A stretch of DNA of 64,000 nt, from the NCBI GenBank assembly GCA_003278425.1, contig QCFE01000004.1, positions 33,488 to 97,487 on the forward strand, written 5' to 3'. The notes under the pieces are model-generated. The model did no database searches. It had not been told where the DNA came from and was given only the letters and a program-made list of their open reading frames with translations. The translations under genes were made by a program, and so were the position numbers. This DNA comes from Prochlorococcus sp. AG-363-B11. Its GTDB lineage: Bacteria; Cyanobacteriota; Cyanobacteriia; PCC-6307; Cyanobiaceae. Each line of letters begins with the position of its first letter. The stretch's first letter is position 1. Below are positions 1-64,000 of this stretch, piece after piece.

Positions 1-111
1 TCAATAGATGACTCTTTAGACGAAACTAAGCTGCTGGATATGACTACTAAAGGTAGAGACGTTACTCTTGCTGAATGTTCAGGTAATTCTTTGCCACCAG
101 AGAAGAACTAG
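1..111 (+). CDS. C-terminal fragment of pilin-like protein (5' end outside window)
   Basis: Open from base 1: SIDDSLDETKLLDMTTKGRDVTLAECSGNSLPPEKN*. Near-identical to the C-terminus of ORF 5433-6170 (LEMTTKGRNVTLPDCSGNSLPSEKN*). Confidence 0.7.
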   Translation, partial: SIDDSLDETKLLDMTTKGRDVTLAECSGNSLPPEKN

Positions 112-139
112 TAGTCGTTAGCAGCTTATAGTAGAAAAA

Positions 140-682
140 CTATGGACAATTAAAACTGCTGGGAATACTTATTTCCATCGAAATGAACACTGTAATCCAC
201 CATGTAATAGCATTCTTACGAATGTTTCTAAGTTGTTTTGTAGAGAAAAGTCCCTTAGATAAATAAATAGCAATCCTATGAAGAAGTAATAACGTTGCAG
301 AGGTGAAACCAAAAAACAACAGCCACTGAACTATTCCAGGAGGCCTAATACAGATTCGTGTAACAAGGTCACCAAAGTAATGGTCATGAGAAAATCCTAT
401 GAAATATCCAGGTATTACTATTCCACAACTGAAAAAGACAACTTTTTGAATACGTCGTAGGAGGGGTAAAGACTTCACAGCATTCTTCGATGAATTGCGC
501 CTCAGCAATCCCATCCCTATCCGAGTTAAGACCTTTCCATCTAAAGAGAGCAGCCGATAAACCCCTCCTTGCTGTCCACTGCGAAGAGGATCAACATCCT
601 TATTGTCTTTTATCTGACCTTTACTTACAGCTATTTCTAACGCCCTGTTGAATAATTCTTCTTTTGTCGTTTTTTCATCCAT
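140..682 (-). CDS. hypothetical membrane protein
   Basis: ORF 140-715 with hydrophobic segments. The internal Met at 682 (MDEKTTKEELFNRALEIA) is the more likely start because upstream codons lie inside repeat A; AAAGGGGAT precedes it. Confidence 0.5.
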   Translation of the reverse strand: MDEKTTKEELFNRALEIAVSKGQIKDNKDVDPLRSGQQGGVYRLLSLDGKVLTRIGMGLLRRNSSKNAVKSLPLLRRIQKVVFFSCGIVIPGYFIGFSHDHYFGDLVTRICIRPPGIVQWLLFFGFTSATLLLLHRIAIYLSKGLFSTKQLRNIRKNAITWWITVFISMEISIPSSFNCP

Positions 683-925
683 ATCCCCTTTCTCGCTGTT
701 TTTGAAAGCATCCACTATTTGAGGGAGAATAAAAGCAAGGTTGAATGCTGACTGTATGAGAATCCAAAAGAAATCTCATTCTAGCAAAATACTAGCAAGC
801 CTAACAACCTCCAAACCCCTTACCACAACTGAAATATGACTGAAATTAACTACTGGCTAATGAAAAGTGAGCTTACAGCTCTCGACTAGGTTTTCAGCGA
901 ACCGAGAAGATTTACCCAAACTTTT
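683..925 (+). repeat. EVE-5'-end repeat, copy A (upstream region + truncated EVE mini-ORF 836-889 + shared tail)
   Basis: atcccctttctcgctgtttttgaaag...ttctagcaaaatactagcaagcctaa...ATGACTGAAATTAACTACTGGCTAATGAAAAGTGAG then ctaggttttcagcgaaccgagaagatttacccaaac. Encodes MTEINYWLMKSELTALD*. Confidence 0.75.
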
Positions 926-927
926 TA

Positions 928-1047
928 ATGCCTCAACAAGAAGAAAAAACTCAGCCAAAGAAAGAAGACTCTAAGGAGAAAGCTGTGGAATCTCTATTGA
1001 ACTATGAGTGCGAAGATGATGATGATGGCTCAGATTGGGAAACATAA
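928..1047 (+). CDS. possible 39-aa highly charged small protein
   Basis: MPQQEEKTQPKKEDSKEKAVESLLNYECEDDDDGSDWET*, directly after the repeat A tail; below the ORF-track size cutoff. Confidence 0.3.
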   Translation: MPQQEEKTQPKKEDSKEKAVESLLNYECEDDDDGSDWET

Positions 1048-1251
1048 AGGTTAAAGGTCATAGTCACCAAACAAATGAAATTATCATCTCTTCAGCAATA
1101 CGGGATCGTCACTACAAATTAAGTGACTCTAATTTAGTCTATAATATTAATAAACCTAGGCAATTATAATAACAATTGGATCAATACTGCAAAGAAATAA
1201 AAGATAGAAAGTATAATGAGAATTATAGATTTTGAATAAATACAGAATTTA

Positions 1252-1662
1252 ATGAATTCATTTATTTCCAAGCGAGTATTGTCAGCCGGTATTACATGTC
1301 TGGCAGTAGTAACAAATAATCCCAGTTATGCAGCTGAAGAGTTCAATAATCTTACATGTATAGTCGGGCTTAAGACAGAACAGTTATGTAATGTTGCCAT
1401 ACATAAAAGAGCAATGATTTTTAAGTTCCCAACAGGGAGAACCCATATCGTTAAGTTGCATAAAATAGGAAAGTGGGGATATACAAATCAAAGTAAATTA
1501 AAAGGATTTATATTCACTTGGGTTAAACATAGACATATCTTTGGTATATCTTATAAGAATATCGATGGTGACAATGAGCAGATGGCAATAGCCTTTAATG
1601 ATAGTCAATATGTTCAGCCATTTCAATTCTTTTTAGAGGAAGTTGGTCCAATGTCTGATTAA
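1252..1662 (+). CDS. hypothetical secreted protein
   Basis: 136-aa ORF with N-terminal signal-peptide-like segment ending ...NNPSYAAEE. Confidence 0.5.
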   Translation: MNSFISKRVLSAGITCLAVVTNNPSYAAEEFNNLTCIVGLKTEQLCNVAIHKRAMIFKFPTGRTHIVKLHKIGKWGYTNQSKLKGFIFTWVKHRHIFGISYKNIDGDNEQMAIAFNDSQYVQPFQFFLEEVGPMSD

Positions 1663-1665
1663 ATT

Positions 1666-2433
1666 CTAGTTTATCCTGTCAGCTAAATATTCAACACCTT
1701 TATAAAGTGCATCTGTCATTGCTGCTCTAGTTCCAGCATCCATTCCTCCCATATTAAAAGATGGATTGCTCATGTCGTAACTATACCCTCTTTCCTTTTT
1801 AGTTGTATTGACATCTCCAGTAAATGTTCTAGTTGCGACTATGTCCTCTTCAGGGATACTTATCACATCAAATTTAATTGTTACATTAGATGATTTAGTC
1901 GTTTCACTCCTACCACTTTTATTAGCAAAAAGTCCGACATAAGGAATATAAGCTGCACCTCCAGGACCCTTAGTATTCTTACTTGTAACAGAATCTTTAT
2001 TCAAAACAACAGCTCTAACAATATATTTTGCCTTTAATCTTTTAGAAGCAATGATTAATTCATTCAGATATAAATCTCCACTTAAGTCTTTCTTTTCCTT
2101 ACTTCCACCTCCTAAACCAAATGGATTCAACCAAGATGAATTAACAACCTTTTGAAGCTCTTTATTTACTTTAAACCAGGAAACTGTCTTAGCTCCGCCA
2201 TCTCTGATCAATTGATTAAAAACTTCCGTACAAAATTCATTTTGCGTTGGAACACCCATTACTGCATTCCCACTTTTATCTAAGCAAGGCATTAATACAA
2301 CAGCTGAAGAAGTCGCAAAGGTTACGTTTCTAATTTTATCTTGATCTGAATCTGCTTCTGCTAAAGCAACTGGGGAAAAACATGCCCCAGTAATGGCAGC
2401 AGATAAACCTAATGCTAATGTTTTCATATTCAT
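1666..2433 (-). CDS. hypothetical secreted protein, possibly CsgG-like
   Basis: 255-aa ORF; signal peptide MNMKTLALGLSAAITGACFSPVALA; pattern resembling CsgG-type proteins (VVLMPCLDKSGNA...TEVFNQLI...LKAKYIVRAVV). Family assignment tentative. Confidence 0.6.
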   Translation of the reverse strand: MNMKTLALGLSAAITGACFSPVALAEADSDQDKIRNVTFATSSAVVLMPCLDKSGNAVMGVPTQNEFCTEVFNQLIRDGGAKTVSWFKVNKELQKVVNSSWLNPFGLGGGSKEKKDLSGDLYLNELIIASKRLKAKYIVRAVVLNKDSVTSKNTKGPGGAAYIPYVGLFANKSGRSETTKSSNVTIKFDVISIPEEDIVATRTFTGDVNTTKKERGYSYDMSNPSFNMGGMDAGTRAAMTDALYKGVEYLADRIN

Positions 2434-2448
2434 TGAAGAAAATCTATA

Positions 2449-2928
2449 GTGGCTAGAAGTTTGAGAGGAATCCTACCATTTGGCATTATTGCTGCATGCA
2501 CATGTTTCTGCGATTATGCCCTTGCATTCAAAGTCTTTGAGCCGAAGATAAGAGATTATGGAAAATATGATGCGTTATGTGCTTCATCAGGTGGGTTCGA
2601 TGGATGCTCTGTATATATAGAAAGCAAAAAAATAAACTCCATCTCAATTGATGGTGCGAGGGAACTGGACTTATGCCATGAAAAAGCTCGGATTGGATAT
2701 AGATCAAATCCATCATCTCCTTATAAAAGAATCTCTAGTGAAAATAAGAGTCTTGAAGAAATTGCCAGCAAAGAAAGAGGAATAGACCATGATTTCCTTT
2801 TTGCTGTACCAAAACCAGGCACTTCTAGAAGAGATACATTAATAGTTCGATATAAAAACCATAAAGTCGCGATTGATTTTGCTGGGATAGTGGATCTCAC
2901 TTTAAATACATGTGAGAATATGTTCTAA
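2449..2928 (+). CDS. hypothetical secreted protein
   Basis: 159-aa ORF, GTG start, N-terminal hydrophobic leader ending ...DYALA. Confidence 0.5.
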   Translation: MARSLRGILPFGIIAACTCFCDYALAFKVFEPKIRDYGKYDALCASSGGFDGCSVYIESKKINSISIDGARELDLCHEKARIGYRSNPSSPYKRISSENKSLEEIASKERGIDHDFLFAVPKPGTSRRDTLIVRYKNHKVAIDFAGIVDLTLNTCENMF

Positions 2929-2999
2929 GGAAGCTGTTACTTTAATGATATTTTTCAGACAAAACCACTACATCTATATCCTCAGAGGTAAATGTTTCT

Positions 3000-3662
3000 A
3001 TGACTAAAGTCTCTGCAAGGTTAATTAAAATCTCAATAGCCATCTCCTTCATTTTTACTTCCATGCAATCTAGTGTTGCTGGTATTTATGAAGCCTTATG
3101 TGATGAATCGAATTGCAAAATAAAGCTTAGTGCAAAAGGGTTCTCCGGTCCGGAAGGGTTTATGCCTGCTCATCGCATAGTTCAGTGGTACCAAGGAGGC
3201 GGAGCAGAGATAAATAAATCAACTGCTGCTGCTGGAGCTGGAGCTGGGGCAATAGGCGGCGCTGTTGTTGGCGGCTTAGCAACTTGCTGGACAGTCGTTG
3301 CTTGTGTACCAGGAATAATTGCTGGAGGATCTGCAGGCGGAATAAGTGGTTCTACATTAGGAAATTCTGCAGACCTTTACTTCACTGTTCTGGGATATAA
3401 CCAAAAAGGTGAAAAGATCCTACAAACTTTTAATTTTATTAATGAAAGACCAGCCTCTAAAATAATTCAAGAGTTAAGTATAGTAACTGGACTAAAAATG
3501 GGTGAACAAAGGTCTGTTGATGAAATAAAAAAGATAGATAATTTAATTAATAGTAAAGAATCCTCAGAAGTAACTTCTAATAACAAAAATAAGAATTCAA
3601 TACTTAATAAAAAGACTCCATTTACAAAAACTGAAAGCTACTTGTATCCTAATAAAATATAG
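3000..3662 (+). CDS. hypothetical secreted protein with glycine-zipper segment
   Basis: 220-aa ORF; leader ...SMQSSVAG; central AAAGAGAGAIGGAVVGGLA...GIIAGGSAGGISGSTLG. Confidence 0.6.
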   Translation: MTKVSARLIKISIAISFIFTSMQSSVAGIYEALCDESNCKIKLSAKGFSGPEGFMPAHRIVQWYQGGGAEINKSTAAAGAGAGAIGGAVVGGLATCWTVVACVPGIIAGGSAGGISGSTLGNSADLYFTVLGYNQKGEKILQTFNFINERPASKIIQELSIVTGLKMGEQRSVDEIKKIDNLINSKESSEVTSNNKNKNSILNKKTPFTKTESYLYPNKI

Positions 3663-3770
3663 TAAATTAGAGACTGGCTTTTATAACGCCTAGTGCTTCT
3701 TCTGAAGTTTACAATCACCTGATCCCATTTAAGAGATAATAAAAAAGGAAAACAATATCCAAATGTATTT

Positions 3771-4028
3771 CATATCCCCTTTCTAGCAGTTTTTGAAAGT
3801 TACTTCATTTTGAGCAAGAATAGAGAAGAAATCTTAGGCATTTTGTAGGTTTTAAAACCCTTAAAAGCCTCATTCTAGCAAAAATTTTCGCTGAGATCCC
3901 TTGGTATGACTGACATTCGCTACTGGCTAATGAACACTGGCCTTTGAAGCTAGGACTACGTTCTCAGTGATTCGTTTCGTTTTACCCAAACTTTACCCAA
4001 ACTTTCTCTTACTTATTTCTCTTTACTT
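3771..4028 (+). repeat. EVE-5'-end repeat, copy B (mini-ORF 3906-3947 + shared tail)
   Basis: atatcccctttctagcagtttttgaaag...cattttgagcaagaatagagaagaaat...ttttcgctgagatcccttggtATGACTGACATTCGCTACTGGCTAATGAACACTGG then gctaggactacgttctcag...tttacccaaactttacccaaactttctcttacttatttctctttact. Upstream half matches copy D; tail matches copy C. Confidence 0.8.
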
Positions 4029-4258
4029 AAGACAGATCGGAAGGGACAGATATTTGGCATGCATCTACCATCTAAACTCATAAAGCATTCTTTTAATTAC
4101 TTGTTAATTTGAAGGACAAAATGACAGCTACGAACCCTAAACAGGACAACTAGACAATCTACAAAAACTAGGCTAAATATAAAATGAGTCTTATCAAACT
4201 GGTCTAACGTCAAATTCCTCTTAGGTATTGTTTTCGCCGGGACAGGTGCCTGATAAAT

Positions 4259-4846
4259 ATGACAACCAAAAAAAAAGATAAAGAAGTAAGTGCTCTCAAT
4301 GATTACTTAGTCACTATCTCAGGATCTATGATTGTGATAGTGACTATTGGTTTATCTTTAAAAATAGCAACTCCTAGTTTCTTAAATTTGATGAACAAAA
4401 CAAGAGAATTAGAAGGAGCTGCAGCAGTTAACACATTTATAAAAGCTGGTAAAAGGTGTCATTTATATAACAACAATTTGCCTAGGAATGCCGGGGAATT
4501 ATCACAATGCGTCTCAATCCCTGCATGTCAATGGGCTGCCCATATTAAAGGAACACAAATATGTAAAGAATGGGAGCCATTAAAACTGGGGAGAAACAAT
4601 CCGAACACCCGTCAGTGGAATAGCCCAAGTGGTCTTTTTAATATCACTATGAATGTAAGTTGGCCAAGATTACTTATCAGAGCTATTCCCTATTTCAGCA
4701 ACACATCTGGAACTTCCGGATGCTATAACTCAAAAACTGGTTCTATAGAGATACGTTCATTTAAACCAAACCCTTCTTTTTACCGCTCAGGAAAACGTAG
4801 GGTTAGGATTGGTATTGATTCAGATGTCCCAAGACTTCAATGTTAA
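4259..4846 (+). CDS. pilin-like protein
   Basis: 195 aa; single N-terminal hydrophobic helix; Cys-rich; C-terminal SGCYNSKTGSIEI similar to SGCYNSQTGE in ORF 5433-6170. Confidence 0.6.
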   Translation: MTTKKKDKEVSALNDYLVTISGSMIVIVTIGLSLKIATPSFLNLMNKTRELEGAAAVNTFIKAGKRCHLYNNNLPRNAGELSQCVSIPACQWAAHIKGTQICKEWEPLKLGRNNPNTRQWNSPSGLFNITMNVSWPRLLIRAIPYFSNTSGTSGCYNSKTGSIEIRSFKPNPSFYRSGKRRVRIGIDSDVPRLQC

Positions 4847-4913
4847 CAATAAGCAATTATGAAAAATTGTCTGAATTGAATGGATCATCTAAAAAGATAT
4901 AAGGACTAGAAAA

Positions 4914-5141
4914 TCAGCATGGGAGTGTTAGGCGGTAGAGCTTGGCTTCATTAGTTGATCCCTTTGGAAGAATAGAAATTACTGGACAATAGGCACTAAG
5001 GACAAAGGCAGTATTTGGATCACCACTGGGAATATCCATCCAACCTTTCTTCATCTCTCCATCAAGAACAATGCGGAAATACTTTCTAGGTGAACTTCGA
5101 CCGAATGCCCCATCGCAAAGGCAATATTTGAGATCGGGAAA
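4914..5141 (-). pseudogene. gene remnant (open frame without plausible start)
   Basis: Minus-strand open stretch ...LKYCLCDGAFGRSSPRKYFRIVLDGEMKKGWMDIPSGDPNTAFVLSAYCPVISILPKGSTNEAKLYRLTLPC*, preceded in frame by TAG next to repeat C. Confidence 0.4.
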
Positions 5142-5388
5142 CTAGGCTCTAATCCCAGTAAAATACTAGCAAGCCTAAAAACGTATAAAATCTCTCTAAC
5201 TTCCTCTCTCGCAATGGCTGAAAAAGATATTAAGTACTGGCTAATGAAAAGTGAGCCATAAGTGATACCAAGGGATCTCAGGGATTCGCAAAAATCTATT
5301 CTAGCAAAATTCTAGCAAGCTAGAACTACGTTCTCAGCGAACCGTCGAGATTTACCCAAACTTTCTCTTACTTATTTCTCTTTACTTT
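5140..5388 (+). repeat. EVE-5'-end repeat, copy C (mini-ORF 5214-5261 + inverted segment + shared tail)
   Basis: agtaaaatactagcaagcctaaaaac (as copy A) ... ATGGCTGAAAAAGATATTAAGTACTGGCTAATGAAAAGTGAGCCATAA (MAEKDIKYWLMKSEP*), then ataccaagggatctcag (inverse of B/D upstream), then gctagaactacgttctcagcgaaccgtcgagatttacccaaactttctcttacttatttctctttact. Confidence 0.8.
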
Positions 5389-5432
5389 TGGTCAACAATT
5401 TTTAATCGATCCTTTGATTCATTTAAGACACA

Positions 5433-6170
5433 ATGAAAAGATCTAAATATCAAAAAATACTCGCACGGATCCTATTTATTATAGCTCCATTTCTAGCTGT
5501 CTTTTCATTAGCCTTTGCTGTTAGCTGGGCCGAAAGTTTTATTTTATTATTTTCTTTAGCTGTTTGGTTATATCTTTTCTCCTGGAAATTACCTCGCATG
5601 ACATGGAGAAATATTGAAAAAAAATGGAACTATAGAAAATTCATTTTTTACTCTGCTACTTGGTGGTGCATCATCATTCCTTTCTCAGTGGTCATCCTAG
5701 TCTTATTGAGTCCGTGTTTTGGCAATAGTAGATGTGATACTGACAAAGCTAAGCAAAAAGAACCATCAACTCTTATAGCTTCTTATATAAAAGCTTCTCA
5801 GGCTTATTACACAGAATATGGAACCATTGCAAAATCATCTAAAGATCTAGGGCAATACATGACTGTTACTGGATGCAAGAAAAACAACCATAATTTCTGC
5901 AAAACAGCACGTACAGTCAACTACTCGAATTCCAACAGCACTACTTGGTATACACCTAGCGGCTATTACGAAATAACGATGCAAGCCAAAGAAAAAGGAA
6001 ATATATTTATCGCCAAGCCAAGTGGTAAATATTCAAAAAAAGGTTTAGGTGTTTCTGGTTGCTACAACTCTCAGACAGGTGAAACAGACGTACTGGAAAT
6101 GACTACTAAAGGTAGAAACGTTACTCTTCCTGATTGCTCAGGTAATTCTTTGCCATCAGAGAAGAACTAA
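5433..6170 (+). CDS. membrane-anchored pilin-like protein (type IV pilin-like G/H-type domain)
   Basis: 245 aa; several N-terminal TM segments, then SYIKASQAYYTEYGTIAKSSKDLG...VTGC typical of cyanobacterial pilin-like proteins. Confidence 0.65.
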   Translation: MKRSKYQKILARILFIIAPFLAVFSLAFAVSWAESFILLFSLAVWLYLFSWKLPRMTWRNIEKKWNYRKFIFYSATWWCIIIPFSVVILVLLSPCFGNSRCDTDKAKQKEPSTLIASYIKASQAYYTEYGTIAKSSKDLGQYMTVTGCKKNNHNFCKTARTVNYSNSNSTTWYTPSGYYEITMQAKEKGNIFIAKPSGKYSKKGLGVSGCYNSQTGETDVLEMTTKGRNVTLPDCSGNSLPSEKN

Positions 6171-6183
6171 TCAGCCTTTAATA

Positions 6184-6350
6184 TTCCCTTTCTATCTATT
6201 TCTGAAAGTCGCTTCATTTTGAGCAAGAATAGAGAAGAAATTATAGGTATTTGGTGGGTTTGAGTACCCAAAAAAGCCTAATTCTAGCAACAATTTTCGC
6301 TGAGATCCCTTGGTATGACTAACGTTCAGTGGTGGCTAATGAAGAGTGAG
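6184..6350 (+). repeat. EVE-5'-end repeat, copy D (continuous with the intact EVE gene)
   Basis: ttccctttctatctatttctgaaag...cattttgagcaagaatagagaagaaat...ttttcgctgagatcccttggtATGACTAACGTTCAGTGGTGGCTAATGAAGAGTGAGCCC; matches copy B upstream half. Confidence 0.8.
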
Positions 6351-6782
6351 CCCAATGTTTATAGCATAGACGACCTAAGAAATGAAGGCACAACCCTTTG
6401 GGATGGAATTAGGAACTATCAAGCGAGAAATTTCATGAGAGAAATGCAAATAGGGGACCAAGTTTTCTTTTATCATTCAAACTGCAAGCCACCTGGGATA
6501 ACTGGACTAATGGAAGTCATAGAAACTAATCTAATTGATCCGACCCAATTTGATAATAAGTCAAACTATTTTGACCAAAAATCAAAAAAAGAAAACCCAC
6601 GTTGGGATTGTGCAAAGCTTAAATATGTAAGAAAATTCAGTAAGTTCCTTAGCCTAAAAGAAATCAGTCAAATCTTTGATGAAAGTGAATTGATTCTAAT
6701 TAGAAAAGGCAATCGATTATCTATAATGCCAATAATGTCAAATATAGCGCTACAACTTTTGAAAACTCTAGATAACTCCTAA
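6315..6782 (+). CDS. EVE domain-containing protein
   Basis: WWLMKSEPNVYSIDDL...LWDGIRNYQARNFMREMQIGDQVFFYHSNCKPPGITG are hallmark EVE motifs. Confidence 0.95.
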   Translation: MTNVQWWLMKSEPNVYSIDDLRNEGTTLWDGIRNYQARNFMREMQIGDQVFFYHSNCKPPGITGLMEVIETNLIDPTQFDNKSNYFDQKSKKENPRWDCAKLKYVRKFSKFLSLKEISQIFDESELILIRKGNRLSIMPIMSNIALQLLKTLDNS

Positions 6783-6841
6783 AAAATAAATAGTTTTATT
6801 AAATGAATAAGATTGTCTATGCTTTTATCAACTTAATCAAC

Positions 6842-7120
6842 TTATTCCACTTCAATTAATGAAGATAATCCAAACATATTACCTATATATAATCTAGAAA
6901 TTGACCTTGATTCAACTCCATTCTGCATCAGGAAGCCTGCTAAAGCAGCCTGGACTAATCTATACTGATCCCAATTGGGATAACGTTCTATAAAATCATT
7001 CATTGCCTTACTCAAAGAAAGCGGCAAGTGAGCTTGAAAACTAATTATAGAATCTTCTGACTGAATAACATTAGTCAAATCTTCTTCTTCAGATTGCTTG
7101 TTGAATTGGTAGCCTTGCAT
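6842..7120 (-). CDS. DUF2811 domain-containing protein
   Basis: ISFQAHLPLSLSKAMNDFIERYPNWDQYRLVQAALAGFLMQNG pattern of the cyanobacterial DUF2811 family. Confidence 0.8.
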   Translation of the reverse strand: MQGYQFNKQSEEEDLTNVIQSEDSIISFQAHLPLSLSKAMNDFIERYPNWDQYRLVQAALAGFLMQNGVESRSISRLYIGNMFGLSSLIEVE

Positions 7121-7424
7121 GATTTAAAAATTTTTCTTTACAACCAGTTCCTCATATCAAAAGAGCAACGTCAAGGGAGCCATAAAAAACCAGTCTCGTC
7201 GATTCTTAAAACAAGACAAACTGCTAGAAAAGCCTTCTTCACATTTCAACAGGGTGGACTTATAGCAAATTTATTAACAAGGTCGCTAAATATTAACTTT
7301 TCACGCTTTTCCACAGCTTCTTATGTTTAGGCCTTTAGAGAAGTGAATCTTGTGGAAAGAATGTGCAATGAGTCTATAGATTTATCTAAATACTGGAAAT
7401 ATTTAAGAATACAATCACATTTTT

Positions 7425-7799
7425 TTACTTGGAATCCCACATTGTTCTCATTGCGGCAGTTAAAGCTTTAGCACTTGAGACAGGCCAAAAAAGTTCTAAT
7501 CCTCTAATGTTTTCATCTGCTTCTGAAAGAATGACCTTTAAGCTCCAATGCTCCCTCGTTCCTTCTATACAAGCCCACCATTGATTGCGTTCCATTTCTA
7601 GACATATTTCCTCTTCAGGCATTAACTGTTTTTTCGCCTTCCCATGCTCATCAATTAGATCAAAAACAATAGCGCACAACGACTCCCATTCGGTATGCAA
7701 AAGTTCTACTGCACAATGGTTTGCCCCTATTAAAACCGAAAATTTCTTCTTAGAAATATCCCTTTCAAGTCTCCATCCAATCCCCTCATATCGAATCAC
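7425..7799 (-). CDS. DUF1818 family protein
   Basis: GIGWRLERD...[19 protein letters not shown] typical of the cyanobacterial DUF1818 family next to rpoZ. Confidence 0.75.
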
Positions 7800-8035
7800 C
7801 CTGGCAACAAATCAGGCTGGTCCTGCTCATCACTAAGTTCAATAATTGATCTTTGTACAGGCTTTACAGATGATTCTTCTAATAATCCATCAAAGTCATC
7901 AAAGCGCCTCTGCTTTGCTCTAAAAGCAATCCGAACAGTAGTTAAATATCTATTGCTAGCTTGACGAATAAGACTTTCGCCACGCTTTGCAAGATCTTGA
8001 GAGTCAAATCCAGTCTTAATCACACAAATCTTCAA
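7796..8035 (-). CDS. rpoZ: DNA-directed RNA polymerase omega subunit
   Basis: 79 aa, [32 protein letters not shown], cyanobacterial RpoZ. Confidence 0.85.
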
Positions 8036-8109
8036 ATAGTTTATTTAGTTTAATAGATAAGCTCCCAAAGAAGTCAAAATAAAAGAAATAGAAAACAATG
8101 AAAAATTAA

Positions 8110-9720
8110 TTGGACCTCTCAATTGACAACAATGTCAAAACGCTAGCCGGTACTCTTGCTATTGACCTTGGGAGCACAACAACTGTTGTTGCTTTCCAAG
8201 GAGAAAATCAACTAAATGTTGAGTTACTTGAATTGCCCTCCATTTGCAGAGCTCCTGGGGAAGTACCAAGCCTTATATGGAAATCATCAGTTGCAGGAGA
8301 ACCATCTTTTTTGTTCGGCCAGGAAGTAAAGAATCTTGCTCTTGACGACAATAAAGAAAAAGCTCTGATTTCTGATTTTAAACGCTGGATAGGTGCTCCA
8401 AAAAATCTAGTTCCTGAAAATTTTGTCTTACCACCAGAAGAAGCTGGTGAACTTTTAATCAAAGAAATCTGGAAGAGGATACCGCCCGAATTGGAAGTCA
8501 AGAAACTTGTTTTATCCGCTCCAGTTGAAAGCTATAAAAAGTATAGAGAATGGCTGCATTCTGTTTGTAGTGATTTAAACGTTAAAGAAATAGCCTTAGT
8601 GGATGAACCTACTGCGGCAGCATTTGGTGCAGGGCTCCCAGGAGGTTCAAAATTATTAGTAGTTGATATAGGAGGAAGCACAATAGATATGTCAATGGTC
8701 CTCCTTGAAGGGGGCGAAGGAGAAGCTGAACCAATTGCACAATTAATTCGCTTTGGTGGTGAAGACCTAGAAGGGAAAAGTAAGCAGATTATTCGTGGTG
8801 CAAAAGTTCTTGGGAAAGCAGGCCTTCGCTTAGGGGGGAGAGATTTTGACAGATGGATACTTGATTATCTTCATCCAGATTCGCCACAATCTGAATTGCT
8901 CCTTAATACTGCAGAGACATTAAAATGCAGGCTCAGCGATATCAAAATCAATAAAAACCAAAAACTTACTGAAGAGATTTCTATTGAATCTCAAGAAGAA
9001 CCAATCAAATTTGGTTTAAGGAGAATTGAATTAGAAGATCTACTTAAAGAAAAAGGGTTATTCAAAAGTATTTCCAAATTATTAGAACAAACTCTTGCAA
9101 GAGGGAGAGCAAATGGGTGTGAAATCGAAGATCTTACAGGGGTAGTAATTGTTGGAGGTGGTTCTCAGATACCATCCATTAAAAACTGCCTTGTCGAGAA
9201 AGTTGGGAAAGACAAGTTACTTGTTCCACCACCTATAGAAGCTGTAGCAATTGGCGCACTAAAATTAACTCCAGGAGTAATGGTTAGGGATGTTTTAAAC
9301 AGAGGGGTTTCATTACGATATTGGGATCTAAAGACAAATCAGCATAATTGGCATCCTCTCTTCTTTTCTGGGCAACCATGGCCAACAATTAAACCTCTAG
9401 AAATTATTATCAGTGCAAATACAAAAAGCCAATTAGAAGTTGAATTGATAATTGCTGACAATGAAATGAATCAAATTCAAGAAATTATTTATGAGAATGG
9501 AATACCTGTTATCAAAGATAACCAAACAACTCAATTAACAAATATATTGCCTTGGGAAATTGATCCAATAATGGTCAAATTAGATCAACCTGGAGAGATA
9601 GGTTCAGATTGTTTAAAAGTACAATTTTCTATCAATGAATCTTGCCAACTCTATTTAGAAGCTTTTGACCTCAGAAGTAAGAATAAGGTAATACAAAAAA
9701 CAATTGGATCACTTAGATAA
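8110..9720 (+). CDS. Hsp70 family protein (DnaK-like)
   Basis: AIDLGSTTTVVAF, VDEPTAAAFGAG, VVDIGGSTIDMSM, VVIVGGGSQIPSI; short divergent C-terminus; TTG start. Confidence 0.9.
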   Translation: MDLSIDNNVKTLAGTLAIDLGSTTTVVAFQGENQLNVELLELPSICRAPGEVPSLIWKSSVAGEPSFLFGQEVKNLALDDNKEKALISDFKRWIGAPKNLVPENFVLPPEEAGELLIKEIWKRIPPELEVKKLVLSAPVESYKKYREWLHSVCSDLNVKEIALVDEPTAAAFGAGLPGGSKLLVVDIGGSTIDMSMVLLEGGEGEAEPIAQLIRFGGEDLEGKSKQIIRGAKVLGKAGLRLGGRDFDRWILDYLHPDSPQSELLLNTAETLKCRLSDIKINKNQKLTEEISIESQEEPIKFGLRRIELEDLLKEKGLFKSISKLLEQTLARGRANGCEIEDLTGVVIVGGGSQIPSIKNCLVEKVGKDKLLVPPPIEAVAIGALKLTPGVMVRDVLNRGVSLRYWDLKTNQHNWHPLFFSGQPWPTIKPLEIIISANTKSQLEVELIIADNEMNQIQEIIYENGIPVIKDNQTTQLTNILPWEIDPIMVKLDQPGEIGSDCLKVQFSINESCQLYLEAFDLRSKNKVIQKTIGSLR

Positions 9721-9734
9721 GATACCTTTTCATC

Positions 9735-10295
9735 TTATTTTGCATCCCCAAGGTAAACCCCTTCTTCCCCATCAATTTGATTTAGTCTCAACTCAATAGT
9801 TTCTGTTCTCTTAGTAGGGACCTTCCTACCAAAGAAGTCAGGCTGTATAGGTAGCTCTCTATGTCCGCTTCTATCAACCATTACCAAAAGCATTACTTTC
9901 TGAGGTCTCCCCCATGCTTGAAGTGATTCAATCGCTGCACGAACTGTTCTTCCAGTAAATATCACATCATCAACCAAAAGCACTTGTCGACCGTCCAAGT
10001 TTGATGGCAAGGAAGTGGGAGGAGCCATCCTTGTACCTAATCGAACAAGATCATCTCTATAAAAGGTAGGATCAATTATACCTTGTTCAATTTGATGACC
10101 TGTTTTCTCCATTAGTTGACTGGCCAAAACTTCTGCAAGTTGAATACCCCTAGTTGGTATACCTAAAAGCAATAAGTCCTTGGTATGTGAAATACTTTCA
10201 AGAATTTGCGAAGAAAGTCTTGTTAGAGTTCTAGCCAACTCTTCCTTAGAAAGTATTTCCAATCGTTGAGGAATAGCCGGATCAGTCATTGGCAA
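9735..10295 (-). CDS. pyrR: bifunctional pyr operon regulator/uracil phosphoribosyltransferase
   Basis: GIPTRGIQLAEVLA, VLLVDDVIFTGRTVRAA PRPP loop. Confidence 0.95.
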   Translation of the reverse strand: MPMTDPAIPQRLEILSKEELARTLTRLSSQILESISHTKDLLLLGIPTRGIQLAEVLASQLMEKTGHQIEQGIIDPTFYRDDLVRLGTRMAPPTSLPSNLDGRQVLLVDDVIFTGRTVRAAIESLQAWGRPQKVMLLVMVDRSGHRELPIQPDFFGRKVPTKRTETIELRLNQIDGEEGVYLGDAK

Positions 10296-10439
10296 TTGAT
10301 TTGAGCGTCATTTTATGCAGTTTTGGAGATTTGATTCAATTTGGAAAAGCTAACGGAAGTTAATACAAATAATGCCCATGACCAACAAAGAAGTAATTTG
10401 AGGACAAAGCTTACAAAAAACAGGGCTTCTATCCTACAC

Positions 10440-12062
10440 ATGCCGAACATTCGTTCCGCCCATTCAACCAAATCAGGTCATGTAGCCCCTGTTGTTTTAA
10501 CCATCCTTGATGGTTGGGGTCATAGTGAAGAGACTAATAATAATGCAATTCGTGAAGCTTATACACCTGTTATGGATTCCTTATGGAAGGCATACCCGCA
10601 TACACTTATACAAGCAAGTGGTGCAGATGTAGGTTTACCTGATAATCAAATGGGTAATTCCGAAGTAGGTCATCTAACAATTGGAGCAGGGCGGATAATC
10701 CAACAAGAGCTGGTAAGAATTAGCAATACAATAAAACTTAAAAAACTTGACCAAATTCCTAATTTGGCAAGTTGTGCAGAAGATTTAATAAAAAACAGTA
10801 AAACACTGCATTTAATAGGGCTATGTTCAGATGGTGGAGTACATAGTCATATAAGTCACTTATGTGGCCTTTTAGAGTGGGCTAAAGACAAAGGAATAAA
10901 AAAAGTTGCCATCCATGCTTTCACCGATGGTAGAGATACCCCTGCAAAAAGCTCGTTGCAATATTTAAAGTTGATTAATGAGAAGATTGAATCACTAGGA
11001 ATTGGAGAACTTGCAAGTTTATGTGGAAGATATTGGTCCATGGATCGAGACAATAGATGGGAAAGAATCGAAAAGGCATATGACTTATTAACCAATCCTG
11101 AATTCCCTATAAGCAACTGCACTAGTAATGAAATTATATCTAATAGCTATGAAGAAAATATCACTGATGAGTTTCTAGAACCTGTACGCCTTACCCCTTC
11201 TTATCTTCAAGAAGGAGATGGGTTAATAATGTTCAATTTTCGTCCTGATAGAGCTCGCCAGTTGATTAAATCAATAACGATTAAAAATTTTGATGATTTC
11301 CAACGTAAGCATCATCCAAAAGTAAAAACCGTTACTTTTACACAATATGAAGCTGGTTTGCCAGTTTCAGTAGCTTTCCCACCAGAGTCTCTTGACAATC
11401 TATTGGGTCAAGTGATTTCAGAAAATCAACTACTTCAATACAGGACTGCGGAAACTGAAAAGTATCCACATGTTACGTACTTCTTTAATGGTGGAATTGA
11501 GAAGCCTTTACCTGGAGAACATCGCCATCTGGTTCCTTCCCCAAGAGTAGCTACTTATGATATCTCACCAGAGATGTCAGCTGAAAAACTAACAAGAAGT
11601 TGTCAAGAAGCAATTGAAAGTGGTATTTATTCTCTAATAGTTATTAACTATGCAAATCCAGATATGGTTGGTCATACAGGTATTCATGAGGCAACTAAAA
11701 AAGCTATTAATACTGTTGATAATTGTATTGGCAGAATTCTAAACTCGACAGGTAAAATGCATGGCACCCTTTTAATAACAGCAGACCATGGGAATGCTGA
11801 ATTAATGAAAGGCCCAGATGGAGAACCCTGGACTGCACACACAACAAACCCAGTACCTGTAATTCTAATAGAAGGGGAAGGAAGAAAAATAGCCGGTGAA
11901 GGGAATTCTCTCCGATTAAGAGAGGATGGGGGGCTCGCAGATATAGCTCCTACACTTCTTCAATTACTATCATTAGAGAAACCTAAAGCAATGACAGGTT
12001 CATCTTTGATTAAAACCATTGATACTTCGTCTAAGACTTCCTTTGTTCCTCAACCTGCCTAA
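10440..12062 (+). CDS. gpmI: 2,3-bisphosphoglycerate-independent phosphoglycerate mutase
   Basis: [38 protein letters not shown]; start taken at in-frame ATG 10440 rather than 10341. Confidence 0.95.
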
Positions 12063-12074
12063 AACAATCTTCAA

Positions 12075-12305
12075 ATGCTAATTTCTGTCCTTTCCTGGAT
12101 CTGGGTTTCCAGTGGATTATTGCTCATATTCCTTGTCCTCTTACATAGTCCAAAAGGAGATGGGATGGGAGGGCTTGCCGCAAGTGGCAGTTCTATGTTC
12201 TCTAGTGCGAGCAGTGCCGAAGCAACGTTAAATAAAGCCACATGGTTCTCCTTGGCAATTTTCCTAGGACTTGCTGTAATTCTTAGTGCTGGATGGTTAA
12301 AGTAA
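12075..12305 (+). CDS. secG: preprotein translocase subunit SecG
   Basis: LLILVLLHSPKGDGMGGLAASGSSMFSSASSAEATLNKATW. Confidence 0.95.
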   Translation: MLISVLSWIWVSSGLLLIFLVLLHSPKGDGMGGLAASGSSMFSSASSAEATLNKATWFSLAIFLGLAVILSAGWLK

Positions 12306-12374
12306 AGTTTGAAGATTCCTTATTTGAGTTTTTCGCAAAATTCTTTTAAATAAATACTTTTTAGCTTCTAAAAA

Positions 12375-12644
12375 ATGATTTTAAATAAAAATAGAATCCT
12401 AGTTTTATTTATACTTCTCAATCTCTTTTATATCCCAAATGGATATACTAGAAAAAAAATCTGTGATATTAAGTTCAATGTGAAAGAAGGAGTAAAAGAA
12501 CTTGAAAATAAAGTAAATCTTCAAAAACGGTATAAACATTTTCCAGGGAAATCCGAATTCTATTGTTATCAAATAGGTCTTGAACATGACACTAATCAAA
12601 AACCAATTAGCTCAAAACCTATTTATGCATGCTGCCAAGAATAG
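12375..12644 (+). CDS. hypothetical protein with N-terminal hydrophobic leader
   Basis: 89-aa ORF between secG and groL; Cys-containing. Confidence 0.4.
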   Translation: MILNKNRILVLFILLNLFYIPNGYTRKKICDIKFNVKEGVKELENKVNLQKRYKHFPGKSEFYCYQIGLEHDTNQKPISSKPIYACCQE

Positions 12645-12745
12645 AAAGAAGTTACTAACATAATCTTGCAATGATATTCGTAGGAGTAACAAAAACTCAA
12701 CTAGTTTTTAAAAATCAAAAAGATTAGTCCAAGTGGACTTAATTA

Positions 12746-12795
12746 ACAAAGAACTAATTTAAATAATCTTAGGACTATTTAAATTAGTTCTTTGT
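12746..12795. other. perfect 20-bp inverted repeat, 10-nt loop
   Basis: acaaagaactaatttaaata-atcttaggac-tatttaaattagttctttgt. Confidence 0.75.
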
Positions 12796-12898
12796 AAGTA
12801 ATTAGAATCTGCTTCTTATTAGGCTGATTTATATAGCTTCTTGCCTGGATAGCTGAAAAAACTATAAACGCTTTCTTGAAACTTTTTCATGGCTAAAT

Positions 12899-12936
12899 AA
12901 AAAAGGGACAGAGTTATAACCCTGCCCCTTTTTTAT
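12899..12936 (-). terminator. probable groL terminator
   Basis: Minus strand reads aaaaaaggggcagggttataactctgtcccttttttatt: stem-loop flanked by A/T runs, just after the groL stop. Confidence 0.75.
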
Positions 12937-12964
12937 CTAATAATTTTCAACTATTGATCATTCA

Positions 12965-14623
<1,659 letters not shown>

Positions 14624-14663
14624 TTAAAAAATTAAAGTTTTGCTTTGGGCTATGCAATCGTAT

Positions 14664-14975
14664 TCAGTTGACTACTGCGAGAATATCCTTTTCTGACAAA
14701 AGGACATATTCATCGCCACCAAGCTTGATGTCAGTGCCTGCATACTTGCTATAGAGGACTTTGTCACCAACTCCAACTTCTGGAGCTTGTCGGGAACCAT
14801 CTTCGTTTCGTTTCCCTGGGCCAACTTGAGCAACCTCACCAACCTGAGGTTTTTCTTTAGCAGTATCTGGGAGTAAAATCCCACCAGCCGTTTTCTCTTC
14901 TGATTCAGAGACTTTAATAAAAACACGATCTCCAAGTGGCTTAACAGTGGAGACGCTGAGAGAGACAGCCGCCAT
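14664..14975 (-). CDS. groS: co-chaperonin GroES
   Basis: [38 protein letters not shown]. Confidence 0.98.
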
Positions 14976-15091
14976 GAATTAATGCAGGATCAATAGTTTT
15001 GCGAGATTTTCGCCTAAAGAAACGAGGAATACTCGAATCCATATGAACAACAAGATATTCACCAAAGCAGCCCCGCGACTACAACTGTTCT

Positions 15092-15112
15092 GTGCGGTTG
15101 ACCGAACCGCAC
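15092..15112. promoter_or_regulatory. inverted repeat in the groS/atpD divergent intergenic region
   Basis: gtgcggtt-gaccg-aaccgcac; perfect 8-bp arms. Confidence 0.4.
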
Positions 15113-15181
15113 CACATACCATCCCTGCATAGTGGTAGTCTTGCGCGGTTTAATGTGATTTGCTTAAAAGTAAATCTTTAA

Positions 15182-16664
<1,483 letters not shown>

Positions 16665-16666
<2 letters not shown>

Positions 16667-16697
16667 ATCAAAGGGAACTAGAGATTCCCTTTGATTT
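16665..16697 (+). promoter_or_regulatory. perfect 13-bp stem-loop between atpD and atpC
   Basis: aaatcaaagggaa-ctagaga-ttccctttgattt, starting inside the atpD stop codon; no U-run follows. Confidence 0.7.
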
Positions 16698-16744
16698 CAG
16701 TTATTAATCAATCCTAATTTCAATCATCCAACCTAACAACAAAA

Positions 16745-17155
16745 ATGTCCATCACCCTCAGAGTACTTGCTCCAGACAAGAGTGTGTTTGACGACACAGT
16801 AGAAGAAGTTATTCTTCCTAGTACTACAGGCCTACTAGGAATTCTTCCAGGGCATATTTCAATGGTTACAGCAATAGATATAGGTGTTCTGAAAGTTCGT
16901 AGCAGTAATGGAAAGTGGGACGCTATTGCTCTTATGGGGGGGTTTGCAGAAGTTGAATCTGATGATGTAACTGTGTTAGTAAATTCTGCTGAACTAGGAA
17001 AAAATATTGACTCCACAGAAGCAGAAAAAAAATTAGAGACTGCAAAAAATGAATTAAGTAAACTTGATGGGGAGGGAAACTCGCCAGAAAAAATCAAAGC
17101 ACAAGAAACTCTTAACAAAGCTCGTGCAAGAGCTCAAGCCGTATTACTCAAGTAA
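16745..17155 (+). CDS. atpC: ATP synthase F1 subunit epsilon
   Basis: [44 protein letters not shown]. Confidence 0.97.
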
Positions 17156-17171
17156 AAACTTAAATTAAAAA

Positions 17172-17651
17172 TTAGGCTGTCCCACAAAATGTAACTTCTG
17201 GGAATTTTAATTTAGCCTCTTCTAAAGTTTTTCCTTTTCCTTCCTCCTGCCAATAATTAATAACTTCAGTTGCTTTATTTAAGATTTCAACTCTCTCATT
17301 ATCTGTAATCCATGCTTTTTCTTCCAATTCTGTCTTGAGAGTTTCCCAGGCATCTTCCCTAGGCCAAAAGAAGTAAGCTGTAAGGGGACTAGTTCCTCCT
17401 CCTACTATTTGATCCACTGCTAAAGCTACATTATCTGGCAGCCAAAGAATCTTTAAAAGAAATCTTCCCTCATCTGCTTTAGGGGTATGACCAGAAGGAA
17501 CACCATCAGCATCAAAAGTTGCGGAAGCGAGAACTTCTGCAGCACCAAGCATGCCTGGGCGACCTCCCTTAGTCTTTTCCTCTCCAGCTACTTCAGGATT
17601 TGATTTTGCCTGTTCCTCTTGAATTGCAGAGGAACTATCGGAAACGCTCAT
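17172..17651 (-). CDS. ribosome-associated protein PSRP-3 (Ycf65)
   Basis: [43 protein letters not shown]. Confidence 0.9.
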
Positions 17652-17712
17652 TTCTAAGCCTTAGACAACTAACAATCAACTAACTTAACAGGATTAGCTG
17701 CATCAGGTAAAT

Positions 17713-18501
17713 TTGGATCTCAAAGGATTAGTACTATTGGACATTGATGGAGTTGTTCGTGATGTTGAGTACAGCTACCGTTTGGCACTTCAAGAAACAG
17801 TAAACCATTTCTCTAACTGGAGGCCTAGCAATCAAGTTGTTGATTCTCTCAAATCTGAAGGAAATTGGAATAATGATTGGGATGCAAGTTTTGAACTAAT
17901 AAGAAGAAGAAAAGAGTTTAAAAAACTCTCGCTTAAATTACCTTCTAGAGATCATCTAATAGAAAAATTCAGTAATTTTTATTTTGGTGGGGCCTTTAAC
18001 AATGAAGACCACAATCAATGGGACGGCTTTATCAAAAATGAAAAGCTTCTGGTAAATAAAGATTTCTTTGATAAGTTGACTGAGAAAGAAATTGGCTGGG
18101 GTTTCGTTAGTGGAGCAGAAACTCCTTCAGCAAAGTATGTTCTCGAGCATCGTATTGGCCTAATCAACCCTCCTCTAATAGCAATGGGTGATGCTCCAGA
18201 CAAACCAGACCCTACAGGCTTAATTAATTTAGGTGAACACATCTTCTCTAAGCCTCTAGGTCAAGGAATGCCTCCCGTTGCATTCATTGGAGACACTGTT
18301 TCAGACGTTCTAACTATTGTCAAAGCTCGCGAAAAATGCCCAAATCAACTATTTTCCAGTTTTGCGGTAGCGCCTCCACACTTGCACAAAAAAGAAAATC
18401 TTCATGAACGCTCAGTTTATGAAAATCAGCTAAGAAAAGCAGGAGCAGATGAAATCCTTTTATCAACAAAAGACATTCTTAAGCATATTTCCAATTGGTA
18501 A
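17713..18501 (+). CDS. HAD family hydrolase
   Basis: LVLLDIDGVVRDV motif I, AFIGDTVSDVLTI motif; TTG start. Confidence 0.8.
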   Translation: MDLKGLVLLDIDGVVRDVEYSYRLALQETVNHFSNWRPSNQVVDSLKSEGNWNNDWDASFELIRRRKEFKKLSLKLPSRDHLIEKFSNFYFGGAFNNEDHNQWDGFIKNEKLLVNKDFFDKLTEKEIGWGFVSGAETPSAKYVLEHRIGLINPPLIAMGDAPDKPDPTGLINLGEHIFSKPLGQGMPPVAFIGDTVSDVLTIVKAREKCPNQLFSSFAVAPPHLHKKENLHERSVYENQLRKAGADEILLSTKDILKHISNW

Positions 18502-18521
18502 ATTTCTCAGATCTAACCACT

Positions 18522-19841
18522 TTATCGCTCCATATCATCTATTGATTTCAGTGCATTTGAGGAAAGGACATCAGGTTGATCACAGGTAACTAAAACATCA
18601 TCCTCAATACGAATACCGATATTTTTCCAGCGCTCTTCAATACTTGGCTGACCCTCAGGAACAGGTGTCAGATCACTGATATATATCCCAGGCTCAACAG
18701 TTAGGACCATCCCTTCTTCAAGTGGAATTGGGTACTCCCCCAAACGGTAGGCACCTACATCATGTACATCTAAACCAAGCCAGTGGCCTGTGCGATGCAT
18801 ATAAAGATGTCTATACAACCCTTGTTCAACCAATGAATCAATAGAACCTTTTAACAATCCAAGGTCTATCAACCCTTCAACTAAAATTCTCACTGCTTGT
18901 AAATGTATTTCTTCAGCATTTTGCCCAGGTAATACATACTTAATAGCAGCATTTTGAGCAGCCAAAACAATTTCATAAATTGCCCTTTGCTCAGAAGTAA
19001 ACTTCCCATTAATGGGAAATGTTCTTGTTATATCTCCATTGTAATAATCATTAGTTGAACAACCAGCATCGATTAGCAGTAACTCTCGATCTTTTAAAAG
19101 AGCATTATTAGCAGTGTAGTGAAGAATACAAGCATTTTTTCCACCAGCTACTATTGAGCCGTAAGCAGGTCCTCTTCCTCCTTGATCCAAAAACGATTTT
19201 TCTATAACTCCCTGAATTTGACGTTCATTCATTCCTGCTCGAGTTATATCTCGGGCTAGTTCATGAGCATTTGAAGAGATTAGAGCAGCTTCTCGCAAGC
19301 GTTGAATTTCCCAAGAATCCTTTTTCAACCTCAGTTTATGAAGGAAGACAGCTGGATCAGTTAATGCTAGTGGGACCGAATCTCCTCTTGAAGATTTTTC
19401 TAATAGTTCGGACCAAACTTTTAGAACTAAAGGTTCAACTTTCCGATGTTTACCTATACGAAAAACAATATTTTCAGCTCCATATAGATAATCTGCCAAC
19501 TTCTTAGGGAAATCGCATAAAGGGAAAGAAATATCAGCATGAAAGTGATCAACAGCCGCTTGTACACCCCACCGAAAACCATTCCAAATTTCAGCAGATG
19601 CCTCTTTCTGCAAAACAAATAAAATATATTTCTCTCCTTCTGGTCGATGGGGTAGGAACAATGCAATTGCTTCAGGTTCATCAAAACCAGTTAAATACCA
19701 AAAATCGCTATTCTGCCGAAAAGGGTATTCACAATCTGCATGATGCGTCACCAATTGTGCAGCAGGAATAATTGCCGCACTACTTCCCAATTCTTGCAAG
19801 AAGCGGTCACGCCGATGCTGATAAATGCGCTGATTTTTCAC
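18522..19841 (-). CDS. pepP: Xaa-Pro aminopeptidase (M24)
   Basis: FWYLTGFDEPEAIALFLP, DAGCSTNDYYNGDITRTFP, HRTGHWLGLDVHDVG, EPGIYI. Confidence 0.92.
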   Translation of the reverse strand: MKNQRIYQHRRDRFLQELGSSAAIIPAAQLVTHHADCEYPFRQNSDFWYLTGFDEPEAIALFLPHRPEGEKYILFVLQKEASAEIWNGFRWGVQAAVDHFHADISFPLCDFPKKLADYLYGAENIVFRIGKHRKVEPLVLKVWSELLEKSSRGDSVPLALTDPAVFLHKLRLKKDSWEIQRLREAALISSNAHELARDITRAGMNERQIQGVIEKSFLDQGGRGPAYGSIVAGGKNACILHYTANNALLKDRELLLIDAGCSTNDYYNGDITRTFPINGKFTSEQRAIYEIVLAAQNAAIKYVLPGQNAEEIHLQAVRILVEGLIDLGLLKGSIDSLVEQGLYRHLYMHRTGHWLGLDVHDVGAYRLGEYPIPLEEGMVLTVEPGIYISDLTPVPEGQPSIEERWKNIGIRIEDDVLVTCDQPDVLSSNALKSIDDMER

Positions 19842-19944
19842 TGTAACTTCATAATCAATTAAATCCTTAAGGATGGCATGAACTCAAACATCATGGAAAA
19901 TGAAGTTCTAATGGTTCTTCAAAATCAATGAAAGTCCTCAAGGT

Positions 19945-20931
19945 ATGAATACTGACATTCTATTCCTAACAATTCTTGTTGTTGTTGTCTTAATTGGTTC
20001 TGCATTGTGCTCAGGATTAGAAGCTGCTCTCTTAACTGTAAATCCATTACGGGTCCATGAACTGGCTGTAGGGAATCCAAAAGTGAGGGGAGCAAAGAAA
20101 TTAGCAAAATTAAGGCATCGACTTGGCAGGACACTCACTGTTTTAACTATTGCGAATAACAGTTTTAATATTTTTGGAAGTTTAATGTTGGGGATATACG
20201 CAACTTTTGTATTTTCTGCAAGGATCGATCGAGCATTGTTTTCAATAAGTTTGACCATTTTGGTTCTTCTGGTTGGTGAAATACTTCCAAAATCATTAGG
20301 TGCAAAACTTTCTTTGCAGATTTCATTGATTGGAGCACCAATGCTTCATCTTTTGAGCATCCTCATGCGTCCATTAATTCTTCCACTAGAGCACTTGTTA
20401 CCAGTGATAACAGCGGAGAATGAAATCACGACTGATGAAGAAGAAATTAGACAAATGACAAGACTAGGCTTACAAAAAGGGCAAATCGAAGCGGATGAGG
20501 CCGCCATGATAGGCAAAGTTTTCCAACTCAATGATTTAACTGCTAGAGATCTTATGACTCCAAGAGTAGTAGCCCCCTCTCTTGATGGCACTACTACATT
20601 AGGGAAGTTAAAACCTCTACTATTAACCAATAATTCTCAATCCTGGGTTGTACTTGGGAAAGAAGTAGACAAAGTTTTAGGGATAGCAAAGCGAGAGCGC
20701 CTTCTAACAGCATTAGTGCAAGGCCAAACACAACTAACCCCTATAGATCTCTGTGAAGCAGTGAAATTTGTACCTGAAATGATTCGTGCTGATCGATTAC
20801 TGACTTCTTTCAACAAAGACAAAAAAGGGGTAAGAGTAGTTGTGGATGAATTTGGGGGATTTGTAGGTTTAATTGGAGCTGAGGCAGTGTTAGCTGTTTT
20901 AGCTGGTTGGTGGAGAAAACCCAAGAAATGA
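19945..20931 (+). CDS. CNNM/hemolysin-C-type transporter-like protein (DUF21)
   Basis: Four TM helices with GSALCSGLEAALLTVNPLR, then CBS-like DLMTPRVVAPSLDG. Confidence 0.85.
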   Translation: MNTDILFLTILVVVVLIGSALCSGLEAALLTVNPLRVHELAVGNPKVRGAKKLAKLRHRLGRTLTVLTIANNSFNIFGSLMLGIYATFVFSARIDRALFSISLTILVLLVGEILPKSLGAKLSLQISLIGAPMLHLLSILMRPLILPLEHLLPVITAENEITTDEEEIRQMTRLGLQKGQIEADEAAMIGKVFQLNDLTARDLMTPRVVAPSLDGTTTLGKLKPLLLTNNSQSWVVLGKEVDKVLGIAKRERLLTALVQGQTQLTPIDLCEAVKFVPEMIRADRLLTSFNKDKKGVRVVVDEFGGFVGLIGAEAVLAVLAGWWRKPKK

Positions 20932-22247
20932 TACATTCTCAAACTAAAGGGAAAAACTATAGTGTTTTACTCAAAGAATGGAAAGCGTGTCTAGATTTAA
21001 GCCCTCTTGAGAAAATAGAACTTGGGGAACAGATTCAATCACTAAGCGAGCAAATTCATCGATTAGATTATAGCCATACACGGGTAGCTGTCTTTGGTCG
21101 AGTAGGTGTTGGGAAATCAAGCCTACTCAATGCACTTATTGGCGACAAAGTCTTTGCTACAGATATTGCACATGGCTTCACTCGTAAAGCAAAAGGAATC
21201 CAATGGAATCAAGCAATTGCAAATGTAGAAACAATTGAATTAATCGACACACCTGGAATAAATGAAATTGCAGGGGAAAATAGAGATTGCCTAGCTTTAG
21301 AAGTTGCTATTAGCTCTGACCTGGTTTTACTAGTTCTAGACAGTGATATAAGCAGTGTTGAACTTAATGCATTGCAAGTACTTATCAACAATGGTAAGCC
21401 AGTTTTATTAATTCTAAATAGATGTGATCAATGGGAAAGCAAAGAGATCCAAAAACTTGTCCAAAGCATTAAGAACCGTCTACCCAATTCGGCTAACCAC
21501 TTATCTATAGAGACTGTCTCGGCAGCACCACGAAAAGCAAAGCTATCCTCAAATGGAGTGGTACGCAGCCAAGAATATGAAGCAGATGTATATTCGCTTA
21601 AAAAGACATTGCTAAATGTTTTAGATAAACAAGGAACTACACTTCTTACACTAAATACTTTGAGACAAGCAGAATCTTTTTATCATTGTCTTAAGAGTGG
21701 GCGTCTCAAAAGAAGGAAATTAGAAGCACAAGGTCTTATTGGAAAATTTGCAGCTTTAAAAGCATCTGGAGTTGCTGTAAATCCACTCCTAATGTTTGAT
21801 CTCGCAGCAGGCTTAGCTTTAGATACTGCTCTGGTTATTCAACTAAGTAAAATATATGGACTTGAATTAAAAGGAACTTCCGCAAGGAAGTTATTGCAAA
21901 GGCTCTCTGTACACAATGGCTTACTCGGTGGAGTGCAAATTGGAATTCAATTTACTTTATCAGCACTACAACACCTTTTATTTCTGGCATCTCCTTTCAC
22001 AGGGGGGCTAAGTCTTGTATCTACTGGACCAATTGCCTTAGTTCAAGCAGCTGTTGCAGTTCATACCACAAAGATCATGGGACGATTAGCAGCAGAAGAA
22101 CTACTACATAATAGTTCTATACCTGGTGCTAACCCAACATCAATTTTAAGACAACTTAGTAGAAGAAATTCTTATCTGAATACATGTCTCATCAATTGGG
22201 ACATGAATAGGCAGCAAAAAAACTATAATCAAACTCTCTTACCATGA
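20928..22247 (+). CDS. GTP-binding protein, Era-like GTPase with DUF697-like C-terminus
   Basis: VAVFGRVGVGKSSLLNAL, DTPGINE, LNRCDQ; ATGA overlap with the upstream gene supports start 20928. Confidence 0.85.
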   Translation: MIHSQTKGKNYSVLLKEWKACLDLSPLEKIELGEQIQSLSEQIHRLDYSHTRVAVFGRVGVGKSSLLNALIGDKVFATDIAHGFTRKAKGIQWNQAIANVETIELIDTPGINEIAGENRDCLALEVAISSDLVLLVLDSDISSVELNALQVLINNGKPVLLILNRCDQWESKEIQKLVQSIKNRLPNSANHLSIETVSAAPRKAKLSSNGVVRSQEYEADVYSLKKTLLNVLDKQGTTLLTLNTLRQAESFYHCLKSGRLKRRKLEAQGLIGKFAALKASGVAVNPLLMFDLAAGLALDTALVIQLSKIYGLELKGTSARKLLQRLSVHNGLLGGVQIGIQFTLSALQHLLFLASPFTGGLSLVSTGPIALVQAAVAVHTTKIMGRLAAEELLHNSSIPGANPTSILRQLSRRNSYLNTCLINWDMNRQQKNYNQTLLP

Positions 22248-22831
22248 AAAAGATAATCTATAATTCTATAGCTTTACTAGGAACAAGTGCAGATCCTCCT
22301 ACAATTGGGCATAAAGCTCTCTTAGTAGGTCTAAGCAAGCTTTTCCCAAAAGTTGTAACTTGGGCAAGCAATAACCCTGGGAAGGAACACATAACGACAC
22401 TTACTCAACGTCATGAGCTCCTGAATGCCTTAGTTAAAACCATTGACCTCCCAAATCTAGAGCTAAAACAAGAGTTAAGTAGTAAATGGGCACTAATTAC
22501 TTTAGAGCAAGCAAAAGATTTTTGGCCAGATAAAAGTCTTATGTTAGTTATAGGAAGCGATCTAGTAAAGTCTCTCCCAACTTGGTTTGAAGCCAAGAAG
22601 GTGCTTAAAGAAGCACGAATTGGGGTTGTTCCCCGTCAAGGTTGGCCGTTAAATAACGCTGAACTAAACATAATAAAAAGGATGGGTGGAGACGCTACTG
22701 TATTACCATTAGATATTCCAGCTACAGCTAGTTCATCTATTCATTCTAATCCAGACATCTCTTATATACCGCAAGCAATTTTGCCTATTCTGAAACAAAA
22801 GAATCTCTATGGTATTTCCCAAAAACAATAA
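22244..22831 (+). CDS. nadD: nicotinate-nucleotide adenylyltransferase
   Basis: ALLGTSADPPTIGHKALL nucleotidyltransferase motif; overlaps nadE. Confidence 0.88.
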   Translation: MKKIIYNSIALLGTSADPPTIGHKALLVGLSKLFPKVVTWASNNPGKEHITTLTQRHELLNALVKTIDLPNLELKQELSSKWALITLEQAKDFWPDKSLMLVIGSDLVKSLPTWFEAKKVLKEARIGVVPRQGWPLNNAELNIIKRMGGDATVLPLDIPATASSSIHSNPDISYIPQAILPILKQKNLYGISQKQ

Positions 22832-24525
22832 TGAGACTTTGTCTAGCACAACTAAACCCTTTAATTGGTGATCTAAAAGGTAACTGTGCAAAGATCATCA
22901 AAGCTTGCAATGAGGCTGCTAAGAACAAAGTAAACCTTGTGATTACTCCTGAGCTCTCACTATTAGGCTATCCACCAAGAGACTTATTATTTAATCGACA
23001 TCTTATAGATAGTCAATGGACATTTATAGAAGAAATTACAGCCCACATTAATAATCATACTCCTAATATAGCTGTTTTAATTGGGATAGCAGAACCAACA
23101 TCCGATCAACAAATACCACGCCTCTTTAACTCAATTTCACTTGTCAGTAAAAGTGGATGGGAAGTTATAGCTAGGAAACAATTGCTACCTACGTATGACG
23201 TATTTGATGAGAAGAGATATTTTAGACCTTCAGATAGTTCAAGTTGCATAGGTTTGGAAATTGAAGGTAAGAAATGGCAAATTGGATTAACCATTTGTGA
23301 AGATCTATGGGTAGAAGAAAAGCTTCAAGGGCAACGTGTCCTAGGGCCTGACCCAATCGCTGATCTTGCTAAGAAGAAAATAGATATCCTGCTAAACCTC
23401 TCTGCTTCTCCTTTTACTTATAACAAAAGATTATTGCGTCAAGAAATAGCAAAGAAAGCCGCTAAACGTCTTGGCTGTCCAGTTGTATATCTCAATCAAG
23501 TTGGTGGAAACGATGAGCTGATCTTTGATGGGTCTAGTTTTGTAACGAATCGCGAAGGGCAAACGACACTTTCTCTTCCTTTGTGTGAAGAGTCAATTGC
23601 TATTTGGGACCAAAGCTCTACAAAAACATTTACCTCTCTTGCTTACCCAGATACAGAAGAAATTCTTCTCCAGGTATTAGTACTAGGATTACGTGATTAC
23701 GTTGCGAAATGTGGATTCAAGAACGTCGTCCTAGGTTTAAGTGGTGGGATTGACTCCGCATTAGTGGCAATTATTGCCTGTGCTGCACTGGGGGCAGACA
23801 ATGTCTTAGCAATACTAATGCCATCACCATGGAGTTCAGAAAGCTCTGTGAAGGATGCCAAAGATCTTGCTAAAAGGCTAGGTATTCAAACAGAGACCAT
23901 CCCTATTACCCCCCTAATGCATAGCTATGATGGCAGTCTTAAGGAGGTATTAGGCGAAGTGCCTCAAGGCTTGACTGCTGAGAATCTTCAGGCTCGTATT
24001 AGAGGAACTCTTCTGATGGCAATAGCAAATAAGAAGAGGTGTCTACTTTTATCGACCGGGAACAAGTCAGAATACGCTGTCGGATACTGCACACTCTATG
24101 GTGATATGAATGGTGGTCTTTCTGTAATAGGGGACCTATATAAGACAAGCGTCTTTAATCTATGTAACTGGCTTGATAGCGACAAAGCTTTTCAATGCAA
24201 AAGATCCTTGATGCTTCCAGCAAATGGAATTCTAGTAGGTAAATCTATTCGTACTAAACCTCCTAGTGCAGAACTTAGTCCAAATCAATTCGACAGTGAC
24301 TCTCTACCTGACTATAAAATTCTTGACCCAATTCTAAAAGCGATAATTGAAAGGCAGGACAATAAAACAACAGTTCTCAACCAAAAATATGGTACAGATT
24401 TAATAATAAACATTCAGAAGTTACTCAAAAAAGCTGAATTTAAAAGGCGTCAAGCACCTCCAGTGTTAAAAGTAAGTGATCAAGCATTTGGGAGTGGTTG
24501 GAGGAAACCTATTGCATCAACATAA
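22831..24525 (+). CDS. nadE: NAD+ synthase (glutamine-hydrolysing)
   Basis: N-terminal nitrilase domain (ELSLLGYPPRDLLF, LTICEDLW), C-terminal VLGLSGGIDSALVA. Confidence 0.96.
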   Translation: MRLCLAQLNPLIGDLKGNCAKIIKACNEAAKNKVNLVITPELSLLGYPPRDLLFNRHLIDSQWTFIEEITAHINNHTPNIAVLIGIAEPTSDQQIPRLFNSISLVSKSGWEVIARKQLLPTYDVFDEKRYFRPSDSSSCIGLEIEGKKWQIGLTICEDLWVEEKLQGQRVLGPDPIADLAKKKIDILLNLSASPFTYNKRLLRQEIAKKAAKRLGCPVVYLNQVGGNDELIFDGSSFVTNREGQTTLSLPLCEESIAIWDQSSTKTFTSLAYPDTEEILLQVLVLGLRDYVAKCGFKNVVLGLSGGIDSALVAIIACAALGADNVLAILMPSPWSSESSVKDAKDLAKRLGIQTETIPITPLMHSYDGSLKEVLGEVPQGLTAENLQARIRGTLLMAIANKKRCLLLSTGNKSEYAVGYCTLYGDMNGGLSVIGDLYKTSVFNLCNWLDSDKAFQCKRSLMLPANGILVGKSIRTKPPSAELSPNQFDSDSLPDYKILDPILKAIIERQDNKTTVLNQKYGTDLIINIQKLLKKAEFKRRQAPPVLKVSDQAFGSGWRKPIAST

Positions 24526-24588
24526 TAGGAACTAAAATAAAAAAATCTAAACCCAAAAAAGAACTCTCTCAAAAAACACTAAAGTTAA

Positions 24589-25728
24589 ATGCCTTCATCA
24601 GTCCTATCCGCACCAATTTCAAGTATTGGTATTCCTAAAGAAATTAAATCAGATGAGCTTAGAGTTGCCATAACACCTGATGGTGTAAAGGAACTTGTGA
24701 CACAAGGCCTCGAAGTAAGAGTGCAATCAGAGGCAGGTAAGGGTGTAGGAATTTCTGACAATTCATTTGCTGAAGCAGGTGCAACTATCGTTGATCGAGA
24801 TGAAGCCTGGTCAGCACATCTCGTTGTTAAAGTCAAAGAACCCCAGGAAGAAGAATATAAGTTACTTAGAGAAGATATGGTCCTATTGACATATCTACAT
24901 TTGGCGGCTTACCCAAAAGTTGGGGAAGCTTTGTTAGAAGCAGGTACAACCAGCATAGGTTATGAGACAGTGCAGATGGAAGATGGGACTTTACCCTTAC
25001 TTGCTCCCATGAGTGAAATCGCTGGGAGGCTAGCAGCTCAAGTTGGTGCACATTTACTTGAAAAGCCTCATGGAGGTAGGGGACTACTTATTGGAGGGTG
25101 TACTGGAGTTAGACCTGCAAGGGTTATTGTTCTAGGAGCAGGGACAGTAGGATGGAATGCAGCCAGATTAGCAGCCGCTATGGATGCAGAAGTAATGCTT
25201 CTAGATCGTTCTCCAGACAGACTGCGTAAGCTTGAAGCTTATAGACGAGGGCGATTAGAAAGTATAGTCAGCAGCAGAGGGCTTATAGAAAGGCTCATAC
25301 CATCAGCTGATCTAGTTATTGGAGCTGTACTCACTCCAGGCGATAGAGCACCAACACTTGTAGATGAGAGTATGGTAGCCCAGATGAAATGCAATTCAGT
25401 AATTGTTGATGTATCAATTGATCAAGGGGGGTGCATTGCTACCAGTGTTGAGACAACTCACACTAAACCCACTGTAAATATTAGAGGCATTCAACATTAT
25501 GCGGTAAGCAATATGCCTGGTGCCGTGCCATTTACATCAACTGAAGCATTAGTAAGTGTTACCTTGCCATATATTCTTGGCATTGCTGGTCGAGGACTTG
25601 AAGGTGCGCTTACTGAACGTCCAGAAATTGTCTCTGGTCTTAATACAATAGGGGGTTCAGTGTGCCATCCGGGTGTAGCAAAAGCTCTTGGAATCAAACC
25701 AAGGCACCCAATGGCATGCCTAAATTAA
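24589..25728 (+). CDS. ald: alanine dehydrogenase
   Basis: IGIPKEIKSDELRVAITPDGVKEL, VIVLGAGTVGWNAARLA. Confidence 0.96.
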   Translation: MPSSVLSAPISSIGIPKEIKSDELRVAITPDGVKELVTQGLEVRVQSEAGKGVGISDNSFAEAGATIVDRDEAWSAHLVVKVKEPQEEEYKLLREDMVLLTYLHLAAYPKVGEALLEAGTTSIGYETVQMEDGTLPLLAPMSEIAGRLAAQVGAHLLEKPHGGRGLLIGGCTGVRPARVIVLGAGTVGWNAARLAAAMDAEVMLLDRSPDRLRKLEAYRRGRLESIVSSRGLIERLIPSADLVIGAVLTPGDRAPTLVDESMVAQMKCNSVIVDVSIDQGGCIATSVETTHTKPTVNIRGIQHYAVSNMPGAVPFTSTEALVSVTLPYILGIAGRGLEGALTERPEIVSGLNTIGGSVCHPGVAKALGIKPRHPMACLN

Positions 25729-26834
25729 AAATTAGAAATCACAGAAACTCTTTGAATTGGACGATTTAAAGATGAAAGAGAAATACCTTCTTTCAATGCA
25801 AGCACTAAACCTGCCGCCTCCAAATAATTAGATGCCTTAAACACACGCATACCGCCATGAGTATCTACTCCGATTTTTATCCCTAAAGCTTCTAGATTAA
25901 CGTTTGTTATACCTGGATTAGAGACAACAATTAAGGGGACGCCTCTCTCAATACAACCTAAAACAGCTTCCCCACCCAATGCGCCCTGAGGTGCTATTAC
26001 AGCTCCTACCTGTTCAATACTTATCAAACCTGAGCTATCTAACATGCCATTTTGTGTTAAAGAATCAAGCTTGACCAGGTCAGGTGCGCGGCTCAATCCA
26101 ACTAAAACACAGGGCAAAAATGTGTGCCCCAACTCTTCTCCAGCAGCACGAGGGTCTAAACAGTCTTCAATCTCTACTGGTGCCAATGCAGGGGCATGAG
26201 CACACGGAATACATAAATGACGAACCAGTACATGGCTAATTACAGCCTCACAACCTGAAAGCAAATCTACTCCTTGCCCTTGTCGGTAAGCATCTAAGTC
26301 TTTCTGCGCTATGTCATCAGGGAATCTAGTAACAATAGCTATAGCTGTTGCACCCTCCTTTTTAAGTTTCTCTCCTGCCTTTAACAAGGGTTCTAAATTA
26401 GTCAGCTCACCCCAACTAGCTCCACTAATTGATTTCTTAGTAGATATCTCAAGAGGAGTTTCTGTAATAATCACTGGGCCAATATCAATACCCAATGTTG
26501 CACGGCAAGCATCAACTACTTGTAAATGTCTTTGAAGAATTTCTCGTTCTAGTCCTGCGTCTAATAACACACCTACTTTCTGACTACGAGAAGGCCGCAA
26601 TAAAAGATCACCGCACACAAATCGATCAATAGAAAAGCCTTCAACATATTGAATTCGCTCATCATTCCAATAAAGAGAGGCTCCATTCATTACATTCGGA
26701 TGGGTAATCAAACATCCACTTGCTGCTGCCAGCAAGCGAGCAGATGGAATCGCATCACCTGCATAACCTCCAACTTGACATCCAATCCCTGTAGGGATTA
26801 GCAAAATAGTTGGCAATGGCGTAAAAGGATTCAC
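25725..26834 (-). CDS. DUF3326 domain-containing protein
   Basis: LLIPTGIGCQVGGYAGDAIPSARLLAAASGCLITHPNVMNGASLYW. Confidence 0.85.
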   Translation of the reverse strand: MNPFTPLPTILLIPTGIGCQVGGYAGDAIPSARLLAAASGCLITHPNVMNGASLYWNDERIQYVEGFSIDRFVCGDLLLRPSRSQKVGVLLDAGLEREILQRHLQVVDACRATLGIDIGPVIITETPLEISTKKSISGASWGELTNLEPLLKAGEKLKKEGATAIAIVTRFPDDIAQKDLDAYRQGQGVDLLSGCEAVISHVLVRHLCIPCAHAPALAPVEIEDCLDPRAAGEELGHTFLPCVLVGLSRAPDLVKLDSLTQNGMLDSSGLISIEQVGAVIAPQGALGGEAVLGCIERGVPLIVVSNPGITNVNLEALGIKIGVDTHGGMRVFKASNYLEAAGLVLALKEGISLSSLNRPIQRVSVISNF

Positions 26835-26838
26835 TTGT

Positions 26839-27033
26839 TCAGATAATTATGACAACTGCTTCAATATTTAACTGCCGAGTAGACCCAGGTTCAGCAGAAA
26901 AAGAAATACTTGTAATAGCCCATCTCACAGGTTCACCAAATTTTCTTAATTTCTCTAACACATAAGCACGTAGATCTTGAATTAGCAGAGTCTCTGGCCA
27001 TTCAAGGTACAAGTCAAGAGACTTCAGTCTCAC
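26839..27033 (-). CDS. conserved hypothetical small protein
   Basis: 64 aa, tightly packed between DUF3326 and atpG. Confidence 0.6.
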   Translation of the reverse strand: MRLKSLDLYLEWPETLLIQDLRAYVLEKLRKFGEPVRWAITSISFSAEPGSTRQLNIEAVVIII

Positions 27034-27038
27034 ATCAA

Positions 27039-27989
27039 CTATGCAGTTGCTCCACCAACAACCTCAAGAATCTCCTGAGTAATTGCAGCTTGGCGTGCTT
27101 TGTTATATGTGAGACTTAAGGTTTTTGCTAATTCTTTTGCATTGTCACTAGCGTTATTCATTGCAGTCATTCGACTTGCTAACTCTGAAGCTGCTGCTTC
27201 TTGCAAAGCTCTAAGAAGTTGGTTCTGCAAATATAAGGGAAGAAGAGAATTCAATAAATCATCGGGACTTTGTTCAAAGACAACATCAGAAGGCAACTTA
27301 GGTTCTTCATTTGCCGGTGCTGAATCCTTTTCAATAACTAGACGACTATCTTTTGTTGTAATTCTAAAAATCTCATCATCTTCTTGAGCAATTCCTTGAG
27401 GATCTAGCGGAAGAAGAGTCTGGACAACTGGATTGCAACTTACAAGACTAATAAACTTTGTATAAATAACCTCTACTCGATCAGTGCTTTCTGAAAGAAA
27501 CTCTGACAAGATTTCACTAGTAGCCTCCTCAGCATCTATAGATGTTGGCACTTGCTCAAGCCCTTGAAAGGAAGCTGTAATCTTGTACTGACTACTTCTA
27601 TTCTGAAAATAAGTAATAGCTTTTCGACCAATTAATACCAAGTTCATTTCAAATCCTTGTCTTTGAAGTTCTTGATAGCGCTGCTCAGTTTGCTTAATCA
27701 CATTAGTGTTATAACCACCGCAAAGTCCTCTATCCCCAGTAACTGCAAGCAAAGTTACTTTCTTAACATCACGTTTTTTAAGAAGTGGAGAGTCAGCCGA
27801 TTCAAACTTCATACGTGACTGTATGTTTTCAAGAACTCTTGCCAAGCGATCAGCAAAAGGACGACTTCGCAGCACTTGCTCCTGGGCACGTCTTACCTTG
27901 GCTGCTGCAACCAATCGCATTGCCTCAGTAATCTTACGAGTGTTCTTAACAGAAACAATTCTGTCTCGAATATCCTTTAGGTTTGCCAT
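27039..27989 (-). CDS. atpG: ATP synthase F1 subunit gamma
   Basis: [37 protein letters not shown]. Confidence 0.98.
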
Positions 27990-28019
27990 TTAATAAAAAT
28001 CTCCTGGATAGCCTTAGGG

Positions 28020-29537
28020 TTAAGCAGATGCCAACATCGAGGATTTAACCTCGTTTATTGACTCTTTCAGGACTGATTCAAGTTCTTCACTGAGCTTTTT
28101 CTCAGAAAGGACCTTAGATATATAATCAGGCTTACTAGTTTTGAGGTATTCACGAAGTTCAGCTGCAAATTTTGTAACATCATCTACTGGCACCTCGTCG
28201 ATCAAACCTTTGACACCTGCATAAACTACAGCAACCTGCTCAGCAAGATTCAAAGGTGCAAACTGTGCTTGTTTTAGAAGCTCTCTTAAACGTTTGCCTC
28301 TTTCAAGCTGTTGCTGAGTAGCTTCATCCAAATCTGAGGCAAATTGTGAGAATGCAGCAAGCTCATCGAATTGAGCCAGTTCAAGTTTCAAAGTACCTGC
28401 TATTTTTTTAATAGCTTTAGTTTGGGCTGCTCCACCAACCCGACTCACAGAAATACCAACATTAATGGCTGGCCTTAAACCAGAGTTAAAGAGGTCTGCA
28501 CTTAAGAAGATTTGACCATCAGTAATTGAAATAACATTGGTAGGGATATAGGCAGATACATCCCCAGCCTGAGTTTCAATTATTGGTAGCGCAGTCATTG
28601 AGCCACTACCCATTGCATCAGAAAGTTTTGCAGCTCTTTCAAGCAAACGACTGTGACAATAAAAAACATCCCCAGGGTAAGCCTCACGTCCTGGTGGACG
28701 ACGAAGTAATAGAGACATTTGGCGATAAGCCTGAGCCTGTTTAGTTAAATCATCATAAATAACCAATGTCGCCTTACCTTTATACATAAAATGCTCAGCA
28801 ATCGCTGCTCCCGTATAAGGTGCTAAGTATTGCAAAGCTGCTGCTTCCGAAGCACTAGCATTTACAACAATTGTGTAATCCAAAGCGCCTTTTTCTCGTA
28901 AAACCTCAACAACTTGAGCAACAGAAGCTGATTTCTGACCAACTGCTACATATACACAAACAACATCCTGTCCTTTTTGATTGATGATCGTATCAATCGC
29001 AATAGCTGTCTTTCCTGTTTGACGGTCGCCAATAATCAACTCTCTCTGTCCTCTTCCGATAGGGATCATTGCGTCGATAGAGGTAATGCCAGTTTGCATC
29101 GGCTCATGAACCGATTTCCTTTTAATAATCCCAGGGGCTATTGACTCAATTAAGCGAGAATCGCTGGTAGCAATTTCTCCACTACCATCTACTGGCTGTC
29201 CGAGAGAATTAACAACCCTTCCTAACATTGAATCACCAACAGGAACAGACGCAATCTTTCCAGTTGCCTTAACAGTACTTCCCTCTTGAACTCCAAGGGC
29301 TTCACCCATTAGAACAACCCCAACATTGTCATCCTCTAAGTTCAGAGCAATTCCTTCAGTTCCATCCTCAAATTCAACTAATTCTCCAGCCATAGCTTTC
29401 TGCAAGCCATAAACTCTTGCTATTCCATCACCAATTTGTAGAACGGTACCTACATTACTGACTGAAACAGACTTGTCGTAATCAGCAATCTGTTTCTTCA
29501 GAATTGAGCTAATTTCGTCGGGACGTATAGAAACCAT
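28020..29537 (-). CDS. atpA: ATP synthase F1 subunit alpha
   Basis: [24 protein letters not shown]. Confidence 0.98.
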
Positions 29538-29607
29538 GGGAGGAGAATTTAATTAAAGGTTGGAAAGTGGTGAAGGGGAAAAAATGAAAAAGGAAAAGTT
29601 GATTGAG

Positions 29608-30156
29608 CTAGCTTACCTTTGCAAGCGCAAGACCCAGTCGGCGTACCTGTCCAGAAAGGCTTGCATCGATGACCTTGGAGCCAACATTGATAACAAAACC
29701 ACCAATCAAGTTAGGGTCGACTTTTAAATCTAATTCTAAATTGTCAGTGCCAGCTACTGATTGAACTGTCTTAAGAATTTGCTCCTGCTGGTCTTCAGTT
29801 AATGAAGTTGCAGAAGTTACTGTTGCCAGAGCAATATTACGTTGTTCACGATAAAGCTCAAGAAGCCTCTCAAGGACGGAGTTTAAATAGCCTATCCGCT
29901 GCCTATCAGCGAGTAATTTCAAGAGGTTCATTAAAGAAGGGGAAACTTCGTCAGAGAAGATCTTCTCAAGAACCACTTTCTTACTTTCAATTTCAAGAAC
30001 AGGTGATGACATGGCATCACTAAACTCTGGAGATTGATCCCACAGCTCTAATACTGATTTTGACTGATCAACTATCTGATCAACTTCATTACGGCTTTCT
30101 GCAACTTGAAGAAAGGCTTCTGCGTAAGGAGTGGTGATGTTATTAAGTAAAGGCAT
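29608..30156 (-). CDS. atpH: ATP synthase F1 subunit delta
   Basis: Position in the atp operon; PYAEAFLQVAES..., IGGFVINVGSKVIDASLSGQVRRL. Confidence 0.95.
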   Translation of the reverse strand: MPLLNNITTPYAEAFLQVAESRNEVDQIVDQSKSVLELWDQSPEFSDAMSSPVLEIESKKVVLEKIFSDEVSPSLMNLLKLLADRQRIGYLNSVLERLLELYREQRNIALATVTSATSLTEDQQEQILKTVQSVAGTDNLELDLKVDPNLIGGFVINVGSKVIDASLSGQVRRLGLALAKVS

Positions 30157-30671
30157 TAGACATCTCCAATATTCTTAATGGACTGTCTCAAGAATTTGTC
30201 TTGAGCTTCTTCATCAAGTTTTCCGGAAAGACTAGATAAAGCTTTCTTAATTGCTAACTCAGCAGCCTCTCTTCGAAGTTGACTACTAACTCTTGCAGCT
30301 TCTACGTTGAGATCTGAAGCTGCTCCTTGCTTGATTCGAGCCATTTCTAAGACAGTACGTTTTTCACTCTCCAAGCGAATTGATTCTGCTCTTGTCTGAC
30401 AATCGTTTCTAATCTTGTCAGCTTTCTTTTCAGCAGATGCAAGATCTAATTTCGCTTGTTTTAGAGCATTGGATGCATCAAGTAAACGATCTTCAGCATC
30501 TTTGAGATCCTGTAAAATCGAAGTTCGTCGTTTCTCAAGCATACTGCCTAAGAAACTTGGAAGGAATTTATAAAGACCAAATGCGACAACTGCAAGATTG
30601 AGTAAATTTGTCTCAAATAAATTGAGATTTAAACCAAATCCTTCAGTTGCAAAAATCAGTGAATAGTTCAT
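30156..30671 (-). CDS. atpF: ATP synthase F0 subunit b
   Basis: N-terminal TM, coiled-coil; [19 protein letters not shown]. Confidence 0.95.
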
Positions 30672-31129
30672 TTAGCTGCCAATAACCTTTGAACAATTAA
30701 ATCACCAAGCTTTTCAGCATCTAACTTGAGCTGGTTAAGAGCAGATTCTCGTTGAGAATCTATCTCTCTTCTTACTTTTTCTCTAGAAGCATTAGCTTCA
30801 GAATTAGCTAAAGCAAGTGCTTCTTTATAAAGCTTGTCAGAGTCATCTTCAGCTTCAGTAATAACTTTTTGAGCAGCCTGGCGGGCTCCTTTTAGCTGAT
30901 TTTTTAAATCACTCTCAAGCTTTTCAACCTCAGCGAGCTTCTTTTTCGCCTCGGTTCGACTTGTCAAAACATAGTCTTCTCTATCTTCAACAACCTTACC
31001 GACAGGTTTGAAAAAAAGAGCGTTGAGGATGTAGGTGAGGAGTACAACCTGCGCTGCCATAAGAGGCAAAGTTGCATCAAAGTCAAATAGACCTCCCTCA
31101 CTAGCACCAAACAGAAGCAAGCTGGTCAT
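30668..31129 (-). CDS. atpG': ATP synthase F0 subunit b'
   Basis: Second b-type subunit, ATGA overlap with atp[38 protein letters not shown]. Confidence 0.95.
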
Positions 31130-31157
31130 TTAGCAGGCGAGCGTTAGTTTAAAAAGA

Positions 31158-31178
31158 CTCTTAATCAAGTATTAAGAG
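31158..31178 (-). promoter_or_regulatory. stem-loop in the atpE-atpG' intergenic region
   Basis: ctcttaat-caagt-attaagag, perfect 8-bp arms. Confidence 0.5.
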
Positions 31179-31268
31179 CTTAGGGAAAAGTCTTCAAATC
31201 AAGTTTGAGGAAGATCTTAAACCAAAGGTAAAATTTGATTAAAGATCAACCTCCCGATTTGAAGTTAA

Positions 31269-31544
<276 letters not shown>

Positions 31545-31687
31545 TTAAGCGCGTATTAAGAGAAACCGGGAGTTTATACCTGCGAGGGGTCCATCTCATA
31601 GTTAATAAGATGAGTCCAAAAAAAATTGGACCTAATCGCAAGGGGTTTGCCAGAAAAATAAATAATTTCTAGCAACAAAAGTTTTGA

Positions 31688-32446
31688 TTAATGATGCTCT
31701 TCTACTGCTTCACCGATGTAGTAAGCAGCAAGAGTTGCAAAAATCAAGGCCTGAATAGCACTAGTAAACAAACCAAGAAACATAACTGGTACAGGAAGAA
31801 CAAGTGGTACTAGAAAAACAAGTACTGCTACAACAAGTTCGTCAGCCAATATGTTTCCAAATAAACGGAAGGAAAGAGAAAGTGGCTTAGTGAAATCTTC
31901 CACAATCTTGAATGGGAGCATGATTGGTGTCGGATGAACGTAGTACTCGAAGTAACGCAATCCTTTATTGCTCAAGCCCGCATAAAAGTAAGAAAGTGAA
32001 ACCAAAAGAGCTAGTGCAACGGTTGTATTGATATCAGCCGTTGGAGCTCCTAGTTCTCCACTAGGGAGTTCAATTAACTTCCATGGGATTAAGGCTCCGC
32101 CCCAATTGCTCACAAAAATGAACAAGAAAAGAGTGCCTATAAATGGCATCCAGTCTCTATAGACTTTTTCTCCAATCTGTGTGCGAGCCAAATCACGGAT
32201 GTAATCCCAAAGGAACTCAAGTAAATTTTGAACGCCCTTAGGGTCACGTTCCATCTTTTTGGTGCCAACTACAACAAGAGTCAGCAAAGCACCAATAAGA
32301 ATCCATGAGGTCATAAAAACCTGACCATGAATCCTTAATTTTCCAAACTGCCAATAAAGGTGTTGACCAACCTCAAGTGCAGCAAACGGTAAAAGAAATG
32401 GAGAGGTACCCATTTTTAAAGAAATGAAAAGTCGCAAATGCGACAT
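31688..32446 (-). CDS. atpB: ATP synthase F0 subunit a
   Basis: [33 protein letters not shown]; start may be internal ([24 protein letters not shown]). Confidence 0.97.
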
Positions 32447-32486
32447 TGTGTCTTAGTTAAACCTTAAACAAGCATCTCGAAATAAA

Positions 32487-32990
32487 TTAAGCAGATTTTT
32501 TTTGAGCAGAAGGCTCAAGTAAAAACTGGATAATTAAAGATGGCTTATACAGCAAAAAGCCGACTAAAGCTGGCAACAGATGAAGTTCGGGTACTTTTGC
32601 AACTACCAGAACTAATGCAGCCGGGATAATCAATTGGACCTTGCCAACCGAAGATGAAGATTTACCAATAGAACCAATACTCTTGGCAAGTAGCCGAAAA
32701 TAAATGATTCCTGAGCATGCCCCTAAAAGGAGACTAATAGCAGCGTTAATATCAACAAAAAGGATGGAAGCTAAAACTGCAAAAGCTGTTATAGCCAAGT
32801 TAATCCTGAAAATGCGTAGCTGAAGCGACACATATTCGGAACACTGATCCACAGAACTAATTTCTGGAGATTCAAGGTCCCCTGAAAGCTTTAGTCTTTC
32901 GCTGGCTTCATTACTTGCACACAAGACACTGTCTCCTTTTCGGGAGTGATTAGCAGGTGTAACAGGTGAGGATGCCAACAAAGGCTCCAA
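32487..32990 (-). CDS. ATP synthase operon protein I-like
   Basis: Hydrophobic protein directly upstream of atpB in the operon. Confidence 0.75.
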   Translation of the reverse strand: MEPLLASSPVTPANHSRKGDSVLCASNEASERLKLSGDLESPEISSVDQCSEYVSLQLRIFRINLAITAFAVLASILFVDINAAISLLLGACSGIIYFRLLAKSIGSIGKSSSSVGKVQLIIPAALVLVVAKVPELHLLPALVGFLLYKPSLIIQFLLEPSAQKKSA

Positions 32991-33386
32991 TGCTCCAAAG
33001 GCCCGCGGAATCTACCATGCAGTAGGTAAAAAAACTGTGTTCGACCTTGAAAGTCCCTTAAAAATATTATTTCTTTTTACGATCGAGCACAAACAAGGGT
33101 TCAATGAGCCCAGATTTTCTAAAAAAAGAGTCATTATTACAAGAAGAGAATCACAATTTATCAATTTAAGCTAATCAAAGAGTAATTTACCGTTCTTCTA
33201 GGATCACCATGTAATTAAAGAATATGTATGTTGTTGTTTGGAAACTTTTATAAAATATTCAGATTGAAAATATTACTGGCTTATTCAAATTGATAGTCCA
33301 AAGTTTATTTCAAATAAATATTGAACTGCTCTTGGCAAATTGCTTATTAAGCGGCTCAATAGGAAAAGTCATATTCATTAAAGGCT

Positions 33387-34625
33387 TTGAGAACTCCAAC
33401 AATAAAAAGAATTGATGGGGGATCTCTTTCCACAAAAATATCGCAGAAATATCTTGCAAGAAATATAGGCAGAAATCCATTATGGGGAAAGCTTATTCCA
33501 CTTCCTTGGCAACTTTGGCCTGCAGAAGCAAGATTATTATTAGCCCTTATGGTTTTTTGGAGTATTGCTGGTCTTTGTATCCTTGGGTCTGCTAGCTGGT
33601 GGGTAGCAACTAGAGAAATGGGAGAAGGAAGTTATTTCCTCAAGCGGCAACTGATGTGGCTAGCAACAAGTTGGACAATTGCTTGGTTAGCCATATCAAT
33701 CAACCTTAGAAGATGGCTTAGACTTTCAAAGATTTGTTTACTTATTTGCCTAGTATTAGTTGGAGCCACTCTTATTTTTGGTAGTAATATTAATGGAGCT
33801 TCAAGATGGTTAATTCTTGGTCCAATTAGAATCCAGCCTTCCGAATTAGTTAAACCCTTTTTAATTCTTCAAGCAGCGAATCTTTTTGCACAGTGGGAAC
33901 GTATAAAAAATGGTCAAAAGCTATTAGAATTAAGCATTTTTGGAACATTAATTCTTTTAATTCTCAAACAACCAAATCTTAGTACAGCTGCTCTTATAGG
34001 AATCCTAATTTGGATGATTGCACTTTCTGCAGGAATAAGTTTTAAAAATCTTTCTTTAGCCGCATTATCAGGTGTAGGGCTTGGGGTCTTTAGCATTACA
34101 AGACATGAATATCAGCTTTTAAGAGTTACTTCATTCCTAAATCCATGGGAAGACCCTCATGGGAATGGATACCAACTAATACAAAGCCTTCTTGCAATAG
34201 GTTCTGGTGGCTGGTTTGGAGAAGGCTATGGACTATCAACGCAAAAACTTTTGTACTTACCTTTTCTAAATACAGATTTTATTTTTTCTGTTTATGCTGA
34301 AGAATTTGGTTTCATGGGTTCATTCATGCTCATAATATTTTTTATATTAATTGCATTTCTTGGATTAAGAGTATCCTTACGAAGCCAGAATAATTATTCA
34401 AAGCTTATCTCAATTGGTTGTAGCACAATGCTAATTGGACAATCCATTATGCATTTAGCCGTTACATCTGGATCTATGCCAACAACTGGCTTGCCTCTCC
34501 CTTTCATAAGTTATGGAGGTAACTCATTACTCTCAAGTTTTCTTATTGGCGGGCTATTACTAAGGTGCTCACTTGAATCTAGTGGCCTAATAGGAAAATT
34601 AAAAATTAAGAAGAAACTCAATTAG
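33387..34625 (+). CDS. ftsW: FtsW/RodA/SpoVE family protein, probable FtsW
   Basis: ILGSASWWVA, GASRWLILGPIRIQPSELVKP, TTGLPLPFISYGGNSLLSSFLIGGLLL. Confidence 0.93.
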   Translation: MRTPTIKRIDGGSLSTKISQKYLARNIGRNPLWGKLIPLPWQLWPAEARLLLALMVFWSIAGLCILGSASWWVATREMGEGSYFLKRQLMWLATSWTIAWLAISINLRRWLRLSKICLLICLVLVGATLIFGSNINGASRWLILGPIRIQPSELVKPFLILQAANLFAQWERIKNGQKLLELSIFGTLILLILKQPNLSTAALIGILIWMIALSAGISFKNLSLAALSGVGLGVFSITRHEYQLLRVTSFLNPWEDPHGNGYQLIQSLLAIGSGGWFGEGYGLSTQKLLYLPFLNTDFIFSVYAEEFGFMGSFMLIIFFILIAFLGLRVSLRSQNNYSKLISIGCSTMLIGQSIMHLAVTSGSMPTTGLPLPFISYGGNSLLSSFLIGGLLLRCSLESSGLIGKLKIKKKLN

Positions 34626-34687
34626 AGATTTTAAAGTTTAGATTTGGTAGAGCAACTTTCATTTTTATCATTTCATCTCTCAATCTT

Positions 34688-35389
34688 GTGATATCTGACT
34701 TAGCTCAAAGAAGTGAGCAAATTATTAGATATAGCTTGGAATCACCGAGCTCATTAACACTAATAATTGTTTTTATAGGTGGTTTATTAACTAGTCTTGG
34801 ACCTTGCTCATTATCACTTTTACCTGTAACTGTTGCTTACCTTGGCGGATTTAATAAAGAGCAAAATCCTTTTTTGAAAAGCCTAATCTTCTGTTGTGGG
34901 ATTGTCCTATCTCTAATCATATTGGGAAGCATTAGCGGCCTATTAGGAAAGGTTTACGGTCAAATACCTTCCGCAATAGGCTTACTAGCCCCTATCATAA
35001 TGATTCTAATGGGATTTAATCTCCTGGGAATCCTAAAGATAAGGTTCCCCAATGGACCTGAAATTGATGTCTGGAAAAAAAATATACCTGCTCCTCTTTT
35101 GCCAATTGCTGCGGGAGTAACATTTGGGCTAGCATCTTCACCTTGTACAACTCCAGTCTTAGCTGTTCTTCTAGCTTGGATCGCTGAAAATGGGAATCCA
35201 GCCAGTGGTGTAATTCTTTTAGCATGCTTCGGTTTTGGCCAAGTGATACCTCTTTTATTAGCAGGAACAACTGCTGCCGCAATTCCAAAACTTTTATCAA
35301 TGCGTGGAATTAGTCAATGGATACCATCTTTAAGCGGAGTAATTTTCTTAACAACTGGTTTGCTAACCCTATTTTCACAATGGTTCTAA
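34688..35389 (+). CDS. ccdA: cytochrome c biogenesis protein CcdA
   Basis: GLLTSLGPCSLSLLPVTVAYLGGF, FGLASSPCTTPVLAVLLAWIA; GTG start. Confidence 0.93.
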   Translation: MISDLAQRSEQIIRYSLESPSSLTLIIVFIGGLLTSLGPCSLSLLPVTVAYLGGFNKEQNPFLKSLIFCCGIVLSLIILGSISGLLGKVYGQIPSAIGLLAPIIMILMGFNLLGILKIRFPNGPEIDVWKKNIPAPLLPIAAGVTFGLASSPCTTPVLAVLLAWIAENGNPASGVILLACFGFGQVIPLLLAGTTAAAIPKLLSMRGISQWIPSLSGVIFLTTGLLTLFSQWF

Positions 35390-35393
35390 GTAA

Positions 35394-36683
35394 ATGAAAT
35401 ATTTACGTAGGATTCTCCTTGCTTTTTCAAGTTTAAAAGTTGCCATTTCCCTCTTAATTCTGATCGCAATTGCAAGTGCTATAGGTACTGCACTTCCCCA
35501 AGGAGAGCTCCCTGAAACTTATATCTCTAAATACCAAGTCCAAAAATTTCTTGGCTTACTAAATGGAGAAATGATAATTCGAATGCAATTAAACAAAGTT
35601 TATTCAAGCATTTGGTTCTTAGCTCTTCTTGCATGGTTATCTATTTCTCTTATTGTTTGTAGCTGGAGAAGGCAATGGCCAACTCTAAAAAAGGCAATGG
35701 CTTGGATAGATTATAGAGACCCTAAACAAATTCAAAGACTCGCAATTTCTCAAACATTTAAAATAGATAAGCCATTTAAAAGTATAGAAAAATTAGAGCA
35801 TTATTTGATAAATTCAGGTTGGAAAGTGCAAAAGAATTCTTTCCGATTATCTGCTAGGCAAGGCTTAATTGGCAGAGTAGGGCCTCCATTAGTCCACTTT
35901 GGGCTGATAATATTAATTATTGGAGCAACCTTTGGTGCCTTAAAAGGTGTGAGAGTAGAAAGGTTTCTTGCCCCAGAAAGATCGTTGAATCTATTGAGCC
36001 CCAATGGAATAAATCAGATAAATTTGAAGTTAACAGATTTCCAAATTGAAAGAGGTCCCAATGGACAACCCGAGCAATTTAGATCCAGTATTGAATTAAG
36101 TAATAAAGATTTCAAGAAAATAATCACTAAGCAAATTAGCGTGAATCATCCTTTACGTTTTAAAGGTATGACTGTTTATCAGGCTGACTGGTCTCTTGCA
36201 GCGATTACTATTCAAATAGACAAACAGCAGAAATTACAACTTCCTCTCAAAAGGATTGAAGCTTTAGGAAATCAAGTTTGGGGCGTTTTAATTCCTAAAT
36301 TCAATAATAAAAGTGAAGCAATGCTATTAACTGTTTCCAGTGAAAAAGGGCCAGTAAGGTTTTATAGTGAATCAGGAGTTCCTATTGGAATAGTAAGGCC
36401 ACTTGGGGAATCTATTCAAAGTGGAGAGTCTCAAATAAATGTTATTGATATTCTTCCAAGTAGCGGGATTTTAATGAAATATGACCCTGGTGTACCCTTT
36501 GTTTACATAGGTTTTGCCATAAGTTTAATAGGCAGCATTTTAAGTATTGTATCTACAAAACAGCTTTGGATAATTGCAGAAAAGGAGGCTAAGTTATTAC
36601 ATATAGGAGGTTTTGCTAATAGGAATTCAATAGGCTTTGCTAAACAATTCCCATTAATTGTGAAATCAGCCTCAATAGTTTAA
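35394..36683 (+). CDS. ccsB: cytochrome c biogenesis protein (ResB/Ccs1 family)
   Basis: FSSLKVAISLLILIAIASAIGTALPQ; adjacent to ccdA. Confidence 0.9.
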   Translation: MKYLRRILLAFSSLKVAISLLILIAIASAIGTALPQGELPETYISKYQVQKFLGLLNGEMIIRMQLNKVYSSIWFLALLAWLSISLIVCSWRRQWPTLKKAMAWIDYRDPKQIQRLAISQTFKIDKPFKSIEKLEHYLINSGWKVQKNSFRLSARQGLIGRVGPPLVHFGLIILIIGATFGALKGVRVERFLAPERSLNLLSPNGINQINLKLTDFQIERGPNGQPEQFRSSIELSNKDFKKIITKQISVNHPLRFKGMTVYQADWSLAAITIQIDKQQKLQLPLKRIEALGNQVWGVLIPKFNNKSEAMLLTVSSEKGPVRFYSESGVPIGIVRPLGESIQSGESQINVIDILPSSGILMKYDPGVPFVYIGFAISLIGSILSIVSTKQLWIIAEKEAKLLHIGGFANRNSIGFAKQFPLIVKSASIV

Positions 36684-36687
36684 AAGC

Positions 36688-37074
36688 CTATTTTAAACCA
36701 TGAGAAACTCGAATAACAGTATGTACATTTCCACGCGGATTAAAATCTGCTTCTAATTTCATCCAAGTTGGTTTAGCGGCCAAAACAAGATCATCTAAAA
36801 TTTTATTTGCTACTTCTTCATGAGAAATCTTTATACTACGGAAACTATTTATATAAAGTTTTATTGATTTCAGCTCCAATACTTTTTCACATGGCTGATA
36901 AAGCAATCTAATAACTGCAAAGTCTGGATACCCAGAGAAGGGACATTGGCAAGTAAATTCAGGTAATTCTATGGAAATCTCATAGTCCCTTCCAGGACTT
37001 GGATTAGGGAAACATTCAATCTCAGACTCCGAAATTAATCTTTCACCGTAGAATTTAGGACCATTAGTTTTCAC
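36688..37074 (-). CDS. queF: NADPH-dependent 7-cyano-7-deazaguanine reductase
   Basis: [40 protein letters not shown]. Confidence 0.95.
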
Positions 37075-37279
37075 TTGAATCTCTCATAAAAGTAAAGGCT
37101 TTACAAAAGCTAATTCTTTCTTAATTAATTACAAGTCTTTCGCTAAAACCATCTATTTTTCCTATCCCAAATCTACAAAAAGGATAGAAATCTCAGGGAA
37201 AATACAAATATGTATAATCAATTACAAACAATATTTCCATGAGGACCGGTAATAGAAAGAGTTAATTGATTCTCATTTA

Positions 37280-37501
37280 ATGGACATCTGGTTTATTAAT
37301 TCCAATGACCGAGTACATGTAAGGGCAGCTAGTGTCCATGGAATGCTTTGGCTTCAAACTCATTTTGAAAGCGACCATTGGGAAGCAATTGCATCAGAAC
37401 AAGTAACTCTGAACAAGAGCAATGCAATGCTGCTTGCAAATGATGCAAATGAAGCTGGATTAATAATAAATGCAGTTCCAGAGATTGCATATTCCATCTA
37501 A
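37280..37501 (+). CDS. conserved hypothetical protein
   Basis: 73-aa ORF upstream of glnB, same strand. Confidence 0.55.
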   Translation: MDIWFINSNDRVHVRAASVHGMLWLQTHFESDHWEAIASEQVTLNKSNAMLLANDANEAGLIINAVPEIAYSI

Positions 37502-37528
37502 TCTTAAAAAAGTCATTAAAATAAATAA

Positions 37529-38685
<1,157 letters not shown>

Positions 38686-38781
38686 ATCGTCATAAAAGCA
38701 AACAAGAAACCGAATAAAAACCGCAGAAGTTGATGAATTTAGAAAATCTAATAGAGGATCTATAGAACTTCCTTAAAGGAC

Positions 38782-39042
38782 GTGAAGGGTAAACCCTCTA
38801 AATCATCCCCAAAAAGAAACAGTCCAAGAAAAGGGCGACTTCATTTAATTGCAATGAAGCAAGGTTCCAATCTCTTAGAGCTCCTTCAACCAGGAAGTTT
38901 TGTTAGGTTAAAGAATCAACCTAATGATTTACCACCATTCCAATTAATTTCATGTAAAGGAGGTCGTTGCTTTGTTCGGCAACAGACATGGGGACAATAT
39001 ATTCATTGGGAAGTTGAACACCACAGACTAAAATCAGCGTAA
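38782..39042 (+). CDS. conserved hypothetical protein
   Basis: 86-aa basic ORF upstream of purB; GTG start. Confidence 0.55.
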   Translation: MKGKPSKSSPKRNSPRKGRLHLIAMKQGSNLLELLQPGSFVRLKNQPNDLPPFQLISCKGGRCFVRQQTWGQYIHWEVEHHRLKSA

Positions 39043-39086
39043 ACAACAAGAACTAAGTTCTGTTTTCTTGAAAAATCTAAACTCCT

Positions 39087-40382
39087 TTGATTGATCGTTA
39101 CACACTCCCTGAAATGGGAACAATTTGGACTGAGAATGCCAAATTCCAAAGCTGGCTTGAAGTAGAGCTTGCTGCTTGCGAGGCAAATCTCAAACTTGGC
39201 AAGATCCCTCAAAATGCAATGCAAGAGATTCGTGAAAAAGCAACATTTAACTCAAAACGGATTTTGGAAATTGAATCTGAAGTTCGTCATGACGTTATTG
39301 CTTTTCTAACAAATTTAAATGAAAACATTGGAGATTCTGGTCGTTTTATTCACGTTGGGATGACTAGCAGTGATGTTCTAGATACTGGACTTGCTTTGCA
39401 GTTAAAAGCCTCCGCAAAATTATTAATCGACGAAATAAGCAACCTTCAAAATATAATTCGTGAAAAAGCACGTGAGCATAAAGCTACGGTAATGATAGGG
39501 AGGTCACATGCAATCCATGGAGAACCAATTACCTTTGGCTTCAAACTAGCTGGATGGTTAGCAGAAACTAATCGCAATAAGAAAAGACTTGAGCTCCTCG
39601 AAAAAGAAATTTCTGTTGGGCAAATCAGTGGTGCAATGGGAACTTATGCAAACACAGACCCTGAGATTGAAAGGATTACATGTGCTTCTCTGGGTTTAAC
39701 CCCTGATACAGCAAGTACACAAGTCATTTCAAGAGATCGTCATGCAACTTATGTTCAAACACTTGCTTTAGTAGGTTCCTCACTAGACCGTTTTGCTACT
39801 GAAATAAGAAACCTTCAGAGGACTGACGTACTAGAAGTTGAAGAGGGGTTTGCAAAAGGTCAAAAAGGAAGCTCTGCTATGCCTCACAAAAGAAATCCCA
39901 TTAGAAGTGAACGCATTAGTGGTCTTGCAAGAGTTCTACGAAGTTATGTGGTAGCTGCATTAGAAAATGTTTCTCTTTGGCATGAGAGAGATATAAGTCA
40001 TAGCTCTACAGAAAGAATGATGCTTCCAGATATATCCATTACCCTTCACTTTATGTTAAGAGAAATGAGCGAAGTAATTCAAGGGCTAGGAATTTATAAA
40101 AATAATATGACCAAAAACATGAACATCTATGGAGGTGTCGTTTTTAGCCAACGCGTACTCTTAGCTCTTGTAGAGAATGGTATGCAACGTGAAAAAGCTT
40201 ATCAATTGGTGCAGAAGCATGCTCATGAAGCATGGAATACCGAATCAGGAAACTTCCAAGCCAACCTGAATTCAGACAAGTCAATCACCTCAGTTCTATC
40301 TGCAGAGCAACTAAAAAATTGCTTTAGTACAAAAATACATCAAGCAAATTTAGATGTCATTTGGAAGCGCCTAGACATCTAA
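39087..40382 (+). CDS. purB: adenylosuccinate lyase
   Basis: MTSSDVLDTG, KGSSAMPHKRNPI signature; TTG start. Confidence 0.97.
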   Translation: MIDRYTLPEMGTIWTENAKFQSWLEVELAACEANLKLGKIPQNAMQEIREKATFNSKRILEIESEVRHDVIAFLTNLNENIGDSGRFIHVGMTSSDVLDTGLALQLKASAKLLIDEISNLQNIIREKAREHKATVMIGRSHAIHGEPITFGFKLAGWLAETNRNKKRLELLEKEISVGQISGAMGTYANTDPEIERITCASLGLTPDTASTQVISRDRHATYVQTLALVGSSLDRFATEIRNLQRTDVLEVEEGFAKGQKGSSAMPHKRNPIRSERISGLARVLRSYVVAALENVSLWHERDISHSSTERMMLPDISITLHFMLREMSEVIQGLGIYKNNMTKNMNIYGGVVFSQRVLLALVENGMQREKAYQLVQKHAHEAWNTESGNFQANLNSDKSITSVLSAEQLKNCFSTKIHQANLDVIWKRLDI

Positions 40383-40445
40383 AATATACTCTGCAAACAA
40401 ACGGTTTAGTATGAAGCAACGATAACTGCTATAACATCTAAAAAA

Positions 40446-41840
40446 ATGACTAATTTATCTCGCCTAGAAACTGACAGCATGGGTTCAGTAGAGGTTTCTA
40501 ACATGGCACTCTGGGGGGCTCAAACTCAACGATCTCTCCTAAATTTTGCAATTGGAGACGACAAAATCCCTATCAAACTTATTTATGCTCTAGTTACAAT
40601 TAAAAGATCTGCCGCAATAGTTAATAATCAACTAGGTTTACTTTCAAAGAAAAAAAAAGATTTCATCATTAATGCTTGTTTAGAAATTCTTTCCGGTCTT
40701 CATGATAAACAATTCCCATTGAGTGTTTGGCAAACAGGGAGTGGTACTCAAACAAATATGAATATAAACGAAGTGATTTGTAATATTGCATCATTAGCAA
40801 ATAATGATCCGTTAGGGAGCCATAAGCCATTGCATCCAAATGATGATGTTAATCAATCACAGTCTACAAATGATGTTTTCCCAGCAGCCATACAAATAGC
40901 TGCTGCTCAAGAAATTACCAACCATCTTTTACCTGAACTTAATCGGCTCATTATCACACTGGAAAGAAAAATAACTGAATGGAATGGAATAACTAAAACA
41001 GGAAGGACACACCTCCAAGATGCTGTTCCACTTACTCTCGGGCAAGAAGTATCGGCATGGAAAGAGCAATTAGCAACTGCTAGCAACAGAATACAAAAAA
41101 GCATGGAAGAGCTTTTCCCTCTTCCTTTAGGTGGAACTGCTATAGGAACTGGAATTAATGCACCAAAAGGATTCAGTGAAGAGATTGCTAAATTGATTGC
41201 CACTTCAAGCAAGCTTCCTTTTAGATCAGCTCAAAATAAATTCGCAATAATGGCCAGCCATGATGGTTTAGTACATGCAATGTCCGAATTGAAATTATTA
41301 TCTGTATCACTATTAAAAGTAGTTAATGATCTACGCTTATTATCTTGTGGTCCAAGAGCAGGCTTTGGAGAGTTATGTCTTCCCGCTAATGAACCTGGTA
41401 GTTCGATAATGCCTGGTAAAGTCAACCCTACACAATGTGAAGCAATGGCAATGGTTTGCACTCAAGTAATGGCACTTGATAGTGCCGTCACAATGGCGGG
41501 CAGCGGAGGACATTTACAAATGAATGTCTACAAACCATTGATAGGGTTCAACCTTCTACAAAGCATTAGCCTACTTACTGATGCCTGTAGATGCTCACGT
41601 GTATCGATGATTGAAGGGATACAACCTAACCTTATGAAAATTGAGAATAATCTTCAACAGTCTCTTATGCTTGTAACAAGTTTAACTCCTGAGATTGGCT
41701 ATGAGAAAGCAAGTCAGATTGCTCAATATGCTCATAAGAAAAACATCACCCTAAAAGAAGCAGCTAAAGTATTAGGCTATGTTACTGAGAATGATTTTGA
41801 TCGCATTGTCAATCCGCAACTGATGACTGGCTCAGATTAA
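40446..41840 (+). CDS. fumC: class II fumarate hydratase
   Basis: GSGTQTNMNINEVI, NDDVNQSQSTNDVFP, GSSIMPGKVNPTQCEA. Confidence 0.97.
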   Translation: MTNLSRLETDSMGSVEVSNMALWGAQTQRSLLNFAIGDDKIPIKLIYALVTIKRSAAIVNNQLGLLSKKKKDFIINACLEILSGLHDKQFPLSVWQTGSGTQTNMNINEVICNIASLANNDPLGSHKPLHPNDDVNQSQSTNDVFPAAIQIAAAQEITNHLLPELNRLIITLERKITEWNGITKTGRTHLQDAVPLTLGQEVSAWKEQLATASNRIQKSMEELFPLPLGGTAIGTGINAPKGFSEEIAKLIATSSKLPFRSAQNKFAIMASHDGLVHAMSELKLLSVSLLKVVNDLRLLSCGPRAGFGELCLPANEPGSSIMPGKVNPTQCEAMAMVCTQVMALDSAVTMAGSGGHLQMNVYKPLIGFNLLQSISLLTDACRCSRVSMIEGIQPNLMKIENNLQQSLMLVTSLTPEIGYEKASQIAQYAHKKNITLKEAAKVLGYVTENDFDRIVNPQLMTGSD

Positions 41841-41857
41841 CTAGGTAGTGACTGTAT

Positions 41858-44635
41858 TCATAAATCTGAGTTAAATGAACGCTCAGTAGCGGGATTACAC
41901 ACCTTTTTATCTTCATGTTGTTCTTTGTATACATCTTCTAATTCTCTAACTGGGAAACGATTCAAAGCATGCAATGCTTTTGTTGCATTAAACTTAAGTT
42001 GCTTACTGATTGCCATGCAATAAGGGATTTGAGCCAAAAGGTCTATAGTACGGCGTATAACTCGCACAACATCTCCCTCATCTAACGACGTATTCGCCAT
42101 TAATTGATCCCAAGATGAGCCATTAGCCCATTCCTCTACCAATCCGATCAATTCAGGTTCACACCAAGCAGGGATATTTAAATTATATCTCTCCTGAATT
42201 CGTAATAGTTCTCGACGAATACTTGATAGATCATTTAAAGCTTCCAAAGATTGAGGAGATGATAAAAATCCAGACCATAAATCAGGGCGATTTACTTCAG
42301 TACTAACAGCCTGCAAAACAGCCGCAAGCTGAGAAGGTTGTAATTCATCTAAATGGCCGCTCATTAAGACAAGGCCTAACCAAAGCTCATTATCCCCCCG
42401 CAACACACCAACTGTTTTACCTATCTCAGTAGAATTAAGTTCGTCAAGGCATCCAAAATATTGAAGAATCTCTAGTAAAGCTAAGAAAGTATCCCAATGA
42501 CGGTTAGCACGGTGATGAATCAAATTCTGACGCTCTCCAATCTCAATTTCTAGATCTTCCATTCGCCTACGATGTTTCTTAAGTTTTTTGCGATCACCCC
42601 ATTGATGTGCTGGCAAACATGCCAATTCTTCTTCTAATGAATTTACAAATTTAGATTGAGAAAGTACTTCTGAAGCGAGGTCATACTGAGGAGTAAGCAT
42701 ATCATGAGCTTGCGAGACCTCTTTAATAGAAGAAGCAAGTAAAGAACTATTAGTGTCACCATGAATAATCTCACCTAGACGACTCATTTCTGGAGCACTT
42801 ACAGATCTAACATCTAGGCAACTTAATTCTGCATGGAGACTTACAACTGATTGGCAAGCTATTAAGGTCCAGGTATTAGAATCAGTCAAACATAGAAGGC
42901 GTGATGAATGACCATGTTGCTGATATTTCGCGACAATCACAGCAGGAGTAACAAGACCTTTAAAGCAAGGAGTTTTAAAACTAATCAATGTTCCAATACT
43001 TGCAAATTGCAGTGCTGACGTAAGTTCATTGACAAGGGTATCTGCTGCTTGTTTCTTGAGAATACGAAGCAAACGTCTCTCTTCTTTTAAACGATTCCTG
43101 CGCTTCTCATAATCTTCAAAATCATTCCATGGGATATCACCAGCTACAGCTTGAAGCTCAGAAAGCTGGGCGCGCAATTGATCAAGCTTTTCTTCTTCGT
43201 CAAAGAAGTCTAAACTCGCCAAATAACAACCGAAACTCCTCTGAACTAATTCCCTTGATTTTTCCAAGTCATAGCGCTGCAAAAGATTCAGAACCATGCC
43301 ATAACTTGGAGTAAATTGACTGACTAAAGGGTTCGCATTACAAGTAGCTAACTGTCCAGCTTCCCTAACACCTTCAAAACGACTTTGTACAGTTACAACA
43401 TGACCTTGTGAATCTAATCCTCGCCGACCTGCTCTACCAGCCATTTGTAAAAATTCACTACCCATTAGTTGCCGATGTCCACTTTCAGTTCTCTTAGACA
43501 AAGCTGAAATAACTGTGCTTCGAGCAGGCATATTTATACCTGCAGCCAAAGTCTCTGTAGCAAAAACGACCTTCACCAAGCCCTGCTGAAATAACTCCTC
43601 TATTAGTTCCTTCCATGCGGGTAGGACTCCAGCATGATGAGATGCAATACCACACCTCAAAGCATCAAGATGTATTCCACTACGCACACCTTCGGAGTTC
43701 TCCTTAATAAACAAACTTAAGCGAGCTTCAATTTTAGCTTGCTCTGCATTAGAAACTAAGCGTAAGGAGCCTAAAAGGTCTTTCACAGCCCTATCACAAC
43801 CACGTCGACTAAAGATAAAATAAATAGCAGGCAGCATCTCCCTATCTGCCATTGATTTAATTACAAAACTAATTGAAGGAGATTCAGGTTGCAATGGCTT
43901 AGAAGAATGCCGCTTTCTCTTCTGTCCCTTAGGAGGTCTCCAAACTTTGCAATTTGAATGCAAGCCTGTTCTAGAATTATTGAGCAGTGGATGCAATCCC
44001 TTCGCACTACAAAAGGAAAAATTCAAAGGTACAGGTCTAAAATCACTAAAAATTAATTCTGTGGGGCCATGAACTTTCTGAATCCAATCTGTTAATTGAC
44101 CTGCATTAGCAATAGTTGCTGAAAGTGCTACTAGTTGTACAGTTGAAGGGCAATGGATTATCGACTCTTCCCAAACCGTACCACGTTGAGAATCATTCAT
44201 ATAATGACACTCGTCTAAGACAACCGCTTCTACATCAGAAAGGGGATCATCATGGTCATCTACTTCAGTATAAAGCATATTTCGGAAGATTTCTGTAGTC
44301 ATAACAGTTATCGGAGCTCCTCTATTCACACTCAAATCCCCTGTAAGAAGGCCTACATTTTTATATCCAAATTGATTGCGAAAATCACGGAGTTTTTGAT
44401 TCGAAAGCGCTTTAAGAGGAGTTGTATACAAAACCTTTTGTCCATGTGAGATCGCCCTATAAATCGCATATTCACCAATCATCGTCTTCCCAGACCCCGT
44501 GGGGGCACTAACCACAACTGAATGTCCCTGATTAAGAGCATCTATAGCTTCAAGCTGAAAAGTGTCCAGCCGAAATGGGAAAATATTCCCTAGGTCTAAG
44601 TTCCCTTCCACAAAGTCAGAAGCAGTTTTGCTCAT
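41858..44635 (-). CDS. DEAD/DEAH-box RNA helicase (Ski2-like)
   Basis: VVSAPTGSGKTMIGEYAI, VVLDECHYMND, LSATIANAGQLTDWI, QMAGRAGRRGLD. Confidence 0.95.
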   Translation of the reverse strand: MSKTASDFVEGNLDLGNIFPFRLDTFQLEAIDALNQGHSVVVSAPTGSGKTMIGEYAIYRAISHGQKVLYTTPLKALSNQKLRDFRNQFGYKNVGLLTGDLSVNRGAPITVMTTEIFRNMLYTEVDDHDDPLSDVEAVVLDECHYMNDSQRGTVWEESIIHCPSTVQLVALSATIANAGQLTDWIQKVHGPTELIFSDFRPVPLNFSFCSAKGLHPLLNNSRTGLHSNCKVWRPPKGQKRKRHSSKPLQPESPSISFVIKSMADREMLPAIYFIFSRRGCDRAVKDLLGSLRLVSNAEQAKIEARLSLFIKENSEGVRSGIHLDALRCGIASHHAGVLPAWKELIEELFQQGLVKVVFATETLAAGINMPARSTVISALSKRTESGHRQLMGSEFLQMAGRAGRRGLDSQGHVVTVQSRFEGVREAGQLATCNANPLVSQFTPSYGMVLNLLQRYDLEKSRELVQRSFGCYLASLDFFDEEEKLDQLRAQLSELQAVAGDIPWNDFEDYEKRRNRLKEERRLLRILKKQAADTLVNELTSALQFASIGTLISFKTPCFKGLVTPAVIVAKYQQHGHSSRLLCLTDSNTWTLIACQSVVSLHAELSCLDVRSVSAPEMSRLGEIIHGDTNSSLLASSIKEVSQAHDMLTPQYDLASEVLSQSKFVNSLEEELACLPAHQWGDRKKLKKHRRRMEDLEIEIGERQNLIHHRANRHWDTFLALLEILQYFGCLDELNSTEIGKTVGVLRGDNELWLGLVLMSGHLDELQPSQLAAVLQAVSTEVNRPDLWSGFLSSPQSLEALNDLSSIRRELLRIQERYNLNIPAWCEPELIGLVEEWANGSSWDQLMANTSLDEGDVVRVIRRTIDLLAQIPYCMAISKQLKFNATKALHALNRFPVRELEDVYKEQHEDKKVCNPATERSFNSDL

Positions 44636-44768
44636 CTCCAGTTCATCACACTAATCCTAATCAGAGAATCTACTTCCCCCATCTAATAATTCCATCTCAA
44701 GAAAGTTATGCAAATTCAAAATATCAAAGAATCTCATTTACCACTACTGGCCGCATCAAACTAGATAC

Positions 44769-45914
44769 ATGAAAAAACTTCCAAACTCAAGACTACGAAA
44801 AATCAGGACCTGGGAACCAGGTGAAAAAACTTTTCAATTAATTGGTTCCGGAAAAAATAATGAGTCAATCTCATTAATTGATCTTGCTAGTAATGATTAC
44901 CTTGGTCTTAGTCAAGACCCCAGGCTCATTGAAGCAGCACATAAAACAATGATCTCTGAAGGATTAGGAGCTGGAGGATCCAGGCTTGTCACAGGAACTA
45001 GGCCCATACATATAAAACTAGAAGAAGAACTCAGTAAATGGCTTGGTCTAGAAAGGGTTCTCCTTTTCCCAAGTGGGTTTCAAGCAAACTTGGCTGCAGT
45101 TTCTGCTTTAGCAAATCGCAAAACACTTGTTATCGCTGACAAATTCATACATCATTCTCTCTTAATGGGAATTAAAGCAAGTGGTGCAAAGGTTAAGCGT
45201 TTTGCGCACAACAACATGGATGATCTTGAAAAACTTCTCCAAAAGTGTGAACTTAACAAGCAAACTCAGCCTCCCCTCGTTATAACTGAAAGTCTTTTTA
45301 GCATGGAAGGAACTAGTCCAGACATCAGGGAAATAGCTCTTCTATGTGAAAACTATCAAGCAAGACTTCTAGTTGACGAAGCGCATTCTTTAGGTGTTCT
45401 GGGAAATCAAGGGCGCGGCTTGTGCCACGGAATTTCAAAAGGGATAACCATGATCAGTGGAACCTTTGGGAAAGCATTTGGCAGCGGCGGTGCATTCTTA
45501 GCGACTAATAACACTGTTGGCGAACATCTTCTTCAAACAAGTGGTGCTTTTCGGTATACAACTGCTCTGGCGCCACCATTAGCCTCAGCAGCTTTGGAAG
45601 CATTAAGGCTGTTAAAAGCGAACCCTAACAAGGGTAAAAGGCTTCAAGAAGAAGCCATGGTTTGGAGATCAGAGCTTGCCAATCAAGGATGGAATTGCCC
45701 AAAGGGGATTGGTCCAATTATTTCTCTTGAGATTGGTACTGATGAAGGGTCCTTGAAGAAGCAATATGAACTTGAAGAACATGGTCTTTTAACTATTGCA
45801 ATACGTCCACCTACTGTTCCAGAGGGAACTTCTCGTCTGAGAGTTATCGTCAGAAGCAATTTACCTACAAACACCTTAAAAAAACTCTTGTTTCACCTTG
45901 GAGAAAAGCAATGA
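44769..45914 (+). CDS. bioF: 8-amino-7-oxononanoate synthase
   Basis: LASNDYLGLSQDPRLIEAA, GGSRLVTGTRPIH, VDEAHSLGVLG, SGTFGKAFGSGGAF. Confidence 0.96.
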   Translation: MKKLPNSRLRKIRTWEPGEKTFQLIGSGKNNESISLIDLASNDYLGLSQDPRLIEAAHKTMISEGLGAGGSRLVTGTRPIHIKLEEELSKWLGLERVLLFPSGFQANLAAVSALANRKTLVIADKFIHHSLLMGIKASGAKVKRFAHNNMDDLEKLLQKCELNKQTQPPLVITESLFSMEGTSPDIREIALLCENYQARLLVDEAHSLGVLGNQGRGLCHGISKGITMISGTFGKAFGSGGAFLATNNTVGEHLLQTSGAFRYTTALAPPLASAALEALRLLKANPNKGKRLQEEAMVWRSELANQGWNCPKGIGPIISLEIGTDEGSLKKQYELEEHGLLTIAIRPPTVPEGTSRLRVIVRSNLPTNTLKKLLFHLGEKQ

Positions 45915-46627
45915 AACAAGCAATCTCAATGCATGGATGGTGTTGCGATAGCACCTTTTGGAAAACCTGGGAAAATTACTTTAAAAGCTATGGTTGGCTC
46001 TGGGAAAATGTTGAGAGAGGTTATGGAAATTTCGAAGCTTCAAACCCTATATGGAGAAATAGTAAGGAGCAAAGTGTGAGCCACAAAAAAGTTATTTTTT
46101 GTCATTCACTTGGGATACATTTAGTCCCTTGTAGAATTCTTAAAGAAGCATCAGATATTATTTTACTAAACTGTTTTAGTCGTTTTATTCCAAATGATCG
46201 AAGTAGTAGAGCCATAAGAACAGGTTTAATCGGCATGAAAAAACATTTAGGAAGATCAACAGAGTTCACAATGCTTTCCAAGTTTTTACAAAAAGCAAAT
46301 GCACCTTATAAGATTACTGATTGTATGCAAGGACCTCTGTCTCAAGGGATTTCAGATATAGGCAGAAAGCGACTGATGGAAGACCTTAATCTTCTAATCA
46401 ATAGTCATAAATTACCTAATTCGCTATCCCATAAAGCACGAGTTCTCGTAATACAAGGTAAGGAAGATAAAATAGTTAGTTCTTTAACAAATCACCAGCT
46501 CATCTCAGATCTAAGAATTCACCTGGATCACCCACCAACTCAATGGTGCCTTCAAGGTGAAGGTCATATCATCTTCAAACCAGACATCATTCAAAAAGTT
46601 AGCGAATGGTTAGAATTAACTAAATGA
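45911..46627 (+). CDS. alpha/beta hydrolase, probable pimeloyl-ACP methyl ester carboxylesterase (BioK-type)
   Basis: MHGWCCDSTFW..., CHSLGIH nucleophile elbow; sits between bioF and bioC with ATGA overlaps. Confidence 0.75.
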   Translation: MKQAISMHGWCCDSTFWKTWENYFKSYGWLWENVERGYGNFEASNPIWRNSKEQSVSHKKVIFCHSLGIHLVPCRILKEASDIILLNCFSRFIPNDRSSRAIRTGLIGMKKHLGRSTEFTMLSKFLQKANAPYKITDCMQGPLSQGISDIGRKRLMEDLNLLINSHKLPNSLSHKARVLVIQGKEDKIVSSLTNHQLISDLRIHLDHPPTQWCLQGEGHIIFKPDIIQKVSEWLELTK

Positions 46628-47379
46628 AAACAAACTGGCAAAATCTTATAATAAAAAACTTTGACGAGGCTTCCTTTAGATACAACAAGGGAGCAACCTT
46701 GCAAATACCAATTGCAAAATTGCTTGCATTAGAGTGCTCACGCAGAAATATCCCTAATGGACTTTGGGTTGATCTAGGTTCCGGGACAGGGTTCCTTGCC
46801 AATGAACTTGAAAGACTTAACCAAAATCAAACTGTTACCAGAATAGACAGCTCTGCAAAGATGCTTGAACACCATCCATCTGATAGTGAAACAATCCTTT
46901 TTGATTTGAACTCAGGTCTACCTGAATGGATAGCCCCTCCCCAATTGATTGCCTCTAGCTTTGTACTCCATTGGTTAAATAAACCTGAGGAAAGACTAAA
47001 AGAATGGTTTACAGCATTAGCACCTGGAGGGTGGCTTGCTATAGCAATTCCAGTAGAGGGAAGTTTCCCTGAATGGCATAAAGCGGCAAACAAAGCAGAT
47101 GCACCATGTACTGCCATGTCATTTCCCTCTAAAGATTCGATACTGGGGGTAATCAAAGGCGAAAATATACAATTCCAAAAAATTGAAATTTTTACGCAAG
47201 AAAGTCACAGTGTTACTTCTCTTTTAAAAACATTCGTTCAGATAGGTGGCCACAGTAGTCCTAGACCATCACTTACACTTACTGAATGGAGAAAACTAGA
47301 AAAAGCATGGGAAATTTCTCATAAAAGTAATTTGTATAAAATGACTTGGTTTATTCAAATACTTATAGTTCAAAAATGA
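46624..47379 (+). CDS. bioC: malonyl-ACP O-methyltransferase
   Basis: FDEASFRYNKGATLQ, LWVDLGSGTGFLANEL; operon position. Confidence 0.88.
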   Translation: MKTNWQNLIIKNFDEASFRYNKGATLQIPIAKLLALECSRRNIPNGLWVDLGSGTGFLANELERLNQNQTVTRIDSSAKMLEHHPSDSETILFDLNSGLPEWIAPPQLIASSFVLHWLNKPEERLKEWFTALAPGGWLAIAIPVEGSFPEWHKAANKADAPCTAMSFPSKDSILGVIKGENIQFQKIEIFTQESHSVTSLLKTFVQIGGHSSPRPSLTLTEWRKLEKAWEISHKSNLYKMTWFIQILIVQK

Positions 47380-48032
47380 ATTTGCAATCTTTAAAGTTAA
47401 TTGTATGTGGAACAGATACCGATGTTGGTAAGACTATTATCAGTGCTTTGCTAGTACAAGGATTAGAAGCATTTTATTGGAAGCCTATTCAAAGCGGTTT
47501 TGAAGATGGTGGGGATGCACATACAGTCCAGAAACTTATCAATCTCCCCAAAGCGAGAATCCTTCCTGAGCGATACAAATTCAAGGCAGCTGTATCGCCA
47601 CACTGGGCAGCTGAGCAGGAAGATCAATTGATTAATTCTCAGAATCTCAAACTGCCTATTGGCAAGCAACCTCTGATAATTGAGACAGCTGGGGGTGTAA
47701 TGGTTCCCTTGACGAGACAATATCTGCAGATTGATCAATTAAAAAAATGGATGTTACCTATTATCCTGGTAGCAAGAAGTGGATTAGGTACTCTTAACCA
47801 TACACTTCTAACTATTGAAGCTTTAAAAAAAAGAAACATTCCAATAATAGGAATCATATTGAATGGTCCATTACATCCAGACAACCCCAAAACCCTCGAA
47901 GAAATAGGAGGGATAGCTGTACTAGCTCAATTACCTCTATTAAAGCAAGTTTCTTCTGAGGTCCTCGCTAAACAATGGAAAAAGCAAAAAGTTTGCGAAA
48001 GGATAACAAAGCAAATCAAAGAATCTTTATAA
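47376..48032 (+). CDS. bioD: dethiobiotin synthase
   Basis: VCGTDTDVGKTIISALLVQGL, YWKPIQSG; ATG at 47376 overlaps the bioC stop. Confidence 0.95.
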   Translation: MNLQSLKLIVCGTDTDVGKTIISALLVQGLEAFYWKPIQSGFEDGGDAHTVQKLINLPKARILPERYKFKAAVSPHWAAEQEDQLINSQNLKLPIGKQPLIIETAGGVMVPLTRQYLQIDQLKKWMLPIILVARSGLGTLNHTLLTIEALKKRNIPIIGIILNGPLHPDNPKTLEEIGGIAVLAQLPLLKQVSSEVLAKQWKKQKVCERITKQIKESL

Positions 48033-48253
48033 TTTATCAACACCCAATCATTTGAAAAAGTATTTCATTAAACGTATATTTGTTAGAGCTTAGTTAATAC
48101 TGTCAGCAAGGTTGAAGCACTTTTTAGTTGCCATAAACAATTAATCTAGTCATAAAGTTAAAAGGATGAATAGAATTTAATAAATCACTTTAAAAATCGA
48201 ACCAATTAAAATCTTTTATTTAGATATCAAAGGTTAATTGCTTTCTCCTTAAC

Positions 48254-49585
48254 ATGAACCAATCCAGTCCAAGAACAATAACGAATTCATTCGCTGGACA
48301 GTGGCATCCAAACCTCTGGCCTCCATTTACTCAAATAACATCCTCCAAGCCACCCAAAAGAGTCCTAAGTGGTAACGGAGCTATGCTTATCAGGGATGAT
48401 GGCACATCTATTATTGATGCAATAAGTAGCTGGTGGGTAACTCTTCATGGTCATGGGGATAGATACATTGCAGAGGCCATTTATCATCAAGCCCTAGAAT
48501 TAGAGCAAGTAATCTTCGCTGATTTCACACATCCACAAGCAGAGCAATTAGCTCACAGACTGAGTAAGGCAACTGGCCTAGAACGACTATTTTTTTCGGA
48601 TAATGGTTCAACTGCTGTAGAAGTAGCTATAAAGCTTGCTCTCCAATGGTGGCATAACCAAGGAGAAGAAAGACAACACATCATTGCATTTGATGGTGCC
48701 TACCATGGAGATACTTTTGGAGCGATGTCAGTAGGGGAGAGAAACCTTTTTAACAAGCCATTTGAAAAGTTACTTTTTCCAGTAAGCAGAGTCCCCTGGC
48801 CATCAACATGGTGGAATGATCCCAACATAGATGAGCGTGAAAAGCAAGCAATTAAAGAGCTTGAATTCCTCCTTGAGGTTCCAACGGCAGCAGTAATTCT
48901 TGAACCACTCGTGCAAGGAGCTGGTGGCATGGCAATGGTGAGGCCAGAGTTCTTAGAAAAAGTTGAGAAGATTGTTCATCAATCAAAAACATTACTTATT
49001 GCTGATGAAGTCATGGTGGGCTTTGGGCGAACCGGCTCTCTTTTTGCATCTCAGCGCGCGAAACTCTCACCAGACCTTATGTGCCTTTCAAAAGGACTGA
49101 CTGGTGGTTTCCTGCCAATGGGTATTACTATGGCAAGTCAGAAAATATTTGATGCTTTTCTTGATTCAAACCCCGAAAAAACTTTTTGGCATGGCCATAG
49201 CTTTACAGCCAATCCACTAGGTTGCGCTGCAGCCAATGCAAGCTTAGATTTATTGGAAAAAAATCCAAATTCATACCTCAACTTTGAATCCAGACATCTC
49301 ACTCATCTTAAACAACTTGCCATCCACCCAAAAGTTAAAAAAGTAAGACTAGCTGGTACCATCGCTGCCTTTGAATTAGACACAAATGAAAAAGATGGTT
49401 ATCTAAATACCACTGGCAAAGCTATGAAAACATATGCATTAGATCACAATGTTTTCATCCGGCCACTCGGGAATGTGATATATCTCTTACCACCACTATG
49501 TATTACCGATAAGCAATTAAAGCATTGCTACAAAACTCTTCATGATGGCTTGGATGAAATTAATAGTTCACGGGCCATGCTTTAA
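48254..49585 (+). CDS. bioA: adenosylmethionine-8-amino-7-oxononanoate aminotransferase
   Basis: HPNLWPPFTQI, SSWWVTLHGHG, FFSDNGSTAVEVAIKLALQWW, LLIADEVMVGFGRTG. Confidence 0.97.
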   Translation: MNQSSPRTITNSFAGQWHPNLWPPFTQITSSKPPKRVLSGNGAMLIRDDGTSIIDAISSWWVTLHGHGDRYIAEAIYHQALELEQVIFADFTHPQAEQLAHRLSKATGLERLFFSDNGSTAVEVAIKLALQWWHNQGEERQHIIAFDGAYHGDTFGAMSVGERNLFNKPFEKLLFPVSRVPWPSTWWNDPNIDEREKQAIKELEFLLEVPTAAVILEPLVQGAGGMAMVRPEFLEKVEKIVHQSKTLLIADEVMVGFGRTGSLFASQRAKLSPDLMCLSKGLTGGFLPMGITMASQKIFDAFLDSNPEKTFWHGHSFTANPLGCAAANASLDLLEKNPNSYLNFESRHLTHLKQLAIHPKVKKVRLAGTIAAFELDTNEKDGYLNTTGKAMKTYALDHNVFIRPLGNVIYLLPPLCITDKQLKHCYKTLHDGLDEINSSRAML

Positions 49586-49834
49586 TGCAGCCTCTACATC
49601 CTGGCGAGGCAATCCATAAGGAAAACTAAACTGACTTCTCACATCACCTTCATTCCAAATCACAATTAACTCATCTTGTTTGATAATTACTTGAGCAGCC
49701 CACTGAGGCATAACCCACTCCCAAATACAAGGATTATCTTGACTCTTTTTCGCCCCAAGGGTAGCCAACCAATGTTCAAGAGCCTTTAAGGAATGTTGAT
49801 TCAATGGAGTCTTGGCTGAAGGCAGAGTCTGCAT
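49568..49834 (-). CDS. DUF3143 domain-containing protein
   Basis: LPSAKTPLNQHSLKALEHWLATLGA...CIWEWVMPQW; internal Met at 49834 is a plausible start. Confidence 0.75.
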   Translation of the reverse strand: MQTLPSAKTPLNQHSLKALEHWLATLGAKKSQDNPCIWEWVMPQWAAQVIIKQDELIVIWNEGDVRSQFSFPYGLPRQDVEAALKHGP

Positions 49835-50312
49835 TTGTATTTTGGTAAAGGCTTTCATTAACAAGTGGATGATTTGGATTAAACCAACTTGGAGCTACAT
49901 AAAGATCCCGATCATCTAACAAAGCAAATATAATTCCTAACAATAAACTAATGCCAACTGCAATGCCCAAAAGAAACAAGGAAAGAAGTTCCCCTCCAGA
50001 CAACGGCCTTCTATTCCCATGATCAAGTACTTCTCTTGCAGAAAAATCCCCGTTCATCGTTAATTTAGTGCTATAGCAATCTTTGAACCGCCTTGACTCT
50101 TTAAGAGTCTTGTCATATTTTTCCCTACTAGTTGGATCAGATAATATTTCATAAGCCTCACAAACCTGATGGAATTCCTTCGCCGCCTCATTTACAGGGA
50201 GCAAAGTTGTGTCCGGATGCAAGACTTTACTTAACCGGTGAAATGCTTTCTTAATGGTCTGCAAATCAGCAGTTTCAGAAACTTCGAGATGTTGATAGTA
50301 GCTTCGTGACAC
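49776..50312 (-). CDS. J domain-containing protein
   Basis: YYQHLEVSETADLQTIKKAFHRLSKVLHPDT (HPD), C-terminal TM. Confidence 0.92.
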   Translation of the reverse strand: MSRSYYQHLEVSETADLQTIKKAFHRLSKVLHPDTTLLPVNEAAKEFHQVCEAYEILSDPTSREKYDKTLKESRRFKDCYSTKLTMNGDFSAREVLDHGNRRPLSGGELLSLFLLGIAVGISLLLGIIFALLDDRDLYVAPSWFNPNHPLVNESLYQNTNADSAFSQDSIESTFLKGS

Positions 50313-50390
50313 AATGACAACAAAATCCTTTGAAAAGAAGAAAATCTCAAAAATTGATACAAACGAATTCTATAAAGAAACCTGAAGACT

Positions 50391-51134
50391 ATGGATCAAA
50401 AATCTAATTTTGAAAAGCAAGAAGATCGCATTTGGGAATATCTAAAGTGGTATCCATCAATGCAACAGGTTGAACAACTAAAAAGTCTTCAATTCTTACT
50501 AAAAGAGTCGAATAAGCAAGTTAACTTAACTCGACTTATTGAAGGTAATGATTTTTGGGTGTCTCAAATCCTTGACAGTCTTTGGCCATTTAAAAATGAC
50601 CTCAACAATCAAAACAAGTCATTAAACATAATTGATGTTGGGACTGGTTGTGGATTCCCAGGTTTAGCCCTTGCCATAGCAATGCCTAACTCATCAACAA
50701 CACTAGTAGATTCAACTTCCAAAAAAACAACAGTCTTAAAAGAAATCATCGAAAAGCTGAATCTAATGTCGAGAGTTCATATTCGAACAGAACGAATAGA
50801 ACTCACTGGGCAAAACCGGCAATTTAGGCACAAGTATGATATCGCCTTAGCAAGAGCTGTTGCTAAGGCCCCTACCTTGGCTGAGTACTTAATACCTCTT
50901 TTAAATTCAACTGGAAAGGCCGTCCTTTATAAAGGTAAGTGGTGTAAAGAAGAGCATAATGAATTAACCAAAGCACTTATTCCACTTAAAGGCCAAATTG
51001 AAGAAATTCGAAAGTTTCAATTACCTAAAAGTAGAGGGCTAAGGAATGTAATTTTCGTTAGTGCCTCTGAAAAATGCCCTGATCAATATCCAAGATCAAT
51101 CGGCGTGCCAGTTAAGAACCCATTAATCAGTTAA
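50391..51134 (+). CDS. rsmG: 16S rRNA (guanine-N7)-methyltransferase
   Basis: VNLTRLIEGNDFW, IIDVGTGCGFPGLALAIAMP. Confidence 0.94.
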   Translation: MDQKSNFEKQEDRIWEYLKWYPSMQQVEQLKSLQFLLKESNKQVNLTRLIEGNDFWVSQILDSLWPFKNDLNNQNKSLNIIDVGTGCGFPGLALAIAMPNSSTTLVDSTSKKTTVLKEIIEKLNLMSRVHIRTERIELTGQNRQFRHKYDIALARAVAKAPTLAEYLIPLLNSTGKAVLYKGKWCKEEHNELTKALIPLKGQIEEIRKFQLPKSRGLRNVIFVSASEKCPDQYPRSIGVPVKNPLIS

Positions 51135-52345
51135 CTAGTGGAAAGTCTATTAGTGGATTCCCCATGAAATTTAATTTTTAGTTCACGAAGCCTTTGAATA
51201 ATTTCATTACTCCAAGGACTCAATCTAAGCGTCTTTTTAAGCATATCTTCACTTACTTCAGTATCTAAACAATCTGAGTTAGTACCTGGGAACCAATGAC
51301 TCCCATTGCCAAGCAAACGATATCTAGCTTTAGCATATGATTCCATTCCCCAAGCCTTATCCAAGTTATACAGCCACATCAAAATTGGGATATTGATATT
51401 ACCTGGTGTTTGCTCCCATCTTGGTAAACCTTCATTCCATGTAGAGATCCACTCTTCTCCAAGTTCTTTCTTGGCGGCATTAAGAAGACGATATTGAACT
51501 TTTGGTAATAATTCATCTGCTTTATCAAGCAAACTCACTGCATGAAAATGCAAAGCAAAGTCTTCAATTTTTGATGCTCCAACACTCAAAGTATGCACTC
51601 TTTGATCACTTAAGCAAAAGAGATCATTAAAAACAATTGGATGAAGGGGAGAGCACAATTTAACAAGTTTTTCTGAAGGCGTATGCAAATGACCTCCTTT
51701 ATCAGTAGGGCTAATAATAAAAACTCCTAAATCAAATTTTGCTGCAGCAGCCAATGCAGGCTCATTGTTTTGAAAAATAAAATACCAATGAAGATTTACA
51801 TAATCAAACTCATCTGACTCAATAGCTTCGACAATTAAATCCGTAGAGCCATGAGTTGAAAAACCAATATGACCAACAAACCCTCTGTCCTGCCACCGAC
51901 GTGCAACTTCTAAACATCCCCCTGGGCGAATAGTTTGGTCCAAATGTTCAGGGAGATTTAAACCATGAATAGAAAGCAAATCAAGTTTTTCACATCGCAG
52001 ATTATAGAAACTTCGCTCAAGCTCAGATTCAAATTGAGAAGGATCCTCTCTTGGTGGAACTTTTGTTTGAAGAATACGCTTTTGATCGGGAAATTGTTGC
52101 ATCCCACAACCGAGTTGCAACTCTGACGAGCCATAGTGCCTTGCAGTTTCTACATGGTGAATACCATTATCAACTGTGAATTTCAAAATTTCCTCTAAAT
52201 TTTTTTGATTATCTGCGGGGATATTTTCCATATCCATATCATTCCAACTCTGTTGAAACCTCATTCCACCCAATGACAGAACAGGAATATTTAGCTCAGT
52301 CCTACCAAAGCGTCGACTTGGGAAAGAATTGATCTTTTGTTGCAT
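51131..52345 (-). CDS. aldo/keto reductase family protein
   Basis: RFGRTELNIPVLSLGGMRFQ, HHVETARHYGSSELQLG. Confidence 0.9.
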   Translation of the reverse strand: MQQKINSFPSRRFGRTELNIPVLSLGGMRFQQSWNDMDMENIPADNQKNLEEILKFTVDNGIHHVETARHYGSSELQLGCGMQQFPDQKRILQTKVPPREDPSQFESELERSFYNLRCEKLDLLSIHGLNLPEHLDQTIRPGGCLEVARRWQDRGFVGHIGFSTHGSTDLIVEAIESDEFDYVNLHWYFIFQNNEPALAAAAKFDLGVFIISPTDKGGHLHTPSEKLVKLCSPLHPIVFNDLFCLSDQRVHTLSVGASKIEDFALHFHAVSLLDKADELLPKVQYRLLNAAKKELGEEWISTWNEGLPRWEQTPGNINIPILMWLYNLDKAWGMESYAKARYRLLGNGSHWFPGTNSDCLDTEVSEDMLKKTLRLSPWSNEIIQRLRELKIKFHGESTNRLSTS

Positions 52346-52370
52346 GAAAACTATCTTTGAACAAGTTTCT

Positions 52371-52730
52371 CTATCTCAAAGGTGGCAACCCAAGGGGTCT
52401 AATTGCCTTCGCTTCAAGTCCTTTGCGTAAATCATCGAGATCTTCAAATTTGACCCAATCAATACAATTTACGGGACAAGTATCAATAGCCTCTTGAATT
52501 AATTTTGAGCTATCTCCATCCTGACGAAATGCTCTTGCGCGCCCATTAATTGGCTCCATTGTAAAAGTGTTAGTTGCTACGCAACTACAATAAGTACAAC
52601 CAATACACAGTGACTCATCTACCCATACTGCTTTGGGTCGAAGCTGGCCACCAAGAACAGGCTCTTTCCCATTCCTTTTAATGTTTTCTTGAGCTTTTAC
52701 TTGAAAAGCTAACTCAGGATTATGAATCAA
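52371..52730 (-). CDS. 4Fe-4S ferredoxin
   Basis: VDESLCIGCTYCSCVATNTF, DTCPVNCIDWV. Confidence 0.9.
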   Translation of the reverse strand: MIHNPELAFQVKAQENIKRNGKEPVLGGQLRPKAVWVDESLCIGCTYCSCVATNTFTMEPINGRARAFRQDGDSSKLIQEAIDTCPVNCIDWVKFEDLDDLRKGLEAKAIRPLGLPPLR

Positions 52731-52742
52731 AAAACTAATAAA

Positions 52743-53135
52743 TCAGTTATCCCAGCGGGTAACTACAAGCTCAATCGACCCATCAACAAGATTCTTTCTT
52801 TCAGAAACTTCAAATCCTTCCTCCTCAGTTGCTGAAAGTACAGTAGAAAGAGCATATTGTTGAGTTAGCTTCGATAAAAATCTATCAACAGGGATGTCTT
52901 GTGCCCAAAGGTCCAGATCTGTAACCAACTCATAAGCACCTGAATTGTTATTCCATCTGAAACCTATATCACCACCCTTGGTCATTTGAACTGCCATTTC
53001 TGCTTGAACTGTTTGCCCACGATAACCGCGAACTTGTTGTTGCCCTTCTTGAGGAACATAGCCCAATTGAACCAAAGCATTTAAAAGAGGCTTTCTCTTC
53101 TTTAGTTGAGTTTTAACAGTGCTGAAATGAGACAT
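52743..53135 (-). CDS. DUF1257 protein (Ycf35-like)
   Basis: MSHFSTVKTQLKKRKPLLNALVQLGY...VRGYRGQ. Confidence 0.88.
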   Translation of the reverse strand: MSHFSTVKTQLKKRKPLLNALVQLGYVPQEGQQQVRGYRGQTVQAEMAVQMTKGGDIGFRWNNNSGAYELVTDLDLWAQDIPVDRFLSKLTQQYALSTVLSATEEEGFEVSERKNLVDGSIELVVTRWDN

Positions 53136-53344
53136 TAGATAATTTCAATGTGTTCTTGATTTAACTGAGATTGATCTTCTGGGCATATGTAAGCCTCAGA
53201 AGTCAATTCCCTCTGCTCAACGCTACCTAAGGCAGATTCAAGCTTTTCGGTCAGTTTTAAACATGACTGACCAGGGATTCCCTCAACAGTCTCCTCAACC
53301 GCACCATCTTGGCGAATTCTAAATCGGAGCGTGCGCTGAGGCAT
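53135..53344 (-). CDS. DUF2997 domain-containing protein
   Basis: LRFRIRQDGAVEETVEGIPGQSCLKLTEKLE; next to the Ycf35-like gene. Confidence 0.8.
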   Translation of the reverse strand: MPQRTLRFRIRQDGAVEETVEGIPGQSCLKLTEKLESALGSVEQRELTSEAYICPEDQSQLNQEHIEII

Positions 53345-53430
53345 TCAAGTAAATAAATGATTTAAATGATATAGAAAAGCAAGCAAAAATGTCGGTTCAA
53401 TTGATACATGTAAACATTAAAGTTAATTTC

Positions 53431-54240
53431 TCAAAGTAAAAATCCATCTTCCACAAGCTCTTTTAAACGAGTAACAACCTCAGGACTTTGAATTTGTTCT
53501 AAGGCAACTCTTGCCTCATATCTCACTGAAGGCTCTAAATCATTCAACAAAATGCAAAAAAGGCCTTCAGCTAATTCTGATTTCATCGATTCAAGAACCT
53601 TCTCGTAAAGACGCCCAAGTGACCAAATGCAATTACTTCTAACCAACGGTTCTTGGTCAATTCGCAAACCAATGAGAAGTTCTGACACAACAGTTTCTGC
53701 TTTTTCGATAGCAGTAGATCCCACGTCGGCCAAAGAACTAGCAGCCCACAAGCGGACTGCAGCAACATCATTATGCAAAGCTCTAATTAATGGTTCCATA
53801 ACAGGGGAGGCAGAATAATTACCTAAGCTCCAAGCTGCGGCCTTCCTGACATAAGCATTGCTATCTGATTGTAATAATTCAAGGAGAGTATCAACAGCTT
53901 TAGGAGAAGGATTCCTGCCTAATGCATATACAGCACTCATTCTCTCTACAGGGCAAGGTTCTGAAAGCAAAGGGATTAATAAAGGGAGTGCTCTTGGGTC
54001 TCTATGCTCACAAAAAACTCGAAGTCCCTGTAAACGCTCCTCATGGCCTTGCTGCAACCACTGCAAACCTAATTGACACTCATTCAAAACTTTATTGTCA
54101 TCTGAATTAAATACTTCAAAATCAATATCATCAAGAGGGTCACCTTGAAGTTCCGCGGCAAGTTCCTTTTCAAGAACATCTGGGTCAATAGCGAGATTTC
54201 TCAAACCCTCGTCAAGTGATTTAAAACTTTCTTCTTTCAT
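53431..54240 (-). CDS. HEAT repeat protein
   Basis: Repeated ALPLLIPLL.../VDTLLELLQSDSNAYVRKAAAWSLGN/MEPLIRALHNDVAAVRLWAASSLAD. Confidence 0.88.
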   Translation of the reverse strand: MKEESFKSLDEGLRNLAIDPDVLEKELAAELQGDPLDDIDFEVFNSDDNKVLNECQLGLQWLQQGHEERLQGLRVFCEHRDPRALPLLIPLLSEPCPVERMSAVYALGRNPSPKAVDTLLELLQSDSNAYVRKAAAWSLGNYSASPVMEPLIRALHNDVAAVRLWAASSLADVGSTAIEKAETVVSELLIGLRIDQEPLVRSNCIWSLGRLYEKVLESMKSELAEGLFCILLNDLEPSVRYEARVALEQIQSPEVVTRLKELVEDGFLL

Positions 54241-54274
54241 ATGGAAATATTAACCATGATTAGAAAGATCTGAT

Positions 54275-54400
54275 TTAGCCAAGAGGAGCAGGAGCAAGCA
54301 TATCTCCTGGCAGCCAAATTCGAGCAGTCACTGCTAACAAAGCCAGACCAAAAAGGGAGACAATGACTAAAGGTAAAATTGTTGTTCGAAGAAAGCCCAA
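54275..54400 (-). CDS. small single-TM membrane protein (41 aa from TTG; possibly 48 aa if frameshifted)
   Basis: MGFLRTTILPLVIVSLFGLALLAVTARIWLPGDMLAPAPLG*; not in the ORF track. Confidence 0.55.
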   Translation of the reverse strand: MGFLRTTILPLVIVSLFGLALLAVTARIWLPGDMLAPAPLG

Positions 54401-54450
54401 TGAAAAAATCTGTTTGAATCATTTTGCTCCTAATTCTAAAAGATACAACC

Positions 54451-56214
54451 TTAATGCAATGAAAAAGCTCTATTTAAGACATTCCTCTTCATCCCTAAAA
54501 CACAAAAAACAGCAAAAATCAAACCTAACCAGCCTCCACGTTCCTGGTGTAATAGAAAACTGCCACTAGAGCAAAGCAACCCCAAAAGCAAGCCAGAGCT
54601 CAACAAAAAACGCAAAATCAAGTCTTTAAAAGATTCAACTGGCCTCACTCCCACACGTTTTCTTAAAAGCTTCCAACCGGGACCGGGAGGTTTTACAAGA
54701 CGTACAAATTTCTCTAACACATCGTCAGACTCAGGTGGAGTTGCGACTAAAGCAATTAGCCAAACTATTGCAGTTAAAAGCGTTGTACAAATAAGCTTGA
54801 GTCCATAGTCTTCAATTCGAAAGACAGGGACTATTGATGTTGTAAAGCCAACCAAGAAACCACATAACATAGCTGCCAGCTCTGCTGTTGCATTAACCCT
54901 CCACCAAAACCATCTCAATACAAGAACAACTCCAGGTCCAGTTCCTATAGCTATCACAAGACGAAATATAGATCCAATACTATCACTCAAAAATGCAGTA
55001 ATTATTCCAATGCTAAGCAGTAAAACACAAGTACTTTGGCCAACTAAAATTAATTCTTTCTGTCCAGCTTGTGGTCTTAAAAATCTCTTATAAAGGTCAT
55101 GTGTTAAATAACTAGACCCCCAATTCAATGATGTACTTACAGTGCTCATAAATGCAGCAACTAAAGAAACTACTACGACCCCAAGTGCTACTGGAGGAAG
55201 ATACTTAACAGCTAGCAGTGGGTAACTAAGTTCCCAATCTTGTTGAGATGGGATTAAAACGAGCGCAGACAAGCCAACAACAATCCATAACCAACTACGT
55301 AAAAGATAATTGATCACTAAAAAAAACCAGCCTGCTAATTCTGCTTGTTGTTCATTTCTAGTAGCAAGTATACGTTGAATAAATTCTCCACCACCATCAC
55401 TCCTTCTGAAACTCCACCATTGAAGAGAAAGGAATGCGGTGAAAGTAGTTATACTTATTCCTGCATTTTCAATCCATTCAAAACCATTTTTTGTCCACAC
55501 CCATGGAAAAATTGAGAATAACTCTGGCCTATTAAGATCTTCTAAACTAGATATCATTTGCGACATTCCACCAGATTCATGAATAACAACAAACGCAAGC
55601 GTCAGTGCACCAAACAGGGCTAATAGCAACTGAACCAAGTCATTAACAACAACTGCCCACAAACCACCTAAAACCGTATAAACAAGCATAAAAAAAGCAA
55701 CGACAATAAGCAGGAGCAATGAGTCACTAACAAGTCCATATATCATATGGCCATCTACCATCCCAAAAGCTTCTGCAACTTTTCTAAGAGCTAAGAAAGC
55801 ATACCCAATCCCAATACAGTTAATAGGAACTGCAAGCAGAAAAGCTTTTATTCCTCTTAACCAAGCAGCAGCAGCCCCTCCATAACGCAATTCAGTAAAT
55901 GCTGCATCAGTCAAAACGCCACTACGTCTCCACATAGGTGCAAAAACAACTGTCATAGCAACATGAGCTAAAGCAAAACTCCACCATTCCCAATTGCCTG
56001 CAATACCTCTAGTCCCCACTAAACCAGCTACGTATAAAGGAGTATCTATTGAGAAAGTTGTTGCTGCCATTGAAGACCCTGCGAGCCATCCTGTTAATTT
56101 CCGACCAGCCACAAAGTAATCATCTTCCCCCTTATTTCTACTCGCAAGGAAAACACCTAAGGCTAGTGAGATCAATAAATAAATAGCAAGGATGAACCAA
56201 TCTACAAGTGTCAT
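54451..56214 (-). CDS. sodium:solute symporter family protein
   Basis: VDWFILAIYLLISLALGVFLASRNKGEDDYFVAGRKLTGWLAGSSMAATTFSIDTPLYVAG; multiple TM. Confidence 0.93.
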   Translation of the reverse strand: MTLVDWFILAIYLLISLALGVFLASRNKGEDDYFVAGRKLTGWLAGSSMAATTFSIDTPLYVAGLVGTRGIAGNWEWWSFALAHVAMTVVFAPMWRRSGVLTDAAFTELRYGGAAAAWLRGIKAFLLAVPINCIGIGYAFLALRKVAEAFGMVDGHMIYGLVSDSLLLLIVVAFFMLVYTVLGGLWAVVVNDLVQLLLALFGALTLAFVVIHESGGMSQMISSLEDLNRPELFSIFPWVWTKNGFEWIENAGISITTFTAFLSLQWWSFRRSDGGGEFIQRILATRNEQQAELAGWFFLVINYLLRSWLWIVVGLSALVLIPSQQDWELSYPLLAVKYLPPVALGVVVVSLVAAFMSTVSTSLNWGSSYLTHDLYKRFLRPQAGQKELILVGQSTCVLLLSIGIITAFLSDSIGSIFRLVIAIGTGPGVVLVLRWFWWRVNATAELAAMLCGFLVGFTTSIVPVFRIEDYGLKLICTTLLTAIVWLIALVATPPESDDVLEKFVRLVKPPGPGWKLLRKRVGVRPVESFKDLILRFLLSSGLLLGLLCSSGSFLLHQERGGWLGLIFAVFCVLGMKRNVLNRAFSLH

Positions 56215-56262
56215 TAGTTTGATTTTTCTTACAGTCGGTGTCTTTAAATCTCTTGTACTTAA

Positions 56263-57315
56263 TTAAAGATGGATACGCCGCAATTGTCCACATGCAGCAT
56301 TTTTATCCAAACCTCTACTAGATCGTAAACTAACAGCAATTCCTCGTTTCTCCAAAATATTCATAAAATTCTGCACTCGTTTAAAGCTAGGGCGCTGAAA
56401 GTCTTCCCCATCAATAGGGTTGTAAGCAATTAGGTTTACATGGCTTTGGAAGCCACTAACAAGGTCTGCTAATTCTTCGGCATGTTCATTATGGTCATTT
56501 AAATGTCCTAAAAGGATATACTCAAAGCTAACTCTCCTCCCTGTTATATCTAAATAATGTCTGCAATCCTCCAAGAGAATATTTAAAGGGTAATTCTTGG
56601 CGGAAGGTATTAAAACCTCACGTAGATTTTGATTTGGTGCATGCAAGCTTAAAGCAAGAGTAAATTGGACACTTCCAAGATATCTAACAGCCAGCTCAGC
56701 CAACTGAGGCAATGAATTTCTAACACCTACTGTACTTAATGTTATTCGTCGTTGGCCAATCCCAAGATCTTTATTTAAGCAAGCTATAGAAGATAAAACT
56801 GATTCTACATTTAAAAGAGGCTCTCCCATTCCCATAAAAACAACATGAGAAGGCCGTCTATCAAAAGCTTCCTTAATTGCAAAAAATTGAGAAACAATTT
56901 CACTAACTCTCAATGAGCGTTGTAGGCCATCTTTTCCAGTTGCACAAAATCGGCAACCCATTGAGCATCCAATCTGACTTGAGATGCAAATAGTTAAGCG
57001 ATCCCTAGAAGGGATTCCAACAGTCTCAATAGTTTCGCCATCCTTAGTTAAAAGTAATAATTTAATTGTTTTATCATTGGCCTCTAATCGATTAATTGTA
57101 CTAAGGCATCCTACAGAAAAGCCTCGTTCAATTAATAAACGTCTCCATGACTTAGGTAAGACTGTTATATCATCAATATCACATATTCCTCTTTCGTAAA
57201 GCCATTTATACAACTGCCTACCACGAAAATTAGACTCTCCATTGTCTACAGCTAAGTTTTCTAGCTGACTAAGGTTAAGTCCAAGTAACTCAAGATTTTT
57301 AACGTTACTTTCCAA
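56263..57315 (-). CDS. rlmN: 23S rRNA (adenine(2503)-C(2))-methyltransferase
   Basis: [26 protein letters not shown] radical SAM CxxxCxxC; GMGEPLLN. Confidence 0.97.
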
Positions 57316-57325
57316 TCTTAGGAAA

Positions 57326-57478
<153 letters not shown>

Positions 57479-57525
57479 TTAATCCTCCTCTAAGAATAAA
57501 AGAAATTGAAAGTACTAAGATTAGA

Positions 57526-61638
<4,113 letters not shown>

Positions 61639-61676
61639 CTAGTCAGTGTTGGGGAAAAAGATAAGGGAAGAAAACT

Positions 61677-63581
61677 TCAGGCTGAAGCCAAAGCATCGAT
61701 AATGGTATAGTTCATCACTACACGTCCTACAGTTGTCAAAATAAAGCGACTAATTAAAGCACCTTCTTCGTCTAGACGATCTCGACGAAAGCTCCATTGT
61801 TCAATGCGAGTTCCATCTTCAAGAGTCTTAGCATCAATAGGTATATCTCGGTCATCATCATCATCAACTTTGCCATTGAAACGTACCCAGACCCAATCAT
61901 GTAGACCTATTCGCTTATCTTCAAAAGCGTGAATAACATCCTCTAATCCAGCGAAGGTTTTTGAATGATCTCCAAACTCTGGTTTAGAGGCTCCTGGCTG
62001 AAGTGCTGTTAAATAATATGATCCTAAAACCATATCTTGTGAAGGAGTGACAATTGGTTCACCAGTAGCAGGAGAAAGGATGTTATTACTTGCGAGCATC
62101 AACATCCTTGCCTCAGTTTGAGCTTCTATAGCTAACGGAACATGAACAGCCATTTGGTCCCCATCAAAGTCTGCATTGAATGCTGGACAAACTAAAGGAT
62201 GCAATTGAATTGCTCTACCAGCAACCAACTTAGGTTCAAACGCCTGAATACCAAGACGGTGCAGCGTTGGAGCTCGGTTGAGAAGAATAGGATGGCCTTC
62301 TATACATTCTTGAAGTACTTGCATCACTTCATCATCTGCACGTTGAATCAGTTTTTTAGCAGCCTTAATGTTATTAACGATGTTCTGTCTTATTAATCTA
62401 TGAATCACAAAAGGTTGAAAAAGCTCAATGGCCATCTCTTTAGGTAATCCACATTGATGCATTTTGAGCTTAGGTCCAACAACTATCACTGATCTACCTG
62501 AATAATCAACTCTCTTACCTAAAAGATTTTGTCTGAATCGCCCTTGTTTACCTTCTATAATATCGCTCAATGATTTTAATGCGCGATTATTCGCTCCAAC
62601 TACAGTGCGACCTCTTCTTCCATTATCAACAAGAGCATCGACAGCCTCTTGAAGCATCCTCTTCTCATTTCTAACTATAATCTCTGGAGCAAGGATCTCT
62701 TGAAGTCTTGCTAAACGGTTATTCCTATTAATTACCCGTCTATATAAATCATTTAAATCAGAAGTTGCAAACCTTCCCCCATCCAACTGAACCATAGGCC
62801 TTAGATCTGGAGGAATCACTGGTATGGCATCTAGTACCATCCACTCAGGACGAGCACTGGTTGCAATGAAATTGTCAATCACTCTCAATCTTTTAATAAG
62901 TTTTGCTCGTTTCTGCCCCTTACTCTCAGCAATTTCCTCTCGAAGTTGATCCGCAACTTCTTTCAAATCAAGATCTTCTAATAATTGCTTAAGAGCTTCT
63001 GCACCTATTCCAACAACAGGTTCATTTTCTATTGTTGAATCTTCAGCATAGATTTCATCTTCTACTTCTAGCCACTCATCTTCAGTAAGTAATTGCTTGT
63101 ATTTAAGATCTTTGTAATCACCTTCATCTAAGACCACATAACAATTAAAATAAACTATCTGCTCAACATCTCGAAGAGGCATATCAAGCAGAATAGCTAC
63201 GTAACTAGGAATACCCTTTAAGTACCAAACATGAGATACAGGAGCGGCCAAATTAATAAAGCCCATACGATGACGGCGGACTCTACTCTCAGTGACTTCT
63301 ACACCACATCTCTCACAAACGATCCCCCGATGTCTCACCCTCTTATATTTACCGCAATGACACTCCCAATCTTTAGAAGGGCCAAAAATTTTCTCACAGA
63401 AAAGGCCGTCCATTTCTGGTTTTAAAGTACGATAATTAATAGTCTCTGGCTTAGTAACTTCTCCAACCACCTGCCCATTTGGGAGAGTGCGTTGCCCCCA
63501 AGACATAACCCTTTCAGGAGAAGCCAAAGTAATTTTGACATAATCAAAATGATTCTCTGTTCTTAGATTGCTGTTAGTCAT
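61677..63581 (-). CDS. rpoC1: DNA-directed RNA polymerase subunit gamma (RpoC1)
   Basis: [15 protein letters not shown] catalytic motif; split RpoC typical of cyanobacteria. Confidence 0.98.
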
Positions 63582-63632
63582 GACAAGTAAATAAGGTTGA
63601 TTGAAAGTCAGTAAGTGGCGCAGTAAAAAGTG

Positions 63633-64000
<368 letters not shown>

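Follow-up and report, generated by a model that had tools for sequence, protein, structure and literature searches.

What is the conserved DNA that follows each truncated copy of the EVE gene start in this cyanobacterial genome? The window, i.e., the whole stretch of 64,000 nucleotides analysed here (G000:C4:33488-97487), comes from a 1.49-Mb assembly that is 82% complete, and its relatives are Prochlorococcus. The original prediction regarded the conserved tail as a possible attP arm, a reading supported by the fixed spacing of the tail to the EVE core and by similar tails lying between this core and a tyrosine recombinase gene. Judging from the sequences compared, the tail is very probably the P' arm (left end, belonging to attL) of small integrative elements of the tyrosine-recombinase type that would attach at the 5' end of EVE.

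Displaced EVE starts and element ends in the window

A 14-bp core, TACTGGCTAATGAA, corresponding to the EVE codons YWLMK, was found at 851, 3921 and 5235, each time ending a copy of the first EVE codons, and a core variant, TGGTGGCTAATGAA, lies at 6330 inside the intact EVE gene. The three truncated starts and the intact copy (6315-6782) are thus located where they had been predicted. By chance, one strand of the window should hold only ~0.0004 copies of the exact core, and no core copies were found on its minus strand. The array extends to the left of the window, with seven further core copies on contig C4; in total, ten remnant sites plus EVE are spread over ~35 kb of this contig, and the sites of the C4 array all lie on the same strand. 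The interpretation of each truncated start as an attL-like junction, of TACTGGCTAATGAA as the putative crossover and of the tail as the left end of an integrated element is supported. The features are as follows.

6315..6782, + strand: intact EVE-domain gene, the putative integration target (PF01878, E 1.9e-52)
836..864, + strand: junction A, displaced EVE start (ATG...) ending in the core TACTGGCTAATGAA (851-864), attL-like
3906..3934, + strand: junction B, displaced EVE start with the core (3921-3934)
5214..5248, + strand: junction C, displaced EVE start with the core (5235-5248)
779..800, + strand: right-end tandem arm repeats of the element preceding junction A, TTCTAGCAAAA/TACTAGCAAGC, period 11
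865..924, + strand: tail A, left end of element A-B, with a single TTTACCCAAAC arm unit (911-921)
865..3934, no strand assigned: element A-B, 3.07 kb, without integrase
1252-1662 (+), 1666-2433 (-, weak CsgG match), 2449-2928 (+) and 3000-3662 (+): open reading frames of element A-B
3935..4034, + strand: tail B, left end of element B-C, with a full tandem arm pair, TTTACCCAAAC TTTACCCAAAC, at 3981-4002
3935..5248, no strand assigned: element B-C, 1.3 kb, with a single prepilin-like open reading frame (4259-4846, +)
5249..5388, + strand: tail C, composite left end, a TTCTAGCAA-type end (5249-5320) joined to a TTTACCCAAAC-type end (5321-5388)
5299-5320 and 5351-5361: arm units in tail C, a TTCTAGCAA-type pair and a lone TTTACCCAAAC unit, respectively
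5249..6343, no strand assigned: element C-D, 1.1 kb, with a single open reading frame (5433-6170, +); its right end provides the present EVE start
6280..6343, + strand: right end of element C-D, attR-like, with a degenerate TTCTAGCAA arm, a CGCTGAGATCCC segment, the EVE ATG and the core variant TGGTGGCTAATGAA (6330-6343)

The arm unit TTTACCCAAAC occurs at 911, 3981, 3992 and 5351, and the pair in tail B begins 60 bp past the core start. As predicted, TTTACCCAAAC was not found after the intact copy D in the window. Over the 257 bp that follow the core, tail A shares 99.2% identity with the left end at G010@2587, and the DNA upstream is unrelated. The TTCTAGCAAAA/TACTAGCAAGC repeats before junction A match the left-end TTCTAGCAA pair of their own element (G000 11708 to 13839 in L011) at 10/11 positions, i.e., the TTCTAGCAA arm type is found at both ends of the element terminating at junction A. 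Tail C does contain the TTTACCCAAAC-type tail assigned to it; it is not a simple copy but a composite, in which a TTCTAGCAA-type left end is joined to a TTTACCCAAAC-type one, and this composite recurs upstream at G000:C4:32207 (93% over 162 nt).

All three elements in the window lack an integrase, and no tRNA or tmRNA was found in the window. The open reading frame of element B-C (4259-4846) resembles a type IV prepilin-like frame at L011 6053-6688. The role of the core as boundary, the many sequence types of the repeats and the absence of an integrase from the window had not been seen in the original prediction.

Boundaries, empty sites and arrays across genomes

The element ends were compared between sites sharing one end. 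In 19 non-redundant pairs of non-EVE sites with a common left end, identity was ~35% up to -20, 66% at -10, 96% at the core and 83-98% beyond it, and in 17 pairs with a common right end, it was 81-96% up to the core and ~30% past +20. In some pairs, TTTTGG in one site corresponds to TACTGG in the other before an identical left end, indicating that the crossover lies to the right of those bases. The original prediction had set the element boundary at 'ctag', which has to be corrected: the boundary is the core, and the tail as first described begins 20-90 nt inside the element.

Occupied and empty forms of the site were also found. Two elements of L055 (occupied) split segments that are contiguous in L083 (empty), with a 95.8% identical 3.6-kb left flank and a 96.6% identical EVE body, and five more occupied/empty pairs were identified (L100/L120, L068/L117, L052/L062, L093/L119 and L061/L079). 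A defined att core common to attL and attR, precise boundaries and empty sites, a criterion for a tyrosine-recombinase integrative element, are all present; the boundaries and the empty sites are demonstrated at the level of sequence comparison.

The tail pattern TTYTCAGCGAANCGNNNAGATTTACYCAAAC was searched with at most three mismatches in 14 genomes of the genus, with the reversed pattern as a control. It occurred 14 times, 12 times at 40 bp and twice at 96 bp after the EVE core, and the reversed control gave no matches in the 14 genomes. Both 96-bp cases are composite ends in G000, tail C among them. The expectation that such a search would lead to EVE-start junctions or integrases was borne out within the genus, where every occurrence lies at an EVE core, but not for viruses: tail and core were both absent from the IMG/VR viral contigs searched. 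Tails built in the same way lie directly between an EVE core and a tyrosine recombinase gene in about 15 loci of several genera. Tails unrelated to EVE junctions, which would have spoken against the idea, were not encountered (14/14 occurrences follow the core).

The EVE-start core is present in 14/14 genomes of the genus, and all nine islands read at length consist of one-strand site arrays upstream of a single intact EVE gene, with 5-16 sites per island and a median spacing of 2.6 kb. In two complete genomes, G001 (1,751,080 bp) and G002, the strict core was found in 14 and 19 copies, respectively, across ~110-150 kb before EVE, 14/14 and 18/19 of them on the EVE strand; exact copies lie near EVE and poorer copies are more distant. 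The array pattern is also present in high-light Prochlorococcus, and no recognisable arm repeats or array were found at the EVE genes of Synechococcus. There, murD neighbours EVE; taken as a left anchor, it is ~101 kb away from EVE in G001 and ~141 kb away in G002. The murD-EVE interval is scrambled over 90-130 kb. Recognisable sites are confined to the 35-45 kb nearest to EVE, so the interval cannot be assigned as a whole to EVE elements.

Arm repeats, IntA and the proposed mechanism

Arm repeats were defined as tandem repeats of period 11 with at least 9/11 identical positions. They were found in 57% of the flanks before the core (0.9% at random places) and in 29% of those after it (2.1% at random places), starting at -65 to -60 and at +60 to +63 relative to the core, respectively. 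The sequence types differ widely among elements and include CATCCACACA, CATTCCAAC, TTTACCCAAAC, TTCTAGCAA, ATACCAGCA, TTCACGAT and others. The arm pairs match at both ends of one element in 33 of 63 cases, compared with 9.9 after permutation (maximum 20 in 2000 permutations), whereas, where two different elements meet at a site, their arm pairs match in only 3/53. The remaining 30/63 elements have non-matching ends, for which missed junctions or later recombination are needed. The positions of the arms and their matching between ends are likewise shown by sequence comparison. Arm-type repeats flanking attP on both sides are therefore present, although without binding data. The original prediction had suggested directly repeated arm-type sites in tail B. 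The tandem 11-bp repeats are indeed statistically real, fixed in position, matched between ends and co-varying with the N-terminus of the recombinase; within the window, the full pair of the tail unit is confined to B, with one unit each in A and C.

Some elements carry IntA, a tyrosine recombinase of ~517 residues (PHROG integrase, E 2.6e-14), which scored 23 bits against PF00589, below the 27-bit cut-off. Between the core and the intA frame lie 31-132 bp, in which the arm pair is located unless it overlaps the beginning of the frame. This arrangement, intA directly after the core and the repeats, was found in about 15 loci from several genera, and IntA occurs in 65/400 genomes of the family. 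An element-borne tyrosine recombinase beside the attachment site is thus found for the class, and not for the window's own three elements. No IntA-family integrase was found in the assembled part of G000 (82% complete), and G001 also lacks intA. Complete elements bearing intA are 5.6-12 kb long. Their cargo includes, for instance, a DnaB-like helicase, a PrsW-type protease and a protein of the ribbon-helix-helix type. Judging from the translations alone, one element also seems to carry genes for type I restriction-modification, and another a gene for a pilus-type ATPase. Neither the viral contigs nor the GenBank phages searched contained an IntA relative. Additionally, no large serine recombinase was found in the genus, and no tRNA beside intA in the intA loci scanned.

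Among IntA pairs, an identity of 94-97% at residues 200-517 combined with one of only 40-51% in the first 75 aligned residues goes with different arm repeats; pairs whose N-termini exceed 90% identity share one arm repeat. Repeat similarity tracks the IntA N-terminus (Spearman 0.67) more closely than the remainder of the protein (0.38); the pairwise values are not independent, and their p-values are therefore not to be relied on. Comparison of these genes establishes the co-variation of integrase N-terminus and arm. The predicted structure of IntA is poor (pLDDT 51); four strands and a helix are predicted for the first 68 residues with modest confidence, and no Pfam match was obtained for the N-terminal arm domain. 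The fit of the predicted N-terminus to what is expected of an arm-binding domain is suggestive only. The tRNA-Pro recombinases of the genus (L230-L233) form a separate family, intB, whose elements show the same period-11 arm design (TTGTCACTCG, twice), so this design may be common to the element class.

We propose a lambda-like integration at the EVE 5' end, with a crossover within TACTGGCTAATGAA. The former EVE start would be left behind as the left half of attL, and the right end of the element would bring along replacement upstream DNA together with an ATG and the first codons, by which EVE would remain intact (attR). Repeated integration at the restored site would build a head-to-tail stack to the left of EVE, with the newest element beside the gene. 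The tandem 11-bp repeats ~60 bp on each side of the core would be arm-type sites that the element's own IntA recognises with its N-terminal domain, and the catalytic half of IntA would read the common core. Most cassettes lack intA; these elements, including those in the window, may be moved in trans by an arm-matched IntA or may be decaying relics. Trans-mobilisation is inferred from the arm types that elements have in common, and the protein-DNA contacts and excision are also inferred, with no direct evidence of excision or circles.

Could the array have arisen without a site-specific recombinase, if the region upstream of EVE had simply been duplicated in tandem and had recombined unequally through RecA? 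Some units are indeed paralogous (L011 12402-12701 and 18741-19040, 91%), and the composite end common to tail C and C4:32207 indicates that ordinary or illegitimate recombination occurs in the array. However, adjacent units are mostly unrelated, and EVE is duplicated at its start only. Moreover, one and the same unit (85-100% identity) has other neighbours in other species, the switch falling on the 14-bp core and not being spread over the flanks, and matched arm repeats and a recombinase gene mark the element ends. The matched arms, the identity step at the core and the empty sites refute duplication as the main process, and we give this explanation practically no credence; ordinary recombination does add to the reshuffling of the array, as seen from the composite ends.

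An integron-like system, in which a chromosomal tyrosine recombinase of ~387 aa beside cobO acts in trans on all cassettes, would agree with the presence of this enzyme in 14/14 genomes of the genus, including the intA-less G000 and G001, and with cassettes that mostly lack an integrase and are of single-gene size (median 2.6 kb). It is nevertheless very unlikely, given that the gene is distant from the EVE locus (C1:500 kb and 1,439 kb, respectively, in G001) and that this enzyme alone cannot account for the many arm types, the adjacency of intA and core, and the co-variation of IntA N-terminus and arm. A similarly slim chance is left for the tails and tandem repeats being regulatory DNA of downstream genes, such as promoters or repressor operators, instead of recombination sites. 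The repeats do lie directly upstream of intA and other genes, and arm sites commonly overlap integrase promoters, but the repeats also precede unrelated cargo and occur across the core upstream of EVE; they agree between the left and right ends of an element over distances of 1-12 kb, and their period and distance to the core are fixed.

Returning to integration by IntA, we lean towards a modular arm code, in which the integrases would keep their catalytic, core-binding half and swap the N-terminal half together with the adjacent arm repeats. Many incompatible families could then use one target, and integrase-less cassettes would follow the integrase matching their arms. If true, this code makes EVE an integron-like hub building a hypervariable island of 90-130 kb in Prochlorococcus. 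The mechanism would account, down to exact ends, for the growth of a large hypervariable island next to a protein-coding gene in the most abundant photosynthetic organism, and a sequence rule of core plus matched 11-bp arm pairs would delimit every cassette automatically. Additionally, near-identical natural recombinases differing mainly in the arm-reading domain would provide a direct test bed for arm specificity and for new tools of site-specific integration.

Relation to known systems

Tyrosine-recombinase elements, protein-coding targets at the 5' end, arm-type sites and cargo islands in Prochlorococcus are already known. The open literature searched, which did not include the original tycheposon and island papers, yielded no account of EVE as a target, of an array of mostly integrase-less cassettes or of the joint exchange of arm and integrase N-terminus. 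Coleman et al. reportedly described in 2006 a 48-bp repeat, PRE1, confined to a Prochlorococcus genomic island; the EVE-start segment is similar in length to what is said of PRE1, and nothing usable on PRE1 or on Prochlorococcus attachment sites was found in the open literature searched.

Tycheposons occur in integrase-bearing and integrase-less forms. In Prochlorococcus, they measure 4-200 kb and are tied to seven tRNA genes (PMC10872708). EVE elements resemble them in host group, in having forms with and without integrase, in the use of a tyrosine recombinase and in cargo that builds hypervariable islands beside a fixed target. The tycheposon feature of a tyrosine recombinase with cargo in Prochlorococcus is met; integration at one of the seven tRNA genes is not, the target being the 5' end of a protein-coding gene, EVE.

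For dusA islands, the present dusA 5' sequence is reported to derive from the island, and the associated integrases have a conserved att sequence of ~21 bp (PMC4482086). In both systems, a conserved protein gene is targeted at its 5' end, and the element supplies the present 5' sequence of this gene. The replacement of a 5' end by element sequence is met at EVE, where it would work as in dusA islands; kinship of the integrase families is not implied. The EVE system has another target, and its arrays of many integrase-less cassettes and its arm-repeat code are not described for dusA in the portion of the source available.

Tn916 has 11-bp DR2 repeats. Five arm sites are known for IntS of ICEMlSym (PMC11963761). 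The attP sites of lambda, Tn916 and ICEMlSym, like the putative EVE sites, combine a core with short arm-type sites to its left and right, which a separate N-terminal domain of the integrase recognises. Unlike these, EVE elements have exactly two tandem 11-bp units per side at a fixed distance, with many sequence types around one core. Chromosomal integrons resemble EVE in that small cassettes, mostly lacking a recombinase of their own, line up in one direction in long arrays at a single site; at EVE, in contrast, no attC structure or IntI came to notice, each cassette end is the start of the target gene, the recombinase travels inside some cassettes, and the growing end lies at the target gene.

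Cargo and possible exchange of EVE-upstream elements

Prepilin-like genes were recurrent cargo of the elements inserted upstream of the PF01878 (EVE) gene. They were found in the window (4259-4846 and 5433-6170), at locus L011 (6053-6688 and 12193-12999) and in an element of genome G008, which additionally carried an ORF similar to PilB/GspE-type ATPases. It is possible that EVE-upstream arrays commonly carry accessory pili. Judged only by reading the translations, the ORFs of another EVE-targeted element appeared to encode all parts of a type I restriction-modification system:

L208 (genome G358), element 2679-11410: HsdM, HsdS and HsdR-like ORFs

Proteins common to the islands G001:C1:1348-1439 kb and G002:C1:807-938 kb were often 91-99% identical, whereas the core proteins flanking these islands were only about 56-88% identical between the two species, which suggests, from sequence comparison, that cassettes were exchanged recently.

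Inverted copies flanking the core

At several sites (I1, I2 and I8), TCGCTGAGATCCCTTGGTAT occurred in inverted copies on the flanks of the 14-bp crossover core:

L011, 11733-11754: inverted copies
Window, 5253-5272: inverted copies
Window, 3889-3912 and 6298-6321: inverted copies

These copies may be an additional site bound by a recombinase or an accessory protein.

Tyrosine recombinases and IntA relatives

A second recombinase family, intB, adjoined tRNA-Pro(tgg) (L230, L231, L232 and L233), and these loci had their own period-11 tandem repeats, CGGTTGTCACTCGTTTGTCACTCG and two copies of TATTTGTTGGC. A tyrosine recombinase of approximately 387 aa adjoining a cobO-like gene was kept in 14 of the 14 genomes of the genus, for example:

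L156, 1447-2598, minus strand: recombinase beside the cobO-like gene
L147, 1438-2607, minus strand: the same, with equivalents in other genomes

In Synechococcus-like genomes, distant relatives of the EVE-element recombinase IntA (L217-L226 and L236) adjoined neither EVE nor tRNA genes, and some of them also had a period-11 repeat close to the gene start. By eye, IntA itself (L126 1198-2748 and relatives; A1) lacked the usual first catalytic arginine, with TGMSPEEICKMKW in place of TGxR, and had tyrosine instead of histidine in box II (YSLRSTF); both departures were kept throughout the family.
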